This document shows, one piece after another, positions 1 to 64,000 of a DNA stretch of 64,000 nucleotides. The stretch is from NCBI GenBank assembly GCA_938036875.1, contig CALHVX010000073.1, positions 1 to 64,000 of the forward strand, given 5' to 3'. Source of the stretch: an uncultured Pseudomonadales bacterium (GTDB lineage Bacteria; Pseudomonadota; Gammaproteobacteria; Pseudomonadales; Azotimanducaceae). The translations under genes were made by a program, and so were the position numbers. Every line of letters begins with the position of its first letter. Within the stretch, counting starts at the first letter, position 1. Below the pieces are notes generated by a model. The model was not told where the DNA came from. It saw only the letters and a list, made by a program, of their open reading frames with translations, and did no database searches.

Positions 1-372
1 ATCGTACTTTAGGCCCGGAAAGTGTTCTTGACACAGTTGCGCAAACACTTTGGTCTTATAGCTGCTCAGATAATCCCACTGCGGCTGCAGACCCTGAGTT
101 CGGTAGTATCGCCCGAGTAACCAAAGGCCCAAAACTACCCAACCGATGGAAACCATCACTACCAAATTCATATTGTCTTGAAGCGCAGGCACAAGGCGCG
201 CGGCCAACGTTGCAATGCTTCCAACCAACTGTTCTTGCACCATGGTTACAAACAGCAATACAACGGGTAGCAACACCAGTGGTATCAACAGAAGGCTAAC
301 CAACCGCGTCTTCCAAACCGACTTCAAAGCATGCAGACGTTGCTCTTCGAGGGATGCGTAGACGTCAGTCAT
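1..372 (-). CDS. DUF3137-like membrane protein, N-terminal part (cut by window edge)
   Basis: The first 124 codons of a minus-strand gene are visible; the rest lies beyond the left edge. Two hydrophobic segments (about residues 23-43 and 68-86) are joined by a short loop. They are followed by a Tyr-Lys-x-x-Val-Phe and Pro-Gly-Leu-Lys-Tyr stretch (about 105-123) that resembles the start of the soluble part of DUF3137 proteins, which are often encoded beside LemA. The ATG at 370-372 overlaps the lemA stop by 8 nt, so the two are probably translationally coupled. The function of DUF3137 proteins is not established. The family call is from memory of the motif and is moderate. Confidence 0.55.
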   Translation of the reverse strand, partial: MTDVYASLEEQRLHALKSVWKTRLVSLLLIPLVLLPVVLLFVTMVQEQLVGSIATLAARLVPALQDNMNLVVMVSIGWVVLGLWLLGRYYRTQGLQPQWDYLSSYKTKVFAQLCQEHFPGLKYD

Positions 373-955
373 GGTTGGATCTAGGCGGCAACGCAACCTG
401 AGGTGCTAGTTGGGCCGCCACATCAGCCGCATAGGGCAACAAGACAGGAAAATTCATGGTTCGGGCCACCACCAGCGAAGGAAACTGTTGCACCAAATTG
501 TTCATACGCATGACTTGAGCATTGAAAGCACGGCGTGACGCCGATATTTGCTCTTCAGCTTCAGTAAGGTTCTTCATCAAGTTTATGAACGGCCCATCTG
601 CTTTAAGGTCCGGATAAGCCTCGACACGAGCGACAAGTTTCACCATCGCACCCTCCAACGCAGCCTCTACCGGGGCACTATCGGGCTGACCCAGGCTTGC
701 CATCGCTCGGCTACGCAACTCGGTAACAGCAATTAGGGTCTTATGTTCATGATTCAAATAGCCCCGCACCGCGGAAACCAGATTTGGGATGAGCTGGTGG
801 CGACGTTTCAGGTTCACATCAATTCCAGCTCTAGCGTTGGCGCATGCATTGCGCAAGGCAACCAAGCGATTGAATGTGAGCAAGAAGTAGCCAACTAACA
901 CTAGCGCCACGATCATGCCAAGGATACCTAAGGTGGCAAAAACACTAGACATCAT
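365..955 (-). CDS. lemA: LemA family protein
   Basis: A 196-residue LemA protein with one N-terminal membrane helix (about residues 5-25) and a long helical cytoplasmic part. The family signature is clear: Asn-Leu-Thr-Glu-Ala-Glu-Glu-x-Ile-x-x-x-Arg-Arg-x-Phe-Asn near residue 130, then Asn-Asn-Leu-Val-x-x-Phe-Pro. The open frame extends 14 codons upstream, but an AAGGAG six bases before the ATG at 953-955 fixes the start there. It overlaps the downstream DUF3137-like gene, so the two form an operon. LemA proteins are membrane-anchored helical bundles of uncertain role; some are linked to membrane stress. Confidence 0.9.
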   Translation of the reverse strand: MMSSVFATLGILGMIVALVLVGYFLLTFNRLVALRNACANARAGIDVNLKRRHQLIPNLVSAVRGYLNHEHKTLIAVTELRSRAMASLGQPDSAPVEAALEGAMVKLVARVEAYPDLKADGPFINLMKNLTEAEEQISASRRAFNAQVMRMNNLVQQFPSLVVARTMNFPVLLPYAADVAAQLAPQVALPPRSNHD

Positions 956-1100
956 GTCAAGCTCCTTCGTATGGCACCAAAAGGCGATACTGTCCACATA
1001 AGTAAGGCCCCTACACCCCTTGGTCTGTCTAATCTCTGCGGTTCACGTCCACCCAAAAGGGAAAACCGTGGGCAACATCACAGTCTACGACACACCCCCG

Positions 1101-2537
1101 CTATGCCTTTACAACCGCGTAACGGGATAGGGTTTCTTGCCGAGCAATGGCATGATCCACCAGTGGATGCGGATAGTTTTCGCCCAACCTCACATCCGCC
1201 GCCTGCAACTCCAAAGGCGGAGCCTGCCATGGTGCATGAATAGACTTATCCGATAGCTTTGATAGCTCCGGAAGGTATCGGCGTATAAACGCGCCTTTGG
1301 GATCGAAACGCTGAGACTGGGTTATGGGGTTAAAAATTCGAAAATAGGGTTGTGCATCGCAGCCACTGGACGACGCCCACTGCCACCCGCCATTGTTCGC
1401 AGACAAATCAAAATCGATGAGTTGCTTTGCAAAGTAAGCTTCGCCGCGTTGCCAGCTAACGCCTAAGTCTTTGCATAAAAACGAGGCAACCACCATTCGC
1501 AAACGGTTGTGCATATACCCGGTTTGGTTGATTTGAGCCATTGCGGCATCCACCAACGGATAACCGGTTTTGCCATCACACCAAGCCTGGAACAAAGCGT
1601 CGGATTTTTCCCATCGAATACGGTCATAGGCGGGTTTGAACGAACCGCTAACAACATGCGGAAAGTTCGACAGGATCTGAAAGTAAAAATCCCGCCAAAC
1701 CAACTCTGACAACCAGGTCGCGGCGCCTTTGCTATCCGCTTGGCCATCCATTGACTGGCAGGCTTGAGCCACCGCTTGTCGAATGGAGATGGTGCCAAAT
1801 CGTAGATGTACCGACAGGTAGGACGGGCCCTTTACTGCAGGGAAGTTGCGCTGCTCTTCGTAACGATCAATTCTCGAGGAAAAATTCCTTAGCAGCTTTT
1901 TAGCACCATTCTCGCTGGGCTCAATTTTTAGAGCCACAAGATTGGTAGGCTCAAAACCAATTTTCTTCAAGCTCGGTAGCTTTGGTACCTTTTCTTGGGC
2001 TAACCGGGCCCAGCCTTTAGTTGCTAACGGACGAATACGATCAAGCTCAAAATTAGCCAGCCACTTGTTCTTGTAAGGTGTGAACACCGTATAAGGCTTG
2101 CCACCACCCGTGAGCAACTGGGTTTTCGCAAAGATCACGTGATCTTGCACCAACTCCAAGGCACAACCCATCTGCACCAAGTCATCTAGCACTTGGTTAT
2201 CGCGCGCTATTGCCGCCGGCTCATAGTCTTCTGCCGCCACAACCACATCTACCTTTAGCCTTTTAGCTAGCTTTACGATCTGTTGTGCACCCTTGCCATA
2301 CATCGCATGTAAGCCGCCACCACGCGCACGAAGCTGTTCGTCTACCGCGGTAACTGCGCGGTGAATAAACTCAACACGTCGATTGTCCGCAGGTAACAAG
2401 TCAAGGATATCGGTATCAAACACAAAACCAATATGGACTTGATCGGCTTGATCCAGTGCGCATTGGATGGCGCGATTATCACTGATTCGCAAATCACGCC
2501 TTAACCAGACTAAAGCCTTACGCAGGGGTTGGGTCAT
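1101..2537 (-). CDS. phrB: Deoxyribodipyrimidine photolyase (cryptochrome/photolyase family)
   Basis: A 478-residue photolyase. The N-terminal alpha/beta domain starts with the antenna-binding signature (Trp-Leu-Arg-Arg-Asp-Leu-Arg-x-x-Asp-Asn). The C-terminal FAD-binding domain has the diagnostic Thr-Gly-Tyr-Pro-Leu-Val-Asp-Ala-Ala-Met, the Met-His-Asn-Arg-Leu-Arg-Met segment, and the Asn-Asn-Gly-Gly-Trp-Gln-Trp region that binds FAD and contributes to electron transfer. Length and motifs fit class I CPD photolyase, which repairs UV-induced cyclobutane dimers using blue light. The frame is open 18 codons further upstream, but that would overlap the preceding gene and lose the conserved N-terminus, so the ATG at 2535-2537 is chosen. 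A DASH-type protein is less likely. Confidence 0.93.
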   Translation of the reverse strand: MTQPLRKALVWLRRDLRISDNRAIQCALDQADQVHIGFVFDTDILDLLPADNRRVEFIHRAVTAVDEQLRARGGGLHAMYGKGAQQIVKLAKRLKVDVVVAAEDYEPAAIARDNQVLDDLVQMGCALELVQDHVIFAKTQLLTGGGKPYTVFTPYKNKWLANFELDRIRPLATKGWARLAQEKVPKLPSLKKIGFEPTNLVALKIEPSENGAKKLLRNFSSRIDRYEEQRNFPAVKGPSYLSVHLRFGTISIRQAVAQACQSMDGQADSKGAATWLSELVWRDFYFQILSNFPHVVSGSFKPAYDRIRWEKSDALFQAWCDGKTGYPLVDAAMAQINQTGYMHNRLRMVVASFLCKDLGVSWQRGEAYFAKQLIDFDLSANNGGWQWASSSGCDAQPYFRIFNPITQSQRFDPKGAFIRRYLPELSKLSDKSIHAPWQAPPLELQAADVRLGENYPHPLVDHAIARQETLSRYAVVKA

Positions 2538-2565
2538 ACTCTTGTCTTCACCAAGTGTCACCAAG

Positions 2566-3411
2566 CTATAACGCCGCCGCCCACTCAACAACCTGAGCGA
2601 AGCTATCTAACATCTTCTTACTTTCGTCGTCATTGCTCGTCGGCAACGACAACACAACCTGGTTCACCCCTTTTGCCGCCAGCTCTGCCAATTGATCTGG
2701 AGAGCTAATTGCGGTGACCAACGCAATATCAATCTCATTTATGTCACGCCCACGCTTTTCGCATTCTTGGGTTAGCAGCGCTAATCGCTCGTCAAATTCT
2801 GGTACATGGACGGGATACCAGCCTTGAGCGTATTCCGCAATACGCTGCATGGCCCAAGTTGAGGTAGCACCCACATAGATTGGGGGGTGCGGGTTGCTGA
2901 CCGGTTTGGGCTCTACCCAAACCGGGTCAAAGTCCACGAACTCACCATGAAACTCTGCATCTTTTTGGGTCCAGCAAGCTTGCATCGCCAAAACATGCTC
3001 ACGCAAAACCTGCCAACGCTGGTTATAGGCCACTTGATGATTTTCTAGCTCCTCAGCGAGCCAACCTGCACCTACACCAAACAAAAAGCGCCCACCAGAC
3101 AAAGCGTCAAGAGACGCTGCTCGCTTAGCCAGCGTTATCGGATGATGTTCGGGTACTAAACAGATACCCGTACCAACCTTTAGTTTGCTGGTGACAGCTG
3201 CAACCTGCGCTAAAAAAGTGAAGGGTTCGTAGCTCTCCCAATAGATGCTGGGCAGATCTCCACCCATGGGGTAAGGCGTTTTTCGAGAAGCGGGAATATG
3301 CGTGTGTTCCACCACCCACAGTGCATCAAACCCTCTTGCCTCCAACGCTTGACCTAGAGCTACGGCGCTCATCGAGTAGGTTGTGGGAAAATTCGAGATA
3401 CCAACCTTCAT
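2566..3411 (-). CDS. LLM-class (luciferase-like) flavin/F420 oxidoreductase, TIGR03619-like
   Basis: A 281-residue TIM-barrel protein of the bacterial luciferase-like superfamily. Recognisable parts are the N-terminal Phe-Asp-Ala-Leu-Trp-Val-Val-Glu-His strand, Thr-Gly-Ile-Cys-Leu-Val-Pro-Glu-His-His-Pro (about 100), and Leu-Ser-Gly-Gly-Arg-Phe-Leu-Phe-Gly-Val-Gly-Ala-Gly-Trp (about 125-140), the flavin/F420-binding region. The annotated relatives are often called F420-dependent, but FMN use is equally possible in a gammaproteobacterium. The substrate is unknown. Its start codon overlaps the stop of the small gene upstream (TAATG), indicating coupled translation. Confidence 0.85.
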   Translation of the reverse strand: MKVGISNFPTTYSMSAVALGQALEARGFDALWVVEHTHIPASRKTPYPMGGDLPSIYWESYEPFTFLAQVAAVTSKLKVGTGICLVPEHHPITLAKRAASLDALSGGRFLFGVGAGWLAEELENHQVAYNQRWQVLREHVLAMQACWTQKDAEFHGEFVDFDPVWVEPKPVSNPHPPIYVGATSTWAMQRIAEYAQGWYPVHVPEFDERLALLTQECEKRGRDINEIDIALVTAISSPDQLAELAAKGVNQVVLSLPTSNDDESKKMLDSFAQVVEWAAAL

Positions 3412-3599
3412 TATTCGCTCCCTTTGTCGTTCGCAGCGGCTTCTAAAGCATCAATTTCAACCTTAATGGCTTCTGCCTCGACGACTAACTTGGCGTTCTC
3501 ACGTATATCACCACGATGCATTGCATGCATGGCTGCCTCAAGCTTTTGCCCATAGGCTTTTTTTAATTTTTTGGTTGGGTCTCTTTTAAAAAATGGCAT
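3411..3599 (-). CDS. Small charged helical protein, DUF6435-like
   Basis: A 62-residue protein with a basic N-terminus (Phe-Phe-Lys-Arg-Asp-Pro-x-Lys-Lys-Leu) and a helical remainder rich in Ala, Glu and Lys with a Gly-Asp-Ile-Arg turn near residue 30. This layout matches the small DUF6435-type proteins common in marine gammaproteobacteria, whose function is unknown. No signal peptide or membrane segment is seen. Its TAA stop shares a base with the ATG of the downstream LLM gene, and it lies 4 bp after the 3604-4581 hydrolase on the same strand, so all three are probably one transcript. Confidence 0.65.
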   Translation of the reverse strand: MPFFKRDPTKKLKKAYGQKLEAAMHAMHRGDIRENAKLVVEAEAIKVEIDALEAAANDKGSE

Positions 3600-3603
3600 A
3601 GGG

Positions 3604-4581
3604 TTATAAGGAGTCCAAAAATTCTATGAGGGCCTGGTTTACTTCTGTTGGCGCTTCTTGCTGCGTCCAGTGGCCAATACCAGGCAGTATGACAACGTCG
3701 CGCAAATTCACCGCCACTTGTCGCATGGGTTCTTCATAACCGGGATTCATACGTATCAAATCTCGGTCCCCGCTAATAAAGAGTGCGGGTTGCTCAATGG
3801 TTTTGCCTTGAAATGGTGCAGACAACTCCCAGCTCCGCTCAATGTTTCGGTACCAGTTGATCGGGCCACGGAACCCATTGCGCGTGAACTCACCAACAAA
3901 GTAATCCAGCTCTTCTTGGCTGAGCCAGTCCGGGAGTACTTCGGTATCTTGCAACTGGTCCAAAAAGTACGCGGTATTGGGGGGTGGGTTCATCACGCCC
4001 GCAAGCCCAGTATCTTCGGCGTTGCCCGAGGCGCCAAACATAAATCGACGCAAGGAGTAAGCAACATCATGGCTGAGCTCATGCTCCGCTACACCTGGCG
4101 TTTGAAAATAAAGGATGTAGAAAAAACGGTCACCAAAGGTCGCGCGCATAGTTTCGATCGGGCTGACCGGTGCTCGGTCTGTTGTGGGTACCGACAAAGC
4201 AGCCACGGCTCGAAAAACGTCCGGCCGCCACAAGGCTGCATTCCAAGCTACTGGCGCCCCCCAATCGTGACCTACAATCACAGCATTCTCGTCACCTAAA
4301 GCATGCACCAAGCCGACAATATCACCCACTAAATGCTGTTGTGTGTAGGCATCAATGGCCTCAGGTTTATCGGTATCGCCGTAGCCGCGCTGGTCCGGAG
4401 CAACCACATGATAGCCAGCAGCAGCCAGCGCCGGTAGCTGATGTCGCCAGCTGTACCAACTTTCAGGAAACCCATGACACATCACAACGAGTTTGCCTTT
4501 GCCGGCGTTTTCAACCCCACACTCGGCAATATGCATACTGATGCCATTGGTCGTAAGATTACGGTGGGTTATCTCATGCAT
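3604..4581 (-). CDS. Alpha/beta hydrolase, soluble epoxide-hydrolase type
   Basis: A 325-residue alpha/beta hydrolase. It has the oxyanion-hole motif His-Gly-Phe-Pro (36-39), the nucleophile elbow Gly-His-Asp-Trp-Gly with Asp106, a late acid in Gly-Asp-Arg-Asp-Leu, and the catalytic His in Gly-Ile-Gly-His-Trp near the C-terminus. An Asp nucleophile plus a cap-domain Tyr-rich segment (Ile-Asn-Trp-Tyr-Arg-Asn) fits epoxide hydrolases, which open epoxides to vicinal diols; a haloalkane dehalogenase is the main alternative. The open frame extends 51 codons upstream, but those residues are not family-like, so the ATG at 4579-4581 is used. It heads the operon running down to the LLM gene. Confidence 0.85.
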   Translation of the reverse strand: MHEITHRNLTTNGISMHIAECGVENAGKGKLVVMCHGFPESWYSWRHQLPALAAAGYHVVAPDQRGYGDTDKPEAIDAYTQQHLVGDIVGLVHALGDENAVIVGHDWGAPVAWNAALWRPDVFRAVAALSVPTTDRAPVSPIETMRATFGDRFFYILYFQTPGVAEHELSHDVAYSLRRFMFGASGNAEDTGLAGVMNPPPNTAYFLDQLQDTEVLPDWLSQEELDYFVGEFTRNGFRGPINWYRNIERSWELSAPFQGKTIEQPALFISGDRDLIRMNPGYEEPMRQVAVNLRDVVILPGIGHWTQQEAPTEVNQALIEFLDSL

Positions 4582-4678
4582 ATCTGACTCGACTAAGGAA
4601 GAATTCGACTCTATATTTCCACCCTTACCTAACCAATGCAATCGGCTTAAGACCGGCGCTGAGCAAAAGAGACTTTCA

Positions 4679-4975
4679 ATGACCAAAGCTGAATTGCGTC
4701 GCGCGGTAAAGCACGCACAAATCACCGCAAACATTGTGAGCGATGGTTCGCGTTGCTACTTTGTGGAGTTACTAGGTCCAGAAGGAATGAACATATTGCA
4801 GGATCGGCATGGCAAGATCCTGTTCTTCTACAACATTGGTGAGGCTAGAGCATTACTGGCCAAAGCCAAAGTAACTACTATTGCGTTAACCATGCGAATC
4901 GCCGCCGATGAAGCTTGCGCCGGCCCACTTACCCAGAATTCTGGGTTTGCAACGCTGCCGATAAACGATGGCTAG
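4679..4975 (+). CDS. Small hypothetical protein, possibly DUF6482-like
   Basis: A 98-residue cytoplasmic protein starting at the ATG at 4679-4681, preceded by AAGAGA. Its middle (Tyr-Phe-Val-Glu-Leu-Leu then Gly-Lys-Ile-Leu-Phe-Phe-Tyr) alternates as beta strands, followed by a helix with Ala-Arg-Ala-Leu-Leu. That order resembles DUF6482 proteins of pseudomonads, which have no known function. It is divergent from the epoxide hydrolase (97 bp between starts) and overlaps the 3' end of the convergent hybrid kinase by 4 nt. The upstream part of the open frame is ignored because it shadows the hydrolase. Confidence 0.6.
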   Translation: MTKAELRRAVKHAQITANIVSDGSRCYFVELLGPEGMNILQDRHGKILFFYNIGEARALLAKAKVTTIALTMRIAADEACAGPLTQNSGFATLPINDG

Positions 4976-7380
4976 GCGGGTAGGACCGCCGATTGCGCTC
5001 GTTCCAGCGCATTTCTCAGGTCCTGGAGGCGCACCGGTTTGCTAATAAAGTCATCCATCCCCGCCTCTAGGCAAGAAGCCCGGTCTTCAGCACGAGCATT
5101 CGCCGTCATCGCCAAAATATAGGGCTGATCCATTTGGCTATCAGCACGAATCAATCGAGTTGCCTCTATCCCATCTAGCTCAGGCATTTGCACGTCCATC
5201 AGCACAATCGGATACGGGCGCTTACGCAACATATCGATTGCCTCACGACCGTTTGAGGCCACATCGCAGCCCAAACCTAGTTTTTTCAACATTTGCTTGG
5301 CAACAATTTGATTGGTTTGATTATCTTCAGCTAGCAAAACAAACTGATTCGATAGCTTTAGTGGTTCCATGCTGGCTGGTGTGCCTACAATTTGGGCTTT
5401 AGCCTTTGGCTCCAACGCGGCATTGACACAGCGCTGAAGCTCGCTAGGTCGCACGGGTTTGCGCGCAATGGCACTAAAGTGTTCTCGCGCTACTTCCTGA
5501 GAATCCACTGAGGTTAACAAGATGACGGGCGGTCGATTCGCAGCGGGTAACTGTTGTGTCATCGAGAGACCATCCATATCTGGCATAGCCATATCGGCAA
5601 TAATTAGGTCGGGGTTGTTATCTTGGCAAGCCACTAGTAATTCGTGTGGGGTTTCAAACATTCTAGCGATTGCCCCCAGCTCAGCAAGCTGGCCCGCTAA
5701 AACTCGCCGATTGGTGGCATTATCATCTACCGCGTAGATCACTTGCTTGGCTAACGTTGACCGTGGAACAACCTTTGGCGCTACCCCTAGCTGCAAGGGA
5801 ATCTGAAAGTAAAATGTTGATCCCTCCTCAATCACGCTGCTAGCCGCAAGCTCACCGCCCATAAGCTGAACCAAAGACCGGGAAATGGACAGGCCTAAAC
5901 CGGTACCGCCAAAACGCCGAGTTGTCGAGGCGTCAGCCTGAGTGAAAGCATCGAACAGTTTGCCAACCTTGTCTTGGGGGATACCAATACCACTATCAAT
6001 CACCTCAAACATCACCTGCGCGCTAGCACCGGGTTGTCCGCTTGGCGAATGCACTCGTAACCGCAAGCACACCTCACCTTTCTCGGTAAATTTGACCGCA
6101 TTGGACAGCAAGTTCACCAATATCTGGCGGAGCCGCTGAATATCTCCGATCACGCTAGTGGGGGCACGCAATTGGCAATCAAACACAAGCTCAAGGTGTT
6201 TGGCCGCGGCAATCGGCGAGATGATATCTAGCGCCTCTGCTGCACATTGCTCGAGATCGAAGGCCTGCAACTCCAGCTCCACCTGTCCTGCCTCAAGCTT
6301 AGAAAAATCCAAAATTTCGTTAATGATAACCAACAGGGATTCACCGCTACTGCGTATGGTTTCAACGAAGCTTCGCTGCTCATCATCTAACGAGGTATTG
6401 ATCAGCAACGATGTCATACCAATGACGCCATTCATGGGGGTACGAATCTCATGACTCATGTTTGCGAGAAACAGGCCACGCGCTTCCATTGCCACAACAG
6501 CATTTTCTTTAGCTAACTCCAACTGCTGTTGTTGTTTGTGCAATGCGGTGAGATCAACTAGGCGGACCAATGTCGCGTTACGTGCTGATTTCAACACCGG
6601 CACAGGTGAAACGCTTATCTGACCGTAGAATTGCCGGCCGCTACTAGTCTCAAACTCCGCATCTAGCTGCTGGTGGGTTTCTATTCCACCGCCTTGCGCT
6701 AGCAAAACGGCTTTGCACATTTTTCTTACGAGGGTTGGATCATCGGTTTCGAATAGCGCCAGCATTTTCTTGTTCATACCAAGCAGCTTATCCGTGTCAT
6801 TTTCGATGTAGTACATTCCATCTACAGCGCTTTCAAAGACAGAACGAATCAACGCATTGGCAACCTCCTCGCGTTCGCGACGGCGGATGAGGCTGACCCT
6901 GAACACCCCGGCAATGGCTGCGCAAATGAGGAAGTTCGACACGATAGAAGCATCGGTAAACTGGGGGTTATCGACGAACCAAACACACTGCAGCAGAATA
7001 AGGCAGCTACCCAGGCACCAAGCCCAAACCAGCTTTGGTTCATGCAAAATGGTGACCAGCAGAGCAATCAACAACAAGCTGGATAGCGGATCATCGTTAC
7101 CTGCGTTTGATGCGATCATGCGCAACAAAAAATAGCTGGCCAGGCAGTAGCCGGCTAAGACAGAGATCCAGCCAACATAAGGCACAAGACGGCTACGGCT
7201 GAAGGTTGCACGCAAACCAAAGCAAAAAAGCAGCCCGTAAGCACCCAAAGCCCAACTCAAATAGGGCTGCAACGCCTGGTAAGTAGGGCCCAGCTCCGTA
7301 TAGCTCCAGGATATGCTGACACCACCGGCAAGGATGACCCAGCGGTAGAGCTTTAGTGTCTGCGTGTCTGCAACTGCCAT
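4972..7380 (-). CDS. Membrane-bound hybrid sensor histidine kinase with two receiver domains
   Basis: An 802-residue hybrid kinase. The N-terminal third (about 12-165) holds six or so hydrophobic segments forming an unidentified membrane sensor. A PAS-like region (about 175-285) and a coiled coil follow. HisKA has the phospho-accepting His310 in Met-Ser-His-Glu-Ile-Arg-Thr-Pro; HATPase has the N box (Leu-Leu-Ser-Asn-Ala-Val-Lys-Phe) and Gly-Thr-Gly-Leu-Gly-Leu. Two receiver domains follow; both keep the acidic pair and the Asp acceptor (the second at about Asp729 in Leu-Met-Asp-Val-Gln-Met-Pro). No HPt domain is present, so a separate phosphotransfer protein would be needed. The stimulus is unknown. 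Confidence 0.93.
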   Translation of the reverse strand: MAVADTQTLKLYRWVILAGGVSISWSYTELGPTYQALQPYLSWALGAYGLLFCFGLRATFSRSRLVPYVGWISVLAGYCLASYFLLRMIASNAGNDDPLSSLLLIALLVTILHEPKLVWAWCLGSCLILLQCVWFVDNPQFTDASIVSNFLICAAIAGVFRVSLIRRREREEVANALIRSVFESAVDGMYYIENDTDKLLGMNKKMLALFETDDPTLVRKMCKAVLLAQGGGIETHQQLDAEFETSSGRQFYGQISVSPVPVLKSARNATLVRLVDLTALHKQQQQLELAKENAVVAMEARGLFLANMSHEIRTPMNGVIGMTSLLINTSLDDEQRSFVETIRSSGESLLVIINEILDFSKLEAGQVELELQAFDLEQCAAEALDIISPIAAAKHLELVFDCQLRAPTSVIGDIQRLRQILVNLLSNAVKFTEKGEVCLRLRVHSPSGQPGASAQVMFEVIDSGIGIPQDKVGKLFDAFTQADASTTRRFGGTGLGLSISRSLVQLMGGELAASSVIEEGSTFYFQIPLQLGVAPKVVPRSTLAKQVIYAVDDNATNRRVLAGQLAELGAIARMFETPHELLVACQDNNPDLIIADMAMPDMDGLSMTQQLPAANRPPVILLTSVDSQEVAREHFSAIARKPVRPSELQRCVNAALEPKAKAQIVGTPASMEPLKLSNQFVLLAEDNQTNQIVAKQMLKKLGLGCDVASNGREAIDMLRKRPYPIVLMDVQMPELDGIEATRLIRADSQMDQPYILAMTANARAEDRASCLEAGMDDFISKPVRLQDLRNALERAQSAVLPA

Positions 7381-7531
7381 ACTGACCGTAAGTTCTTTGA
7401 CTAACTTTAAGTGTAGATGCTGTGTCAGTTTTGGCCGAAAACCCTAGCTAGATATCGCGTCAAAAAAACGTCACCCTAGGCATCTAAGAGATCCAACGAG
7501 CCAAACCAAACCCTTCTATATAGGTGCACCC

Positions 7532-8044
7532 TTGACCAGACCAACGCAGACCCTCCATAAAGCACTAGCCTGCATTTTGTTAGCAACAGCCCCAGCCATA
7601 GGATGGACGGAAGAATTGGGTAGCGTGGACACTAAGTTCGCCCTCCTAAGCCCCGATGACACCATTAAGCTTGAAGTCTTTAGTGACCCCAAAATTCAGG
7701 GTATCGCCTGCTATCTCAGCCGCGCCCAAAAAGGTGGCTATCGAGGTGCTCTGGGCATTGCCGAGGATACTTCGGACGCATCCATTGATTGTCGACAAAC
7801 CGGCCCTGTGTCCATAGATGCAACTTTCGACGAAGGCGAGTCGGTTTTTCGCGAACGTCGATCGCTAATCTTTAAGTCGTTAAAAGTGGTTCGGTTTTGC
7901 GATGTTGAGAACAACGCCGTGGTTTATTTGGCCTACAGCGAACGGGTGATCGAAGGATCACCTAAAAATTCAGTTTCCGCTGTACCGATCAAACCTTGGC
8001 CTGGCGCCAATGAGACAGATGCTCGTTGTCGCTATGAAGACTAA
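7532..8044 (+). CDS. creA: CreA family exported protein
   Basis: A 170-residue protein that closely matches the enterobacterial CreA family: Gly-Ser-Val-Asp-Thr after the signal peptide, Leu-Gly-x-Ala-Glu-Asp-Thr-Ser-Asp in the middle, and Tyr-Leu-Ala-Tyr-Ser-x-x-Val-x-Glu-Gly-Ser-Pro-Lys-Asn near the end. A signal peptide of about 26 residues ends near Ala/Trp-Thr-Glu-Glu, so the protein is periplasmic. The start is a TTG at 7532-7534, preceded by AGGTG; there is no in-frame ATG that would preserve the signal peptide. CreA has no established function. In enterobacteria it precedes the creBCD genes; those are absent here, though two-component genes flank it on both sides. Confidence 0.92.
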   Translation: MTRPTQTLHKALACILLATAPAIGWTEELGSVDTKFALLSPDDTIKLEVFSDPKIQGIACYLSRAQKGGYRGALGIAEDTSDASIDCRQTGPVSIDATFDEGESVFRERRSLIFKSLKVVRFCDVENNAVVYLAYSERVIEGSPKNSVSAVPIKPWPGANETDARCRYED

Positions 8045-8046
8045 GC

Positions 8047-9270
8047 TCAGACCGGCAAGGTGAAGGTAAACACACTGCCTTCACCCAAAACCGCATCAAC
8101 AGAAATGGTGCCTTTATGTTGATGCACAATCTGGCTACAAAGATACAACCCAATCCCCATACCATTCTGGGAATTTTGGCCTTGAGGATCACATTGGTAG
8201 AGCCGATCAAATATAAACTCGGCATGTTCCGATGAAATTCCATAACCATTATCTTCAACCCGAACTTCCAAACAGCCATCCGCTTTTTGGTAGCTTGCAC
8301 TCACGTCTATACGCCCGCCTGCCTCGGTAAACTTAACCGCATTGCGCATAAGGTTTGCTAGCACTTGGCGTATGCGCATCCCATCAACCATACAGATCGG
8401 TAGATCGGACTCAATGTGTAACTCCAAGGTGAGTTGATGCTCCCGAGCCCAAGGCCGCTGGACCGAAATCTCGTTAGTGATTAACTCCACCATATCCGTT
8501 GGTTGTGCAACCAATTCCAACTTGCCGGTTTCCACTCTAGCGGCGTCAAACAAATCATTTACCAACAGGGTTAGTCGATCGCAACAACCTAGAGAGGTTT
8601 GCATGGCATCTAGCTGTCCTTCGGTAACCTCCCCTAAAACCTCGTCATGGACCAACGAGCAAAATTCTCGAATAGCCGTTATTGGTGTTTTGAGCTCGTG
8701 AGAAACCGTGTGGTAGAAAGATTGTACCTCCCGATTTTTGCGGCGTAGATCTTCGATGGCCAACTGCAAATTCTGCCGTTCGGTATCTAGGGTTCGAGAT
8801 AGGTCGGCCTTGGATATGCTGTTATGAATCGCCCGTCTCAATGCACCAGGGGTTACTTTGTTCTTGGCTAGATAGTCAGCAGCACCGTTGCGCATTGCGT
8901 TGGTTGCTTTGGCTTCAGAGCCGTAGCTCGACATGATGACCACCGGCAGATGGCTATCTTGCGCAGCATTTTTTAACGCCCGAATATGACCACGTGCGAC
9001 GCCACCAACCAAGTGGAAATCAAGCAGAACACAATCCACCAGTTGCTGCTGAATCATCAACTTTGCAACTTCTGTGCTGCCGCAAACGATTACTCGGATA
9101 TCGCTGTGGATCTTACGAATGACATCAGAAAACTGTTCTCTATCCGCTTCATCATCATCAACAATGAGCACCGTCAACGGTTCACCATCAAGGTTGGCCA
9201 ACGGCGGGACAAAGGTATCGACCTCCGTATCGACCTTGGAACTTGCTTCTGCTTTCATGCTGCTAGCCAT
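8047..9270 (-). CDS. Receiver-histidine kinase fusion (REC-HisKA-HATPase), module 1
   Basis: A soluble protein of about 407 residues. An N-terminal receiver domain (about 33-150) has the acidic Asp-Asp-Asp triad and the phospho-acceptor Asp85 in Leu-Leu-Asp-Phe. A short coiled coil leads to HisKA with His192 in Ser-His-Glu-Leu-Lys-Thr-Pro, then a HATPase with an intact N box (Met-Arg-Asn-Ala-Val-Lys-Phe), Asp-Asn-Gly-Tyr-Gly and Gly-Met-Gly-Ile-Gly-Leu. There is no membrane segment, so input probably arrives through the receiver. The ATG at 9268-9270 overlaps the upstream stop by 8 nt. It is the last of four co-directional genes and closely resembles the kinase at 50984-52246. Confidence 0.92.
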   Translation of the reverse strand: MASSMKAEASSKVDTEVDTFVPPLANLDGEPLTVLIVDDDEADREQFSDVIRKIHSDIRVIVCGSTEVAKLMIQQQLVDCVLLDFHLVGGVARGHIRALKNAAQDSHLPVVIMSSYGSEAKATNAMRNGAADYLAKNKVTPGALRRAIHNSISKADLSRTLDTERQNLQLAIEDLRRKNREVQSFYHTVSHELKTPITAIREFCSLVHDEVLGEVTEGQLDAMQTSLGCCDRLTLLVNDLFDAARVETGKLELVAQPTDMVELITNEISVQRPWAREHQLTLELHIESDLPICMVDGMRIRQVLANLMRNAVKFTEAGGRIDVSASYQKADGCLEVRVEDNGYGISSEHAEFIFDRLYQCDPQGQNSQNGMGIGLYLCSQIVHQHKGTISVDAVLGEGSVFTFTLPV

Positions 9271-9676
9271 CAACCTTATCCGACTCTGCCAGGTTCTCTA
9301 TGAGTGCTAGCAGAACCTTGGAGTCAAACGGCTTTTCCAAAACAGCATCTACATCCTGGTGTGACAACTTACCCCAAATCTCATCAGACTTGCTGGCCGT
9401 TTGCATAACAATACGGCAATCTGGGTATCGTTCACGAATGGCTTTGGATACTTGGAAGCCATCTAAACCTCGCATATTAATATCCAAAACAGCCACATCG
9501 GCAGGCCAAGCTTCAAGCCCACATAAAGCACTTGCGCCGTCGGAGAAGGCTTGAACGTCATGTCCCACGTAAGATAGTCGAGTACGTAACGCACGCAGGA
9601 TGAGAGGATCGTCATCGACCAACAAAACTCGCTTGGTATCCACCAACTCGCGGAATCTAGGAACTCGCGCACCCAC
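9263..9676 (-). CDS. Single-domain response regulator
   Basis: A 137-residue protein that is essentially one receiver domain: Val-Leu-Leu-Val-Asp-Asp-Asp at about 17-23, phospho-acceptor Asp in Ala-Val-Leu-Asp-Ile-Asn-Met, and the conserved Lys in Leu-Glu-Lys-Pro-Phe. No output domain is present, so it is likely a phosphate shuttle or a protein-interaction switch. The GTG start at 9674-9676 overlaps the stop of the upstream receiver gene by one base (TAGTG), and its own stop lies inside the downstream kinase start, so translation of the operon is tightly coupled. Confidence 0.9.
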   Translation of the reverse strand: MGARVPRFRELVDTKRVLLVDDDPLILRALRTRLSYVGHDVQAFSDGASALCGLEAWPADVAVLDINMRGLDGFQVSKAIRERYPDCRIVMQTASKSDEIWGKLSHQDVDAVLEKPFDSKVLLALIENLAESDKVDG

Positions 9677-10047
9677 TAAGCGAAGTCCATCTTCACAGTG
9701 ATGGCTTCTGCTGCTTCAAGCAGCCTTTTGGTGTCTAGCGGTTTTTGAAAAAAACCAGACGCACCTTGCGCAATCGCTTTTTCGTGCAACGATGGGTGGC
9801 TGTTTGCCGTAATGAAGATGGTCGGTATGTGGCCAAAAGCCGTTTCCAAGCGTTCCGCCACAACAAAACCATCACCACCCGGCATGCTAATATCCATCAC
9901 CACCAAGTCGGGCTTGCACTGACGCGCTACGGTCATGGCCGTAATCGCATCGTAGGCGACAGACACCTCAAAGCCGTGAGCCGCAAAGCGTAGCTTTAAG
10001 GCTCTAGCAATATCTTTATCGTCTTCAACTAACAGTAGCTTAGCCAT
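9676..10047 (-). CDS. Single-domain response regulator
   Basis: A 123-residue stand-alone receiver domain: Leu-Leu-Leu-Val-Glu-Asp-Asp at 4-10, acceptor Asp in Val-Val-Met-Asp-Ile-Ser-Met-Pro, Thr in Phe-Ile-Thr-Ala-Asn, and Lys in Phe-Gln-Lys-Pro-Leu. It has no DNA-binding or enzymatic output. It sits second in a four-gene operon, 9 bp after the degenerate kinase at 10057-11223 and overlapping the next receiver gene. Together the two receivers probably relay or partition phosphate between the module's kinases. Which kinase phosphorylates it cannot be told from the sequence. Confidence 0.9.
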   Translation of the reverse strand: MAKLLLVEDDKDIARALKLRFAAHGFEVSVAYDAITAMTVARQCKPDLVVMDISMPGGDGFVVAERLETAFGHIPTIFITANSHPSLHEKAIAQGASGFFQKPLDTKRLLEAAEAITVKMDFA

Positions 10048-10056
10048 TATCTTTCC

Positions 10057-11223
10057 TTAATTTCCTTTTTTGCTGAGCTCAAGCTCAGATTCAGTCACGG
10101 CAGGTAGATCAAGCTGATAGCTCAATCCGTTATCTAGGGTTTCGGTTATAAGCCAAGGGCCAAACCGACGCCTATTCGAAAATGTTCTATTTGCTTCCGA
10201 TGTTTTTAGAGCAGTCGGCTCCGTGAACAAACTAACCTGTAACTCAGCGGCATTGCTGCCCATCGAAAGCTGGGTCGCTACGTTGATAACCTCACCAGGT
10301 TCGGCAAAAGCAATCAGGTCTTGCAGCAAGGTTCGAAACAGTTGCAGAAGCAAGATAGGGTCTGCAGAAACCAGTTGGCTTGAGACCGCTTCATCTAAGC
10401 TTAGGCTCAACTCCTGTTCAGCCGCAGAAGCATGCAAGGTAGACCAGGCTTCCGACAAAATTGGGCCCAACTCTTGTGACGTGGGCGTGGCAAAGTAGGT
10501 AGGGTTAAGTCCATTAACCCCAATAAACTGATCTACCGCCTGGCGAATTTGATCGCAAGCACCCCGAGCGTAGGCCAAGTATTTACCTTGCTCTTCACCA
10601 ATAGGACCGGCCACGCCATCAAGTACCAAAGTGACAAATTCTTGCAGCGCCGATAGCGGGGTTAGCACCGAATGCGCTGCATCAACAGAATAGGCACCAT
10701 AAGGCGTCTTCTCGCTCACCAGCGCCAAAGGCGAAGGCTGTAAGGATGCAAAACGGTCCGCGGCTTCCTCAAACAACTTTGCATCCACAGATTGCTGCAC
10801 AGTCTCAATCAAGGCAGCCGCCGTTTGCTCAGCATTGTGCGTAGATCCATCGATATAGTCTGAAGCCCCCATTCGTATGGCTAGAACCGCTTGCTGAACA
10901 GAAGGGGCCTGGGCAAGAACCACCAAAGAGGCGCCTTTAGCCTGGGGTAAAAACGCTTCAATGGTGTCAGCAAGTGAGGTGTCGTCACCAGCGTACTCCA
11001 GCAAAAAACAGCCAACATCACCCTGATCAAGCTGCTCCTGGAGCGCACGGGGATCGTTTACCTGATGCACATCAAAACGACCGAGCAATTCAGCAATCGG
11101 GCTTGGTGCTTCGATGTGTGACAGTTCAACCCCAACCCGCAGCAAGACCACCTTAGCCTTCCACAAGGCGTGCTGATGTTGCTGAGCTGGGTCAATATGG
11201 TGGCTTGCGTTCAACTGTTGCAT
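10057..11223 (-). CDS. Degenerate receiver-kinase protein (pseudokinase), module 1
   Basis: A 388-residue soluble protein with the architecture of a REC-histidine kinase but with eroded active sites. In the receiver the acceptor Asp is replaced by Glu76 (Phe-Leu-Leu-Glu-Tyr) and the acidic pair near the N-terminus is missing. A HisKA-like helix keeps His184 (Ala-Ala-His-Ser-Val-Leu-Thr-Pro-Leu). The C-terminal region aligns by position with a HATPase but has no N box, no Asp-x-Gly-x-Gly and no Gly-x-Gly-x-Gly, so ATP binding is unlikely. The segment Glu-Gln-Gly-Lys-Tyr-Leu-Ala-x-Ala-Arg-Gly recurs in the protein at 49812-50987. It is first in its operon. I infer a phosphotransfer or allosteric partner of the active kinase. 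Confidence 0.8.
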   Translation of the reverse strand: MQQLNASHHIDPAQQHQHALWKAKVVLLRVGVELSHIEAPSPIAELLGRFDVHQVNDPRALQEQLDQGDVGCFLLEYAGDDTSLADTIEAFLPQAKGASLVVLAQAPSVQQAVLAIRMGASDYIDGSTHNAEQTAAALIETVQQSVDAKLFEEAADRFASLQPSPLALVSEKTPYGAYSVDAAHSVLTPLSALQEFVTLVLDGVAGPIGEEQGKYLAYARGACDQIRQAVDQFIGVNGLNPTYFATPTSQELGPILSEAWSTLHASAAEQELSLSLDEAVSSQLVSADPILLLQLFRTLLQDLIAFAEPGEVINVATQLSMGSNAAELQVSLFTEPTALKTSEANRTFSNRRRFGPWLITETLDNGLSYQLDLPAVTESELELSKKGN

Positions 11224-11334
11224 AGATCGTTTTCTCTTTTGATTACCCTGTAATCCTAATTTTTCAAGTCTTCTAGTTCTGGAACCTCTAGCCGTTTCCG
11301 GTCAACACTCAGAACGTCTAATCGTAACGTTGGC

Positions 11335-11340
11335 TATAAT
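11335..11340 (+). promoter_or_regulatory. Candidate -10 element for the small GTPase gene
   Basis: A perfect TATAAT lies 118 bp before the GTPase start within the 234-bp divergent spacer between 11223 and 11458. No good -35 hexamer is seen 16-18 bp upstream, so this is a weak prediction. Confidence 0.3.
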
Positions 11341-11457
11341 GGCTAATTGCGCCCAATTCGCTCTAACTACTCAATAACTAATGTCCTAATAACCTACCTC
11401 GGGACACCAGACTTGCTCTAAACTAAGCGCTGAATCGGGAACTTCAGCTGCAAGCTT

Positions 11458-11967
11458 ATGAAACACATACGAGCCAAAGTTATTTTGTTGGGACGCTCCG
11501 GCGTTGGTAAAACCAGTTTGGTCAGGCGTTACATCTCCAACGAATTTTCTGAGCGACACGTGGAAACATTGGGTGTCCGTGTGGAGAAGCGAGTTGAAAC
11601 CATGGCTGATGCCAAGGTGGAGCTGATGCTTTGGGACCTGGCTGGAGATCGGGACGGCAACACTTGGGACCAAGGATTTATTGCTGGCGCTGCGGCGACC
11701 CTGTACGTGGTTGACCAGTCGGATCCCAGCAGCTTTGCAGACTTCCAGCAGTTCATCGCAGCAACTCGTGAACAAGTTAAAACACCCATCAGCCGACTGC
11801 TGCTGAATAAGTCGGACCTGACGCCAGCTGCCGAGTTGCCCGCCATGTTGGCGTCCATGGATGCCAACTCGGGGCTTGGCAAACCTCAGAACGTATCGGC
11901 TAAGCTGGGTGACAATGTCGCCCAAGTCTTCGCTGATATCGCTCAGGAACTCTGTCTTACGTCTTAA
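11458..11967 (+). CDS. Rab/Ras-like small GTPase
   Basis: A 169-residue Ras-superfamily GTPase. The G motifs are all visible: P loop Gly-Arg-Ser-Gly-Val-Gly-Lys-Thr-Ser (12-20), switch I Thr37-Leu-Gly-Val, G3 Trp-Asp-Leu-Ala-Gly (59-63), G4 Asn-Lys-Ser-Asp (117-120) and G5 Ser-Ala-Lys (147-149). The residue after the G3 Gly, the catalytic Gln in Ras and Rab, is Asp64 here. No lipidation signal is present. It lies tail to tail (2 bp) with a membrane protein of the type that accompanies such GTPases in other bacteria, and back to back with a kinase/receiver operon. A role as a signalling switch is inferred; the process it controls is unknown. Confidence 0.9.
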   Translation: MKHIRAKVILLGRSGVGKTSLVRRYISNEFSERHVETLGVRVEKRVETMADAKVELMLWDLAGDRDGNTWDQGFIAGAAATLYVVDQSDPSSFADFQQFIAATREQVKTPISRLLLNKSDLTPAAELPAMLASMDANSGLGKPQNVSAKLGDNVAQVFADIAQELCLTS

Positions 11968-11969
11968 GC

Positions 11970-13358
11970 TCATAAGACAAACAACCGACTGGAATCCACC
12001 TTCATGATCCCGGGTATAACCGAAGACTTCGCTGCTGCAAGCCAGTCCGCTGAAGCAATACCCGACAACTCCAAGGTTGCAGCGTTAACGTTCATCTGGA
12101 CACGCGACGACGGGTTTAGGGTCGCAATGGCCCGCCTTTCGATGATCTCAGAATCTAGGCTCATATAGGCTCGTAAATCCCAGGTCAAATCAAACAGCGA
12201 CTCGCGCGGCAAAGTTGCCGGATGCTCACCGTGCGGGTCCAACAGACCTGAAATATGATAAGCGGGACGTCCAAAAACGTTAACTCGCTTTATGTTGGTG
12301 ATCACCACGCCCGGTTGCTGTTCAACCATGGCCTGGTAGTCAGCAAAGACCTCTGCCCTACGATGTGTATCCCAAGACAGGGCGGCGACACCGATAAGCA
12401 AAATGGCCATAGCAGCGTAACGAGCAAAAAACCCGGGCTTTGCTAAGGTATCTTGCTCCACATCTGCCGCGCTAGGTGCTGTGAGCTTCTGTTCTACCAA
12501 ACAATCGTGCAGCAAATGTTCAACCGGGGTAAAAGGTGCCAAATCACCGTCAAAATGATCTGCGGCATCTCCAACTATGGATTGCAGCAGCTCTAGCGTT
12601 TCAATCAATAGACTGGATACATCTGCAGAGGGCGTGCCGCGAATAACAGCGGCTAACACCAATTCACCCATCACCTCTACCTTGACCATCAAAGAGCCAA
12701 CTTCAAACTGTCGGTGTTGCGTGCGATCCACAGCACCGGCTTGGCCGTCTGTCTCTTCATCAGAAACCACAAAGGCATCAGCAACAAAATGGGTAACAGC
12801 GCTCAACATGGAAGCTACCACCGCCGCATCTTTGCCGTTGTAACCTGCGCGAGAAATGTCGTTGAGCAAGGTGCCGCTAGTACGGTGAATGAGCATGACA
12901 TGCTCTACTCGGTAGCGACGAGTGTGCTGCAGTACAACATCACCAAAAGGCACCCCACTACGAAAGGCTTGCCAACGCCAACGCAAACCATCAACGGAAA
13001 AGGTTTGCCTCACACCAGATTCAATACGTTCGTTGATATCATCCATAGCTAAACGAACCATGCTGCGAATAGCAGGACCAAGCGCCGGAGCCAAGGCATC
13101 GCCAATTTTCTGAGGCTGGCGGCGCGCTGTATCCATGACACCCTCAGTAATCACCGGCGCAATGGCTGATCTGAAAGCCGGCGTATGTTCTGCCGCACGC
13201 ACCGCATCGGCTAAGGCTGCAGACAGCTGTTCGGCAAATTTACCTGCATCTTGGGGTTCCCAAAGACGCCACAGCTCTTCCCTAGAAGAACCCAACAACA
13301 TCTGAACTAGTTGGTCTAGCTCATCGTTGGAGGGTGTGTGGGCTATTGCGCGCTCCAT
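11970..13358 (-). CDS. GTPase-associated membrane protein with roadblock-like and BON-like regions
   Basis: A 462-residue protein with one membrane helix (about 310-328). The N-terminal 300 residues resemble the cytoplasmic part of the GTPase-associated OmpA-family proteins of cyanobacteria: a Leu-Leu-Gly motif near residue 22, Leu-Ala-Pro-Ala-Leu-Gly-Pro-Ala-Ile-Arg (about 88-97), Arg-Trp-Arg-Trp-Gln-Ala, and Tyr-Arg-Val-Glu-His-Val-Met-Leu-Ile-His-Arg. The last segment begins a stretch that looks like a roadblock/LC7 fold, the fold of MglB-type GTPase partners. The post-membrane part (about 340-462) has Pro-Gly-Val-Val, Ser-Gly-Leu-Leu-Asp-Pro and Leu-Glu-Leu-Ser-Gly-Ile-Ala, as in paired BON-like repeats. 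It stops where relatives carry an OmpA peptidoglycan-binding domain, which is absent here. Confidence 0.75.
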   Translation of the reverse strand: MERAIAHTPSNDELDQLVQMLLGSSREELWRLWEPQDAGKFAEQLSAALADAVRAAEHTPAFRSAIAPVITEGVMDTARRQPQKIGDALAPALGPAIRSMVRLAMDDINERIESGVRQTFSVDGLRWRWQAFRSGVPFGDVVLQHTRRYRVEHVMLIHRTSGTLLNDISRAGYNGKDAAVVASMLSAVTHFVADAFVVSDEETDGQAGAVDRTQHRQFEVGSLMVKVEVMGELVLAAVIRGTPSADVSSLLIETLELLQSIVGDAADHFDGDLAPFTPVEHLLHDCLVEQKLTAPSAADVEQDTLAKPGFFARYAAMAILLIGVAALSWDTHRRAEVFADYQAMVEQQPGVVITNIKRVNVFGRPAYHISGLLDPHGEHPATLPRESLFDLTWDLRAYMSLDSEIIERRAIATLNPSSRVQMNVNAATLELSGIASADWLAAAKSSVIPGIMKVDSSRLFVL

Positions 13359-13369
13359 ATCAGCAAACC

Positions 13370-13750
13370 TCAGTTCAGCGCTGCGCTATCCGACATACCG
13401 CTGGGTTCATCCAGGCGGCCGGCCAACTCAGAGAACAGTTCAGCGAGGTCGGACCGACCCGCTTTGCTTTCGTGCATCGCTTGATGCTGCTGGGCTAATT
13501 GTTGCTCAAGCTGTGCGATACGGTTGGTCAGAACAGCAAATTGCTGAGTGCAATGTGCTTCCATGTTCGCAACGCGTTGCTGGATCTCGGCTTGGGCCGC
13601 TTCAAGGTGCCGGGCCGCTTGCGAGTTTTGCTCAGCGAGTTGTTGCTCGAAATGCCTGACTTGGCGACCAAACAACAGCTCACGGACACTTTCTAGGGTT
13701 TCATCCGGTGCTCGGACTTCATCCTTTACGGCGGAGGTATTTGTACTCAT
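13370..13750 (-). CDS. Coiled-coil protein of the small-GTPase cassette
   Basis: A 126-residue protein of unknown function. A short N-terminal region contains Val-Arg-Glu-Leu-Leu-Phe-Gly (about 21-27), echoing the Leu-Leu-Gly motif at the N-terminus of the membrane protein downstream. The rest (about 30-100) is a long Gln/Glu/Ala-rich heptad pattern predicted to form a coiled coil, ending in an acidic tail. No signal peptide or membrane segment is present. An AAAGGA five bases before the ATG at 13748-13750 fixes the start, 15 codons inside the open frame. It precedes the membrane protein by 11 bp and is probably co-transcribed with it, so a scaffold role is inferred. Confidence 0.75.
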   Translation of the reverse strand: MSTNTSAVKDEVRAPDETLESVRELLFGRQVRHFEQQLAEQNSQAARHLEAAQAEIQQRVANMEAHCTQQFAVLTNRIAQLEQQLAQQHQAMHESKAGRSDLAELFSELAGRLDEPSGMSDSAALN

Positions 13751-14228
13751 GACAATCCTTTTTCGGTCTTCAGGCTGCGCTCTAAGCACTGCCACAGGTC
13801 GCTGTCACGTCATGCAACAGCAAAAATTGAACCAGGTGCAACACTGCACGCCAGAAAAAGGACGTTAGCACCCGTAAAACCGTCAATATGACCACTACTT
13901 CTCACTACGACCCGGGGATGGCGAGTTTTACAATTTGGATACCTTTGGACTAAACCGGCGAGTTATCGACACCAACCAGACTGGTTAGCATCGCGGGAGA
14001 CGGGTTTGGGGATGTCACGACCTCTGTCGCTAACGGGAATTCGCGGGCAAACGATCTGACAAAAACGACGTTTGAGGAAGGTTGTTAGCAGGCAGCCTGA
14101 ATTTTCTAACAGCTACCCTTCCTAAACAGGGTTCTCATGACTTAGCTGGGTCACTACCGCACGAACCCGATAATCTTCCAACGGATCATTTAAGCCAGCC
14201 GGTCGCGAACCGGCAGCGCTTGAATTAT
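13751..14228. other. Intergenic region of 478 bp without a convincing gene
   Basis: No open frame here looks like coding sequence on either strand. It should contain the promoter of the coiled-coil/membrane-protein operon on the minus strand. A 6-bp hairpin (GCCGGT at 14198-14203, ACCGGC at 14209-14214, five-base loop) lies 15 bp past the SDR stop but lacks a T tract, so it is at most a weak terminator. No tRNA was found. Confidence 0.5.
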
Positions 14229-14927
14229 TTATGGTCGCATCTGCGGCCGCAACACAATCTCGGTTGGGCAGCAATACGCCGATGCTGATAGTACATATTC
14301 AACGCTGGCCGCAATATCTTGAGGCTGGATCATTTTGTTTCCCTGCATCCCCATGTTTTGCGTTAGCTCTGTCTCGACAAACCCCGGCATGATTGTTGAT
14401 ACCTTAATGCCATGCTCACGAACATCTTCATACATACAGCCGGTAAAACCATTCAATGCATGTTTGGTGGCACTATAGATCGCGCCACCGGCATTGGTAT
14501 TGCGACCACTAAGCGACGAAATATTGATGATGGTGCCACTGCGCCTGCTGACCATGCCAGGCAAGAGGTGGCGGGACAGATACACCACCGCATTGAAGTT
14601 CACATCCATAATGTCTCGCCAAACGGCTAGGTCAGCCTCTTGCACGGCCTGCTGGCTGGCAGCTCCGGCATTGTTGATCAGCACGTCTATGGCACCAAAG
14701 CTCGCAAGCGCTGCCTTGACGGCTTCATCCATAAAGGCTTCGTCACCCAGCTCACCAGCAAAACACTCAACCGTCACTGCCTGGGCTCTGCACTCTTGAG
14801 CCACCTCCTCCAGCAACTCCTGATTGCGTGCCAGCAAGAAAAGGTTGTAACCCATGTGTGCTAACTTCAACGCTATAGCGCGACCGATGCCGCGGTTAGC
14901 TCCAGTAACAAAAGCAGTCTTAGACAT
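14229..14927 (-). CDS. Short-chain dehydrogenase/reductase
   Basis: A 232-residue classical SDR. It has the NAD(P)-binding Thr-Gly-Ala-Asn-Arg-Gly-Ile-Gly (8-15), Asn-Asn-Ala-Gly (about 86-89), the catalytic Ser in Ile-Ser-Ser-Leu-Ser and the Tyr-Ser-Ala-Thr-Lys pair. An Arg right after the second Gly of the cofactor loop and Ala-Arg-Asn after beta-2 suggest NADPH, tentatively. The substrate is unknown. The start is supported by GGAG five bases upstream. It lies 44 bp after the CmcJ-like oxygenase on the same strand, so a shared role on an oxidised small molecule is possible. Confidence 0.9.
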   Translation of the reverse strand: MSKTAFVTGANRGIGRAIALKLAHMGYNLFLLARNQELLEEVAQECRAQAVTVECFAGELGDEAFMDEAVKAALASFGAIDVLINNAGAASQQAVQEADLAVWRDIMDVNFNAVVYLSRHLLPGMVSRRSGTIINISSLSGRNTNAGGAIYSATKHALNGFTGCMYEDVREHGIKVSTIMPGFVETELTQNMGMQGNKMIQPQDIAASVEYVLSASAYCCPTEIVLRPQMRP

Positions 14928-14971
14928 GGTGACTCCGAACTAAGCACAAAGGTGAAACAAGCAATGCAACG

Positions 14972-15973
14972 CTAGTCATAGATAACAATGCAACGAACCT
15001 CAATACTCCAACGATCCGGCGCATCATCAGGAGTCGACAGATCGGTAAAAGCGCTATGAAAACTGAAGGTACAGGGACCCATAGATTGTTCAGAATCCGC
15101 GCGCGCACCGTTGGACTGAGCCATCAAACCTTGGGAATCCCATTGTTTTAACAGCAAGGGTTCATCCCGCGTCATCTCTGGGTAAAAATAGAATTGGTGA
15201 TTGCTCTGGTGCTTGGCAAAGTAGTTTTCGCCAATGCGATCGTGATAGTGAATCTCAAAAGTGACAAGGTCATTGGGATCAACCGTCTGTCCATCACACA
15301 TGGCCAATGGATTCGTTTGCACCGGCTCTTCAACAATATTGCGCCATAGGTTAATAATGGCAAAGCGACCACCTTCCGCCAAGGAACGTTCCACCATTTG
15401 CTGAGTCAAGAGTGATGACCCAGAAGGCAAGACCGAATGTAAGGTGTCATTCACTTTGGGTGGCAATGCGAGATCACGTACCCGTTGCGGTGCGCTGACC
15501 AGCGTGTAATCGCCATGCACGATCTTTGCTGGGCCCTGAACTTGTTGGCCACCCTGAATTTTTTGCTTGTTAGACTTACCCACCGCTGAACGAATGTTGT
15601 GGTCGAAGGCAAACACCGTTTTGGCACCGGTTGACGCCGCAACCAACTCAGCACACTGTGGATAATACTCTTGGGTCACTTGATGGTGATCGTGAAAATC
15701 CAAGACTTTGTTCGCCAAGGGTTCGTCGAGCAACTCAAAGCCATTGATCTCGCAGCTTTTCGCCTGAGAACCGGTGAACAACCGCGCGTTGAAAACCTCT
15801 AGCTCGTAGCTATGGGTGTTAACCCCAACCATGCCAGCATCGCTGCCATCAAGATCACGCTTAGCTAGGACCTTGCCATTGCGGAACAAGGACGGCTCAG
15901 CCGTTTTATCTAAATAGTTGAATTGACCGGTCCTTGCGCTATCCGTTGGCATGCTGACCTGAGGCTTGCTCAT
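14972..15973 (-). CDS. CmcJ/NvfI-family oxidoreductase (methyltransferase-like hydroxylase/desaturase)
   Basis: A 333-residue protein with the signature pattern of the CmcJ/NvfI family: Val-Phe-Ala-Phe-Asp-His-Asn-Ile-Arg (about 140), Val-His-Gly-Asp-Tyr-Thr (about 172), Ile-Asn-Leu-Trp-Arg-Asn-Ile (about 228), Pro-Leu-Ala-Met-Cys-Asp, and a late Tyr-Phe-Tyr-Pro-Glu-Met-Thr-x-Asp-Glu. The last segment leads to an Arg-Trp-Ser-Ile-Glu-Val-Arg end. The His-x-Asp in Val-His-Gly-Asp fits a non-haem iron, 2-oxoglutarate-type site. Family members in fungi and actinobacteria hydroxylate or desaturate secondary metabolites (cephamycin, aspergillic acid and meroterpenoid pathways). The bacterial substrate here is unknown. 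A strong GGAGAG precedes the ATG. Confidence 0.85.
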   Translation of the reverse strand: MSKPQVSMPTDSARTGQFNYLDKTAEPSLFRNGKVLAKRDLDGSDAGMVGVNTHSYELEVFNARLFTGSQAKSCEINGFELLDEPLANKVLDFHDHHQVTQEYYPQCAELVAASTGAKTVFAFDHNIRSAVGKSNKQKIQGGQQVQGPAKIVHGDYTLVSAPQRVRDLALPPKVNDTLHSVLPSGSSLLTQQMVERSLAEGGRFAIINLWRNIVEEPVQTNPLAMCDGQTVDPNDLVTFEIHYHDRIGENYFAKHQSNHQFYFYPEMTRDEPLLLKQWDSQGLMAQSNGARADSEQSMGPCTFSFHSAFTDLSTPDDAPDRWSIEVRCIVIYD

Positions 15974-16013
15974 TGTTACTCTCCGTTAATGCGAAACAAG
16001 GTTTGCCAAGGTG

Positions 16014-16658
16014 TTAGGTTAACGGATTCACAACAAAGCCTTCATCTATGTTGGTTGCCTTCCAGGCAGGCAGCTGCTCAACATTTTTTGTCATCCAGCG
16101 TACTAAGTGAGGAAAACCATCTAAAGGTAGACCCGACCAGGCATGCAAATGCATCGGGGCAGCCACTGCTATATCAGCAATGGTAGGACTATCGCCACAC
16201 AACCATTCAGTGGAGGCCAACCGATCATTCAAGATGCCGGCGCGTAGCGCAAAATTCTCAGCCTCATTGTCTAAAGCCGACTGATCCGTTTCCTCACCCA
16301 ACATCGGTTTGCCGCAGTTTTCTACTAAGTACAGGTAGCAAGTAGGCATCCAGGCAGAAGATTCCCACAACAACCAACGGTTGATGTCTGCGCGTGCTGC
16401 TGGATCGGTAGGGTAGAAGGCCGTCTTGTTATGCTTTTCAGCCGCATACTGGAGTATTGCATTGGATTCCCACAAGATCAGCTCACCATCTCTGAGAGCT
16501 GGCAGTGTACCGTTTGGATTGATGTTTAAATATGCTTCTGCTTTGTGTTCACCAGCGAAAAACCCAACAGGGACTAGGGAATAATCAATTCCCAAGAGTT
16601 GTAAACCTGCCAATACTTTACGGCAGTTGATGGTTACGGGGTCAGCATATATTTCCAT
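16014..16658 (-). CDS. Glutathione S-transferase
   Basis: A 214-residue cytosolic GST. The thioredoxin-like N-terminal domain has Ile-Asn-Cys-Arg-Lys-Val-Leu, a cis-Pro segment (Asn-Gly-Thr-Leu-Pro-Ala-Leu) and the glutathione-binding Glu-Ser-Asn-Ala-Ile (about 63-67). The all-helical C-terminal domain follows, with the N-capping Thr-Ile-Ala-Asp-Ile (about 158). The Cys12 position suggests a beta- or nu-like class, uncertain. It lies 40 bp upstream of the CmcJ-like gene on the same strand with GAGAGG before the ATG, so the GST, oxygenase and SDR may form one operon. Confidence 0.9.
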   Translation of the reverse strand: MEIYADPVTINCRKVLAGLQLLGIDYSLVPVGFFAGEHKAEAYLNINPNGTLPALRDGELILWESNAILQYAAEKHNKTAFYPTDPAARADINRWLLWESSAWMPTCYLYLVENCGKPMLGEETDQSALDNEAENFALRAGILNDRLASTEWLCGDSPTIADIAVAAPMHLHAWSGLPLDGFPHLVRWMTKNVEQLPAWKATNIDEGFVVNPLT

Positions 16659-16876
16659 GGAGCCTCTCTAAGTCGGTTCCTGCACTCTGTCTGCAGGGAG
16701 TTCAATACGATTTCATCCACTTGATTCGTTTGGGACATGCATTGACAAGCAAGAACCCAGGCTATCAAACCTGCGAAACAACACTACTTTCAAGCATCAC
16801 CATAAAGTACCATAAAGTTTACAATCGCTGCTGCCTATAACTGTCGCGGTTAACTCAAGTAAGCAATGCCTACAAG

Positions 16877-17530
16877 ATGACAAATCAACTCGACCACATC
16901 GTGATAGCACACCCAGACCTAGACCAGGCAATGCAAGAATTTGCTGATCTAACCGGTTGCACACCCCAATATGGCGGTCCACATGTCGGCGGAGGCACAC
17001 ACAATGCCCTCGCCTCTTTGGGCGAGTCTATCTACCTGGAGTTCATCAGCCCCGATCCAGCTCAGGCAAACGCAGCCGGCAGGACAAAAACTCCCAACTT
17101 GGGTCAGAGGCTCGCCAACTTATCCGGCAGCAAACTTTTAGCATGGGCCATTCGCTGCAACAACCTAGACCATACGGCTGGGCGTTATTGCGGCCTAGAA
17201 ACAGCGCAACCATTCGACATGTCGCGACAGCAACCTAATGGTGACCTGCTTAATTGGCGATTGATGAATCTCATCCATCACGACCTAAAAGGTTTTGCTC
17301 CCTTTTTCATAGACTGGCTCGACTGTCCCCACCCCGCCACTACCAATCCATTAGCGGGAGAGTTTGCGTCGCTTAACATTACCCACCCAAATCCCAATCT
17401 AGTTGAGCTTGCGAATAATACAGCCCAGGTAAATTCTACCGCTGGACCAGCGAACTTCATTCTGAAGTTCAACAGCGCACGAGGACCTGTCACCTTAAGT
17501 AGCAGTGAACTCGATGGATTTTGGTTGTGA
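16877..17530 (+). CDS. VOC / glyoxalase-like domain protein
   Basis: A 217-residue protein of the Glyoxalase_3-type vicinal-oxygen-chelate group. The N-terminus has Leu-Asp-His-Ile-Val-Ile-Ala and a second conserved His in Gly-Gly-Gly-Thr-His-Asn-Ala (about 38-43), followed by Tyr-Leu-Glu-Phe-Ile-Ser-Pro-Asp. These are the usual metal ligands of the first beta-alpha-beta-beta-beta half. The second half is recognisable at Pro-Phe-Phe-Ile-Asp-Trp. The substrate is unknown. It is divergent from the GST gene; the 218-bp spacer between them contains a tandem ACCATAAAGT (16800-16819 region) but no clear promoter. Confidence 0.8.
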   Translation: MTNQLDHIVIAHPDLDQAMQEFADLTGCTPQYGGPHVGGGTHNALASLGESIYLEFISPDPAQANAAGRTKTPNLGQRLANLSGSKLLAWAIRCNNLDHTAGRYCGLETAQPFDMSRQQPNGDLLNWRLMNLIHHDLKGFAPFFIDWLDCPHPATTNPLAGEFASLNITHPNPNLVELANNTAQVNSTAGPANFILKFNSARGPVTLSSSELDGFWL

Positions 17531-17583
17531 ACAACCCTAGATGGCTCGCTTGCACCAGAGTGCAAATAATGTAGCCTTAGTTA

Positions 17584-17922
17584 ATGACCAATAAAAAAGC
17601 TCTCCCTGAGCGCTGCAACGCCGCACTAGCTGATGCTCTTGAACCTGAATTTTTCAAAGCCTTGTGTGATCCGATTCGGATTTCCATCGTGGCAACCCTC
17701 GCCGAAACTTGCGAACCCACCAGCGTGACCGACATCGTAGATTGTTGCGGCATCGACTTTTCAGGCGTGTCACGGCACCTGAAAATCCTAAAAGATGCCG
17801 GTATTTTGGCCGCAGAACGCGACGGCCGGCATGTCCGGTATCGGCTAGAGACCGACTCCTTGGCACGCACCCTTAGAGAGATGGCAGACGCTCTAGACCG
17901 CTGCAGCGCTCAACTTAGCTAA
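17584..17922 (+). CDS. ArsR/SmtB-family metalloregulator
   Basis: A 112-residue winged-helix repressor. The family core is clear: Phe-Lys-Ala-Leu-Cys-Asp-Pro-Ile-Arg (24-32), then a recognition helix Ser-Gly-Val-Ser-Arg-His-Leu-Lys-Ile-Leu (60-69) and the wing Gly-Arg-His-Val-Arg-Tyr. Cysteines at 28, 43, 54 and 55 match the pattern in a branch of ArsR regulators that accompanies ArsI/CadI-type genes, so trivalent arsenic or another soft metal is the probable inducer. No good ribosome-binding site precedes the ATG; a leaderless transcript is possible. A palindrome 18 bp past its stop is its likely operator. Confidence 0.88.
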   Translation: MTNKKALPERCNAALADALEPEFFKALCDPIRISIVATLAETCEPTSVTDIVDCCGIDFSGVSRHLKILKDAGILAAERDGRHVRYRLETDSLARTLREMADALDRCSAQLS

Positions 17923-17940
17923 AGAACCCCTACATTTTAA

Positions 17941-17970
17941 TACTTGCATATTTGTGCATATATGCAAGTA
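17941..17970. promoter_or_regulatory. Palindromic operator, probable ArsR site
   Basis: Perfect 11-bp arms, TACTTGCATAT (17941-17951) and ATATGCAAGTA (17960-17970), flank an 8-bp spacer. The AT-rich TGCATAT core resembles known ArsR-family operators. It lies between the arsR stop and the ArsI remnant, so it would control the remnant and the TVP38 gene, and possibly an overlapping promoter. Confidence 0.6.
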
Positions 17971-18004
17971 TAGCCTCTCACACAGAAGGCTAGCCAAAAA
18001 TCGC

Positions 18005-18136
18005 ATGCATGCTCACATCCATTCAGCGGAGCAAGACTTCGCGCATACCGCTCAATTTTACACCACGCTATTTGGAGCGCTGACAACCAAAACCAGGGAA
18101 AACTACGCTACGTGGATGCTCGACAACCCATCATGA
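18005..18136 (+). pseudogene. Truncated ArsI/CadI-like VOC protein remnant
   Basis: A 43-codon frame starting Met-His-Ala-His-Ile-His and continuing Phe-Tyr-Thr-Thr-Leu-Phe-Gly-Ala to Tyr-Ala-Thr-Trp-Met-Leu-Asp-Asn-Pro. This is the N-terminal pattern of the ArsI (C-As lyase) / CadI family, whose members run to roughly 130-160 residues. It ends in TGA right after Asn-Pro-Ser, and no continuation of the family is visible in any frame beyond a few residues. The next gene's ATG overlaps its stop region. The position between arsR, its operator and a membrane protein suggests that deletion or rearrangement removed most of an ArsI gene. The TGA is not at a Cys position, so it is not a selenocysteine candidate. 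Confidence 0.6.
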
Positions 18137-18834
18137 AACTCGCGCTCGATCGAACAGTGCTCGGTGTTCCTATGTCGCGTTGGCTGTTGCTGACTGCGGT
18201 AATACTGGCTTTGTTACTGGTAGCGGCCCTGATACGAAACCAGCTCAATATCGAGTGGAACATCGAATCGCTGCGAGCCCTGGTGCAATCGTTGGGAACT
18301 TGGGGACCACTCTCATATATCGGTATATTGGTTTTTCGTTTTCTTTTCTTGATCCCCAGCTCTTTGTTGCTGATCGCAGCTGGCATTTTGTTCGAACCCA
18401 TTGAAGGAGCGATATACGCCGGACTTGGACTCTTTGGTTCAGCCGTTTGGAAGTACGGATTAGTCAGTATAGTGGGCACACAACTAGCACTGAGCCAACT
18501 TCCCCGTAACCTGCAAACATGGATTCATCAATTTGCCCGCCGCAAAACCAGCGTGTGGGCTCTCGGCGGCATTTGTGCTTATCCATTTATCCCAAAACAC
18601 TTATTTCAATTCGGCGCCATACTGTCTGGTATGGGGTTGGTCGCCTATCTAATGGCGGTGCTCACTGGAAGCTTTATCCGAGCTGGCATTTTCGCCTGGT
18701 TTGGCCAAGCCCTCTACTCAAGCGTTGGCTTAGTACAGATCACACTCAGCTTAGTCCTCTTGCTAGCAGGACCCATGTGCATCCCAACTTGGCGGCATTG
18801 GATGCTAGCACCCCTATCTCAAGCAAAGTCATAA
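18133..18834 (+). CDS. TVP38/TMEM64-family membrane protein
   Basis: A 233-residue protein with about five to six membrane helices. The VTT/SNARE-associated domain pattern is present: Phe-Arg-Phe-Leu-Phe-Leu-Ile-Pro-Ser-Ser-Leu-Leu (about 74), Ala-Ala-Gly-Ile-Leu-Phe-Glu-Pro-Ile-Glu-Gly-Ala, Gly-Ser-Ala-Val-Trp-Lys-Tyr and a late Gly-Ser-Phe-Ile-Arg. Members are implicated in lipid scrambling or transport; TVP38-type genes are common in arsenic- or selenium-related operons, but a direct role there is not proven. The ATG at 18133 overlaps the ArsI remnant's stop, so both are on one transcript, presumably under the ArsR operator. Confidence 0.82.
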   Translation: MKLALDRTVLGVPMSRWLLLTAVILALLLVAALIRNQLNIEWNIESLRALVQSLGTWGPLSYIGILVFRFLFLIPSSLLLIAAGILFEPIEGAIYAGLGLFGSAVWKYGLVSIVGTQLALSQLPRNLQTWIHQFARRKTSVWALGGICAYPFIPKHLFQFGAILSGMGLVAYLMAVLTGSFIRAGIFAWFGQALYSSVGLVQITLSLVLLLAGPMCIPTWRHWMLAPLSQAKS

Positions 18835-18854
18835 CCCAACTCTAGGAGTAACCC

Positions 18855-19478
18855 ATGATCACCCTATACGGTGGACCCACCACTAACGTTCGAAAAGTTA
18901 CTATTGCACTCGAAGAGCTGTCCTTGAACTACACGGCCAAACACGTCCGCTTAGACTTAGGACAACAACGACAAGACTGGTTTACCGAAATGGTACCAAA
19001 CCAAAAAATACCGCTGTTGGAAGACCATGATAGATCAATGCAAATCTGGGAATCCGGCGCAATTCTGACCTACCTAGCGGAGCAGTACGATGCGCACGGA
19101 AAAATTCTAGCCAGAACAGGCAATCAGCGATATGCGGCTATACAGGGGGCATTCTTCCAAGCCGCACACATCGGGCCCAACCTTGGACGACTCAACGATC
19201 AACTACGAGCATCAGACGAAACAAAAATTCCGAAAATGATCGACTTGCTCTTTGTCGAAGCCGAGCGGCTTAGCGAAGTACTTGATCGGATGCTCGCGGA
19301 CAACCGTTCGTTCTTGGCAGGTGAATATTCTATCGCAGATATCATGCACTACCCTTGGCTCGCTGCCGCTCGTGAGCTTCAATTTCCGGCGTTGATGCAA
19401 AAAAACGGGCTGCTTGCTTGGTTAGATCGCATTGCAGAACGCCCAGCGGTGCAAAAAGGTATGGCCTCCTTCAGCTAG
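18855..19478 (+). CDS. Glutathione S-transferase
   Basis: A 207-residue GST. The thioredoxin-like domain has Pro-Thr-Thr-Asn-Val-Arg-Lys-Val near residue 8, Asn-Gln-Lys-Ile-Pro-Leu-Leu with the cis-Pro (about 53-59) and Trp-Glu-Ser-Gly-Ala-Ile-Leu. The helical domain has the Ser-Ile-Ala-Asp-Ile N-cap (about 156). It is not a close copy of the GST at 16014-16658. A clear TAGGAG precedes the ATG, 20 bp after the TVP38 gene, so it may be co-transcribed with that gene. The substrate is unknown. Confidence 0.9.
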   Translation: MITLYGGPTTNVRKVTIALEELSLNYTAKHVRLDLGQQRQDWFTEMVPNQKIPLLEDHDRSMQIWESGAILTYLAEQYDAHGKILARTGNQRYAAIQGAFFQAAHIGPNLGRLNDQLRASDETKIPKMIDLLFVEAERLSEVLDRMLADNRSFLAGEYSIADIMHYPWLAAARELQFPALMQKNGLLAWLDRIAERPAVQKGMASFS

Positions 19479-19496
19479 ATACCTGGGGATTCAAAT

Positions 19497-20876
19497 TCAC
19501 CCGAGGAATCCCAAGGGACGCGGCTGGGTTTCTGGCGAGATAAACCGTCGCGCATTGGGCAGCACGTAGTCGAAGTCAGAAGGTGCCACCCCAAACCAAG
19601 CAGCCAACTCCCCAAAGTAGGCGTCAACCGGCGTGGTGGGCGCGTAGATTCCGCGACCAACATCTAGCGGGCTTGCTGCTGACAACTCAGGATAGGTGCC
19701 AACAATTTGCCCACCGGTAACCGCACCACCCATAGCAATGTGGTGACCACCCCAGCCATGGTCAGACCCTTTGCCGTTTGAGGTTAGGGTTCGGCCAAAA
19801 TCTGAGATGGTAAACGTGGTGACTTCATCAAACACACCCAACTCAACCAACGCATTGCGAAAGCTCGCCAACCCTTCCGCAATCCGAGGCAGCAGGGCCG
19901 CCTGTTTCTCAATCACGTCGTCGTGATGGTCCCAACCACCCACTTGCAGGAAGAAGGTTTGCCGAGTCACTCCTAAGGCATCGCGCGCACCTATGACCTC
20001 CGCCACACGCTTCAAGCTCGATGAAAACGGATCTTGAGCAAAATTTGTCGTGAATTCAGGCGCCGTGGCTAAGGCTTCAATAAAGGTGGCACGGGTATCG
20101 ATAGCATTGCGCAGGCGACTGCGATATTCCCGTTTGAGACTATGGGTAGGTTCCACCGCCAACAACTCATCAATCATACGTCGGCGTATGTCACCGAAAT
20201 CGCCTAACTCATCGTAACCAGCAATACCCGGAGCAGCCTCAGCACCACGTTCTACTGAATAGGCATTGCTGGTATTGCCGCTTTGAAATACGTTGCTGCC
20301 GGCCAAGGAAATATTCATCGACACTTCACCCGCCGCTACCGGCGAATTAGTGATATCTGCAATCCTCCCTGCCCAACCTTGAGCAAGGCGAGCATCAGGT
20401 ACAGCCGTCTGCCACTGAGCGATTTGGTCAGAGTGGGAAAACAGACCCACCGGCAATGTGGCAGACCCATTTTCAACCGCCGTCGCATCAAAGGGTTCCA
20501 GCAAGGTACCTACGTTAGCAACAATTGCCGCATCACCCGTATCGTAGAGGCTCTGCAACGCGCTCATACCAGGATGAACGCCGTACTGGCGTCCACTTGG
20601 TGTGCTGCCACTTAACGGTAACAAGCTAGTTCGGTCCAGCGCTAAGTCTGAACGGATGCCGGCATATTCGTTGTATTGGTCAGAATCAATTGGCACCACC
20701 ATGTTGTAGGAGTCATTGCCACCGGCGAGCAAGACGCAGACTAGGGCTTTGTAACTCCCGGGCGTCATAGCAGCCGCACGTTGTGCTACCCCCAAGCTAA
20801 GCATAGAAGTGCCTAGGGTTGCAGAAGCCATACCTAAGTGACAGCCGTGACTGAGAAATTTGCGTCGTGAGCTCAT
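19497..20876 (-). CDS. DUF1501 exported protein
   Basis: A 459-residue member of DUF1501, a sulfatase-fold-like exported family. The N-terminus Ser-Ser-Arg-Arg-Lys-Phe-Leu is a twin-arginine-type motif followed by a hydrophobic stretch and an Ala-x-Ala cleavage region near 33-36, so export of a folded protein is likely. Typical motifs are Leu-Ala-Gly-Gly-Asn-Asp-Ser-Tyr-Asn-Met (about 51-60) and a late Ser-Asp-Phe-Gly-Arg-Thr plus Asp-His-Gly-Trp-Gly-Gly-His-His. The ATG overlaps the DUF1800 stop by 4 nt (ATGA), the usual pairing of the two families. The biochemical role is unknown. Confidence 0.92.
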   Translation of the reverse strand: MSSRRKFLSHGCHLGMASATLGTSMLSLGVAQRAAAMTPGSYKALVCVLLAGGNDSYNMVVPIDSDQYNEYAGIRSDLALDRTSLLPLSGSTPSGRQYGVHPGMSALQSLYDTGDAAIVANVGTLLEPFDATAVENGSATLPVGLFSHSDQIAQWQTAVPDARLAQGWAGRIADITNSPVAAGEVSMNISLAGSNVFQSGNTSNAYSVERGAEAAPGIAGYDELGDFGDIRRRMIDELLAVEPTHSLKREYRSRLRNAIDTRATFIEALATAPEFTTNFAQDPFSSSLKRVAEVIGARDALGVTRQTFFLQVGGWDHHDDVIEKQAALLPRIAEGLASFRNALVELGVFDEVTTFTISDFGRTLTSNGKGSDHGWGGHHIAMGGAVTGGQIVGTYPELSAASPLDVGRGIYAPTTPVDAYFGELAAWFGVAPSDFDYVLPNARRFISPETQPRPLGFLG

Positions 20877-22633
20877 GTTTGCACCAATGCATCGGGTGAT
20901 ATCAAGACTAAATATATGGCCATCTGGGTTCTAAACTCCGTATCGGAGATGTCATTCAAAATGCTCGCAATAACGCTGCGCGTCTCGGCGGACAAGGTCC
21001 CCGCTGTCACCACAACGTCCAGCCTATCAAGCAATGCATCAACGTCCCCGGCAACTTCAAGATAATCGCTGATATCAAGGCGGGTGGTTGCCAGCGGCTC
21101 TGGCGCCTCCGTTGGCGTCTCACTTAAAAACATCAGGTCAAACACATTAGACATATTGATGATTGCTGCGCTTGTCATGATTTGTAGCTCAGGCGCAACC
21201 AGCCCCTGCTCGGCTAGCACTCCTTGCGGGGAATGATCCGGCAAGTAAAAGTTAAAAACACTGGGTGATGACAAGGGATGCTGCTTACCAAGAAACTGCA
21301 AACGGTAGCCAATCTCAGCAATAAACCCATCATCGCTGTTGGCACCGAACTGCCGCAACACAGACGCATAGCGAAGAACGGGTTCCCTCACTCGACCAAA
21401 GTAAGCGGGCGCGCCAATCCCTTGAGCCTCATCATCAAAGAGAATCGCCCGCAGTACCGCCTGCATATCACCACGAACGCCACTGCCGTTGTCCGCAAAG
21501 GCATTGCTCACACGCTCAATGTAAGCCGGCGTCGGATTGGAGGTCACAAGGCGTTGGATTAGCTGGCGACCTATAAAGGGCCCCACGTTCGGATGTTGAA
21601 ACAGATTGTCGATGGCGCTATCAACATCTTGGTTACCACTTTGACCTGCTGGTACCACTTGTCCATTTAGCAATGACTTGCTGCCTGGCTCGTGTTGATC
21701 TTCGAACATTTGCATGGGCGCGGAGAAATCTGGGGCTTGTTTTCCAAAGAACGCCCCTTCACCACCCCAGGAGAGCCCGGTAAATATCTTGGCAAACTCA
21801 CGAATATCTTGGTTGTCGTAAGTAGGAATACTGTTGTTGGCTCCATCGGTTTTTAGGGTCCCATCCGGGTTTAACTCAAAAAGTCCGATAGAGAACAGCT
21901 GCATCACCTCTCGAGCAAAATTTTCGTCTGGAAAGGTATTCGCTGCTGCATCCGCTTTACGATTGTTCAAATGGCTGAGAAACACACCCATCGCCGGGTG
22001 CAAAGCCACCTCTTTGAGTAGATCACGAAAGTTCCCAAACGCATTACGAAGCAGCACATCGTTGTAACCCGACAGCGCATCTGGATGAATGTTTAGCTCG
22101 TCTACATTGTCCGAGACAACAAATATCTGGCTCAGCGCAAAGGCGACCCGCTGACGTACCACATCTTCGGCAGTGATCGCCCGGTGCCACCAGGCTAGCC
22201 GGCGGGCAAAGATCAAAAATTCGATGTTGTCTTCGAAGGCATCAAACTCACCGGCTTCACGTCGGTTGAAAAAATCCACCGCGATGGACAAGTGGTCTTC
22301 CACTGGCAGCGCAAACTGGCGATCCAGCCAAACTTCTTTACCCTCAGCGGCTAAGACTTCAATGTCGGCATAAGGCAAACCAAAGGTTGCCTGTTGCGCA
22401 AAGCTTGCGGCATCAACCATCTGGGCACGTGTAGGTGGGCTTGGGGTTGGTGTGGGGCTTGGCGAGGGAGCAGGCGTTGAACCCCGAGAGCTACCACTGG
22501 AGCCACCCCCGCAACCACTGGCAACCACCGATAGTAAAAGCACAAGCAACGCAGGGCGAAGGTTAGCGCGAGAAAGAACCGCCTGAAACCTCACAAACTG
22601 CAGCCGGATGACCCGATGGAAGAAACTCGTCAT
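20873..22633 (-). CDS. DUF1800 lipoprotein
   Basis: A 586-residue protein with a signal peptide and lipobox (Val-Ala-Ser-Gly-Cys, about residue 41), a Gly/Ser then Pro/Ser/Thr low-complexity linker (about 42-68) and a DUF1800 domain. Recognisable DUF1800 elements are Phe-Ala-Gln-Gln-Ala-Thr-Phe-Gly (about 78-85), Trp-Leu-Asp-Arg-Gln-Phe, Asn-Phe-Ala-Arg-Glu-Val-Met-Gln-Leu-Phe-Ser-Ile-Gly-Leu and a late Ser-Pro-Ser-Val-Phe-Asn-Phe-Tyr. It is probably anchored at the outer membrane and works with the co-transcribed DUF1501 protein. No function is established for the pair. Confidence 0.92.
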   Translation of the reverse strand: MTSFFHRVIRLQFVRFQAVLSRANLRPALLVLLLSVVASGCGGGSSGSSRGSTPAPSPSPTPTPSPPTRAQMVDAASFAQQATFGLPYADIEVLAAEGKEVWLDRQFALPVEDHLSIAVDFFNRREAGEFDAFEDNIEFLIFARRLAWWHRAITAEDVVRQRVAFALSQIFVVSDNVDELNIHPDALSGYNDVLLRNAFGNFRDLLKEVALHPAMGVFLSHLNNRKADAAANTFPDENFAREVMQLFSIGLFELNPDGTLKTDGANNSIPTYDNQDIREFAKIFTGLSWGGEGAFFGKQAPDFSAPMQMFEDQHEPGSKSLLNGQVVPAGQSGNQDVDSAIDNLFQHPNVGPFIGRQLIQRLVTSNPTPAYIERVSNAFADNGSGVRGDMQAVLRAILFDDEAQGIGAPAYFGRVREPVLRYASVLRQFGANSDDGFIAEIGYRLQFLGKQHPLSSPSVFNFYLPDHSPQGVLAEQGLVAPELQIMTSAAIINMSNVFDLMFLSETPTEAPEPLATTRLDISDYLEVAGDVDALLDRLDVVVTAGTLSAETRSVIASILNDISDTEFRTQMAIYLVLISPDALVQT

Positions 22634-22743
22634 TCGCAGTGCCTTTAACTACCGGTACAAAAGAATAATGGGTAACTAGGGCGATTTGAAGAGAAATCGG
22701 TATGCTAATGGCAACGTGACTCAAGGATGTAAGAGCCGCCAAA

Positions 22744-24336
22744 ATGGTAACTAGACTAGTTTTACTGCTGCTTGCACTAGGGATAGGCTTTGCTGCTGGG
22801 GTGCTTTGGGCACAAAGGCAATCCACTGAACACCTTTTGCCTACCCCGCTAGACAACAAGCACAGGTCGACTTTTCATAACGGCACGCCATCTTCACCCC
22901 AAACTCAAGTGCGTGACGGTCATAGCGTCAACCACCAAATTCCCACTATTACTTCCTTGGCTCAGGCCGCCAACATCACCAGTGAATTTGCGCAGACAGC
23001 CGCGCTCTATCAGCTGGCCGCTCCATTTGATGCGGATGGGCTGGTGCAGCTTTTGCAGGAAGCAAAACGAGATATTTCCACTGCTGACTACTCGGGTGCA
23101 TCCAGCATTCTCATTGGCCGACTGGCTGAACTAAATTTTGATCTAGCGTTGGGGTACGCGTTGAACAACTCCGAGCCAGCACAACTTGCCTGGATCGGTG
23201 CCATTTTTCATGCACAAGCTCGGATTGACCAAGATGTTGCGGTTGCCAAAGCACAGCCATTGAAAGGCAAGCTACGTGAGGTAGCGGGTCGAGCCATACT
23301 TCGCGCCAATGGCAAACTGTCGCCCTCAGCGCGCCAATCAATTGCTGCAACGCTAGGTCTATCGCCAAGCACGGTGGCCATGCTCCAGCATTCGCCGAAA
23401 GAGGCGTGGGCTGCAACCCAAGACATCACCAACCCGCTGCAACAAAGCACGGCGCAAGCTCAGGTTGCACAGCGCTGGGGCCAAAGTGATCCGTGGGGTG
23501 CCCTGCAAGCAACACAGGAAATGCAACTGACCAACTATCGTGAGCAAGTTCAGGCAGCACTGCTTACCAGCATCGCTGAAAACGATCTAAACGCAGCGCT
23601 CGCCTGGATTGAAGGGCAGTCAGCAAACGGGAGTAGCTTACTTTTCAGTTTTGTTGATCAGCTAGCCAACCAATATCCGAACCAAGCAGAAAATCTGTTG
23701 CCCCGCCTGCCCCGGGAAATCCGAGACCACGCAGAACTCACGCTGTGGACCAAACGAGCCATTTCAGAACCAGAAGCGGCAGCAAACTGGTTAGCAGGGC
23801 AAGAATCCGGTGGTGCTCAGAATGCGAAATCTACCCAGCTTCTACTAATGTTGGGTATGACTTCTCCAAAATCGGCGGAGCGATTTATGCAAGCGTTACC
23901 CGCCGAACGTCAAGCCAATCTTGAAGCGGATTACATCGGCTTTCTTGCTCTACAAGACCCACAAGGCGCCAGCCAGCGAATAGAACGTATTGCGGATGAG
24001 GGTGAGCGCGCCAGGGCAAGTAGCAACCTCTACTTCAACTGGGCAAGCTCAGACCCTGTCGGCGCAGGCCTCTGGATTGAAGAACAAGTAGCGACCGCAA
24101 CACCAGCTAGCTCTCGTTTTCTAGGGCATTTATGGGCAAGCCAAGATTTAGAAAGCGCCGAGACCTTTATCAACGCGATGAGTACAGGGTTGAAACGCGA
24201 CCAACTCCTCTTGAGTCTTATCCAATCCTCAGCAATGAGCTCGGAGAAATTTGAGCAGACGCTGTCAAAAATCACAGATCCTGAGCTTTACAAAGAAGCC
24301 GAAGAACTTCGGTCATTGCAAGACAGCAATGACTGA
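22744..24336 (+). CDS. Exported or membrane-anchored alpha-helical repeat protein of unknown function
   Basis: A 530-residue protein with an N-terminal hydrophobic helix (about 4-22), then a Pro/Ser/His-rich linker to about residue 70. The remainder is helical repeats. A degenerate unit recurs, with Trp, then Asp-Pro, then Ala and a second Trp or Ile-Glu: for example Trp-Gly-Gln-Ser-Asp-Pro-Trp-Gly-Ala, Trp-Ala-Ser-Ser-Asp-Pro-Val-Gly-Ala and Leu-Gln-Asp-Pro-Gln-Gly-Ala. That resembles Sel1/TPR-type solenoids but I cannot assign a family. It is divergent from the DUF1800 gene, with 110 bp between starts. A periplasmic scaffold is a plausible guess only. Confidence 0.7.
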   Translation: MVTRLVLLLLALGIGFAAGVLWAQRQSTEHLLPTPLDNKHRSTFHNGTPSSPQTQVRDGHSVNHQIPTITSLAQAANITSEFAQTAALYQLAAPFDADGLVQLLQEAKRDISTADYSGASSILIGRLAELNFDLALGYALNNSEPAQLAWIGAIFHAQARIDQDVAVAKAQPLKGKLREVAGRAILRANGKLSPSARQSIAATLGLSPSTVAMLQHSPKEAWAATQDITNPLQQSTAQAQVAQRWGQSDPWGALQATQEMQLTNYREQVQAALLTSIAENDLNAALAWIEGQSANGSSLLFSFVDQLANQYPNQAENLLPRLPREIRDHAELTLWTKRAISEPEAAANWLAGQESGGAQNAKSTQLLLMLGMTSPKSAERFMQALPAERQANLEADYIGFLALQDPQGASQRIERIADEGERARASSNLYFNWASSDPVGAGLWIEEQVATATPASSRFLGHLWASQDLESAETFINAMSTGLKRDQLLLSLIQSSAMSSEKFEQTLSKITDPELYKEAEELRSLQDSND

Positions 24337-24388
24337 ACTAGGAGCAACTAGATTTAATTAAAAAAAAACATCCATATTATAGAGACGC

Positions 24389-25174
24389 TTAGGCGTATAC
24401 CGTAAAACCACCCGGCGTTACATCCAACAGATGCTGAGCCTGATCGCCGAGCGCCAATACATCTTCGGCACGATTGGTTAGTAAATGATTTTCCAAAGGT
24501 CGCAGCCAGCTGGCCATGTACCCCAGATATAAACCAACTCTCGCTTCTGCAGTGGTGTTAGCACCGCCGGCATGCAAAACGTTGCCGGTGTACAACAACA
24601 CACTACCTCGAGGCATGATCGCCTGGCACACTTCAGCAGATTTTGGTGTGCGCCCCGCTTCCCAACGATGGCTGCCAGGCACAACACAGGTCGCTCCATT
24701 TTCAGCCGTAAAGTCAGTGAGCGCATAGTTAGCGCTTAACAGGAGTTCGCGCGATTCAAGCTGTTGCGCTAGCTGCCAAGAGGCAGCATCACTGTGATAC
24801 ACCTGCTGAGTCTGCCCTTGGTGTAGCACCATCAACTCCGCATTGCTTAACCGTATATCTCGGGCCAGGCCCGTCTCGACCAACATCTTTTGACACAAAG
24901 CCAGCATCAGCGGCTGCACTAAAACCGCTTCGGTAGAGACCGATTTAGAAAACAAACCATGCAAGCGTTGGGTTTGCTCACCATAGAAGGCTTCGCGATA
25001 CCCTAACTCGTCAACACCAACACCAAGCGCTTCAAGGTGCGGAGAAAAATCTGCCAACAATGCGTTGCACAGCTCTACAGACAGCAGATCGAGAGCAATA
25101 CAAGCACCATCCTGATCCAATGCCCCAAGGATTGCCTCTTGATTTGAGTGCTCTAGCGATTGCAGTTGCGGCAT
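24389..25174 (-). CDS. PhyH-family non-haem iron, 2-oxoglutarate dioxygenase
   Basis: A 261-residue phytanoyl-CoA dioxygenase-like protein. The iron ligands are visible as Tyr-His-Ser-Asp (His and Asp, about 127-129) and a distal His in Asn-Val-Leu-His-Ala-Gly-Gly. An Arg in Ala-Arg-Val-Gly-Leu-Tyr, about ten residues after the distal His, would bind 2-oxoglutarate. The Gly-Ala-Thr-Cys-Val-Val-Pro-Gly-Ser-His-Arg strand is also typical. The substrate is unknown. It starts 3 bp after the SnoaL gene stop. An A/T-rich tract follows its stop (24360-24369) without a clear stem. Confidence 0.88.
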   Translation of the reverse strand: MPQLQSLEHSNQEAILGALDQDGACIALDLLSVELCNALLADFSPHLEALGVGVDELGYREAFYGEQTQRLHGLFSKSVSTEAVLVQPLMLALCQKMLVETGLARDIRLSNAELMVLHQGQTQQVYHSDAASWQLAQQLESRELLLSANYALTDFTAENGATCVVPGSHRWEAGRTPKSAEVCQAIMPRGSVLLYTGNVLHAGGANTTAEARVGLYLGYMASWLRPLENHLLTNRAEDVLALGDQAQHLLDVTPGGFTVYA

Positions 25175-25177
25175 GAT

Positions 25178-25588
25178 CTATCCGACCTCAATCAAGCCCA
25201 ACTGCTGATACAAGGCAAAATGATCGCTGAGACCACGCTGCTCAATAATTTTTTCTCCGCGAACCCGGATGATAGAGACATCGTTGAACTCAACCTTTGT
25301 ACCGGTTGCGGGTAAGTTGGGCAAAGGACCGTCATGGGTACCCCGAATGGTTAGGCGCACAATGACCAGATCATCTGCAACAATAAGCTCGTCTATTTGC
25401 TCCCGGTAATCTGGAAACGAATCTCGAATGCCCTGGGCTAGAGCACGCACCCCAGCAACGCCTGTACCCCAATCGGTTCGTGGGTAGTTTGCTTTGAAAT
25501 CTTCAGCGTAAAACTCGCCAACTCGGGACATATCCCCTTCTGTCCATACCACTCGGCAAGCATCGCGTACCACCTGTTCGTTGGTCAT
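25178..25588 (-). CDS. SnoaL-like polyketide-cyclase-type protein
   Basis: A 136-residue protein with the cone-shaped alpha+beta-barrel pattern of the SnoaL/NTF2 group: Val-Arg-Asp-Ala-x-Arg-Val-Val-Trp-Thr-Glu-Gly-Asp, Phe-Tyr-Ala-Glu-Asp-Phe, Phe-Pro-Asp-Tyr-Arg-Glu-Gln-Ile-Asp and Arg-Gly-Thr-His-Asp-Gly. Many members are described as ester cyclases or as proteins of unknown role; the catalytic Asp of true polyketide cyclases may correspond to the Ser-Asp-His near residue 121. It is upstream of the PhyH gene in a likely operon. GGAGAG precedes the ATG. Confidence 0.85.
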   Translation of the reverse strand: MTNEQVVRDACRVVWTEGDMSRVGEFYAEDFKANYPRTDWGTGVAGVRALAQGIRDSFPDYREQIDELIVADDLVIVRLTIRGTHDGPLPNLPATGTKVEFNDVSIIRVRGEKIIEQRGLSDHFALYQQLGLIEVG

Positions 25589-25627
25589 ATCGGTTATCTC
25601 TCCATGGGTTTGCAGATTGCAGCCAGT

Positions 25628-26158
25628 CTAAAGACTTAGCTGATGCAAAACAAAATCGGCTCTGTCTTGCACAGCGGTTTTAGGAATACCAATCACTTGG
25701 TAGCCTAGCAATGGGAAGTCATTGAGAAGCCGTTCATACTCCTGGATCGCTTCAGACAGTGGATGCTGGCGTTGAGAGTCCGTTACATATATTTCAGGCC
25801 ATGGTGGCGTTAAAAAAACCATAGGATAGTAAGCTAGCTGCGCACTTAGGTGGCTCGATAGAGGAGTTCCAGTAACCTGCGCCAACGCAGATGCTGCATC
25901 CACCAACCCGCGATCAAAAAAGGTCCAGCCATCATTGGCTTCCGCCTTTGCGAGATCTTGCCGAGAAACATCAAGTGCCAGCCCTAAAAAGGCCTCAACG
26001 TCCACCCAAGGTAAGGCGGTACCACCACAAGCTTGTTCCTCGGCCACTATCCTGCGGCCAGGCTCTTCAACGGTTGCATAACCACGCCTGGCTAACTCTT
26101 GAAGCAAGGTGGATTTGCCACCACCAGAGCAGCCGGACAAAACAACAAATCGGTTCAC
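25628..26158 (-). CDS. AAA-type P-loop ATPase (AAA_28-like)
   Basis: A P-loop protein of 176 residues with Walker A in Ser-Gly-Cys-Ser-Gly-Gly-Gly-Lys-Ser-Thr close to the N-terminus, Glu-Glu-Pro-Gly-Arg-Arg-Ile-Val, and a Walker B-like Phe-Phe-Asp-Arg-Gly. The pattern matches small AAA_28/nucleotide-kinase-like proteins, often of unknown substrate. The open frame starts seven codons earlier at a GTG, but the GTG at 26156-26158 has AGAGG eight bases upstream and gives the usual Asn-Arg-Phe-Val-Val-Leu-Ser-Gly N-terminus. It is divergent from the membrane protein gene at 26229. Confidence 0.8.
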   Translation of the reverse strand: MNRFVVLSGCSGGGKSTLLQELARRGYATVEEPGRRIVAEEQACGGTALPWVDVEAFLGLALDVSRQDLAKAEANDGWTFFDRGLVDAASALAQVTGTPLSSHLSAQLAYYPMVFLTPPWPEIYVTDSQRQHPLSEAIQEYERLLNDFPLLGYQVIGIPKTAVQDRADFVLHQLSL

Positions 26159-26228
26159 TTCAAGCACCTCTATTCCCACCTCTCAAGCCGTGTTTGACCT
26201 AGCGGCGGGGTTATGCCTCCATAGAAGC

Positions 26229-26849
26229 ATGACAACTGGCAACCCCACAACCCAACAAGGGCTAATTTGGCTAGGCATCGCCCTTTTTGCTGCGGTTATT
26301 GCAGCCACTTTGGGTTACTACTACCCAGGCGAAGGTCACGACCCCATTGTCGGGGCGTTGTATTGGACCGGTCGTCTGGCATTTTTGGTCTTCTTAGTTC
26401 CATTATTCGCGCGCCCACTAAGGCAACTGGTGCGAACCGACTTTACTGCCACCCTTATGCGCTGGCGGCGCAACGCGGGCATTGTTTACGGCGGTATTCA
26501 AACCGTGCATCTTGTTATCGTTTGCAGCCTCTTTTTACTGGTTGCTAACCCACCAACAGAAACCATCATGGTCATTGTGGGCTCTGCTGGCTTGACCCTC
26601 TCCATTGCCATGCTGATCACCTCGTTTCCGGGGCCAACCAAGGCGCTCGGACGCAAACTGTGGAAATGGGTGCACAAAGCCGGGTTCTACGTTTTTATGT
26701 TTATCTACTTCTACGACTTTGTCGTTGAACCTCTCATGTTAGATCGTCCCTCTTCTTACCTACTATGGGCATCACTGACCCTAAGCGGCATGGTGGTACG
26801 GACCATCGTTATCTTTAAACGCAACCCAATCACACAGGCGGCCCAATGA
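26229..26849 (+). CDS. Ferric-reductase-like membrane protein
   Basis: A 206-residue membrane protein with about six helices. The arrangement Tyr-Trp-Thr-Gly-Arg-Leu-Ala-Phe (about 44), Arg-Arg-Asn-Ala-Gly-Ile-Val-Tyr-Gly-Gly-Ile-Gln-Thr-Val-His and Trp-Lys-Trp-Val-His-Lys-Ala-Gly-Phe-Tyr places single His residues in successive helices. That suits the ferric-reductase-like b-haem domain (FRD/MsrQ type). No FAD/NADPH domain is attached. It overlaps the MBL-fold gene by 4 nt (ATGA). The upstream open frame is a shadow of the divergent ATPase, so the ATG at 26229-26231 is used. Confidence 0.75.
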   Translation: MTTGNPTTQQGLIWLGIALFAAVIAATLGYYYPGEGHDPIVGALYWTGRLAFLVFLVPLFARPLRQLVRTDFTATLMRWRRNAGIVYGGIQTVHLVIVCSLFLLVANPPTETIMVIVGSAGLTLSIAMLITSFPGPTKALGRKLWKWVHKAGFYVFMFIYFYDFVVEPLMLDRPSSYLLWASLTLSGMVVRTIVIFKRNPITQAAQ

Positions 26850-27847
26850 AGCTATCCCTAACTAGGTTAACCACCGAAGTACTTGTGCTGCTGTTTTTGG
26901 CCTTCGCGAGCGCAGCCTGCACCAAGCAAGATCAGTCCGCTATGGCTACTACCCCCATGGCGAAACCTTCCATCGCCGAGATCGTTCGCACCGCCAAACG
27001 CGTTCCAAACACAACCGGCTGGTTTGAAGTGTTACGCCTTCCAAACCAGGTCTACGCTTTTTGGGAGCCAGGGCACACCGAGAAAGTAAACTCCTTTTTG
27101 ATCATCGGAAGCGAACGCGACGTTCTTTACGACACGGGAATGGGCATAGCGAACATTCGCCAAGCCATTCAAGAAGTGCGCAGCCTAGAAAAGTTGCCCC
27201 AACACGAGATCATGGTGGTAAACAGCCACAACCATTTGGATCACAACGGTGGTAACAAAGAGTTCAATGCTATTTGGACCGTCAACGAACCTTGGGCATT
27301 AGAACGCTTAGCAAAAGGTGTGCCCGCTGGAGAAGCCGGCGGTTTTGTCGCTTACTGGGCAGAGCTAACACCGCACGAAGGGGTCACAGCACCTGCGGAC
27401 TTCTCACCCACAGCTCATGCAATAGAACCTTACTTGGCACAAGTCAACTTCCTAGAAGATGAACAAGTGATCGATTTAGGCAACAGAAGCTTTACCGTGA
27501 TCCGCACGTTCAGCCATTCACCCGATGGCATCGCACTCTACAACGGAGAAGAAGAGATGTTCTTCGGCGGCGATGCATTCTACGGTTCAGACTACCTGAT
27601 CACAGATTTGAACCTACTGGCTAAAGATCTAGAGCGCATTAATCCACTACAGATAAAGTGGCACTACGCATCCCACGGGTTACAGCTCATCACCGCGATG
27701 CAGCAAGGCCAACACCTTGCAGCCGTGAACCGCTTAATCGCCGGAGAGGGAGAATCAAGAACCACCACCTTTGCAGGCCTAACGCTACCGCTGCAAGAAG
27801 TCGACGGCGTTACCGTTACCATTGCTACGGCGCTGCTGCTGTATTAG
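26846..27847 (+). CDS. MBL-fold hydrolase, lipoprotein
   Basis: A 333-residue metallo-beta-lactamase-fold protein with a signal peptide and lipobox (Ser-Ala-Ala-Cys25). The metal site is Ser-His-Asn-His-Leu-Asp-His (His128, His130, Asp132, His133); later ligands are the His in Phe-Ser-His-Ser-Pro-Asp, the Asp in Phe-Gly-Gly-Asp-Ala-Phe and the His in Ala-Ser-His-Gly. The protein probably faces the periplasm on a lipid anchor. Relatives include MBL proteins of several hydrolytic activities; the substrate is unknown. It is translationally coupled to the ferric-reductase-like protein. Confidence 0.88.
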   Translation: MKLSLTRLTTEVLVLLFLAFASAACTKQDQSAMATTPMAKPSIAEIVRTAKRVPNTTGWFEVLRLPNQVYAFWEPGHTEKVNSFLIIGSERDVLYDTGMGIANIRQAIQEVRSLEKLPQHEIMVVNSHNHLDHNGGNKEFNAIWTVNEPWALERLAKGVPAGEAGGFVAYWAELTPHEGVTAPADFSPTAHAIEPYLAQVNFLEDEQVIDLGNRSFTVIRTFSHSPDGIALYNGEEEMFFGGDAFYGSDYLITDLNLLAKDLERINPLQIKWHYASHGLQLITAMQQGQHLAAVNRLIAGEGESRTTTFAGLTLPLQEVDGVTVTIATALLLY

Positions 27848-27861
27848 AAAGGGCTGCTGTA

Positions 27862-29910
27862 CTAGCTGCTGGTCGCACCAGCAGCCACCATGCCGCGCTG
27901 AACCAACAGCGGCTCAACTGCAGGTGCCCGCCCACGAAACGCTTTGTACATCGCCATCGGCTCTTCGGTCCCCCCCTTCTCCAAAATATGGCGTCGAAAG
28001 GCACTGGCTGTGTCCGCATCAAAGAGTCCGTTCTCTTTAAACATCTCGTAACCATCCGCATCCAACACTTCTGCCCATAGGTACACGTAATACCCGGCGG
28101 AGTAGCTCTCACCGGTAAAGATATGTTGGAAGTAAGATGACTTGTAACGTGGATCAACCATGCCGATCTTGTTCACCCGTTGCATAACTTGCTGCTCAAA
28201 GGCTTCGACATCCAGTTGACCGTCTTGCTGAGAGCCCTGTACCACATCGGCATCGTGCCAGGCCATGTCCAAGTAGCAAGCGGCAACATACTCTGTTGTG
28301 TTAAAGCCTTGGTTAAACATCTCCGCGGCTTGTAACTTACTGATCAGGCTATCGGGGATCGCTTCGCCGGTTTCTACGTGGCGCGCGTAAGATTTCAACA
28401 CCTGCGGCTCCATGGCCCAATGCTCCATAATTTGCGAAGGCAACTCCACAAAATCCTGCTTAACGTTGGTGCCACCCAAGCTTGCATACCGCACCTTGCT
28501 TAACATGCCGTGCAAACCATGCCCAAACTCATGGAACAAGGTGCGCACTTCATCTAACCCCAGCAAGCAAGGGTCCGACTTGGGGAAGTTACAGCAGTTC
28601 ACCACCACCGGATGCTGCCACTCATCCAGATTCGATTGATCGCGAAACAAGCTCATCCAAGCACCACCGCGTTTTGATGGGCGCATGAAGAAATCAAACA
28701 AAAAGTAACCGATCAGCGTACCGTCCGCCTCGTTAACCGCATAGGCGGCAACATCCGGGTGGTAGACGGGCAGATCTGGCCGAGGCGTAAACTCGATACC
28801 ATAGAGTTTGCGAGCTACGTCAAAAGCGCCATCACGCACATTTTCAAGCAAAAAATAGGGTTTGATCTCTTCTTCGCTGAGGTCGAACCGTTCTGCACGG
28901 ACCTTTTCTGCGTAGTACCACCAATCCCAAGGCTCCAGCTCAAAGTCACCCTGCTCTTGTCGGATCCGCGCTTGCAGGTCCGCCGCTTCTTGCGCCACAC
29001 GTTCCTGACAAGGTTTCCACACTCGGTCCAGCAGCTCGTGCACCGCTTCGGGTTTGCCCGCCATCCGGTCATCTAACATAAACTCACTGTGGGATTCAAA
29101 GCCAAGCAGTTGCGCCTTTTCGGTTCGCAGCCGAACGATTTGCGGAATCAGCGCATGGTTATCGGTGCTGCTGATACCGCACTGGGTATAGGCTTTGTAC
29201 ATCTTCTCTCGCAGCTCACGCTTATCAGCGTACTGCAAAAAAGGTGTGATTGATGAGCGCGAGATACTGAACAGGTACTTCCCTTGGTGGCCACGCGATT
29301 CGGCTTCCGCTTGGGCTGCTTGCCGCACAAACTCAGGCAACCCGGCTAAATCTTCAGCGTCTTCAAGAACCAACTCATACTCGTTGGTATCTTGCAGCAC
29401 GTTTTGACCGAACTGGGTTTGCAAACCCGCAAGCTCTTCACTAATCGCGCTAACGCGCTGTTTCTCTGACTCACTAAGCCGCGCACCGCGGCGCACAAAA
29501 GACTGATAAGTTTCCGCCAACAGCTGCGCTTGCTCAGCTTGCAAGTTATCCGCCTGCTGCTTAACCGCTTCAACACGCGCAAACAAGGCAGCATTGGCAT
29601 AAATGCCATTGTGGTGCTGTGTCTCTTCACCCGAGATATCTCGCTCTAGCTCTTGCATCTGCTCATCGGTATCTGAAGATGCTAGATTCCAAAAAACCGC
29701 GTCCACTCGGTTCAACAGCGCACCACTACGCTCAAGCGCTTCTACCGTGTTCTCAAAGGTTGGCGCCGCAGGGTTTGCCAGAATTGCCGCTATCTCGGCG
29801 TTGTGCTCACTGAACCCTCGGTTAAACGCTTCGCGGTAATGCGAAAATTGAATCTGGTCAAAATTAGGGATACCGCTTGCTGGCAGCGGCTGGAAAAACG
29901 GATTGCTCAT
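27862..29910 (-). CDS. M3-family metallopeptidase (oligopeptidase A / peptidyl-dipeptidase Dcp type)
   Basis: A 682-residue zinc peptidase of family M3, close to the usual length of the family. The zinc motif is His-Glu-Phe-Gly-His (460-464), with the third ligand Glu about 25 residues later in Glu-Leu-Pro-Ser-Gln-Ile-Met-Glu-His-Trp. The N-terminal helical domain and the late Tyr-Ser-Ala-Gly-Tyr-Tyr-Val-Tyr-Leu-Trp (about 603) are also typical. No signal peptide is present, so it works in the cytoplasm on short peptides. The sequence detail favours Dcp-like over oligopeptidase A-like activity, weakly. Confidence 0.93.
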   Translation of the reverse strand: MSNPFFQPLPASGIPNFDQIQFSHYREAFNRGFSEHNAEIAAILANPAAPTFENTVEALERSGALLNRVDAVFWNLASSDTDEQMQELERDISGEETQHHNGIYANAALFARVEAVKQQADNLQAEQAQLLAETYQSFVRRGARLSESEKQRVSAISEELAGLQTQFGQNVLQDTNEYELVLEDAEDLAGLPEFVRQAAQAEAESRGHQGKYLFSISRSSITPFLQYADKRELREKMYKAYTQCGISSTDNHALIPQIVRLRTEKAQLLGFESHSEFMLDDRMAGKPEAVHELLDRVWKPCQERVAQEAADLQARIRQEQGDFELEPWDWWYYAEKVRAERFDLSEEEIKPYFLLENVRDGAFDVARKLYGIEFTPRPDLPVYHPDVAAYAVNEADGTLIGYFLFDFFMRPSKRGGAWMSLFRDQSNLDEWQHPVVVNCCNFPKSDPCLLGLDEVRTLFHEFGHGLHGMLSKVRYASLGGTNVKQDFVELPSQIMEHWAMEPQVLKSYARHVETGEAIPDSLISKLQAAEMFNQGFNTTEYVAACYLDMAWHDADVVQGSQQDGQLDVEAFEQQVMQRVNKIGMVDPRYKSSYFQHIFTGESYSAGYYVYLWAEVLDADGYEMFKENGLFDADTASAFRRHILEKGGTEEPMAMYKAFRGRAPAVEPLLVQRGMVAAGATSS

Positions 29911-30001
29911 AGAGGCAACGGCTAATGGTTACGAAGGCGTCATTGTAGCCACTCTGCTGCTGGGAAGTGAGCTAGACGCGGAGCCATCGTATAATCACAG
30001 C

Positions 30002-31042
30002 ATGCAATCAAACCTAGTTAGGCCCAATCATAATATAATTGCACTATCGTCTTTTATAACGGTCTTATGTCTATTTATTTGCCTCCTCCTTTGGTCACCA
30101 ATGGCGAGCGCGGCTCAAAGTACACCCCAGCCCTGCGAGCAGCCACAGATCGCCAGTGCCACTGCACCACTGGGTCTTAAGATCAACAATGAGCCGCTGA
30201 CAAGCACCTTAACTTCGCTCGTAGATACGGATAGTAAACCACTGGAAATCGAGTTGATTGCCGCCACCAAGGACGACCCCTTAAGAATCACGCTGGCCAA
30301 CCCCAAAGACAGCGGTTATCTGATCCAATCATCAAGCACCAGTTGGAGCTACTGGCCCGGGTTTCGTAGCTCTCGGAGCAAGGCCAATCTGAATGAAGGC
30401 ACCAGCCTTATCGATATCTGCCATGGTGACTTGCACACCCGGGTGCAGGTTTTGCCAACACGCTTTGAGGCGAGCATTTCGGATAAGTATCCACCCTCTT
30501 ACGGTTCCCCTCTGCCACACCGCTACGAAACCCCAAACAACTTTATTCAGGTTAACTCTGCTGCCGAGGCTGAGCGCCAAATCAGCCCCCACTTCAAGCT
30601 GCGGCAGTTTTTACCCAAGCAACCCAAGGGCAAAGCGCCGGACACATGGCCCCAGTGGGCATTGATCCGCATGCCTTTGCTAGAAAAATTGGAACGCGTT
30701 GTGGCCGTACTAGCGGAAAACGACAAACCCACCCCAACCCTGACGATTCTTAGCGGCTACCGCCTACCCAACCACAACGGACGGGTAGGTGGAGCGACCT
30801 ACAGCCGACATATGTACGGAGACGCTGCTGACTTTATTGTGGATAGGGACAACGATGGCAAGATGGATGATCTAAACGGGGACAACAAAGTGAATCGCGC
30901 CGACCTTCGATGGTTGCTGCGACGCTTGAGCAATGGCACCACGCCGATCACCGCCGGGGGCACCGGGGCCTATGAAAGCCATGGTCAAGCAGAGGCCTTT
31001 TTGCACCTAGATGCCCGTGGACGCGCCTTTTACTGGCAGTAA
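30002..31042 (+). CDS. M15-type peptidase (D-Ala-D-Ala carboxypeptidase-like) with an acidic calcium-loop insert
   Basis: A 346-residue exported protein with a signal peptide (about 1-37), a beta-rich middle and a C-terminal M15-like domain. The latter shows Ser-Gly-Tyr-Arg, then Ser-Arg-His-Met-Tyr-Gly-Asp-Ala-Ala-Asp-Phe with the metal-binding His and Asp, and a late His-Leu-Asp. Right after the Asp comes an acidic loop, Asp-Arg-Asp-Asn-Asp-Gly-Lys-Met-Asp-Asp, then Asn-Gly-Asp-Asn-Lys-Val-Asn-Arg-Ala-Asp. Both look like EF-hand or dockerin-type calcium loops. It is likely a cell-wall peptidase in the periplasm. The start is the ATG at 30002-30004; the upstream frame is not signal-like. Confidence 0.83.
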   Translation: MQSNLVRPNHNIIALSSFITVLCLFICLLLWSPMASAAQSTPQPCEQPQIASATAPLGLKINNEPLTSTLTSLVDTDSKPLEIELIAATKDDPLRITLANPKDSGYLIQSSSTSWSYWPGFRSSRSKANLNEGTSLIDICHGDLHTRVQVLPTRFEASISDKYPPSYGSPLPHRYETPNNFIQVNSAAEAERQISPHFKLRQFLPKQPKGKAPDTWPQWALIRMPLLEKLERVVAVLAENDKPTPTLTILSGYRLPNHNGRVGGATYSRHMYGDAADFIVDRDNDGKMDDLNGDNKVNRADLRWLLRRLSNGTTPITAGGTGAYESHGQAEAFLHLDARGRAFYWQ

Positions 31043-31175
31043 CCCAAACTCAGGGTTGAATTCGCGAAAAATGCCCTTATTTTACCCAACAAGTATTTCG
31101 CTCGGACCCAAATCAAAGCTCGTAAAGATCGGTTCCGTTCGGGATAATTCCCTATTACTCCTGGAACCTTAGCCT

Positions 31176-32162
31176 ATGAGTGACACAGCGCTTAGTAGAA
31201 GCGATGCGTCGATTTACCGCACCTTTGGTGAATTGTTCGATCACGGATTTACGATAGACAAAGGGACAACCGTATTTGTCTCGAGCATTCATATTGCCGC
31301 TCTAGTGTTAGGTCTTTGGTTGTTGCTTTCTGCGCCTGCGCAGTGGGCTAAGATCGCGCTGATTTGGGCAGGTTCACAGCTGGTGTTCGGATCGCTGGCC
31401 ACCACCCTCTATACCCATAGGCTGATTACACACAACGCCGCAAAACACGTCTCAGCTCCGGTACATCTATTTTTCTGCGTTTTCGCCCAGGTGTTCAGCG
31501 TGCAAGGCAGCGTGCGTCGTTGGTCCGCGAATCATGCCTTGCATCATGGTGTTGACCGCCATGGCAAAACCGAGCTTGACCCCTACAGCGCCACCTGGTT
31601 TCCAGATGCCATGCGCAACTTTCTTTGGTCGCACACCGTCACCCACCTATTCAGCCACCCAAGGTCTGACGAGTACGAACGTTCGCACAACGTACAACGC
31701 CATCCGATCATCATGTGGCAAGACAAATGGTACGGACTGCTCACCACCTTCTGGCTGTTCTTCTTCCCCATGGGATTAGGCTTCTGGCTTGGCGGTTGGA
31801 CCGGTTTGTTTGCGCTCACTGCGGGCTCAATGATCGGCAGCGTTGCGGTCCAGCACAACACCTGGACGGTAAACAGCGTGACCCACATGTGGGGTTGGAC
31901 CAACGGGCTACGCAGCTCCGCGGTGAACAACTACATTTGGCTGGGTCCACTAGGGGAAGGGAATCATCACGCAGACCATCATGATTTCCCTCGCGACTAC
32001 CGCAATGGCTTCGGCTGGAGCGGCTGGGCCCTAGACCCGACACGCTACTGCATTCTGTTGCTACGTGGCCTGGGGTTGGTCAAAGGGCTAAATCGAGCAA
32101 CACCAGAAGAAGAAGCGGAGATCCACGCAGCGCGCAAAGCCGCAGCGGAGAAGACGGCATAA
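31176..32162 (+). CDS. Acyl-CoA / fatty acid desaturase (delta-9 type)
   Basis: A 328-residue membrane desaturase. The three histidine boxes are Tyr-Thr-His-Arg-Leu-Ile-Thr-His (about 86), Asn-His-Ala-Leu-His-His (about 122) and Glu-Gly-Asn-His-His-Ala-Asp-His-His (about 265). Hydrophobic helices lie between them in the usual order (about 33-70, 95-115, 185-230). Such enzymes put a cis double bond in fatty acyl chains with diiron chemistry and help membrane fluidity. The C-terminus is Lys/Glu/Ala-rich and cytoplasmic. It is convergent with the gluconokinase gene, 28 bp apart. Confidence 0.92.
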   Translation: MSDTALSRSDASIYRTFGELFDHGFTIDKGTTVFVSSIHIAALVLGLWLLLSAPAQWAKIALIWAGSQLVFGSLATTLYTHRLITHNAAKHVSAPVHLFFCVFAQVFSVQGSVRRWSANHALHHGVDRHGKTELDPYSATWFPDAMRNFLWSHTVTHLFSHPRSDEYERSHNVQRHPIIMWQDKWYGLLTTFWLFFFPMGLGFWLGGWTGLFALTAGSMIGSVAVQHNTWTVNSVTHMWGWTNGLRSSAVNNYIWLGPLGEGNHHADHHDFPRDYRNGFGWSGWALDPTRYCILLLRGLGLVKGLNRATPEEEAEIHAARKAAAEKTA

Positions 32163-32190
32163 ATTGCTGGAAGTGCACTAAGATAAACCT

Positions 32191-32688
32191 CTAAAGGCTC
32201 TTTTCCAAAGACAGGGCTGCAATAATGCGTGCACTCAGTTCCGGTGGACTGAGATCAATATCCAACTGCAACCCGGTTGCAGATGACTCCAAGGTTGCAA
32301 ACTGGCTTGCCAACAAACGCTCACTCATAAATGCATGGTTACGCTGAGCAAGCCTAGCTTGAATCACGGCTTGAGTGCCATGCAGTTGTACACCGCAAAT
32401 ATTCACTTGGTCGATCCCTAACCGGTCACGATAGTCCTGCTTCAGTGCAGAGCAAGCGAGCACCGCATTCGACCCTCGTGCGTTGATATCACACAACAGC
32501 ACTTTGAGTTGAGCTAACCAGGGATAGCGATCGGCGTCTTCGAGAGGCACGCCTTGGCGCATCTTGTTGACGTTGGCTGCGGGATGGAAGTCATCCGCGT
32601 CGTGAAAGGTCCAGTTGAGATCAACGGCGAGCCTAGCGCCCACCGTTGATTTACCACATCCGCTAACGCCCCAAAGGACGACTATCAT
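32191..32688 (-). CDS. gntK: Gluconokinase
   Basis: A 165-residue carbohydrate kinase with Walker A Gly-Val-Ser-Gly-Cys-Gly-Lys-Ser-Thr (7-15), Asp-Ala-Asp-Asp-Phe-His-Pro-Ala-Ala-Asn-Val-Asn-Lys-Met (about 30-43), Pro-Leu-Glu-Asp-Ala-Asp-Arg-Tyr-Pro-Trp and Ala-Cys-Ser-Ala-Leu-Lys. These are the signature of the GntK family, which phosphorylates gluconate to 6-phosphogluconate. It lies 32 bp after the TonB receptor gene on the same strand, and no gluconate transporter is beside it. Length matches the family (about 165-175). Confidence 0.92.
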   Translation of the reverse strand: MIVVLWGVSGCGKSTVGARLAVDLNWTFHDADDFHPAANVNKMRQGVPLEDADRYPWLAQLKVLLCDINARGSNAVLACSALKQDYRDRLGIDQVNICGVQLHGTQAVIQARLAQRNHAFMSERLLASQFATLESSATGLQLDIDLSPPELSARIIAALSLEKSL

Positions 32689-32720
32689 CTAGCACGCGCC
32701 TTCAAGGCGTACAAGCAGAC

Positions 32721-34991
32721 CTATCGTAGAGAGGCTGCAATCTCAACGCCAATGGTACGGCCTTCGTTGTACCAAGCACGAGTGGTTAGACCACCGATGC
32801 GGCCAACTTTACGTTCACGCTCATCGGTTAGGTTACGTCCGAACAAGGTGGCGCGGTAGCGCTCGTCTGCCCAAGAGTAAGTTAGCGTGGCACTAAGGTC
32901 GTCTAAGCTGTCGAGGCTACCTAGAGGATCGTTATCCGCGATCATCTCCACTTCGTCTCTCCAACGGTAAGACAACATACCTTTGAGGTCGCCATTACCA
33001 ACAGGGATAGTGTAGCTGGTGGTCAAACCAAAGGTGTTCTCAGGTGTGTTACGTGACTCTAAACCCGAGTTATCGGTCACTATGCCGTCACCGTTAAGGT
33101 CAGCGACGTAGTTGTCGTACTCCGCGTCGATGTAGCCGTAAGTAGCACGAACATTCCATGCTTGGGTGATTTGGTATTGTAGCTCTAGCTCCACACCAAA
33201 CAACTCTAGCTCCGCAGCGTTACGTACCACCGTGGCAACGTTGGTTAGGTCAACAGGAACCAGGATGGACTCTTGCTTGTCTTTGTATTGGCTTAGGAAT
33301 ATTGCTGGGTTGAAGATTAAGCGTCCACCCATCCAAGTGCTCTTTAAGCCAATTTCGTAGTTCTCAACAAACTCCGGCTCAAAGGTTGGGCTAAGGTTAA
33401 AGTTTGCTTGGCGTCCAAAGAAGCCACCACTCTTAAAGCCTTCGCTATAAGAAGCGAAGATCATGATGTCATCGTTAGGCTGGTAACGAACACCAATGGA
33501 TGGTGTGGTTTCGGTCCACTCATCACTGAAGAGTTGTGGATCAAACAAGGCTGGGATTGGATCACCAGCAGCCGGATCGTAGAACACGCCGCCGTTACCA
33601 CCGATGAAATCTTTCTCTTCTTGGGTCCAACGGAAACCAGCAGTAACCGTCCATTCTTCGTTGATGTGATAATCACCCGAGAAGAACACGGCTTTAGATT
33701 TTGTTTCTTGGGATTGGCCGTTGCTGCTTGACGTGGTCGGCGTTAACGGAATAGGCACAACACCAAGGCGAGACAGTTGGTAGAACAAATCAGTGACATC
33801 CCAACGCTGCTCGTAGTCAACATCAAAATAGTACAAACCCGCAACAAACTCGAAGGTATCTGAAAATTGAGACGTTAAGCGAAGCTCGTGGCTCGACTGA
33901 TCCCAATCGTTGAAGAAGTTCATTCGCAGCAGGTCAACGGGCGCGCCGTCAAAGTGCTGTAGGTTCTCTTCGTCCATTTGACGGCTAGTACCGATATAGG
34001 TTACCAGGAAGTTTTCTAAGTCCCAGTTGATCGTAGCAATAATAGTGTCGTACTCGTTGTCGCTTTCGTTACGACCGTTTGCTGAGTTGTGGTCAGCGTC
34101 ATCGAGTGAACTGCCAACGCAACCAGCAGCACCGCCGCTAAGTCCAATCAATTCTAGGGTACAAGCCAACTCACCTGGTTGGTTGAGGTTAGAGTAGGCA
34201 CCTTGGTCGCTGTCATCGAACATCTTTTCGTAGTGCAGCTTTAAGCTCAGATTATCGGTCGGCTCCCATAACGCGGTGAAACCGAAGTTCAAGAGATCGT
34301 CACCACCAACATCTTTATTAATTGTGGTGTTCTTTGTGAAACCATCGCTTTTGATTTGGGCAGCAAAGAGCTTAACGCCCAGCTGGTCATCAATGATTGG
34401 TACGTTAACAACCGCCTTAAAATCTTCGCGGCCATTTTGGTCAAAGGTTGCGCTCACATCGGCGCCCCACTCCATGGTGACATCACCACGAATCACGTTC
34501 ACCAAACCACCGGTGGTGTTCTTGCCGAACAAGGTACCCTGTGGACCACGCAGTACTTCGATGCGCTTGATGTCGAAGTTTTGCAGCAGCACGCCACTAG
34601 AGGTACCCAGGAACATACCGTCCATCATGACGCCAATCGCGGGGTCAAAGCTCTTATCTGACTCAGACGAAGACACACCACGAATACTAATGGCGGCACC
34701 ACTGGCAATACCTGGTGTTCTACGGATATACACGTTTGGCGTAAAGTTCTGTACGTCTTCAATACGCCGAACGTTTGCTTCCTTCAGCTCTTTGTCGATG
34801 GCCGTTACAGAAACAGGAACGTCTTGGATCGACTCCGAACGCTTACGCGCGGTGACGACAATTTCTTCGATCACTATATCTTCAGCCATGGCGATAGGAC
34901 TCTGCAGACCACAGGTCATCACCAAGGCAGCCGCAAACAACGTCGGAACGCCGCGACCAGCCCTTGGCTGTGCTTTCTTCGATTCAATCAT
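32721..34991 (-). CDS. TonB-dependent outer-membrane receptor
   Basis: A 756-residue receptor. After a signal peptide (about 1-36) comes a TonB box (Glu-Glu-Ile-Val-Val-Thr-Ala), the plug domain (Ser-Ile-Gln-Asp-Val-Pro-Val-Ser-Val, Ile-Arg-Gly-Val-Ser, Leu-Arg-Gly-Pro-Gln-Gly-Thr-Leu-Phe-Gly) and the 22-strand barrel with an aromatic C-terminal region. The style matches sphingomonad-type receptors for hydrophobic or complex organics rather than siderophores. The frame has a GTG four codons upstream, but that overlaps the GGAG that serves the ATG at 34989-34991. Its substrate may be linked to the flavin monooxygenase and AhpD-like genes just upstream. Confidence 0.9.
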   Translation of the reverse strand: MIESKKAQPRAGRGVPTLFAAALVMTCGLQSPIAMAEDIVIEEIVVTARKRSESIQDVPVSVTAIDKELKEANVRRIEDVQNFTPNVYIRRTPGIASGAAISIRGVSSSESDKSFDPAIGVMMDGMFLGTSSGVLLQNFDIKRIEVLRGPQGTLFGKNTTGGLVNVIRGDVTMEWGADVSATFDQNGREDFKAVVNVPIIDDQLGVKLFAAQIKSDGFTKNTTINKDVGGDDLLNFGFTALWEPTDNLSLKLHYEKMFDDSDQGAYSNLNQPGELACTLELIGLSGGAAGCVGSSLDDADHNSANGRNESDNEYDTIIATINWDLENFLVTYIGTSRQMDEENLQHFDGAPVDLLRMNFFNDWDQSSHELRLTSQFSDTFEFVAGLYYFDVDYEQRWDVTDLFYQLSRLGVVPIPLTPTTSSSNGQSQETKSKAVFFSGDYHINEEWTVTAGFRWTQEEKDFIGGNGGVFYDPAAGDPIPALFDPQLFSDEWTETTPSIGVRYQPNDDIMIFASYSEGFKSGGFFGRQANFNLSPTFEPEFVENYEIGLKSTWMGGRLIFNPAIFLSQYKDKQESILVPVDLTNVATVVRNAAELELFGVELELQYQITQAWNVRATYGYIDAEYDNYVADLNGDGIVTDNSGLESRNTPENTFGLTTSYTIPVGNGDLKGMLSYRWRDEVEMIADNDPLGSLDSLDDLSATLTYSWADERYRATLFGRNLTDERERKVGRIGGLTTRAWYNEGRTIGVEIAASLR

Positions 34992-35143
34992 TAGGCTCTC
35001 CACCCTTATTTGATACTCTGTCTCACACCCATCATTCCTAGCTTCTGCTATAGAATCACCCTGAGACGAACCGCAATTTAGCTATATTTCGGGGGCGAAG
35101 CAATAAAATGGATACATTTCAGCGGGCTCACTAAAAACAAGAC

Positions 35144-35163
35144 CCAATTTATTACCAAATTGG
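35144..35163. promoter_or_regulatory. Inverted repeat upstream of the TonB receptor gene
   Basis: CCAATTT (35144-35150) and AAATTGG (35157-35163) are perfect 7-bp arms around a 6-bp spacer. It lies about 150 bp before the receptor's start, between that gene and the AhpD-like gene, in AT-rich DNA. It could be an operator; no cognate regulator is adjacent. Confidence 0.3.
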
Positions 35164-35213
35164 AAATATTGCGGGTTTTCGCTCGAAAATTAGCTTCCGA
35201 AGAGCCCTAACCC

Positions 35214-35762
35214 CTAGTACTTGTTTCCCGGATCCGACACATGCTCCAACATGCCATCCGGCACATCCGGAAATTGGGTCTCAAATAACTCACCGGTCAC
35301 CGGCGGGTCGATATCGAACACATTGTTAAACTTATGCACAGAATCCCAAATGCCAACCGCAATGGTGAGTTCAACCACCTGATCTTCGCTGAAGTGCTCC
35401 TTTAGCCGCGCCATAAAGGCATCGTCAATGCCGTGGGCGTGGTTGCTCACAAAATCTTCCGTTAGATCTAGAGCCACTTTCAAGCGCTCATCTAAATCGG
35501 AGTTGCGATGATCCAGCATCTGCACAACCATCTCTTCGGTCATACCATTCTGCCGCGCCGCGGCAGATCGAGCAGGTATTCAGTAACGGCAACCATTTAG
35601 GTTCGCGGACTTCAAACGCACCAAGTCTTTCAGCAACGGGTCGAGCTTGCTGTGGGACCACAACACCCCGTACCGAAACATAAAGCCCTTAAACAAATCT
35701 GGACAATGGGAATAGACACCGCCAAACCCTTCCAACCCACCTACCTCTTCAACTCTTGCCAT
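35214..35762 (-). CDS. AhpD-like / carboxymuconolactone decarboxylase-family protein, probable selenoprotein (CxxU)
   Basis: A 182-residue AhpD-like protein if the TGA at 35580-35582 is read as selenocysteine (Sec61). Before it: Tyr-Gly-Val-Leu-Trp-Ser (31-36), Leu-Lys-Asp-Leu-Val-Arg-Leu (44-50) and Asn-Leu-Asn-Gly-Cys58-Arg-Tyr. After it, in the same frame: Pro-Ala-Arg-Ser-Ala-Ala-Ala-Arg, then Leu-Thr-Glu-Asp and Val-Val-Glu-Leu-Thr-Ile-Ala-Val-Gly. Family relatives have a Cys at Sec61, forming the CxxC redox pair. The ribosome-binding site GAGGG precedes the ATG at 35760-35762. A SECIS-like hairpin follows the TGA. It lies 50 bp past the flavin monooxygenase gene. The alternative is a recent nonsense mutation splitting the gene. 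Confidence 0.7.
35542..35579 (-). promoter_or_regulatory. SECIS-like hairpin downstream of the in-frame TGA
   Basis: Directly after the TGA, on the coding strand, ATACC (first five bases) pairs with GGTAT at the far end. An upper stem CTGCCGC/GCGGCAG (7 bp, extendable by one U-A pair) closes a GGC loop. The loop starts 21 bases after the TGA, its first two bases are G, and the upper stem is GC-rich. These fit the bacterial SECIS rules: UGA-to-loop distance of about 16-37 nt and G in the first two loop positions. Confidence 0.6.
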
Positions 35763-35812
35763 AATTTATCCCTCTACAATGCTTCTATCTTTTAGTAACA
35801 AATTAAACTGGG

Positions 35813-37051
35813 CTAACCCCAGAGTGGTTGCCCGGTGATCTGCTCCGTAAATGCCGGTGCATAAACTTCCGCTGGCAAAGCCTCGGGGCCAACAAAGGCG
35901 CCTGCGAGCGTTATGCCTAAATCCGGTTTAGCACTGATCCGTTGGTGTATCTCGCGGCGCAATGCTCTACCCGGCTCATCAAACCCGCTGTCTTTGAGCG
36001 AAGTTAATCGGGCTATGGTACGCAGGCGCGACATACGTTCGGCCCGTTCGGCTATGTACTCACCGAAGATGGCTTCATCCCAAACCTTGTTACCCAGCAA
36101 TGCATCTCTAACCAAACGCACATCACGATGGGTTATCGACTGGCCCTGCCCAATAATCGGGTCGTTGCGTCCGGCTGCGTCCCCAATCAGGACTACCCCC
36201 TCACGGATAGGACTATCCACCCAAGCATCGAAGTTGGGGTAGGCAATGCAGGGGCTCACGGGTTGTGCACCAGCAATAGCGCTAGCCTGTGGCACGGTAT
36301 CGAGGTTCCAGGCCTCTAAGAAACGCTTGGGGCCGTCTGGACCCGCAAGACGCGTTCGTTGCTCGCTATCCCAACCGAGATAGATTCGAACTTTACCCGC
36401 CCCTTGAGGGAAGGCTAAGTAGTTCACATCATCTTCAAAGCCGATCACCTGCAGATCTTCTGGCCAGTCGTGTGCCTCTTCGACCAGCATCCCTGAAAAA
36501 AGATGGTGCTCTGCATCTTGAGACAGGGTGCAACCGATTTGCTTTGCAACCACCCCGTTACGCCCATCAGCACCCACCACCCAACGTGGATGCAACTCGG
36601 TTTCTTGCCCATCGTGAACATATGAAACCCTAGGCGGTTTACCGGGGGTCACCTGCAAACGCGAGATGCCACGTAGCAAAGTAGCACCAGCATCGACTGC
36701 TGAGCTATTTAACAAGTTGCACATGGTGGGATGACCTAGACACAGCGGCAAATGTGGCGCAACTTCCGCTAGCTGCATCTGGTTCGCTTCTGCAGCCTCT
36801 CGTGTGTCTAACTCGCTGTAGTTAATGTGACGGGTGGGACGGTGTGCACCGCTGGCTAGGTATTGGTCGTATAGCCCCAGCTTAATGGTTTCGGCAACAC
36901 CCCAAGGGGCGATCCATTCACCGCGGACCACATCTTTGTGCACCTGACTTTTTTCGAGGATCAAGACATCCAGACCCGCTTGCGCCAGCACTGTACCCAG
37001 CGCACCGCCACCGATACCCGCCCCCACAATGACTACATCTGGGTTGGTCAT
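35813..37051 (-). CDS. FAD-dependent monooxygenase (aromatic hydroxylase type)
   Basis: A 412-residue flavoprotein of the p-hydroxybenzoate hydroxylase group. The dinucleotide fold is Val-Ile-Val-Gly-Ala-Gly-Ile-Gly-Gly-Gly (6-15) with Glu33 at the end of beta-2. The second FAD motif is Trp-Val-Val-Gly-Ala-Asp-Gly-Arg-Asn-Gly (about 157-166), and Val-Leu-Ile-Gly-Asp-Ala-Ala-Gly is near 285. The substrate is unknown. It is 41 bp after the 7TMR kinase gene and 50 bp before the AhpD-like gene, all on one strand, with GAGAG before the ATG. Ring hydroxylation or a related oxidation is inferred. Confidence 0.88.
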   Translation of the reverse strand: MTNPDVVIVGAGIGGGALGTVLAQAGLDVLILEKSQVHKDVVRGEWIAPWGVAETIKLGLYDQYLASGAHRPTRHINYSELDTREAAEANQMQLAEVAPHLPLCLGHPTMCNLLNSSAVDAGATLLRGISRLQVTPGKPPRVSYVHDGQETELHPRWVVGADGRNGVVAKQIGCTLSQDAEHHLFSGMLVEEAHDWPEDLQVIGFEDDVNYLAFPQGAGKVRIYLGWDSEQRTRLAGPDGPKRFLEAWNLDTVPQASAIAGAQPVSPCIAYPNFDAWVDSPIREGVVLIGDAAGRNDPIIGQGQSITHRDVRLVRDALLGNKVWDEAIFGEYIAERAERMSRLRTIARLTSLKDSGFDEPGRALRREIHQRISAKPDLGITLAGAFVGPEALPAEVYAPAFTEQITGQPLWG

Positions 37052-37092
37052 GCCACTCTCTACTCAAGCCGGAATAACCATGTATAACACTG

Positions 37093-39465
<2,373 letters not shown>

Positions 39466-39572
39466 AGCTTCAGTATAGAAAGCTACACAGTGTTGTCGGC
39501 CCGGATTGTGAGACCTAGTTCTCGAGCCTCAATCGGATCAAACAATTTGCCGGGTATCGCGCCAGCAAAACG

Positions 39573-40421
39573 TCAAGCTTGCGCGGCTTCGGCGACAGTA
39601 ATCCTATGCAGTAAACGTGCATGCCCTTCGTATCCACCCGTGGCCGCGTGGGTGATGCAGCGGTTGTCCCACATCACCAACATGTTTTGTGACCAGCTAT
39701 GTCGATAAATCAATTCTTCTTGAGCCTGATGCTCAAACAGCGCAACCAAAATCTCATGCGCCTCATCATCCGCCATACCCTCAATACCAATGGAGTAACC
39801 GGGACTCACAAACAAGGCGGTACGCCCGGTTTCTGGATGCACTCGGGCAATGGGATGCAGCTCGGTGGCTAACGCGGTATCCGAGTATTTGATGGCCATG
39901 GATCGACCAGCATCTTTCTCGCCATAGAGCCCTTGTTTGGAGTAACCATTACGCGCCGAATGGATCGCTTTTCGATCTTGCACTTTGGCTTTAAGCGCTG
40001 CTGGCAAGGTCTCCCAGGCCAAGTATTGGTTGGCAAACAAGGTATCCCCACCCATAGGCGGTATCAGGTTGCCGAAGAGCAAGGTTGCCTGGGGTGGAAC
40101 CGCCATAAAACTCCAATCGGAATGCCAAGACTCCGCAAACAGCGGGCTGGTTTCATCCGCATCGCGCCGTACCTGAGCCACATGAGGATGCCCAGGCACT
40201 GACTCGAAGTATGGGTCGTGCCCGAAAGGCCCAACCGTTGCGGCGAAGCGCTCAATGTCCTCTATCTCGAGTGCTTGATCGGGGAAAGCTAACACTAGAT
40301 GTTGCAGCCAAGCTTCACGGATAGCGGCCACCTGCGCAGTATTCAGCGACTGGGTAAGATCCAAGCCACTGACCAGCGCACCGCAAGGTGCATCTTGAGC
40401 AACAACCCTCAGCTTTGTCAT
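39573..40421 (-). CDS. TauD/TfdA-family dioxygenase
   Basis: A 282-residue non-haem iron, 2-oxoglutarate dioxygenase. The ligands appear as Trp-His-Ser-Asp-Trp-Ser-Phe (about 98-104) and the distal His in Asp-Asn-Arg-Cys-Ile-Thr-His-Ala; Arg in Gly-His-Ala-Arg-Leu-Leu-His-Arg would bind 2-oxoglutarate. Thr-Leu-Phe-Ala-Asn-Gln-Tyr and Ile-His-Ser-Ala-Arg are typical. Family members attack taurine, 2,4-D, and other sulfonates, carboxylates or aryloxy compounds; the substrate here is not predictable. Its ATG follows the acyl-CoA dehydrogenase stop by one base, so translation is coupled. Confidence 0.9.
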   Translation of the reverse strand: MTKLRVVAQDAPCGALVSGLDLTQSLNTAQVAAIREAWLQHLVLAFPDQALEIEDIERFAATVGPFGHDPYFESVPGHPHVAQVRRDADETSPLFAESWHSDWSFMAVPPQATLLFGNLIPPMGGDTLFANQYLAWETLPAALKAKVQDRKAIHSARNGYSKQGLYGEKDAGRSMAIKYSDTALATELHPIARVHPETGRTALFVSPGYSIGIEGMADDEAHEILVALFEHQAQEELIYRHSWSQNMLVMWDNRCITHAATGGYEGHARLLHRITVAEAAQA

Positions 40422-40422
40422 C

Positions 40423-41565
40423 TTAAGCCGCCCGACCGATTAAGGAGTCTGCAAGTATTGTTCGGTGATGGCGTGCATCGCCTAGCAAGGTTTGGCTGTG
40501 CATCGCGCGTTTGAAAAACAAGTGCACGTAGCACTCCCATGTAAAGCCAATGCCACCATGAAATTGCACCGCACGACTCGCAGCAAACACACCCATATCG
40601 CTGGCTTGTGACTTAGCCATACGCGCCAAATCCAACGCGTTGTCTTCGCCGGTCTCCATGGCACAGGCAGCGCTGTACGTCAGCGATTTGGCATTATCAA
40701 TCTCTAACATCACGTTCACCAACGGATGCTTAACCGCTTGAAAGAACCCCAGCGGACGATCAAATTGAACACGGGTTTGCGCGTACTCAACCGTTGTTTG
40801 CAGCAACCATTCCCCGGCACCAACTAGGTCAGCGCTGGCTAGACACAACAAAGCAGGCAACGCAGCATCTAAAGCTGCGGCACCGGCACGCGGCGGTGCC
40901 AACTCAACGGCTGCAGCCCCTGTAAATACCAATTGCGCCTGATCTCTAGTGAGATCAATGATGGCATCCGCCTCGATGCTGACACCAGGATCGGCAGCTT
41001 GGACTAGATACAAACCATTACCCCCCGCTCCTTCGGCACTCACTACATACTGGCTGCACTTACGCGCGTCCTGCACGTAGTAAGACGTACCAGTTAACGT
41101 ACCATCATTGCCTACCTTCACATCCGTATCTCCAGACTCTAGGCTGCCGAGACTATTGGTTACAGCTAGCGTGGTTGGGGTACCCGATGCGATGGTACCT
41201 AGCGCTTCTGTTGATGCTGGGGTACCGCAGGCCTTCAGGACAAAGGTCGACATAAAGGTGGACAACAAAGGGGATGGATACGCCGATCGGCCAGCCTCTT
41301 CCGCCAAGCTAACCGCTGCTACTAACGGCATACCGATGCCGCCTGCGGCTTCTGGAACGCACGCCGCCAGCCAGCCTAGCTCTACCACTTGCTGCCACAA
41401 GGACTCATCCCAGGCGCAATCGATTTCGCGGAACATATTCGGGTCACCGGCGACCAGGCGATGGACTTTGTCCGCTCCGCAGTTGTCGCTGAAAAATTTT
41501 CTTGCGGAATCCCGCAGCATGGTTTCGTCTTCACCGAAGCCGAAGTTTTTTGGTTGTGTTGCCAT
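40423..41565 (-). CDS. Acyl-CoA dehydrogenase subunit
   Basis: A 380-residue acyl-CoA dehydrogenase-fold protein. N-terminal helices lead to Ala-Ala-Gly-Gly-Ile-Gly-Met (about 75-81), a beta domain, and a C-terminal four-helix part with Gln-Thr-Arg-Val-Gln-Phe-Asp-Arg-Pro-Leu-Gly and His-Gly-Gly-Ile-Gly-Phe-Thr-Trp-Glu. The last is the FAD-contacting loop. It lies 22 bp after a second acyl-CoA dehydrogenase gene and has AGGAGAAG before the ATG. Adjacent pairs of this kind often make heterotetrameric enzymes for steroid or branched-chain acyl-CoAs. Which subunit has the catalytic base cannot be fixed by eye. Confidence 0.9.
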   Translation of the reverse strand: MATQPKNFGFGEDETMLRDSARKFFSDNCGADKVHRLVAGDPNMFREIDCAWDESLWQQVVELGWLAACVPEAAGGIGMPLVAAVSLAEEAGRSAYPSPLLSTFMSTFVLKACGTPASTEALGTIASGTPTTLAVTNSLGSLESGDTDVKVGNDGTLTGTSYYVQDARKCSQYVVSAEGAGGNGLYLVQAADPGVSIEADAIIDLTRDQAQLVFTGAAAVELAPPRAGAAALDAALPALLCLASADLVGAGEWLLQTTVEYAQTRVQFDRPLGFFQAVKHPLVNVMLEIDNAKSLTYSAACAMETGEDNALDLARMAKSQASDMGVFAASRAVQFHGGIGFTWECYVHLFFKRAMHSQTLLGDARHHRTILADSLIGRAA

Positions 41566-41587
41566 AATCTTCTCCTGAACCCGACTA

Positions 41588-42835
41588 CTATTTAGACTTT
41601 GCTAAGCCGAGCACACGCTCGCCCAAAATATTGCGCTGCACCTCGTTGGCACCCGCGGCAATGGTCACACCAAAGCTATTCATATACGCCAGTGGCCATT
41701 GGCCTTGAGCCGGCGCATTGTCATCTGCGACGTACAACGAGCTAGCAACACCTTCGATCTGGTAAGCCAATTCTGCTAAGTCCTGGTTTAACTCGGTTGC
41801 AACCAGTTTGCCTTGCAAAGGGATACGCATGGGATGGTCAACCAACGCCGGTACCGACGCACGCCGCGCATTTTGGCGCATGGCTTCTTGGCGAATGGTG
41901 AGCTTTACGATCTCGTCTCGTATCAACGGATCATCTGCTGCGGTTTTACCAGCTCGAGGCTGCCCTTTGGCAAGAGCGGCTAATGAAGAGGCACTGTTCG
42001 TTGAGACGCTGCCCTCTTCATCGTTGGACATACCACCAGAGGCAGGAGTTACTAGCGGTCCGGCTCCTCGTTCGTGCGCCAGCGTTGTCATGGCTACCTT
42101 CCAACCAGCACCCACTTCATCCAACCGATACTTATCCGGCACCACTAGGTCTTCGAACAAGACCTCGTTAAAACCGGTTTGACCCGTCATCTTGATCAGC
42201 GGTCGAACCGTAACCCCTTTGCCCAACATGGAGGAAATTGGCACCACAAAATAGGACAAACCGTTGTATTTATCATTCTTGTCGGTCCGACAGAGCAAGA
42301 TCATCCAGCTGGCAAAATGTGCCAGCGACGTCCAAACCTTGTGCCCGTTGATCTTCCAGTTGTCACCATCGCGCTCGGCAAAGGTTTGTTGGTTAGCCAG
42401 ATCAGACCCCGCACCCGGCTCGCTGAACCCCTGGCACCAAATGTCTTCACCGGAGAGCAAGCCTGGCAACAGCTCCGCTTTAACATCGTCTTGCGCGTGG
42501 AAGAAGATAGTCGGCGCGGCCATACCCATGCCAATGATATTGGGCAAAAACGGTGTTTTAGCGCGCTGCATCTCTTGGTTGGCAATGATCTGGCAACCAT
42601 CGCGGCCACCGCCACCAACCTCAGTAGGGTAGTCACAGCCAATGAGGCCTGCATCGTAAGCGGACTTTTGCCAACCTTGCAGCCATTTCAATGCCTCTGG
42701 ATCACTCAGTTCCAATGCGCCTAAAGGCAGTTTTACCGGCGGGCGCCCTGGGTGATTCGACTTCAGCCAATCCACGCAATAGGCGCGAAATTCGGCTTGC
42801 TCAGCGGTATCTTTACTTTGGTTTTGTGCCACGTT
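41588..42835 (-). CDS. Acyl-CoA dehydrogenase subunit
   Basis: A 415-residue acyl-CoA dehydrogenase. The flavin-stacking and beta-domain motifs are Trp-Cys-Gln-Gly-Phe-Ser-Glu-Pro-Gly-Ala-Gly-Ser-Asp-Leu-Ala and Trp-Lys-Ile-Asn-Gly-His-Lys-Val-Trp-Thr-Ser. The end, Ala-Asn-Glu-Val-Gln-Arg-Asn-Ile-Leu-Gly-Glu-Arg-Val-Leu-Gly-Leu, is the typical C-terminal signature, here with Ala-Ala-Gly-Ala where Ala-Gly-Gly-Thr/Ser is common. The frame opens at a TTG eight codons earlier, but the GTG at 42833-42835 has AGAGAGG six bases upstream, so it is chosen. It probably pairs with the next gene, and the TauD gene belongs to the same transcript. Confidence 0.9.
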   Translation of the reverse strand, partial: NVAQNQSKDTAEQAEFRAYCVDWLKSNHPGRPPVKLPLGALELSDPEALKWLQGWQKSAYDAGLIGCDYPTEVGGGGRDGCQIIANQEMQRAKTPFLPNIIGMGMAAPTIFFHAQDDVKAELLPGLLSGEDIWCQGFSEPGAGSDLANQQTFAERDGDNWKINGHKVWTSLAHFASWMILLCRTDKNDKYNGLSYFVVPISSMLGKGVTVRPLIKMTGQTGFNEVLFEDLVVPDKYRLDEVGAGWKVAMTTLAHERGAGPLVTPASGGMSNDEEGSVSTNSASSLAALAKGQPRAGKTAADDPLIRDEIVKLTIRQEAMRQNARRASVPALVDHPMRIPLQGKLVATELNQDLAELAYQIEGVASSLYVADDNAPAQGQWPLAYMNSFGVTIAAGANEVQRNILGERVLGLAKSK

Positions 42836-42961
42836 GGCCTCTCTACTAGTGAAATTCAAAATCTGAGCGACGTTTTAGCTTAATCGGCCCCTAGAAGCCA
42901 ACCTTGTCTTGGAATGTTAGGCTTTGTCCAACACCAAACTTTAGACAGGATCACTAAGCTC

Positions 42962-43420
42962 ATGCGCCGATTGCCCCGTTTACCTAGCTTCATCATCACC
43001 TTGTTGGTCTCCTTGTTCTTGACCGCCTGCGCCAGCACGCCACCGCCGGAAGAGATTTGCAGCGCCGCTTGGATCAAGCCGCGCACCGATGCGGCTCTAG
43101 ATGAATTCAAGGACGCCACTTCCGGCAAATGGAAAACCTTACAACGTAGCAGCGAGCAAACGGCCAACGGGAACGATCTGGGGTTACTAGAAAAGGCTAG
43201 GGTCATCTTGTCGCTGGCAAGCGTTGTGAGCTCCTTTCAGAACTCTCAAGCACTCGAAGATCTACAAACGCTAGGCAAAACCTGCAACGACCCAGAATTG
43301 GTGAGCAACGCCTTACGTGGTGTGCTATCTGAATACGGTGTGCCAGATACCTATATCGACCTGCTGGACGAGCTTGAAGGCTTTATCGAGCTAATGAACA
43401 ATTCGGATCAAACTCGCTAA
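42962..43420 (+). CDS. Small lipoprotein of unknown function
   Basis: A 152-residue protein with a basic N-terminus, a hydrophobic stretch and a lipobox (Leu-Thr-Ala-Cys, about residue 22). After that comes a short Pro-rich linker, then an alpha-helical domain with three further cysteines. The start is the ATG at 42962-42964 rather than the earlier in-frame ATG at 42914, because the shorter form gives a normal signal peptide. I do not recognise the family. It is divergent from the acyl-CoA dehydrogenase pair and 34 bp before an SDR gene on the same strand. Confidence 0.7.
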   Translation: MRRLPRLPSFIITLLVSLFLTACASTPPPEEICSAAWIKPRTDAALDEFKDATSGKWKTLQRSSEQTANGNDLGLLEKARVILSLASVVSSFQNSQALEDLQTLGKTCNDPELVSNALRGVLSEYGVPDTYIDLLDELEGFIELMNNSDQTR

Positions 43421-43454
43421 CACAACTCGTCAACAAAACTGGGGTAGGAACAAC

Positions 43455-44237
43455 ATGGATATTCAAGGTAGCAAAGCAATATTTGTCGGTGGCGCATCCG
43501 GTATGTGCAGAGCAACGGCACAACGTTTTCGCGATGGCGGCGGTGACATCGCCATCTTAGATCTGCCCTCTTCTGATGGGGCTGAGGTCGCCAAATCTTT
43601 GGGTGGCAACTTTTACCCGTGCAACGTCACCGACTATGCCAATGTAGATCAGGCTATTGCGGACGCGGTGGGCGCACTGGGTGGATTGCACTTTGTGCTC
43701 AATACTGCCGGCGGCGGCAACCGGTCCGTGGGTGGCACAGCGCAACGTACGGTCAAAAAAGATGGCACACGTCACCCCACGGATATTTTTTCCAAGGTGA
43801 TAGCGCTTAACTTGGTTGCGTCGTTCAACATCAATACCGCGGCTGCCGCACACATGAGCCAAAACGAGCCAAACGCCAAAGGCGAACGTGGGGTTCTCAT
43901 CAACACCGCTTCCATTGCCGCTTTCGAAGGTCAGATCGGCCAAGTGGCGTATAGCGCAGCGAAAGGCGGCATCGCGGCCATGACGCTAACCATGGCACGC
44001 GACCTTGGCAACATGGGTATTCGCTGTATGACCATTGCGCCCAGCTTGTTTGCCACCGGCCTAACCGCTGGCATTGCGGATGAAGGCGCCCACAACATGA
44101 CCAAAGACGCGGCATTTCCACACCGCATGGGTGAGCCCGATGAGTTTGCCGTGATGGCCATCTCGATCTTTGAATGCGCAATGATGAATGGATCGACCAT
44201 TCGCGTTGATGCTGGGCAAAGGTTCGCACCACGCTAA
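43455..44237 (+). CDS. Short-chain dehydrogenase, 3-hydroxyacyl-CoA dehydrogenase type II-like
   Basis: A 260-residue SDR. It has the cofactor loop Val-Gly-Gly-Ala-Ser-Gly-Met (11-17), Asp37-Leu after beta-2 that favours NAD, Asn-Thr-Ala-Gly (about 89-92), Asn-Thr-Ala-Ser-Ile-Ala-Ala-Phe-Glu-Gly-Gln-Ile-Gly-Gln with the Ser, and Tyr-Ser-Ala-Ala-Lys. That last block is characteristic of the type II 3-hydroxyacyl-CoA dehydrogenase/HSD10 group, which oxidises 3-hydroxyacyl-CoAs or steroids. The neighbouring acyl-CoA dehydrogenases fit a beta-oxidation-like role. TAGGAACAAC precedes the ATG. Confidence 0.88.
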   Translation: MDIQGSKAIFVGGASGMCRATAQRFRDGGGDIAILDLPSSDGAEVAKSLGGNFYPCNVTDYANVDQAIADAVGALGGLHFVLNTAGGGNRSVGGTAQRTVKKDGTRHPTDIFSKVIALNLVASFNINTAAAAHMSQNEPNAKGERGVLINTASIAAFEGQIGQVAYSAAKGGIAAMTLTMARDLGNMGIRCMTIAPSLFATGLTAGIADEGAHNMTKDAAFPHRMGEPDEFAVMAISIFECAMMNGSTIRVDAGQRFAPR

Positions 44238-44253
44238 CAAAAGGCAACAGCAT

Positions 44254-44715
44254 ATGTTTGCGACCACTGTAAAACGCCGCGGCCCCATGGTTGGGCTTTT
44301 GGCTAGCTTGCTAGCCTTTGCTGGCTGCGCCGACTACCTACCAACAGCTTCAGGCGAACTGGAGGGAACAGTTGCGCCAGCACCCGCAAGTTGGACCAAG
44401 ATTGCCCAGCAAGAAATCATCCAGTTAGAAACACAGCCAGCTGAGCCCTACTCGGTAAATCTTTGGGTGATAGGCGAAGACGAACGCCTATATGTCTTTG
44501 CCGGTGACAACTACACCACTTGGGTAGAACATATAGATGCCGACCCTAAAGTACGCTTAAAGATGGGCGGCGCAATCTATCTACTCAGGGCAACACGCGT
44601 CAGCGATCCGCAGGAGTTTGAATGGTTCGCCCAAGCCTGGGACAAAAAGTACGGTCATCGACCTGTTAACGAAGAGGTAGGTGAGACCTATCTTATGCGG
44701 TTGCAACCGAGGTAA
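44254..44715 (+). CDS. Small lipoprotein with a PNPOx-like/split-barrel-like region
   Basis: A 153-residue protein with a signal peptide and lipobox (Ala-Phe-Ala-Gly-Cys, about residue 26). Its second half has Val-Asn-Leu-Trp-Val-Ile-Gly-Glu-Asp-Glu-Arg-Leu-Tyr-Val, a Trp, then Asp-Pro-Lys-Val-Arg-Leu-Lys-Met and a late Lys-Tyr-Gly. This is the strand order of small pyridoxamine-oxidase-like or deazaflavin-reductase split barrels. The assignment is tentative, and an extracytoplasmic lipoprotein form is unusual for that fold. The start at 44254-44256 is preceded by AAAGGC. Its 3' end overlaps the convergent aminotransferase gene by 23 bp. Confidence 0.65.
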   Translation: MFATTVKRRGPMVGLLASLLAFAGCADYLPTASGELEGTVAPAPASWTKIAQQEIIQLETQPAEPYSVNLWVIGEDERLYVFAGDNYTTWVEHIDADPKVRLKMGGAIYLLRATRVSDPQEFEWFAQAWDKKYGHRPVNEEVGETYLMRLQPR

Positions 44716-45868
44716 GCGCGGCAACAAATCGCTCGATATCACCGGTTTTGAACCCTGCCAAGTTGATGCGTCCAATGCTTGGCAGGTAAACCGCATGCCG
44801 TTCAGCCAATGCAGCAACAATCTGCGGCGTAATGGGTAACAAGGAAAAGATGCCACGTTGCTGATCAATGGCACCAAGCATTTCTAAACTTTTACCGATA
44901 CTCGCTAAACCATCGCGCGCCGCCTTAACCCGCAATCGCATCTGCGTTAACTCCTCGCTCCACATCGTCTTTAGATCGGGTTCCGCCAAAATTTGGCCAA
45001 CCACCGCTGCACCATGATCCGGCGGCATGGAGTAACTGCCGCGCGCTATCATCTCCAGGTGGCCTTGTACCACACCCAATTGCGTGGGCGTTTCACAGGC
45101 AGCAAACAAGACGCCTGTTCGTTCGCGATACAAACCAAACGCCTTGGAGCAAGACAACACTAGATAAGCTTTCGGGCAGGCCAACAACAGCTGCGCAAGC
45201 CGAGGCATATCCTCTGCTAACGGATTACCAAGCCCATAATAGGCAACATCCAGCAATGGCACTACCCCTCGCGATACCGCTAACGCCACCAAGCGCTGCA
45301 AATCGTCCTCACTTAGATCCGCCCCGCTGGGGTTATGGCAGGGGCCATGAAGCACAAACAGATCACCCGCCTGAGCACGCTCAAGCGCGGCAAAAATTTG
45401 CTCCAGTTGAACACTCTGTTTCGCCACATCGAAATAGGGATAGGTGACCACCGGCAAACCCACCAAATCACAGATGCTCAAATGGTTAGGCCAAGTGGGT
45501 AAACCCACATGCACCGTTGCGCCAGGATTGGCAAGCGCGGTGAGCTCCAGCGCTAGGCGCACGCCACCAGTTCCACCAATACATTGAATAGCCGCCAATC
45601 GATCTGGCAGGGCTTGCGCAAACACTAGCTTGGACATGCCGTCTAAAAAGGCTTGGTTACCCCGTAGCTCCAAGTAACTTTTGCTGGTTTGAGTGGCCAG
45701 CAACTGCTCTTCCGCCAGCTTAACGGCGCGCATGACGGGCGAATTGCCTTGCAGATCTCGATACACGCCCAAGCCTAGGTCCATTTTATCTAAGCGAGAG
45801 TCGGCGTTAAAACGAGCCATCACACTGTGCAAAGCATCTTTGGGTGGGGTGGATAAAGAGCTAAACAT
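44693..45868 (-). CDS. Aromatic / aspartate aminotransferase (class I, AspC/TyrB type)
   Basis: A 391-residue class I aminotransferase. It follows the AspC/TyrB pattern: Asp-Leu-Gly-Leu-Gly-Val-Tyr (about 30-36), Gln-Cys-Ile-Gly-Gly-Thr-Gly-Gly, Trp-Pro-Asn-His, Leu-His-Gly-Pro-Cys-His-Asn-Pro-Ser-Gly, Asp-Val-Ala-Tyr-Tyr-Gly-Leu-Gly, and the PLP-binding Lys in Ser-Cys-Ser-Lys-Ala-Phe-Gly-Leu-Tyr-Arg-Glu-Arg-Thr-Gly. It transfers amino groups between aspartate or aromatic amino acids and 2-oxoglutarate. The substrate preference is uncertain. It is divergent from the SAM-riboswitch/metB unit. Confidence 0.9.
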   Translation of the reverse strand: MFSSLSTPPKDALHSVMARFNADSRLDKMDLGLGVYRDLQGNSPVMRAVKLAEEQLLATQTSKSYLELRGNQAFLDGMSKLVFAQALPDRLAAIQCIGGTGGVRLALELTALANPGATVHVGLPTWPNHLSICDLVGLPVVTYPYFDVAKQSVQLEQIFAALERAQAGDLFVLHGPCHNPSGADLSEDDLQRLVALAVSRGVVPLLDVAYYGLGNPLAEDMPRLAQLLLACPKAYLVLSCSKAFGLYRERTGVLFAACETPTQLGVVQGHLEMIARGSYSMPPDHGAAVVGQILAEPDLKTMWSEELTQMRLRVKAARDGLASIGKSLEMLGAIDQQRGIFSLLPITPQIVAALAERHAVYLPSIGRINLAGFKTGDIERFVAALTSVATA

Positions 45869-45949
45869 GACCTACCTAGACCAAGAAGACTGTTACGAAG
45901 GTACCACCGATCCCCTTGTTTTGCCGCCACGACTTGCCTAAACTCAAAG

Positions 45950-46086
45950 CTCATCGAGACCGGTGGAGGGATAGGCCCTTCGAAGCCGGAGCAACCATCA
46001 GCGCTAGGCCCAACAACCTAACGCTGAACGGTGCTAATTCCTACAAAGTGCATCCGCGACATAAAGGACAACGCTTTGACAGATGA
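45950..46086 (+). promoter_or_regulatory. SAM-I (S-box) riboswitch upstream of metB
   Basis: The conserved core is clear: GGTGGAGGGAT then GGCCC, GAAGCC, GCAACC, and later GGTGCTAATTCC. The helices can be drawn as P1 CTCATC (45950-45955) with GATGA near 46082, P4 CAAAGTG with CGCTTTG, and the kink-turn GGAGGGA in P2. It lies 117 bp before metB, the methionine-pathway gene it should control by SAM. An 8-bp stretch at 46132-46139 (CTCGATGA) is the exact complement of 45951-45958 and could compete with P1. No poly-T terminator is obvious, so translational control is a possibility. Confidence 0.85.
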
Positions 46087-46203
46087 TCAAGAGACACTGC
46101 CCTATTGGTGACGTGAGCTTGATTCAAAACCCTCGATGATTTCTTAACTCGGCATAGCCACATGCATGTGCATTTGAGCTTTTGCCTCTAACAGAGAAAT
46201 CAG

Positions 46204-47388
46204 ATGACAAACTTTGCAACCACTTTAGATTTACCGACAACAAACGCTGGACCAAGAACAACAACCCTGGTTCGTAGTGGCTTAAACGACGATACCCAAT
46301 ACAACGCGGTCATCCCGCCACTGCATCTAAGCGCTACCTATCGCTTCCCGAGCTTTGGCACCAAAGGACAATACGACTACGCACGCTCAGGCAATCCTAC
46401 CCGCGATGCACTGATTGAAATGCTGGTGGGGTTAGAATCCGGCACTCATGGTGTCGCAACCTGTTCCGGTATGGCTGCCATTCACCTGCTATTTCAAACC
46501 CTAAAGCCTAACGACCTAGTGCTAGCCAGCAGCGATCTTTACGGTGGCACACATCGGTTGCTGGAACGTTTGGGCCAAGATAGTCGGCTGCGGGTGCTAT
46601 ATATCGACACCACCGATTCGACCAAAACCGCCGCCGCCATAGAAGAGCACCAGCCACAATTGGTTTATGTCGAAACACCGAGCAACCCCTTGCTCAAGAT
46701 AACGGATATACAAGCGGTTGCGGAGCATTGCAATAAGGCAAAGTCGTTGCTCGCCGTAGATAACACCTTCTTATCTCCGTCAGGTCAACAGCCGCTGCTA
46801 CTCGGAGCCGATGTAGTCCTACACTCCACAACCAAATACATTAACGGGCACAGCGACGTTATCGGCGGCGCGGTGGTTTGCAAAGACGCTGGATTGGGCG
46901 AAAACCTGGCCTGGTGGGCTAACTGCTTAGGACTATCCGCGTCACCTTTTGATGCACATCAGACCATGCGTGGTGCTCGTACACTATTTGCCCGCAGCAA
47001 CGTCCATGCGCATAACGCAATGCACCTAGCACATTGGCTTGATGATCAATCGGCTTGCTCCAGAGTTTACTACCCAGGGCTACCAAACCACGCAGGACAC
47101 GACATAGCACAAGCGCAACAATTGCACTTTGGAGGCATCTTGAGTGTTGAGTTCGCACCTGATGTGGACATAGCGGGGCTGACATCTCGCTTACGATGCT
47201 TCACGTTAGCGGAGTCACTTGGTGGCGTCGAAAGTTTAGTGGCACATCCAGCAAGCATGACACACGCGGCCATGGACTTTGAGCAACACAAGCAGGCGGG
47301 TATTTCAGATCGACTGCTGCGATTTTCGGTGGGGATCGAAGCGCTAGATTGTCTTCAGGCGGACCTGCAGCAAGCGTTGAACGATTAG
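46204..47388 (+). CDS. metB: Cystathionine gamma-synthase
   Basis: A 394-residue PLP enzyme of the Cys/Met metabolism family. The N-terminal Val-Arg-Ser-Gly-Leu-Asn-Asp-Asp-x-Gln-Tyr, Pro-Pro-Leu-His-Leu-Ser-Ala-Thr-Tyr and Arg-Ser-Gly-Asn-Pro-Thr-Arg match MetB closely. PLP Lys211 is in His-Ser-Thr-Thr-Lys-Tyr-Ile-Asn-Gly-His-Ser-Asp. The late Phe-Thr-Leu-Ala-Glu-Ser-Leu-Gly-Gly-Val-Glu-Ser-Leu is also typical. It joins an activated homoserine and cysteine to cystathionine in methionine synthesis. A SAM riboswitch in the leader supports the role. An O-acetyl- or O-succinylhomoserine preference cannot be separated by eye. Confidence 0.93.
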   Translation: MTNFATTLDLPTTNAGPRTTTLVRSGLNDDTQYNAVIPPLHLSATYRFPSFGTKGQYDYARSGNPTRDALIEMLVGLESGTHGVATCSGMAAIHLLFQTLKPNDLVLASSDLYGGTHRLLERLGQDSRLRVLYIDTTDSTKTAAAIEEHQPQLVYVETPSNPLLKITDIQAVAEHCNKAKSLLAVDNTFLSPSGQQPLLLGADVVLHSTTKYINGHSDVIGGAVVCKDAGLGENLAWWANCLGLSASPFDAHQTMRGARTLFARSNVHAHNAMHLAHWLDDQSACSRVYYPGLPNHAGHDIAQAQQLHFGGILSVEFAPDVDIAGLTSRLRCFTLAESLGGVESLVAHPASMTHAAMDFEQHKQAGISDRLLRFSVGIEALDCLQADLQQALND

Positions 47389-47483
47389 TTTAATCCAGCA
47401 CAGACGCAGCACAGCCATTGTCGGCGGAACCAATGCCCTGTATACCGGTCACAACAGCACACAAATCCTAGGAGAGGCTAACA

Positions 47484-49070
47484 ATGACCATGCGCCAAAA
47501 ATTTGTGATCGCCGCTATCGCCGCGTTGATGGCCGTAGCCGTGATTGGCCAATATTGGTCCGGCATTTACTGGGGCTTGCTGATCTTGCTGCCGATCATC
47601 GCCATGGGTTTGGTGGATATGTTTCAGCCACACAGCTCGCTGCGCCGGCTATACCCCGTCATGGCTCACTTTCGCTATCTACTGGAATCGGTTCGACCCG
47701 AGATCCAGCAATACTTCGTGGAGACTGAAGTAAACGGATCGCCCATTCCACGAGAGTTTCGCTCTTTGGTCTATCAGCGCGCCAAGGGTGACAGAGACAC
47801 CCGCCCTTTCGGCACCATCTTTGACGTCAACCGAGCTGGCTATGAGTGGATGAACCATTCTCTTGCTGCTAAATCGCATGGTGACCCCAATATTCGCGTA
47901 AAAATTGGTGGTGACCAGTGCACACAACCTTACCTCGCCTCACCACTGAACATCTCGGCGATGAGCTATGGTGCTTTGAGCAAGAACGCCATCATGGCGC
48001 TGAACAGCGGCGCTAAGCTTGGCGGCTTTTCGCACAATACGGGTGAAGGCAGCCTAAGCCCATACCACCTTGAGCACGGCGGCGATATTGTGTGGCAAAT
48101 TGGTACCGGTTACTTTGGCTGCCGGGATGATGCAGGCAACTTTAATCCCACGTTGTTTCAGAAGAACAGCCGACGTGAGGTGGTTAAGATGATTGAGATT
48201 AAATTGTCTCAAGGCGCTAAGCCGGGCCACGGCGGTATCCTACCGGCCGCCAAGCTCACCGAGGAGATTGCCCGCATCCGTAACGTACCTATGGGGCAAG
48301 ACGTGGTATCTCCCCCAACCCATTCAACCTTTTCTTCCCCTATCGAGCTACTAGAGTTCATTGGGCAACTACGTGAGCTGTCTGGCGGCAAGCCCGTTGG
48401 CTTCAAACTTTGCTTGGGACGCCGAGATGAATTTTTTGGCATCTGCAAAGCCATGCTCGAAACCCAACAATACCCAGATTTTATTACCGTTGACGGCGGT
48501 GAAGGTGGAACCGGTGCTGCACCCACAGAAATGACCAACTCCGTAGGCACCCCACTACGAGATGGCTTGATCTTTGTAAACAATGCGCTCATCGGTTGCG
48601 GCTTGCGCGACAAAATCAAGATCATCGCCTCGGGCAAAATCTTCTCAGCCTTTCATATGGCGCGCGCTATTGCCTTGGGGGCAGACACCGTCAATTCCGC
48701 AAGAGGTATGATGTTGGCCCTCGGGTGCATTCAGTCGCGCTCATGCAACACCGACGCCTGCCCAACCGGCATTGCCACCACTAACCCAAATCGAGTAAAA
48801 GGCTTAGTGGTCACAGACAAAGCTACCCGGGTTGCCAACTTCCATCGCGAAACCGTCACTCACCTAGCAGAGCTAGTGGCAGCCGCCGGTCTGGATAGTT
48901 TTGAGCAGCTAAAGCCAAAACACATCAACCGTCGAGTTCGGGGCACCGAAGTGAAGACCTATGAGCAGCTCTATCCGGTTGTGGCACCTGGTTGCTTCTT
49001 AAACGCAGATAGCACGCCAGATGAATGGCGCGATGATTGGAACGCAGCCCACACCGGAGCTTGGGGCTAA
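47484..49070 (+). CDS. FMN-binding glutamate-synthase-domain membrane protein
   Basis: A 528-residue protein: two N-terminal membrane helices (about 5-22 and 25-46), then a large domain like the FMN-binding half of glutamate synthase. Signature parts are Ile-Ser-Ala-Met-Ser-Tyr-Gly-Ala-Leu-Ser (about 156-165), Asn-Thr-Gly-Glu-Gly-Ser, Gly-Ala-Lys-Pro-Gly-His-Gly-Gly, Asp-Gly-Gly-Glu-Gly-Gly-Thr-Gly-Ala-Ala and Ala-Arg-Gly-Met-Met. Cysteines in Cys-Asn-Thr-Asp-Ala-Cys-Pro-Thr-Gly are positioned for an iron-sulfur cluster. No amidotransferase domain is present, so it is not a complete glutamate synthase; the reaction is not established. AGGAGAGG precedes the ATG. Confidence 0.88.
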   Translation: MTMRQKFVIAAIAALMAVAVIGQYWSGIYWGLLILLPIIAMGLVDMFQPHSSLRRLYPVMAHFRYLLESVRPEIQQYFVETEVNGSPIPREFRSLVYQRAKGDRDTRPFGTIFDVNRAGYEWMNHSLAAKSHGDPNIRVKIGGDQCTQPYLASPLNISAMSYGALSKNAIMALNSGAKLGGFSHNTGEGSLSPYHLEHGGDIVWQIGTGYFGCRDDAGNFNPTLFQKNSRREVVKMIEIKLSQGAKPGHGGILPAAKLTEEIARIRNVPMGQDVVSPPTHSTFSSPIELLEFIGQLRELSGGKPVGFKLCLGRRDEFFGICKAMLETQQYPDFITVDGGEGGTGAAPTEMTNSVGTPLRDGLIFVNNALIGCGLRDKIKIIASGKIFSAFHMARAIALGADTVNSARGMMLALGCIQSRSCNTDACPTGIATTNPNRVKGLVVTDKATRVANFHRETVTHLAELVAAAGLDSFEQLKPKHINRRVRGTEVKTYEQLYPVVAPGCFLNADSTPDEWRDDWNAAHTGAWG

Positions 49071-49100
49071 GCCCTGAAACATGCCAGCCGTGGGTAGTTT

Positions 49101-49592
49101 TTAGCCGGCGCTGTCTTGGAGCAAGCTCGCATGTGGGCCGACAAAAAAATCGGAGACCACACGCTTGCGAATCACCGCATCGGCATCGATCAAAAACGTC
49201 GCCCGCCGAATACCAAACCCCATAGGGCCAGTGACACCGTAGGCACGAACAGCCGTTTTGTCCATGTCGCTAAGCAAGGTGAACGGCAAATTGAACTGTG
49301 TTTTGAAGCGCAGATGGCTTGCGACGGATTGCACGCTAATCCCCACAACCTTTACCACCTCAGCGGAACCTTCTAGCTCGTTGATGAGTTCAGGGTCAGG
49401 ACCATTGGTAGCATCCAACTTCTCAACCATATCCCGCAGGGCACAAGCCTGGGCGGTGCAGATAGGGGTGAAATCTGCGGGGTAAAAATACAGCAAGATA
49501 GAGCCGCTGGAGAGCAGCTCAGATAGCTTGCGCGGATTGCCCAATTCGTCTGGCAACTCAAATTCTGGCGCCTTGTCACCCGGTCCCAACAT
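49101..49592 (-). CDS. Peroxiredoxin, Bcp-like
   Basis: A 163-residue thioredoxin-fold peroxidase with Pro-Gly-Asp-Lys-Ala-Pro-Glu-Phe-Glu-Leu-Pro at the N-terminus and Tyr-Pro-Ala-Asp-Phe-Thr-Pro-Ile-Cys45-Thr-Ala-Gln-Ala-Cys50. The Cys45/Cys50 spacing is that of Bcp-type enzymes, where the two form the intramolecular disulfide after reducing a hydroperoxide. Thr42 is the conserved partner. The open frame has further codons upstream (with a Cys-rich start), but the ATG at 49590-49592 gives the family's usual N-terminus. It is convergent with the FMN-binding protein gene, 30 bp apart. Confidence 0.9.
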   Translation of the reverse strand: MLGPGDKAPEFELPDELGNPRKLSELLSSGSILLYFYPADFTPICTAQACALRDMVEKLDATNGPDPELINELEGSAEVVKVVGISVQSVASHLRFKTQFNLPFTLLSDMDKTAVRAYGVTGPMGFGIRRATFLIDADAVIRKRVVSDFFVGPHASLLQDSAG

Positions 49593-49635
49593 ACAACGTC
49601 CAATACAACCGAGAAACACTTCTCGAGTACCGCTA

Positions 49636-49782
49636 GTGCAACACAAACGCTTTGCCGATCCAACCTCTGCAACCTATCTAACTGAGATCTACTCGCCGCT
49701 AGCGCTTAGCCCACAATATCTCGAGAACGTGAAGCAGATCGCGCTATTGCAGGGCTGGCAGCAAACCGCCTTCCTATACTGA
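49636..49782 (+). CDS. Possible small protein (48 codons), weakly supported
   Basis: A GTG-initiated open frame of 48 codons in the spacer between the peroxiredoxin and the module 2 operon. It has a plausible residue mix (Tyr-Leu-Thr-Glu-Ile-Tyr, Leu-Leu-Gln-Gly-Trp-Gln-Gln), but no good ribosome-binding site. It ends 29 bp before the next gene. It may be a real small gene or a remnant; nothing identifies it. Confidence 0.2.
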   Translation: MQHKRFADPTSATYLTEIYSPLALSPQYLENVKQIALLQGWQQTAFLY

Positions 49783-49811
49783 TAGGAACAGCAAAAGGAT
49801 TTGGACTGAAT

Positions 49812-50987
49812 ATGGAGAGGGTAGTAAATGAGACTCAGGCAACGCGCCTTCTCTATATCGCTGAGAGCGCTGAGAGCGCTGACAGCGGCTACGGCACCAA
49901 CAGCAACACCCACTTCCAGGAGCTGGTAGGGCAAACGGGCTTAAACCTGGCCCTTACCCACTGCTCAAGTTTAGAAGCGGTATCTGTGTGCAGCGCACAG
50001 CCCTTCGACCTGGTTGTGGTGCACCACCAGCCTGACCAGCTAGACGCAATCGGGCTGGGCGCCGAGCTGCGCAAAGATAGCCAGTATCAATTCACCCCCA
50101 TGCTTTTGGTGACCTCACAAGGTAGTGAGCAGCTAGCCGCTCAGGCCTTCAAATCTGGGTTTGAGGACTACCTCAACACCAACGGACTTAACGCTCAAGC
50201 GGTCAGCCAGAGCATAACTCAAGCACTTCTTACAGCACGCCTGCATGAAGAGCTGGATGCTAGCCGTCACGCGATGATGCAGTACAACCACGAGTTGGAA
50301 AGACGCCACTATTTGTTCAGTAAGTACTGGGATGATGTTTCGCACACCCTGCTCACCCCTCTGGCTTCGGTACAAGAATTTGTGTCTTTAGTAATGGATG
50401 AAGTTCCAGGCAGCATCAACACAGAGCAAGGCAAGTACCTGGCACTGGCTCGGGGAAGCTGCAAAAAGCTTGCAATGGAAATTGCTCAGTTGGCCCAAAT
50501 TTCAGAGCTTGGCTCAGCCGTGAATTTGCCGACGGCCAACAGCCAATGTTTGATCACCATTTTGGCTGATGTGATTAAAGACATTAGCCTGGATGCGCAG
50601 CTGCAAAATGTTTGCATCACCACAAGCTATGCCAACAACTTACCTAGCGTGGTTGTGGATAAATATCGCTTCTCTCAGGCGTTACAATCGCTGCTGCTTA
50701 GATGTATCTGCCTAGCCGGCCAGCAAGGTGAGGTCGAGGTCACCGCACAAGAAAATGCAACTCGCTCAGGCTTCGTCAACGTTGTGCTGCAGGTTTTCGA
50801 AACCGACGAAACACAGATCGGTTTAAACCCTGAAACCTTTCGCGACCTTGCTAATGGCAACGCCATTGTTGCCATGCACGGAGGTGAGCTTACTGTAAGC
50901 CACCTACCAGACGGCACAACGGAGTTTCGGTTCCAGCTACCGGCAAGCAACGACAAACCCAACGCCTCTTTGCAGCCTGCCGCATGA
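49812..50987 (+). CDS. Degenerate receiver-kinase protein (pseudokinase), module 2
   Basis: A 391-residue soluble protein parallel to the one at 10057-11223. Its receiver lacks the N-terminal acidic pair and has His71 (Val-Val-Val-His-His) where the acceptor Asp should be. The HisKA-like helix keeps His178 (Val-Ser-His-Thr-Leu-Leu-Thr-Pro-Leu). The segment Glu-Gln-Gly-Lys-Tyr-Leu-Ala-x-Ala-Arg-Gly is shared with its paralogue. In the C-terminal region the N box is replaced (Leu-Leu-Leu-Arg-Cys-Ile-Cys) and the Asp-x-Gly-x-Gly and Gly-x-Gly-x-Gly motifs are absent, so ATP binding is unlikely. It overlaps the active kinase gene by 4 nt (ATGA). A regulatory or phosphotransfer role is inferred. 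Confidence 0.82.
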   Translation: MERVVNETQATRLLYIAESAESADSGYGTNSNTHFQELVGQTGLNLALTHCSSLEAVSVCSAQPFDLVVVHHQPDQLDAIGLGAELRKDSQYQFTPMLLVTSQGSEQLAAQAFKSGFEDYLNTNGLNAQAVSQSITQALLTARLHEELDASRHAMMQYNHELERRHYLFSKYWDDVSHTLLTPLASVQEFVSLVMDEVPGSINTEQGKYLALARGSCKKLAMEIAQLAQISELGSAVNLPTANSQCLITILADVIKDISLDAQLQNVCITTSYANNLPSVVVDKYRFSQALQSLLLRCICLAGQQGEVEVTAQENATRSGFVNVVLQVFETDETQIGLNPETFRDLANGNAIVAMHGGELTVSHLPDGTTEFRFQLPASNDKPNASLQPAA

Positions 50988-52246
50988 ACACCGCTGCTGA
51001 CCTACAGGGTGATTCACCCTTCGCCAACAACCAAAAGTCGGTGCCAAACGCCAGCATCAATCCTGCGACCATCAAAATATTGGTTGTTGATCAGAACCCA
51101 AAAGCGCGCCTACTCTGCACTACACAGCTAGGTAGCTCGCAAAACCAGCGCTACCAAATAGACGAAGCGGTCAATAGCAACATGGCAATAGCAATGCTAC
51201 GCGGAGAAGCTTACGATTGCGTTTTGGTCAACCAGGCCTTGCCAGGAACATCAGGGATAGACTGTATCAACCTGTTTCAGCAAGCCAGCCAAGACGAACA
51301 ACTACCCATTATTTTGCTATCTGAGAGTACTGACGAAGCCTTAAGTGCCCGCGCCATGCAAAGCGACGCTGCAGATTACCTGATCAAAGATCAAATAAGC
51401 ATTGCAATGCTGGATCAGTCGATAGACAGCGCCTTAACTAACGCCAAACTTAAGCGCTCCATGGCCCGCGAGCGTACGCAGCTAAGCAAAATCAACGACG
51501 AACTATTAACCAAGTACTCGGACATTCAATCTTTGTATCAATCCATATCCCATGAGCTTAAGAATCCACTCACGGCAATCCGAGAATTCACGTCATTGCT
51601 GGCCGACGGTGTAGTGGGTGAAATCAATCCGCAGCAGGAGGAATTTTTGAATATTTCTCTGGAATGTTGTGATCGCTTAGGTCGCCTAGTGAACGACTTA
51701 CTAGATACCGCAAAACTCGAAACCGGCAAGCTTGAGCTAATTCCAGAAGCAGTAGACTTAGCTCGACTCACACACCAAGTGGTGCAACAACACTTAAGCG
51801 TTAGCGAAGAAAAAAACGTCACCCTTACTTGCGAGCTGCCTGTAGGGCTGCCGACTATACAAGGCGACAGCGTTCGCATCGCCCAGGTCTTATCAAACTT
51901 GCTAGATAACTCGCTTAAATTCACACCGGCAGGTGGCTGGGTGAAGCTCACCGCCGCGTATCAAGCCCATGAACAATGCTTCACCATATCGGTAGCCGAC
52001 AGCGGCAAAGGGATCGCGGGCAAAGACATCTCACATATCTTTGAGCGCATGTATCAGAGCAAATCAAACGAATTGGGCCAACGTGATGGCATGGGTATCG
52101 GTCTGTTTTTAAGCTCAACCATCGCCAAGCTGCACGGTGGCAATCTAACCGTAAAAAGCGACGTTGGATTCGGCAGCGAGTTCATACTGAGCTTACCGCT
52201 ACAAATGCCATCCATCACTTTGGCGGAAGTCGAGCCAACCCTCTAG
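50984..52246 (+). CDS. Receiver-histidine kinase fusion, module 2 (degenerate receiver, intact kinase)
   Basis: A 420-residue soluble protein. The receiver (about 30-150) has lost its acceptor: Asn83 (Val-Leu-Val-Asn-Gln) stands where Asp is expected. The kinase is intact: His190 in Ser-Ile-Ser-His-Glu-Leu-Lys-Asn-Pro, N box Leu-Leu-Asp-Asn-Ser-Leu-Lys-Phe, Asp-Ser-Gly-Lys-Gly and Gly-Met-Gly-Ile-Gly-Leu. Ala-Ile-Arg-Glu-Phe and Glu-Thr-Gly-Lys-Leu-Glu-Leu recur in the module 1 kinase at 8047-9270. It starts inside the stop of the pseudokinase gene, so the two are made together. With no functional receiver, control probably comes from the partner. Confidence 0.9.
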   Translation: MNTAADLQGDSPFANNQKSVPNASINPATIKILVVDQNPKARLLCTTQLGSSQNQRYQIDEAVNSNMAIAMLRGEAYDCVLVNQALPGTSGIDCINLFQQASQDEQLPIILLSESTDEALSARAMQSDAADYLIKDQISIAMLDQSIDSALTNAKLKRSMARERTQLSKINDELLTKYSDIQSLYQSISHELKNPLTAIREFTSLLADGVVGEINPQQEEFLNISLECCDRLGRLVNDLLDTAKLETGKLELIPEAVDLARLTHQVVQQHLSVSEEKNVTLTCELPVGLPTIQGDSVRIAQVLSNLLDNSLKFTPAGGWVKLTAAYQAHEQCFTISVADSGKGIAGKDISHIFERMYQSKSNELGQRDGMGIGLFLSSTIAKLHGGNLTVKSDVGFGSEFILSLPLQMPSITLAEVEPTL

Positions 52247-52247
52247 C

Positions 52248-53375
52248 TCAACTTAAATCGAACAAACGTACAGCATTATCCCCCAACACCGCTGCCTTAC
52301 GAGCAGCGGTAAGGTCTTTGATTGATTGCCGTATCAACTGCGGCGCCTCTAGGGTGGAATCTATGTGCGGATAATCTGAGCCCCACAAAATATTTTGTTC
52401 CCCCACCAAGCTGAGCATCGCATCAATGGTTCGCTCTTCTGGCTCTGCTACAAAGTAGCAGTTGCGCTGGATGTACTCACTGGGCTTCAACTTAAGCGGT
52501 GGTGCAATACCAGATAGCACAGCATGCTTTTCATCCAGCCTGTCCATTAGGTAAGCAGCGTAACCACAACCAGCCTCTACGCTAAGAATATTAAGCTTCG
52601 GGTGCCGATCAAAAAAACCATCCACCACCATCGATGCCAAAGCTGGAATCATTTGCCCAGTGGCACCTAGTCCAAAACCAAACAACGCCCCCATGCTAGG
52701 TGCGCTTTGGTGCCACTCAGAAAAAGAAGCTGCCGCACCAGAGAAACGTACAATGACATGCAGGCAACCGGGCACACCGGCGGCTTCCATGATGTTCCAA
52801 ATGGGGTCGAAATCTGGATGGCTCGGTCGCTTGCCATCAATGGTTTCAGGCGGCACAAACACCCCTTTAAAACCCAGCTTCAAACAGCGCTGCAACTCAA
52901 TGACGGCCGCATCCACGTCTCGCCAGTTCAATGCGGCAATCGCTATTACCCGGTTCGGCAGGCCCTGCATAAACTCTGCCTGCCAAGTGTTGTAGGCTCT
53001 AAAATAGGCACTGATCAAACCTAGATCGTCAGTAGGAAACGGCAATATGCCAATGGTTGGGAAGGTCACACACCTGTCGACACCCCAAGAATCCAGCAGC
53101 TCCCCACGAGCACTCGGCTCATAGCTGGCGGCCGGACAACCGTCTGCGTACTTCAGCTTGCCTGCAAACAACTCAGCACGATCATGCTCAACGCCGCCAA
53201 GCCCAGCCAGGCCGAAAGGCAATACCACCTCATCAGCAATAATCAGGCTTTCATTGCCTTGGGCATCTTCATCAATGCGAATCGCTTGAGCACGATACTT
53301 AGGTTCGAGGTAATCCTGCCACAAGGTCGCAGGCTCCATAACGTGCGAATCACAATCGATGACCATCGATGCCAT
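52248..53375 (-). CDS. Amidohydrolase-family metal-dependent hydrolase (PF04909-like)
   Basis: A 375-residue TIM-barrel protein of the ACMSD-type amidohydrolase group. It begins Val-Ile-Asp-Cys-Asp-Ser-His-Val-Met-Glu-Pro (6-16), the N-terminal metal motif in its Asp-x-His form. Later come Leu-His-Val (about 202), Ser-Val-Glu-Ala-Gly (about 271) and Trp-Gly-Ser-Asp-Tyr-Pro-His (about 335) with the catalytic Asp. Members decarboxylate or hydrolyse aromatic and other substrates; the exact one is unknown. GGAGAGG precedes the ATG. It lies 15 bp after the acyl-CoA dehydrogenase gene on the same strand, so the two probably share a transcript. Confidence 0.85.
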   Translation of the reverse strand: MASMVIDCDSHVMEPATLWQDYLEPKYRAQAIRIDEDAQGNESLIIADEVVLPFGLAGLGGVEHDRAELFAGKLKYADGCPAASYEPSARGELLDSWGVDRCVTFPTIGILPFPTDDLGLISAYFRAYNTWQAEFMQGLPNRVIAIAALNWRDVDAAVIELQRCLKLGFKGVFVPPETIDGKRPSHPDFDPIWNIMEAAGVPGCLHVIVRFSGAAASFSEWHQSAPSMGALFGFGLGATGQMIPALASMVVDGFFDRHPKLNILSVEAGCGYAAYLMDRLDEKHAVLSGIAPPLKLKPSEYIQRNCYFVAEPEERTIDAMLSLVGEQNILWGSDYPHIDSTLEAPQLIRQSIKDLTAARKAAVLGDNAVRLFDLS

Positions 53376-53390
53376 AACTTACCTCTCCAA

Positions 53391-54593
53391 CTAGCTTGTG
53401 TACTGGCGGATCACTTGCTTACCAAGCGCCATCATATGGACCTGGTCTGGTCCATCCGCTTGGCGACACCAGCGAGCGTAGTTGAACGCTTCTGCCATGG
53501 GGTAATCTGCCGTTAAGCCACCCGCTCCATGAATTTGCATACATCGGTCGATGACCGCTTGGGCCATTAGCGGTACCGTAATTTTTGCAGCGGCAATGTA
53601 GTCGCGCGCATCTTTGGCACCCAACTCATCAACGCGCTTAGCCGTCTTCAGCGTCAACAAACGCGCCTGCTCAATCTCAGCAAAGGACTTAGCGATGTCT
53701 TCTAACACCGACTGGTGATCGGCCAGCTTACGGCCAAAGGTTTCGCGATCAATAGAGCGGCGGCACGCAAATTCTAACGCGCGCTGAGCACAACCGATGA
53801 GACGCATGCAGTGATGGATACGACCTGGCCCCAAACGACCTTGGGAAATTTCAAACCCGCGCCCTTCGCCGAGCAAGATATTCTCTTTAGGCACTCGCAC
53901 GTTATCGAAGTGTACCTCTGCATGACCTAAGGGTGCATCGTCATAACCCAAGGTGGTGAGCGGGCGTACAACGGTGACCCCTGGTGTATCTTTAGGGACC
54001 AATATCTGGCTTTGCTGCAAGTGTCGATTGCTGTTCTCAGGATCTGACTTACCCATCACAATCAGAATTTTTGTGCGCTCATAGGGTGCATTGGTGATGA
54101 ACCACTTCTTGCCGTTCACTACATAGCTATCTCCATCGCGCTCAATACGCGTGCGTACATTGGTGGCATCGCTGGAGGCCACATCCGGCTCGGTCATGGC
54201 ATAAGAGGAGCGAATCTCACCGCTTAACAAAGGCTCAAGCCATTGGGCTTTTTGCTCTTGTGTACCATACTTTAAGAACACCTCCATATTGCCGGTGTCG
54301 GGTGCGTTGCAGTTAAACACCTCAGGCGACCACAACACGCGGCCCATCACCTCGGCCAAACCACAATATTGCTCGTTGGTCATGCCACCGTGGTTAACAG
54401 GCATCCACAGGTTCCAAAGCCCTTCCGCTTTTGCTTTAGCTTTCAGTTCTTCCATCAAAGGAACCGTACCAAAACGATTCGAAAGACCGGCTAGCTGCTC
54501 TTGGTACAGCTCTTCGTTTGGGTAGATGTGGGTGTCCATGAAGCGTTCTAGTTGATCTTGCAGTTGCTCTAACTCAGCCGTGGTGTAGCTCAT
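53391..54593 (-). CDS. Acyl-CoA dehydrogenase, ACAD10/11-like
   Basis: A 400-residue acyl-CoA dehydrogenase. It has Tyr-Ala-Met-Thr-Glu-Pro-Asp-Val-Ala-Ser-Ser-Asp-Ala-Thr (about 131-144), Gly-Lys-Lys-Trp-Phe-Ile-Thr-Asn, and Gly-Pro-Gly-Arg-Ile-His-His-Cys-Met-Arg. Its C-terminal Ala-Asp-Gly-Pro-Asp-Gln-Val-His is the signature of the ACAD10/11 branch. That branch acts on 4-hydroxy or other unusual acyl-CoAs in animals and has wider roles in bacteria. The overlap of its start with the HMG-CoA lyase stop (ATGA) suggests the two act together on an acyl-CoA pathway. Confidence 0.9.
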   Translation of the reverse strand: MSYTTAELEQLQDQLERFMDTHIYPNEELYQEQLAGLSNRFGTVPLMEELKAKAKAEGLWNLWMPVNHGGMTNEQYCGLAEVMGRVLWSPEVFNCNAPDTGNMEVFLKYGTQEQKAQWLEPLLSGEIRSSYAMTEPDVASSDATNVRTRIERDGDSYVVNGKKWFITNAPYERTKILIVMGKSDPENSNRHLQQSQILVPKDTPGVTVVRPLTTLGYDDAPLGHAEVHFDNVRVPKENILLGEGRGFEISQGRLGPGRIHHCMRLIGCAQRALEFACRRSIDRETFGRKLADHQSVLEDIAKSFAEIEQARLLTLKTAKRVDELGAKDARDYIAAAKITVPLMAQAVIDRCMQIHGAGGLTADYPMAEAFNYARWCRQADGPDQVHMMALGKQVIRQYTS

Positions 54594-55522
54594 AAGGTGT
54601 TTCCGTTTTCGTTAGTGTTGTTAGGAAAATCGCCCGCTTTTAGCAGCATCGATGGGATTGGTTTGCCCAGCACGTCTTGTACCCAAGCCGCGGCAACCAA
54701 AAGTTGCTCAAGGTTCAAATCGTGGCCCACATTCATCCTGTTCAGCAGGTAAGCCAAGTCTTCGGTCGCTATATTGCCGGTTGCATTAGGCGCGAAGGGA
54801 CAACCGCCGATCCCACCAATGCTGGCATCTAAAGTAGTCACACCAGCGGCAACCGCCGCGTAAGCATTGGCAATACCCGTATTTCGGGTGTCGTGAAAAT
54901 GGGCTCGCAGCGGTATATCCGGTCCTAACGCGTCTTTTAGCGCTAAGAACCGCTCCGTTACTTGGGTTGGCACGCCAACGCCAATGGTGTCGGCCAATGC
55001 AATTTCTAAGGGCTGCTCATCCGCTAGAGACTTAGCAATATCCACCAGCGCCGCGGTTTCTACGTCCCCTTCAAATGGACAACCAAAGGCAACCGCAATG
55101 GTCACTTGGGCACGAAAGCCACGTTGCCGAGCATCTTTAAGAACACGTCTTGCCATCGCCACATTGTCAGCAATGCTCATGCCTTGATTGCGCTCGCCAA
55201 AGGTATCCGTAGCCGGAACCACTAGCCCCGCCTCATGTAATCGCTCGGTGGCTAGTAAACGCTCATAGCCTCGCTCGTTTAGCACCAGGCCGGTATAGAT
55301 CACACCTGCAGCGTCTGGCAAACCGGCACAAACCGCCTCCGCATCCGCCATCTGAGGTACCCGCTTGGGATGGACAAAACTGGTCACCTCAATCCGCTTG
55401 GCGCCCGCTTGCAACCCATGCGCCACTAGCTGCAGCTTTTGCTCAGTGCGGAGCAGCTCTGGCTCATTCTGCAGCCCGTCTCGTGGGCTAACCTCCATGA
55501 TGGTGACCTGCTCTAACATCAT
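54590..55522 (-). CDS. mvaB: Hydroxymethylglutaryl-CoA lyase
   Basis: A 310-residue HMG-CoA lyase. It has Glu-Val-Ser-Pro-Arg-Asp-Gly-Leu-Gln-Asn-Glu (about 9-19), Val-Thr-Ser-Phe-Val-His-Pro-Lys-Arg-Val-Pro-Gln-Met (about 45), Asp-Thr-Ile-Gly-Val and Ala-His-Phe-His-Asp-Thr-Arg with the metal-binding His. The active-site Cys is in Ile-Gly-Gly-Ile-Gly-Gly-Cys-Pro-Phe-Ala-Pro. It cleaves HMG-CoA to acetyl-CoA and acetoacetate, the last step of leucine degradation. Other leucine-degradation genes are not beside it. Two ATG codons lie in tandem at the start (55517-55522); the choice between them does not matter. Confidence 0.92.
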   Translation of the reverse strand: MMLEQVTIMEVSPRDGLQNEPELLRTEQKLQLVAHGLQAGAKRIEVTSFVHPKRVPQMADAEAVCAGLPDAAGVIYTGLVLNERGYERLLATERLHEAGLVVPATDTFGERNQGMSIADNVAMARRVLKDARQRGFRAQVTIAVAFGCPFEGDVETAALVDIAKSLADEQPLEIALADTIGVGVPTQVTERFLALKDALGPDIPLRAHFHDTRNTGIANAYAAVAAGVTTLDASIGGIGGCPFAPNATGNIATEDLAYLLNRMNVGHDLNLEQLLVAAAWVQDVLGKPIPSMLLKAGDFPNNTNENGNTL

Positions 55523-55622
55523 TCTGGCACTCTAGAAATACCCGAGTATGATGACGACTAACCTGCACCCAGCGCAACCGCTGCGCACAACTCACTAATA
55601 CTTGCCTACCTAAGGAGCCCGC

Positions 55623-56249
55623 ATGTCCAACTTGTTGTATCTAAACGCATCTCCCCGCGGCGAACAGTCCGCTTCCACCCAAGCTGCCCAGCTCTACTTG
55701 GATGCCCTGCCAAGCTCTGTGCAGGTGACCAGGGTTAATCTGTTTGAAGCGCAACTCCCCGAGTTCACTCCAGTACTAGCCGAAGCCAAGCAGCAGGTCA
55801 CTATGGGGCAAAGCTTAAGCGGAGATGCAAAGGCTGAGTGGGCAGCGATCACACAACTGGTCACCCAATTTTTGGCGGCCGACCACTACTTGCTAGCAGT
55901 TCCCATGTGGAACTTCAGCGTGCCGTACAAGCTAAAGCAATATATCGACCTGATCACCCACCCGAACCTGACTTTTGCCATGGGTGAGAAAGGCATGCAG
56001 GGGCTCGCCAGCGGCAATGCGGTGGTCGTCTACTCCAGAGGCGGCGACTACAGCCCCAAAGACGGCAAACCTGACCCCTTCGACTTTCAATCCCCCTACC
56101 TCGCCGCGTGGTTCGGCTTGGTCGGCTTAGGACCGGTGACGGATGTGCTGGTGCAACGAACCATGGCTGGACCCAATGCCACCGCTGATGCGGTGGCTGG
56201 TGCTAAAGACCAACTGATCAGCCTGGCGCAATCGCTAGCGACTAACTAG
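55623..56249 (+). CDS. azoR: FMN-dependent NADH-azoreductase
   Basis: A 208-residue flavodoxin-fold reductase of the AzoR family. The FMN phosphate loop is Asn-Ala-Ser-Pro-Arg-Gly-Glu-Gln-Ser-Ala-Ser (8-18), and the flavin contact is Pro-Met-Trp-Asn-Phe-Ser-Val-Pro (about 95-102), the most diagnostic piece. A later Ser-Arg-Gly-Gly also matches. Family enzymes reduce azo compounds and quinones using NADH. AAGGAG sits seven bases before the ATG. Its 3' end overlaps the convergent monooxygenase gene by 4 bp. Confidence 0.92.
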   Translation: MSNLLYLNASPRGEQSASTQAAQLYLDALPSSVQVTRVNLFEAQLPEFTPVLAEAKQQVTMGQSLSGDAKAEWAAITQLVTQFLAADHYLLAVPMWNFSVPYKLKQYIDLITHPNLTFAMGEKGMQGLASGNAVVVYSRGGDYSPKDGKPDPFDFQSPYLAAWFGLVGLGPVTDVLVQRTMAGPNATADAVAGAKDQLISLAQSLATN

Positions 56250-57838
56250 GCACTTAGCGCAAAACCTTCGTAACCGTTGTCGACAATCTCTTGGCAACGC
56301 TCAGCATAAGGTGCAAAGCCTAGATAAGGCATAAACACGCGTGGCTTGCCGGGCACGTTGGCGCCCAAATACCACGAGTTGCAGTTGGGATAGAGACTGG
56401 TGTTACCCACTTCATTGACGTGAGCCACCCATGCCTCTTGTGCGTCGGGTTGCGCATCAATGCTCACCGCACCTTGCTCGTTCACGTACTTGATGCAATC
56501 GGCGATCCAATTCACGTGATGCTCGATCGACGGCAACATGTTCGTCAACACCGAAGGGCTACCTGGACCGGTGACCGTAAACAGGTTCGGAAAGCCAGCA
56601 ACCGCCAGGCCCAAATAAGTTTTAGGACCTTCTGCCCAGGCGCTTTGTAGGGTTTGGCCTTCACGTCCACGGATATCAATCTTCATGACCGCACCCGTCA
56701 TGGCATCAAAGCCGGTCGCATAGACAATGCAATCCACATCGTATTGAGCGTCAGCGGTGGCAATGCCGCTAGCATTGATGCTGGTAATAGGGCTTTCACG
56801 CAGATCCACCAAACTCACGTGCTCTTGGTTGTAGGTATCGTAATAGTTGGTATCAACACACAAACGTTTGCAGCCTACCACGCTGCTGGGTGAGAGCTTC
56901 TGTGCAAGCTCGGGATCTTTGACCATGTCCTGGATCTTGCCGCGCACAAAATCACCCGCATATTCATTGGCTTTTGGATCAAAGAGCAAATCTGCAAAGG
57001 CTGCCATAAATGGTAAGCCCCCGCGTGCCCAACGGGATTCAAACTCCGCATTACGCTCGGCTTCGCTGACCTCAAGTGCGTTTGCTTCGTTGTAACCAAA
57101 GTTGGCATTGAACGCGGTGAGTTTATTCTCCGCCCGAAACTCTGCGTAACGATCTTTAATCGACTTTACATAAACGGGATCCAACGGTTGGTTGTGTGCT
57201 GGAATCGAAAAATTTGGTGAACGCTGAAACACAGTCAACGCTTGGGCTTGCGCAGCGATCAGCGGGATGCTTTGAATAGCCGATGAGCCGGTGCCAATCA
57301 CAGCCACGCGCTTGCCGCTAAAGTCGACCGGCTCATGGGGCCATTGGCCGGTGTGATAAGCCTCTCCAGCAAAGGTATCGATGCCATCAATCTCAGGCAT
57401 GTTGGCCGACGATAAGCAGCCGGTTGCCATGACCACATACTGCGCAGAAATCTGCTGCCCATCATCGGTACTGACCAACCAACGTTGGCTTTGCTCATCA
57501 AAATGTGCCGCGTTAACCCGGGTCTCAAATTGAATGTCGCGGCGTAGATCAAACCGATCGGCCACCGTATTGATGTACTTCAAGATTTCCGGCTGGGTGG
57601 CGTAGCGCTCTGACCACTCCCACTCTTGCTGCAGCTCTTCAGAGAACTGATAAGAGTACTCCATGCTTTCGATGTCGCAGCGTGCCCCTGGATAGCGATT
57701 CCAGAACCAGGTGCCGCCCACACCGCTACCGGCTTCAATAATTCGTGCTTGCAGACCCAAGCCGCGCATCCGGTGAAGCATATAAAGACCAGCAAAGCCG
57801 GCACCAACAATTATGGCGTCTTGTTGTGTTGTCCCCAT
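56246..57838 (-). CDS. Baeyer-Villiger-type flavin monooxygenase
   Basis: A 530-residue class B flavoprotein monooxygenase. It has the FAD motif Val-Gly-Ala-Gly-Phe-Ala-Gly (11-17), Gly-Gly-Thr-Trp-Phe-Trp-Asn-Arg-Tyr-Pro-Gly-Ala-Arg-Cys-Asp, and the BVMO fingerprint Phe-Ala-Gly-Glu-Ala-Tyr-His-Thr-Gly-Gln-Trp-Pro (about 160-171, the Phe-x-Gly-x-x-x-His-Thr-x-x-Trp pattern). The NADPH motif is Ile-Gly-Thr-Gly-Ser-Ser-Ala. Length fits cyclohexanone/phenylacetone-type enzymes, which turn ketones into esters or lactones. The substrate is unknown. AAGGGGAG precedes the ATG. Confidence 0.92.
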   Translation of the reverse strand: MGTTQQDAIIVGAGFAGLYMLHRMRGLGLQARIIEAGSGVGGTWFWNRYPGARCDIESMEYSYQFSEELQQEWEWSERYATQPEILKYINTVADRFDLRRDIQFETRVNAAHFDEQSQRWLVSTDDGQQISAQYVVMATGCLSSANMPEIDGIDTFAGEAYHTGQWPHEPVDFSGKRVAVIGTGSSAIQSIPLIAAQAQALTVFQRSPNFSIPAHNQPLDPVYVKSIKDRYAEFRAENKLTAFNANFGYNEANALEVSEAERNAEFESRWARGGLPFMAAFADLLFDPKANEYAGDFVRGKIQDMVKDPELAQKLSPSSVVGCKRLCVDTNYYDTYNQEHVSLVDLRESPITSINASGIATADAQYDVDCIVYATGFDAMTGAVMKIDIRGREGQTLQSAWAEGPKTYLGLAVAGFPNLFTVTGPGSPSVLTNMLPSIEHHVNWIADCIKYVNEQGAVSIDAQPDAQEAWVAHVNEVGNTSLYPNCNSWYLGANVPGKPRVFMPYLGFAPYAERCQEIVDNGYEGFALSA

Positions 57839-57984
57839 GAATCTCCCCTTGGTTATCTCTCAATCCCCGAGTATAACCCCATCTTCTCAAGTACGCCGTT
57901 TGCTAAGCATCTCAGCCCCAAACCTCTCTCAGGCTGCACTTTAGGCAGATGACGCGCTATACTCCGCTCCCGGCGCAATCTGCG

Positions 57985-58150
57985 TCGAACGCTCTAAGTG
58001 CTCGGGAAATCGGTGTAAATCCGATACTGTCCTCGCAACGGTAAATGAGTGTTTGCCATCACTAGCCACTGTGGCCACCAGAACCTAAGGGTTCTTAGTC
58101 CACGGGAAGGCGATTGCAAACCAGCCCTCATGAGTCCGGAGACCGGCTTA
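57985..58150 (+). promoter_or_regulatory. Cobalamin riboswitch upstream of btuB
   Basis: The conserved core is present: GGGAAAT then CGGTGTAAATCCGA, ACTGTCCTCGCAACGGTAA, and a B12-box-like AGTCCGGAGACCGGC (58133-58147). It ends about 55 bp before the btuB start. Repression by adenosylcobalamin is the expected behaviour. Boundaries are approximate. Confidence 0.9.
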
Positions 58151-58201
58151 GTGCGAACTTTCACGCCGTTCGAGGATCAACGGTTAGCCCGAGAACTCAA
58201 C

Positions 58202-60100
58202 ATGAATACCACTACCAAACGACCGTCTTCATTGCCATGGAGACGCGCTTTCACTTATGCCTGCGCACTTTCCTTTGCTACCCAAGCTTTTGCTGCCAAT
58301 ATCGATAACCAACCCATCGAAGAAATCACGGTCACCGCACACCGCATCCCCATACCGGCGGTGCCAACGGTGGAAGTCATTAACCAAGAGGCCATCGAGC
58401 AGCGCGGACGTTCGGTTGGCCCCGATGTGCTGGCGACGCTGCCGGGACTCGCTATTAGCCGCAACGGCGCTTTTGGTAGCCAAGCACAAATTCGAGTGCG
58501 TGGCTCAGAAGCGAACCATCTACAAGTCCTAGTGGATGGCATAGAGATCAACGACCCAGCCATTGGTTCCGAATACAACTTCGGCAACTTGAACCTGACA
58601 GGCATCAACCGTATTGAGTATGCACCAGGCGCCCAATCCTCGCTGTGGGGCAGTGATGCTGTGGCTGGCGTGTTGAACTTTGTTAGCACACCAAATCGCC
58701 AGCGTCGTGAGATCGCCATCACGGGCGGTTCGTTCAATACTTGGCAAGCCCAAACGACTTTTGCCGATGTCACCGACAACGGCTACTACTCACTATCGGG
58801 TAGCTTCTACGATACCGACGGCACCAACAACGCGCTAACCGGCAACGAAGACGACGGCTTCAGCAGCAGCAACATTCACTTTACCCACGGCATCAACGGC
58901 GAGCGCTACAGCACTCAGTTTGTCCTTCGCTATGGCGACGCAAAGTTTGATACGGACCCTGCCCCCTTCCCCATTTCGGTGCCTATCGATGGCGACCAAC
59001 GCACTGATCACAAAGAGCTAGCGGCTAAGTTCGAGATCTCCGCAAATCGAAGCGGCCATCTTTGGCAACCATCTCTAGTCGTTACCTTTCTAGACACTGA
59101 AAACGACAATCGCCGAGATGGTGTGCTAACAGATACGGTGAATGGTCAGCGTTTAAGGGTGAGCTTCAAGAACCACTGGCGGCTAAGCGAACAGCAGCTG
59201 TGGACGGCCATCATCGAGCGTGAAGAAGAAAAGTTCGATCAAACCGGCGCCATCAGCTTCTTCGGCGATCCCAACCAATCTCAAGATGGGACCACGGATA
59301 GCTTGTCCATTGAGCACGTGGGCAACTGGGGCAGCTTGCAGACCGCTATCTCTGGACGCTTTGATAGCAACGATGACTTCGAGGATACCTTCAGCTACCG
59401 ACTAGCAGCACGCTATCAAATCCAAGATAACCTACAGGCGTTTGCCGCCTACGGCACCGGCATCAAGAACCCATCTTTCTACGAACGGTTCGGTTTTACG
59501 CCGGGCAACTTTAGTGGCAACGCCGATCTCGACCCCGAAGAGAACGAGCATGCCAGCATTGGGCTTGAATTCCAGACCAAGGTTCATCGGTTGCAACTCA
59601 CCTTGTTCCAAGACACGCTCAAAGATGAGATCAACGGCTTTGTTTTTACCTCAACGCCTGGGGTTTTTACGGCTAGCAACCTAGCAGATGACAGCGACCG
59701 GCAAGGCGCTGAGCTGCAAGGCAGCACCCAACTGGCGGGTTTCGATATCAGCGCCGGCTATACCTACCTAGATGCCGAAGACCCCAACGGCCAAATTGAG
59801 CTACGTCGCCCGGAACATAGTGGGCACCTACAAATTGGTCATCGCTTCGCGGGGGACAGAGGCTACCTTCAGGTAGGCAGCATCTTCACAGGTGAGCAAG
59901 AAGACACAGATTTTCGTACCTTCACGCCGGTAACGCTGGACAACTACAACCGGGTGCATTTGAATGCCAGCTACGCCGCAACCAACAATCTGACCCTGAA
60001 AGCTCGGGTGGAAAACGCACTAGATGATGAAACCGAAGATGTGTTTATGTTCCGTCCACCACAGCGAGCGGTGTACTTCACGATACAAGCCAACCTCTAA
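58202..60100 (+). CDS. btuB: BtuB-type TonB-dependent receptor for vitamin B12
   Basis: A 632-residue outer-membrane receptor with a signal peptide (about 1-31) and a TonB box (Glu-Glu-Ile-Thr-Val-Thr-Ala). The plug has Arg-Val-Arg-Gly-Ser-Glu-Ala-Asn-His-Leu-Gln-Val-Leu-Val-Asp-Gly-Ile-Glu-Ile (BtuB-like), then Leu-Trp-Gly-Ser-Asp-Ala-Val-Ala-Gly-Val. The barrel ends in an aromatic-rich strand. The cobalamin riboswitch in the leader makes B12 or a related corrinoid the clear substrate candidate. The open frame runs 51 codons upstream into the riboswitch, so the ATG at 58202-58204 is used. Confidence 0.92.
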   Translation: MNTTTKRPSSLPWRRAFTYACALSFATQAFAANIDNQPIEEITVTAHRIPIPAVPTVEVINQEAIEQRGRSVGPDVLATLPGLAISRNGAFGSQAQIRVRGSEANHLQVLVDGIEINDPAIGSEYNFGNLNLTGINRIEYAPGAQSSLWGSDAVAGVLNFVSTPNRQRREIAITGGSFNTWQAQTTFADVTDNGYYSLSGSFYDTDGTNNALTGNEDDGFSSSNIHFTHGINGERYSTQFVLRYGDAKFDTDPAPFPISVPIDGDQRTDHKELAAKFEISANRSGHLWQPSLVVTFLDTENDNRRDGVLTDTVNGQRLRVSFKNHWRLSEQQLWTAIIEREEEKFDQTGAISFFGDPNQSQDGTTDSLSIEHVGNWGSLQTAISGRFDSNDDFEDTFSYRLAARYQIQDNLQAFAAYGTGIKNPSFYERFGFTPGNFSGNADLDPEENEHASIGLEFQTKVHRLQLTLFQDTLKDEINGFVFTSTPGVFTASNLADDSDRQGAELQGSTQLAGFDISAGYTYLDAEDPNGQIELRRPEHSGHLQIGHRFAGDRGYLQVGSIFTGEQEDTDFRTFTPVTLDNYNRVHLNASYAATNNLTLKARVENALDDETEDVFMFRPPQRAVYFTIQANL

Positions 60101-60136
60101 CGCTCAAAGCCTGAACCAATACCATGAGTTAAAACA

Positions 60137-61048
60137 TTGACTAAGGTATTGGTTCTTGGTGGCGCTGGCTTCATTGGTCGCCACGCCTGCCTCGCCCTGC
60201 ATCAAGCCGGTGCCAACCTGGTCATCGGCAGTCGACATCCTGATCAGATAGAACCCCGACTTGCCCCAGAACTCTGGGGCTACGAGCGACGCCAAGTGCG
60301 CGTTGATCAACTCACCGAGCCCAAGGCTTGGACGAGCCTGCTAGAAGATATCGACGTTGTTCTCAATTGTGTTGGCATTCTGCGCCAACGCGGTGCCCAG
60401 ACCTACCAGCGTGTGCACTGCGATGGTCCGGCGGCGCTCGCCAAATACGCAGAGCAATCGAATCTACGCTTCATCCAAGTGTCCGCCCTGGGACTGAAGC
60501 CTAACGCCAAGAGCCGTTTCCTTTCGTCCAAGTTGCTCGGTGAGCAAGCTATCCAAAGCACCACAGCTGACTGGATTTTAGTCCGGCCCTCATTGCTTGA
60601 TGGCGAAGGTGGCTACGGTGCTTGGTGGCTGCGCGCCGTTGCTAAGCTGCCACTCTTCGTGGTGCCAGCAGACGCCAAGGGTATGCTGGCCGCCCTTGAT
60701 GTTGGTGAACTCGGCGAAGCCTTAGCCACTCTATGCCTAGGTTCAGCCGAACAACTGCAGCTCAAGCAATCACGCGAGTTCGACCTTGGTGGACCAATGG
60801 CGCTAAGCTTCCGTGAGCACATCGAATCCCTGCGTCGCAGTCACACCGACACCAAAGCTCTGTGCATCACAATTCCTGGAATAATTGCGCGCTTGGGAGC
60901 ACACCTTTGCGATTTACTCCACGCAACACCCTTTTCTTTTGGGCATTGGGAGCTGCTGCAACAAGACAACAAACCCAAGATAAATCGTCTTGCCGAGCTG
61001 CTCGGTCGCCCTCCTAAACCTGTAGGCATTGGAGAGCTGAAACCTTGA
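60137..61048 (+). CDS. NAD(P)-binding epimerase-type protein (NDUFA9-like)
   Basis: A 303-residue extended/atypical SDR. The cofactor loop is Leu-Gly-Gly-Ala-Gly-Phe-Ile-Gly-Arg (7-15), followed by Gly-Ser-Arg-His. Later come Leu-Asn-Cys-Val-Gly-Ile-Leu-Arg, Val-Ser-Ala-Leu-Gly, and Leu-Val-Arg-Pro-Ser-Leu, as in the complex I-NDUFA9 / sugar-epimerase-like group. No catalytic Tyr-x-x-x-Lys is obvious, so it may bind a cofactor for structural or unusual reactions. The start is a TTG at 60137-60139, as no ATG is in frame. Its stop overlaps the next gene's TTG start (TTGA), so three genes from here to 62237 are coupled. Confidence 0.75.
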   Translation: MTKVLVLGGAGFIGRHACLALHQAGANLVIGSRHPDQIEPRLAPELWGYERRQVRVDQLTEPKAWTSLLEDIDVVLNCVGILRQRGAQTYQRVHCDGPAALAKYAEQSNLRFIQVSALGLKPNAKSRFLSSKLLGEQAIQSTTADWILVRPSLLDGEGGYGAWWLRAVAKLPLFVVPADAKGMLAALDVGELGEALATLCLGSAEQLQLKQSREFDLGGPMALSFREHIESLRRSHTDTKALCITIPGIIARLGAHLCDLLHATPFSFGHWELLQQDNKPKINRLAELLGRPPKPVGIGELKP

Positions 61049-61695
61049 AGTCGTACATACTGTGGGACAACGATGGAGTACTGGTACATACCGAACCTTG
61101 GTACTTCGAAGCAACGCGCCGTTGCATCAAACCACTAGGCGTTGAGCTCACCGAGCAACACTATCTGCACGATATGCCCATTGGTCGCACCGCCTGGGAT
61201 CGTGCACGACAGCTTGGCGTGAGCGAGGCGGACATTGCGGCTCAGCGAGACCAACGCGACATTTTGTATCGAGAGTTCCTACGTACCGAAGCCATAGAGA
61301 TCGAGGGTGTAGAGTCCGTATTAGCAACCCTAGCTGAGGACTATGGGATGGCCATTGTCACCACCGCCAAAAAGCGCGACTTTGAGCTGATTCACCGCCA
61401 TCGAAACCTCAGCTCACACATGCACTTTGTCTTGACGAACGGCGATTACACAAACGCCAAACCCGCACCAGACCCTTACCTTGCCGCGCTCGAACGCTTC
61501 AATGCAGCGCCAGCACAAGCGATTGCGGTCGAAGATTCAGAGCGGGGGTTAAAATCCGCGGTTGCGGCAGGAATCGATTGTGTGATCGTCGCTAACAACT
61601 TTATACGCGGGCAAAACTTTTCGGCCGCTAAGTATCAAATTGATTCTTTGGCGGAGCTGCCACCACTTCTCCAACGGTTGAACAACAACTCATGA
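61045..61695 (+). CDS. HAD-family phosphatase (beta-phosphoglucomutase-like)
   Basis: A 216-residue HAD hydrolase. Motif I is Trp-Asp8-Asn-Asp10-Gly-Val-Leu-Val-His-Thr-Glu-Pro, with Asn instead of the common aliphatic residue between the two Asps; the nucleophile is Asp8. A cap domain follows, then motif II Ile-Val-Thr-Thr-Ala, the Lys in Ala-Lys-Pro-Ala-Pro-Asp-Pro-Tyr and motif IV Val-Glu-Asp-Ser-Glu-Arg-Gly. Small-phosphate hydrolysis is likely, but the substrate is unknown. The TTG start at 61045-61047 shares bases with the upstream stop and follows GGAG. It overlaps the rhomboid gene by 4 nt. Confidence 0.88.
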   Translation: MKSYILWDNDGVLVHTEPWYFEATRRCIKPLGVELTEQHYLHDMPIGRTAWDRARQLGVSEADIAAQRDQRDILYREFLRTEAIEIEGVESVLATLAEDYGMAIVTTAKKRDFELIHRHRNLSSHMHFVLTNGDYTNAKPAPDPYLAALERFNAAPAQAIAVEDSERGLKSAVAAGIDCVIVANNFIRGQNFSAAKYQIDSLAELPPLLQRLNNNS

Positions 61696-62237
61696 AAACG
61701 CGCGTTGTCACCCTAGCAACGCTGACCCTGCTCATGCTGTTGGTAACCAGCGCTGGTTTGCTCCTGCCCGGACTCACTCGCGAACTTGCATTGGTACCGC
61801 GAGAACTTGGTGCGCTGGTAGGCATAATCAGCATGCCGCTGGTCCACGCGTCCTGGTCTCACCTGTTCTCAAACCTGCCGCCGTTTTTGGTTCTGTCCGC
61901 ATTGATACTGATCGGCACCCCGCGCTACTACCTGATCACCACCGCGTGCATCGTTGTACTGGGCGGGTTGCTGTTATGGCTGTTTGGTCGCGCGGGGTTT
62001 CACGTTGGTGCTAGCGGCCTGATATTTGGCTACTTTGGCTTTTTGTTAGCGCGAGGGTTCTACGATAGAAAGCTAGGGCCTGTATTGCTCGCTGCTGCTA
62101 CCGCGCTACTCTACGGCAGCATGCTCTGGGGCGTGTTGCCAACCCAACCCGGGGTTTCTTGGGACGGCCACCTGGCGGGTTTAATCGGCGGCATAATCAC
62201 TAGCCGCCTGGTCTTGCAGACACTCAGGCTGAAGTAA
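61692..62237 (+). CDS. Rhomboid-family intramembrane serine protease
   Basis: A 181-residue membrane protein with about six helices. The catalytic Ser108 is in His-Val-Gly-Ala-Ser-Gly-Leu-Ile-Phe-Gly, and His160 in Ser-Trp-Asp-Gly-His-Leu-Ala-Gly-Leu-Ile-Gly-Gly completes the Ser-His pair. Trp-Ser-His-Leu-Phe-Ser-Asn-Leu (about 55-62) provides the conserved oxyanion region. The Ser and His are both present, so it should be active. It is coupled to the HAD gene by an ATGA overlap; the substrate is unknown. Confidence 0.9.
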   Translation: MKTRVVTLATLTLLMLLVTSAGLLLPGLTRELALVPRELGALVGIISMPLVHASWSHLFSNLPPFLVLSALILIGTPRYYLITTACIVVLGGLLLWLFGRAGFHVGASGLIFGYFGFLLARGFYDRKLGPVLLAAATALLYGSMLWGVLPTQPGVSWDGHLAGLIGGIITSRLVLQTLRLK

Positions 62238-62251
62238 AGTACACCAACAGC

Positions 62252-62953
62252 TCAGCGCAGAATATTGATGCTCACTTTGCCGATCTCCTGGAAGTCGCCG
62301 GTCCACAGACCAGCTGCCGGCTCTTTGACCTTACAGTAAGCCCCAGTAATCACCGTTTCTCCTTTACGCAAGGCGCAACCGAACTGGTTCAATCGATTGG
62401 CCAGTAGCGCCAACGACTCAAAGTGATCATCGATGAAGCCCGCAGCAGCCACTCGATTCGCTTCACCCGCAGCACTGTGGATGGACACCTCAAGCTGACT
62501 TGGATCCCAATCTTGGGGAACCGGCGCAGCCTCTCCCAACACGATACCCCAGTTCGATAAGTCATCGGCAATACGATCCGGGTGGCTGGCATCAGAACCT
62601 AGGCGAGATTGGTTCAATTCAAAACCGGCAGCGATCCAAACCGCCGCTCGCGCCTGGGCTGCGCTGACCGGCTGTCCGTTTTGCGGCACCAGATCTTGCT
62701 GCAGCACAAAACAAGCTTCCGTCTCGATCCCACCTGGCGCCATATCTTGCCATTGCAGATCTGCTCCGCTGGGTAAGATGCGATCCGCTCGAACATACCC
62801 AAAGGCTCGAAACCCCTCACCAAACGCATCGCGTGACCCACCAGAGGTTTGACCTAACTTCCAACCACCCATAGCCACACCCTGTTCCTGCAAGGCGCGC
62901 ATCTGTTCGACCTGACGCTGTTGCCCTGCATCTAACTCTGCAATCGTTGCCAT
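62252..62953 (-). CDS. 2-keto-4-pentenoate hydratase / fumarylacetoacetate-hydrolase-fold protein
   Basis: A 233-residue protein of the hydratase branch (MhpD/XylJ-like). The relevant parts are Gly-Trp-Lys-Leu-Gly (about 30-34), Ile-Glu-Thr-Glu-Ala-Cys-Phe-Val-Leu with the acidic metal residues (about 76-84), Ala-Gly-Phe-Glu-Leu-Asn-Gln-Ser, Asp-Asp-Leu-Ser-Asn-Trp-Gly-Ile-Val-Leu-Gly and Leu-Arg-Lys-Gly-Glu-Thr-Val-Ile-Thr-Gly-Ala. These enzymes hydrate 2-hydroxypentadienoates in aromatic meta-cleavage. The usual partners are not beside it, so the pathway here is uncertain. Confidence 0.85.
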   Translation of the reverse strand: MATIAELDAGQQRQVEQMRALQEQGVAMGGWKLGQTSGGSRDAFGEGFRAFGYVRADRILPSGADLQWQDMAPGGIETEACFVLQQDLVPQNGQPVSAAQARAAVWIAAGFELNQSRLGSDASHPDRIADDLSNWGIVLGEAAPVPQDWDPSQLEVSIHSAAGEANRVAAAGFIDDHFESLALLANRLNQFGCALRKGETVITGAYCKVKEPAAGLWTGDFQEIGKVSINILR

Positions 62954-63038
62954 AACTTCTTAAGACCTGCCGGTGTCCAAAAAAGCCTACTCTAAGGCAA
63001 AACGTGGCCTGGGCAACATTGAGGTGTAGGATAAGCCG

Positions 63039-63953
63039 ATGAAAATTGGAATAAATGGCACCGGATTGGTGCAAAAGGCCAGCACCGCCGCGGTACTGGA
63101 CCACGCCCAACAAGCCGCTCGTGATGGTTTTGCCAGTTACTGGCTCGCCGAGCATCCCACCGGTGGTTTTGATGCCTTAACCGTACTTGCTGCGGTGGGT
63201 CCCCAAGTGCCCGAAATGGAGTTTGGAACAGCCATCGTGCCCAGCATGCCACGTCACCCGATGATCCTAGCTGGGCAAGCTCAGACCGCGGTCAACCTTA
63301 TGCCCGGGAGGCTTACCCTGGGTATCGGTATGTCGCATGCCACCATGATGGCGCAACTGGGCATCCCCTTCGACAAGCCAATTCGTCACTTGCGTGAATA
63401 CTTAAGCATACTGATGCCGTTGCTGCGCGATGGTGCGGTGGATTACACCGGTGAAACCTTGTCTTGTAACGGCAAGTTTTTTCAATCGCCAACCAACCAA
63501 GTGCCGGTAGTGGTGGCGGCACTAGGGCCTCAAGCATTGGCGGTCACCGGCCGCCTGGCTGACGGTACCACCTTGGCTTGGGTTGGACCCAAGACCATTC
63601 GCGAGCATATCGTGCCGCGTATTAGCGAAGCAGCAAGCGCAGCCGGTCGCGAAAGCCCTCGTATCATTGCCACCTTGCCGGTTTGTGTCACGGAGCAACC
63701 TGATGTGGTACGCGCGGCTATTGGGAAAGGGTTGTCTATGTACGCCGAGCTGCCCTCTTACCAAGCCATGTTCGAACGCGAAGGCGTAGCGGGACCTGCT
63801 GAGCTTGCGGTTGTGGGCAGCGCAGCGGAGGTAGAGGATAGTGTTGCTAGCTTAAGGGAAGCTGGCGTGACGGACTTTGCTGCTTCTGAGTTTTATCTTA
63901 ATAGTGATGAGCGGGCGCAGACTCGGGAGTTTTTGAAGACGTTGGTGGCTTAG
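63039..63953 (+). CDS. LLM-class (luciferase-like) flavin/F420 oxidoreductase, TIGR03564-like
   Basis: A 304-residue TIM-barrel protein with Tyr-Trp-Leu-Ala-Glu-His-Pro-Thr-Gly-Gly (about 34-43), Gly-Thr-Ala-Ile-Val-Pro-Ser-Met-Pro-Arg-His-Pro (about 63-74) and Leu-Gly-Ile-Gly-Met-Ser-His (about 94-100). These are the cofactor-pocket positions of the luciferase-like family. The closest family annotation I recall is a TIGR03564-type F420-dependent group, but FMN is possible. The substrate is unknown. AGGATAAG precedes the ATG, and it is divergent from the hydratase gene. Confidence 0.85.
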   Translation: MKIGINGTGLVQKASTAAVLDHAQQAARDGFASYWLAEHPTGGFDALTVLAAVGPQVPEMEFGTAIVPSMPRHPMILAGQAQTAVNLMPGRLTLGIGMSHATMMAQLGIPFDKPIRHLREYLSILMPLLRDGAVDYTGETLSCNGKFFQSPTNQVPVVVAALGPQALAVTGRLADGTTLAWVGPKTIREHIVPRISEAASAAGRESPRIIATLPVCVTEQPDVVRAAIGKGLSMYAELPSYQAMFEREGVAGPAELAVVGSAAEVEDSVASLREAGVTDFAASEFYLNSDERAQTREFLKTLVA

Positions 63954-63965
63954 CTATTTTTTTGA

Positions 63966-64000
63966 TCAACTGATACGTCCCAAAAACTCATCGACATCAG
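63966..64000 (-). CDS. Possible C-terminal end of a minus-strand gene
   Basis: Reading back from the right edge, one minus-strand frame gives Asp-Val-Asp-Glu-Phe-Leu-Gly-Arg-Ile-Ser and then TGA. It looks like a normal protein end but is only 11 codons, so it is weak. Confidence 0.3.
   Translation of the reverse strand, partial: DVDEFLGRIS

Follow-up and report, generated by a model that had tools for sequence, protein, structure and literature searches.

A probable selenocysteine codon in an AhpD-like gene of an uncultured Pseudomonadales bacterium

The locus considered here raises a simple question: is an in-frame TGA the scar of a nonsense mutation, the boundary between two genes, or a codon that is translated? 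It lies on the minus strand of the window, by which we mean the whole stretch of 64,000 nucleotides that was analysed, and it is the single in-frame TGA (35580-35582, codon 61) of a frame that opens with an ATG at 35762 and closes with a TAG at 35214-35216. The original prediction, made from the letters of the window, was that of a real selenoprotein and not of a nonsense mutation. The presence of the selenocysteine (Sec) machinery, the conservation of the TGA, purifying selection and a covarying hairpin all support it, and we consider it very probable, on comparative sequence evidence, that the gene encodes a CMD/AhpD-like selenoprotein in which UGA 61 specifies Sec.

A single frame through the TGA

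Translated through the TGA, both halves of the frame (35214..35762, minus) read as one AhpD/CMD family protein of 182 amino acids: the frame, the position of the TGA, the stop and the length are all as first described. A Shine-Dalgarno-like AGAGGG, read directly from the sequence, stands 7 nucleotides before the ATG (35770..35775, minus). The CMD domain (PF02627) spans residues 27-102, on both sides of the TGA, with a Pfam E-value of 1.4e-11 and 44.6 bits against a gathering cut-off of 23. The AhpD core domain model TIGR00778 is a narrower match, with 28.1 bits against a curated cut-off of 27.8, and an orthologue of the gene, L098, falls slightly under this cut-off with 26.5 bits. In the read-through protein the TGA (minus strand) would supply the selenocysteine of the motif C58-R-Y-U61, whose first residue, Cys58 (codon at 35589..35591, minus), is invariant in 30 aligned CMD proteins.

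Homologues were sought in 84,980 species by means of two peptide patterns; both derive from the part of the protein before the TGA, so that they cannot distinguish Sec from Cys at codon 61. The scan yields 19 loci, with identities of 68-85%, among them those of Candidatus Litorirhabdus singularis IMCC14734 (orthologue L098) and of uncultured Halieaceae; it is from such relatives that the window is placed, by inference, in the Halieaceae. The 18 loci that cover codon 61, from 8 Halieaceae-like genera, have the same layout, and every one of them has TGA there; no Cys codon is found at this position among these 18 members of the close subfamily. Of 207 genomes of the window's own family, 20 carry the gene; they belong to 8 genera, and every full-length copy has one TGA, while three partial matches in two genomes leave codon 61 uncovered; the two sets overlap largely, both being drawn from the same species.

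The TGA has been retained among the 18 homologues at dS above 1. For the downstream half, dN ranges from 0.09 to 0.27 with dS above 1.5 or saturated, so that dN/dS, where computable, is about 0.05-0.11: this half is under purifying selection, and is not decaying. The residues UIPARS around the motif and the C-terminal PGNKY are invariant. The combination that had been named as the sign of a pseudogene, a stop in close relatives followed by decay of what lies beyond it, is thus not what the relatives display.

A SECIS-like hairpin after the TGA

The TGA is followed by a SECIS-like hairpin (35549..35567, minus), which occupies nucleotides +13 to +31 past the codon. Its 8-bp stem is formed by UCUGCCGC and GCGGCAGA, and its GGC loop (35557-35559) begins at nucleotide +21. 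Its first loop bases are G and lie within the distance of about 16-37 nucleotides downstream that is expected of a SECIS element, and its stem covaries; the hairpin has the features of such an element.

Folding of the region gives a minimum free energy of -16.7 kcal/mol and a z-score of -1.9, with 8 of 200 shuffled sequences folding equally well; on its own, this z-score is modest. If a comparable hairpin is defined by a stem of at least 7 bp, a loop starting with GG at +16 to +37, and an energy of -13 kcal/mol or lower, only 3 of the 2086 TGA trinucleotides counted over the two strands of the window are followed by one, and codon 61 is among those 3.

The comparison of relatives adds covariation. 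Across 16 distinct sequences, 99.2% of the cells of the inner stem are paired, and three of its eight pairs have changed on both sides (G-C to U-A, U-A to C-G, C-G to A-U), while the GGC loop is invariant across the distinct relatives aligned. Versions of the structure slid along the alignment give no comparable pattern of pairing and covariation, and RNAalifold independently recovers the same inner stem. Constraint is also visible at synonymous sites: codons +4 to +13 reach a synonymous identity of 0.84, the gene as a whole 0.47, and this segment ranks first of the 174 ten-codon windows of the gene.

The folding check proposed with the original prediction thus finds the hairpin, covarying and synonymously constrained, and the predicted stem, which has 8 bp, and GGC loop at +21 are conserved. 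The outer 5-bp helix that was predicted to flank them (35542..35579, minus) fares differently: it forms in the window's own minimum free energy structure, but it is specific to the window, with 78.8% of cells paired and its central pair broken in 14 of the 16 distinct relatives, and therefore lies outside the conserved SECIS.

Elsewhere in the window, a SAM riboswitch (45948-46089, +) and a cobalamin riboswitch (57979-58165, +) are found well over the Rfam gathering score.

Machinery, paralogues and the competing readings

The search for selA, selB, selC and selD that the original prediction called for finds all four in the same genome, within 6 kb on another contig, C15. The genes selA (536 bits), selB (382 bits) and tRNA-Sec(UCA) (70 bits) are consecutive, ARAGORN also naming the tRNA as tRNA-SeC(tca), and selD lies 1.3 kb beyond this row on the opposite strand. 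Within the family, selA is present in all 20 genomes that carry the gene, and tRNA-Sec in 12 of these 20 at E <= 1e-9. The apparent lack of tRNA-Sec in the genus g22 is at least partly due to this cut-off, since two of its four genomes have a divergent tRNA-Sec of 49.8 bits; in the fragmented genome G017, which has a TGA-bearing gene, tRNA-Sec was not detected. Over 58 genomes, a count that includes two TGA-bearing matches (G024 and G005) not read residue by residue, the presence of tRNA-Sec is associated with TGA-bearing CMD genes (Fisher p 0.005). Within the family there is no such association (p 0.63), since the machinery is present in almost every member, and we do not rely on the Fisher result.

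Two side observations concern these genes. The divergent tRNA-Sec copies of g22 (L156:1491-1579, minus, and L157:1469-1557, plus) have relatives that score about 70 bits, and one of the two is called tRNA-Lys(ctt) by ARAGORN, though the covariance model fits tRNA-Sec. The selD gene sits inside an ORF of 724 amino acids (L054:9787-11961, minus) whose N-terminal half resembles, by eye, a pyridine-nucleotide disulphide oxidoreductase; the ORF would be of the Ndh-SelD fusion type of PMC2398784.

Cys occupies the column of position 61 in other CMD subfamilies of the same bacterial family, with the motifs TDCGFC, NQCRSC and NWCSFC, which supports the reading of the TGA as Sec; still other subfamilies have a TGA in this column (NDCFTU, TDCGYU and NGCVFU). 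On a CMD tree of 33 sequences, some of whose long branches are uncertain, the Sec/Cys label changes at least three times. The exchange of U and C that the original prediction proposed to look for is thus seen against paralogues of about 30% identity, and only there, because the close subfamily yielded no Cys form. The gene with the motif NDCFTU lies in the window's own genome and is a further CMD selenoprotein candidate (L057:6122-6649; G000:C57:12136-12537, minus). It has a hairpin with an 8-bp stem and a GGC at +21, whose letters differ from those of the window hairpin; the same geometry on a different sequence is independent support for this geometry being the SECIS of these genes. As for the NGCVFU protein (L075:1470-2030, in G011), it scores 243 bits against NF053654, whose cut-off is 310, and is a likely relative with Sec that would fall below the NCBI cut-off.

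How do other readings of the TGA stand against these observations? That it is a nonsense mutation in a decaying pseudogene has in its favour the interruption of the frame, and nothing else; a TGA common to 18 homologues in 8 genera, a downstream half under selection and without further stop, and a hairpin kept at synonymous sites make this reading close to inconceivable, and we reject it on the conserved TGA and hairpin. A pair of genes, namely a short upstream peptide and a downstream ORF of 109 amino acids from the ATG at 35543, would account for the ORF, which does exist. Its start, Met74, is the sole candidate restart, and is replaced by Leu in three relatives (L098, L099 and L100); moreover the ORF would contain only part of the CMD domain, without the CxxC/U site. 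We hence reject this division as well, and give it almost no credence. It is also very unlikely that the UGA is read through as Trp, Cys or Arg. Sequence cannot by itself distinguish read-through products, but the Sec machinery is complete, the SECIS-type hairpin is at the right distance and position 61 is the column of a redox Cys. A general reassignment of UGA is rejected, since TGA acts as an ordinary stop in the window, where it terminates 15 of the 53 long ORFs.

From the codon to a function

Under the selenoprotein reading, and as far as its anatomy, its conservation and the machinery allow us to reconstruct the steps, SelB carrying Sec-tRNA(UCA) would be recruited via the hairpin starting 13 nucleotides past codon 61, with its GGC loop at 21 nucleotides, and would decode the UGA as selenocysteine. 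Sec61 would stand where the CxxC of AhpD has its second Cys (Cys133 in the M. tuberculosis protein). By analogy with the family, a selenenylsulfide between Cys58 and Sec61 would then form during the reduction of a hydroperoxide or during electron transfer to a peroxiredoxin partner.

The fold agrees with this assignment. The nearest sequence matches in the PDB are the AhpD-like proteins PA0269 and Atu0492, and a predicted model, of medium quality (mean pLDDT 70) and used for fold assignment only, matches P. aeruginosa AhpD (7xw1) with a TMt of 0.88. PA0269/AhpD (2ijc, 2o4d, 7xw1; PMC3141380), the best fold match, has its CxxC at the same place and a Tyr two residues past the first Cys. The proton relay is another matter. 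In M. tuberculosis AhpD it consists of Glu118, Cys130, His132, Cys133 and His137, and PA0269 has Glu, Cys, Tyr, Cys and His at these positions (PMC3141380). The window protein, with the correspondence to M. tuberculosis AhpD assigned by spacing, has Asp46, Cys58, Tyr60, the putative Sec61 and Arg65, invariant in 19 sequences. Compared with PA0269, it thus has Sec where the second Cys stands, and Asp46 and Arg65 in place of Glu36 and His55, and the AhpD relay set is not matched. With an invariant Arg65 in place of the distal His, peroxidase activity is not guaranteed.

In our analysis the most likely physiological role is that of a thiol/selenol-dependent peroxidase, or of its adaptor; the peroxidase step, taken alone, we hold to be somewhat favoured. 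A selenoprotein with another reaction, for instance a thiol/selenol-dependent reductive dehalogenation resembling that by Bmp8, or redox chemistry during the catabolism of aromatics or lipids, would depart from this account only in its last, conjectural step. Such a reaction is unlikely, but it deserves consideration: Bmp8 (6ohi/6ohj), a debrominase of the CMD family, is among the fold matches, Arg65 stands where AhpD has its relay His (PMC3141380), several loci adjoin Rieske dioxygenases or short-chain or acyl-CoA dehydrogenases, and the window gene adjoins a FAD-binding protein. Against it, Bmp8 matches less well than the AhpD-like proteins, and the neighbours change from genus to genus: in 20 loci no neighbour gene is conserved between genera, so that genomic context designates no particular substrate. 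One may go further and conjecture an obligately Sec-bearing Halieaceae CMD subfamily, without a Cys form, whose relay Glu and His have been recast as Asp and Arg for a reaction outside the classical peroxides, such as reductive dehalogenation or aromatic or lipid breakdown; we regard this as rather improbable.

Selenoproteins of this general kind have precedents, and the marine-metagenome precedent invoked in the original prediction is indeed in the literature. A CMD domain-containing selenoprotein was described in 2005 in the Sargasso Sea set, with PF02627, a CXXU motif and 4 sequences (PMC1088965), and it resembles the present one in Pfam family, motif, bacterial SECIS and marine origin. The GOS survey lists the CxxU selenoproteins AhpD-like 1 (299 sequences) and AhpD-like 2 (70 sequences) (PMC2398784), in which the AhpD active site likewise reads CxxU, with Sec standing in for the second Cys, and which have Cys homologues; the latter are many in the GOS table, whereas none was found inside the window subfamily. 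A 2026 review (PMC13188914) lists both kinds, the Sargasso Sea protein under the name CMD-like CxxU. Among curated models, the top NCBIfam match is NF053654 (E 7.7e-16), a YciW-related family named for proteins with Sec or Cys; the window protein scores 58.4 bits against its equivalog cut-off of 310, and is hence a non-member. The peroxidase-related enzyme model TIGR01926 gives 29.1 bits against 81.8. As no curated NCBIfam (seleno)protein model is passed, what we have is, judged by sequence and with the Sargasso and GOS sets compared by description only, a new, unmodelled NGC(R/L)YU subfamily of the known CxxU kind.

A standard gene caller is expected to shorten the gene to the ORF of 109 amino acids. 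Since the subfamily has no NCBIfam model either, the gene has probably been missed in Halieaceae genomes. With no Cys form in the 84,980 species scanned with the two peptide patterns, the subfamily offers a clean case in which to ask what is gained by Sec over Cys.
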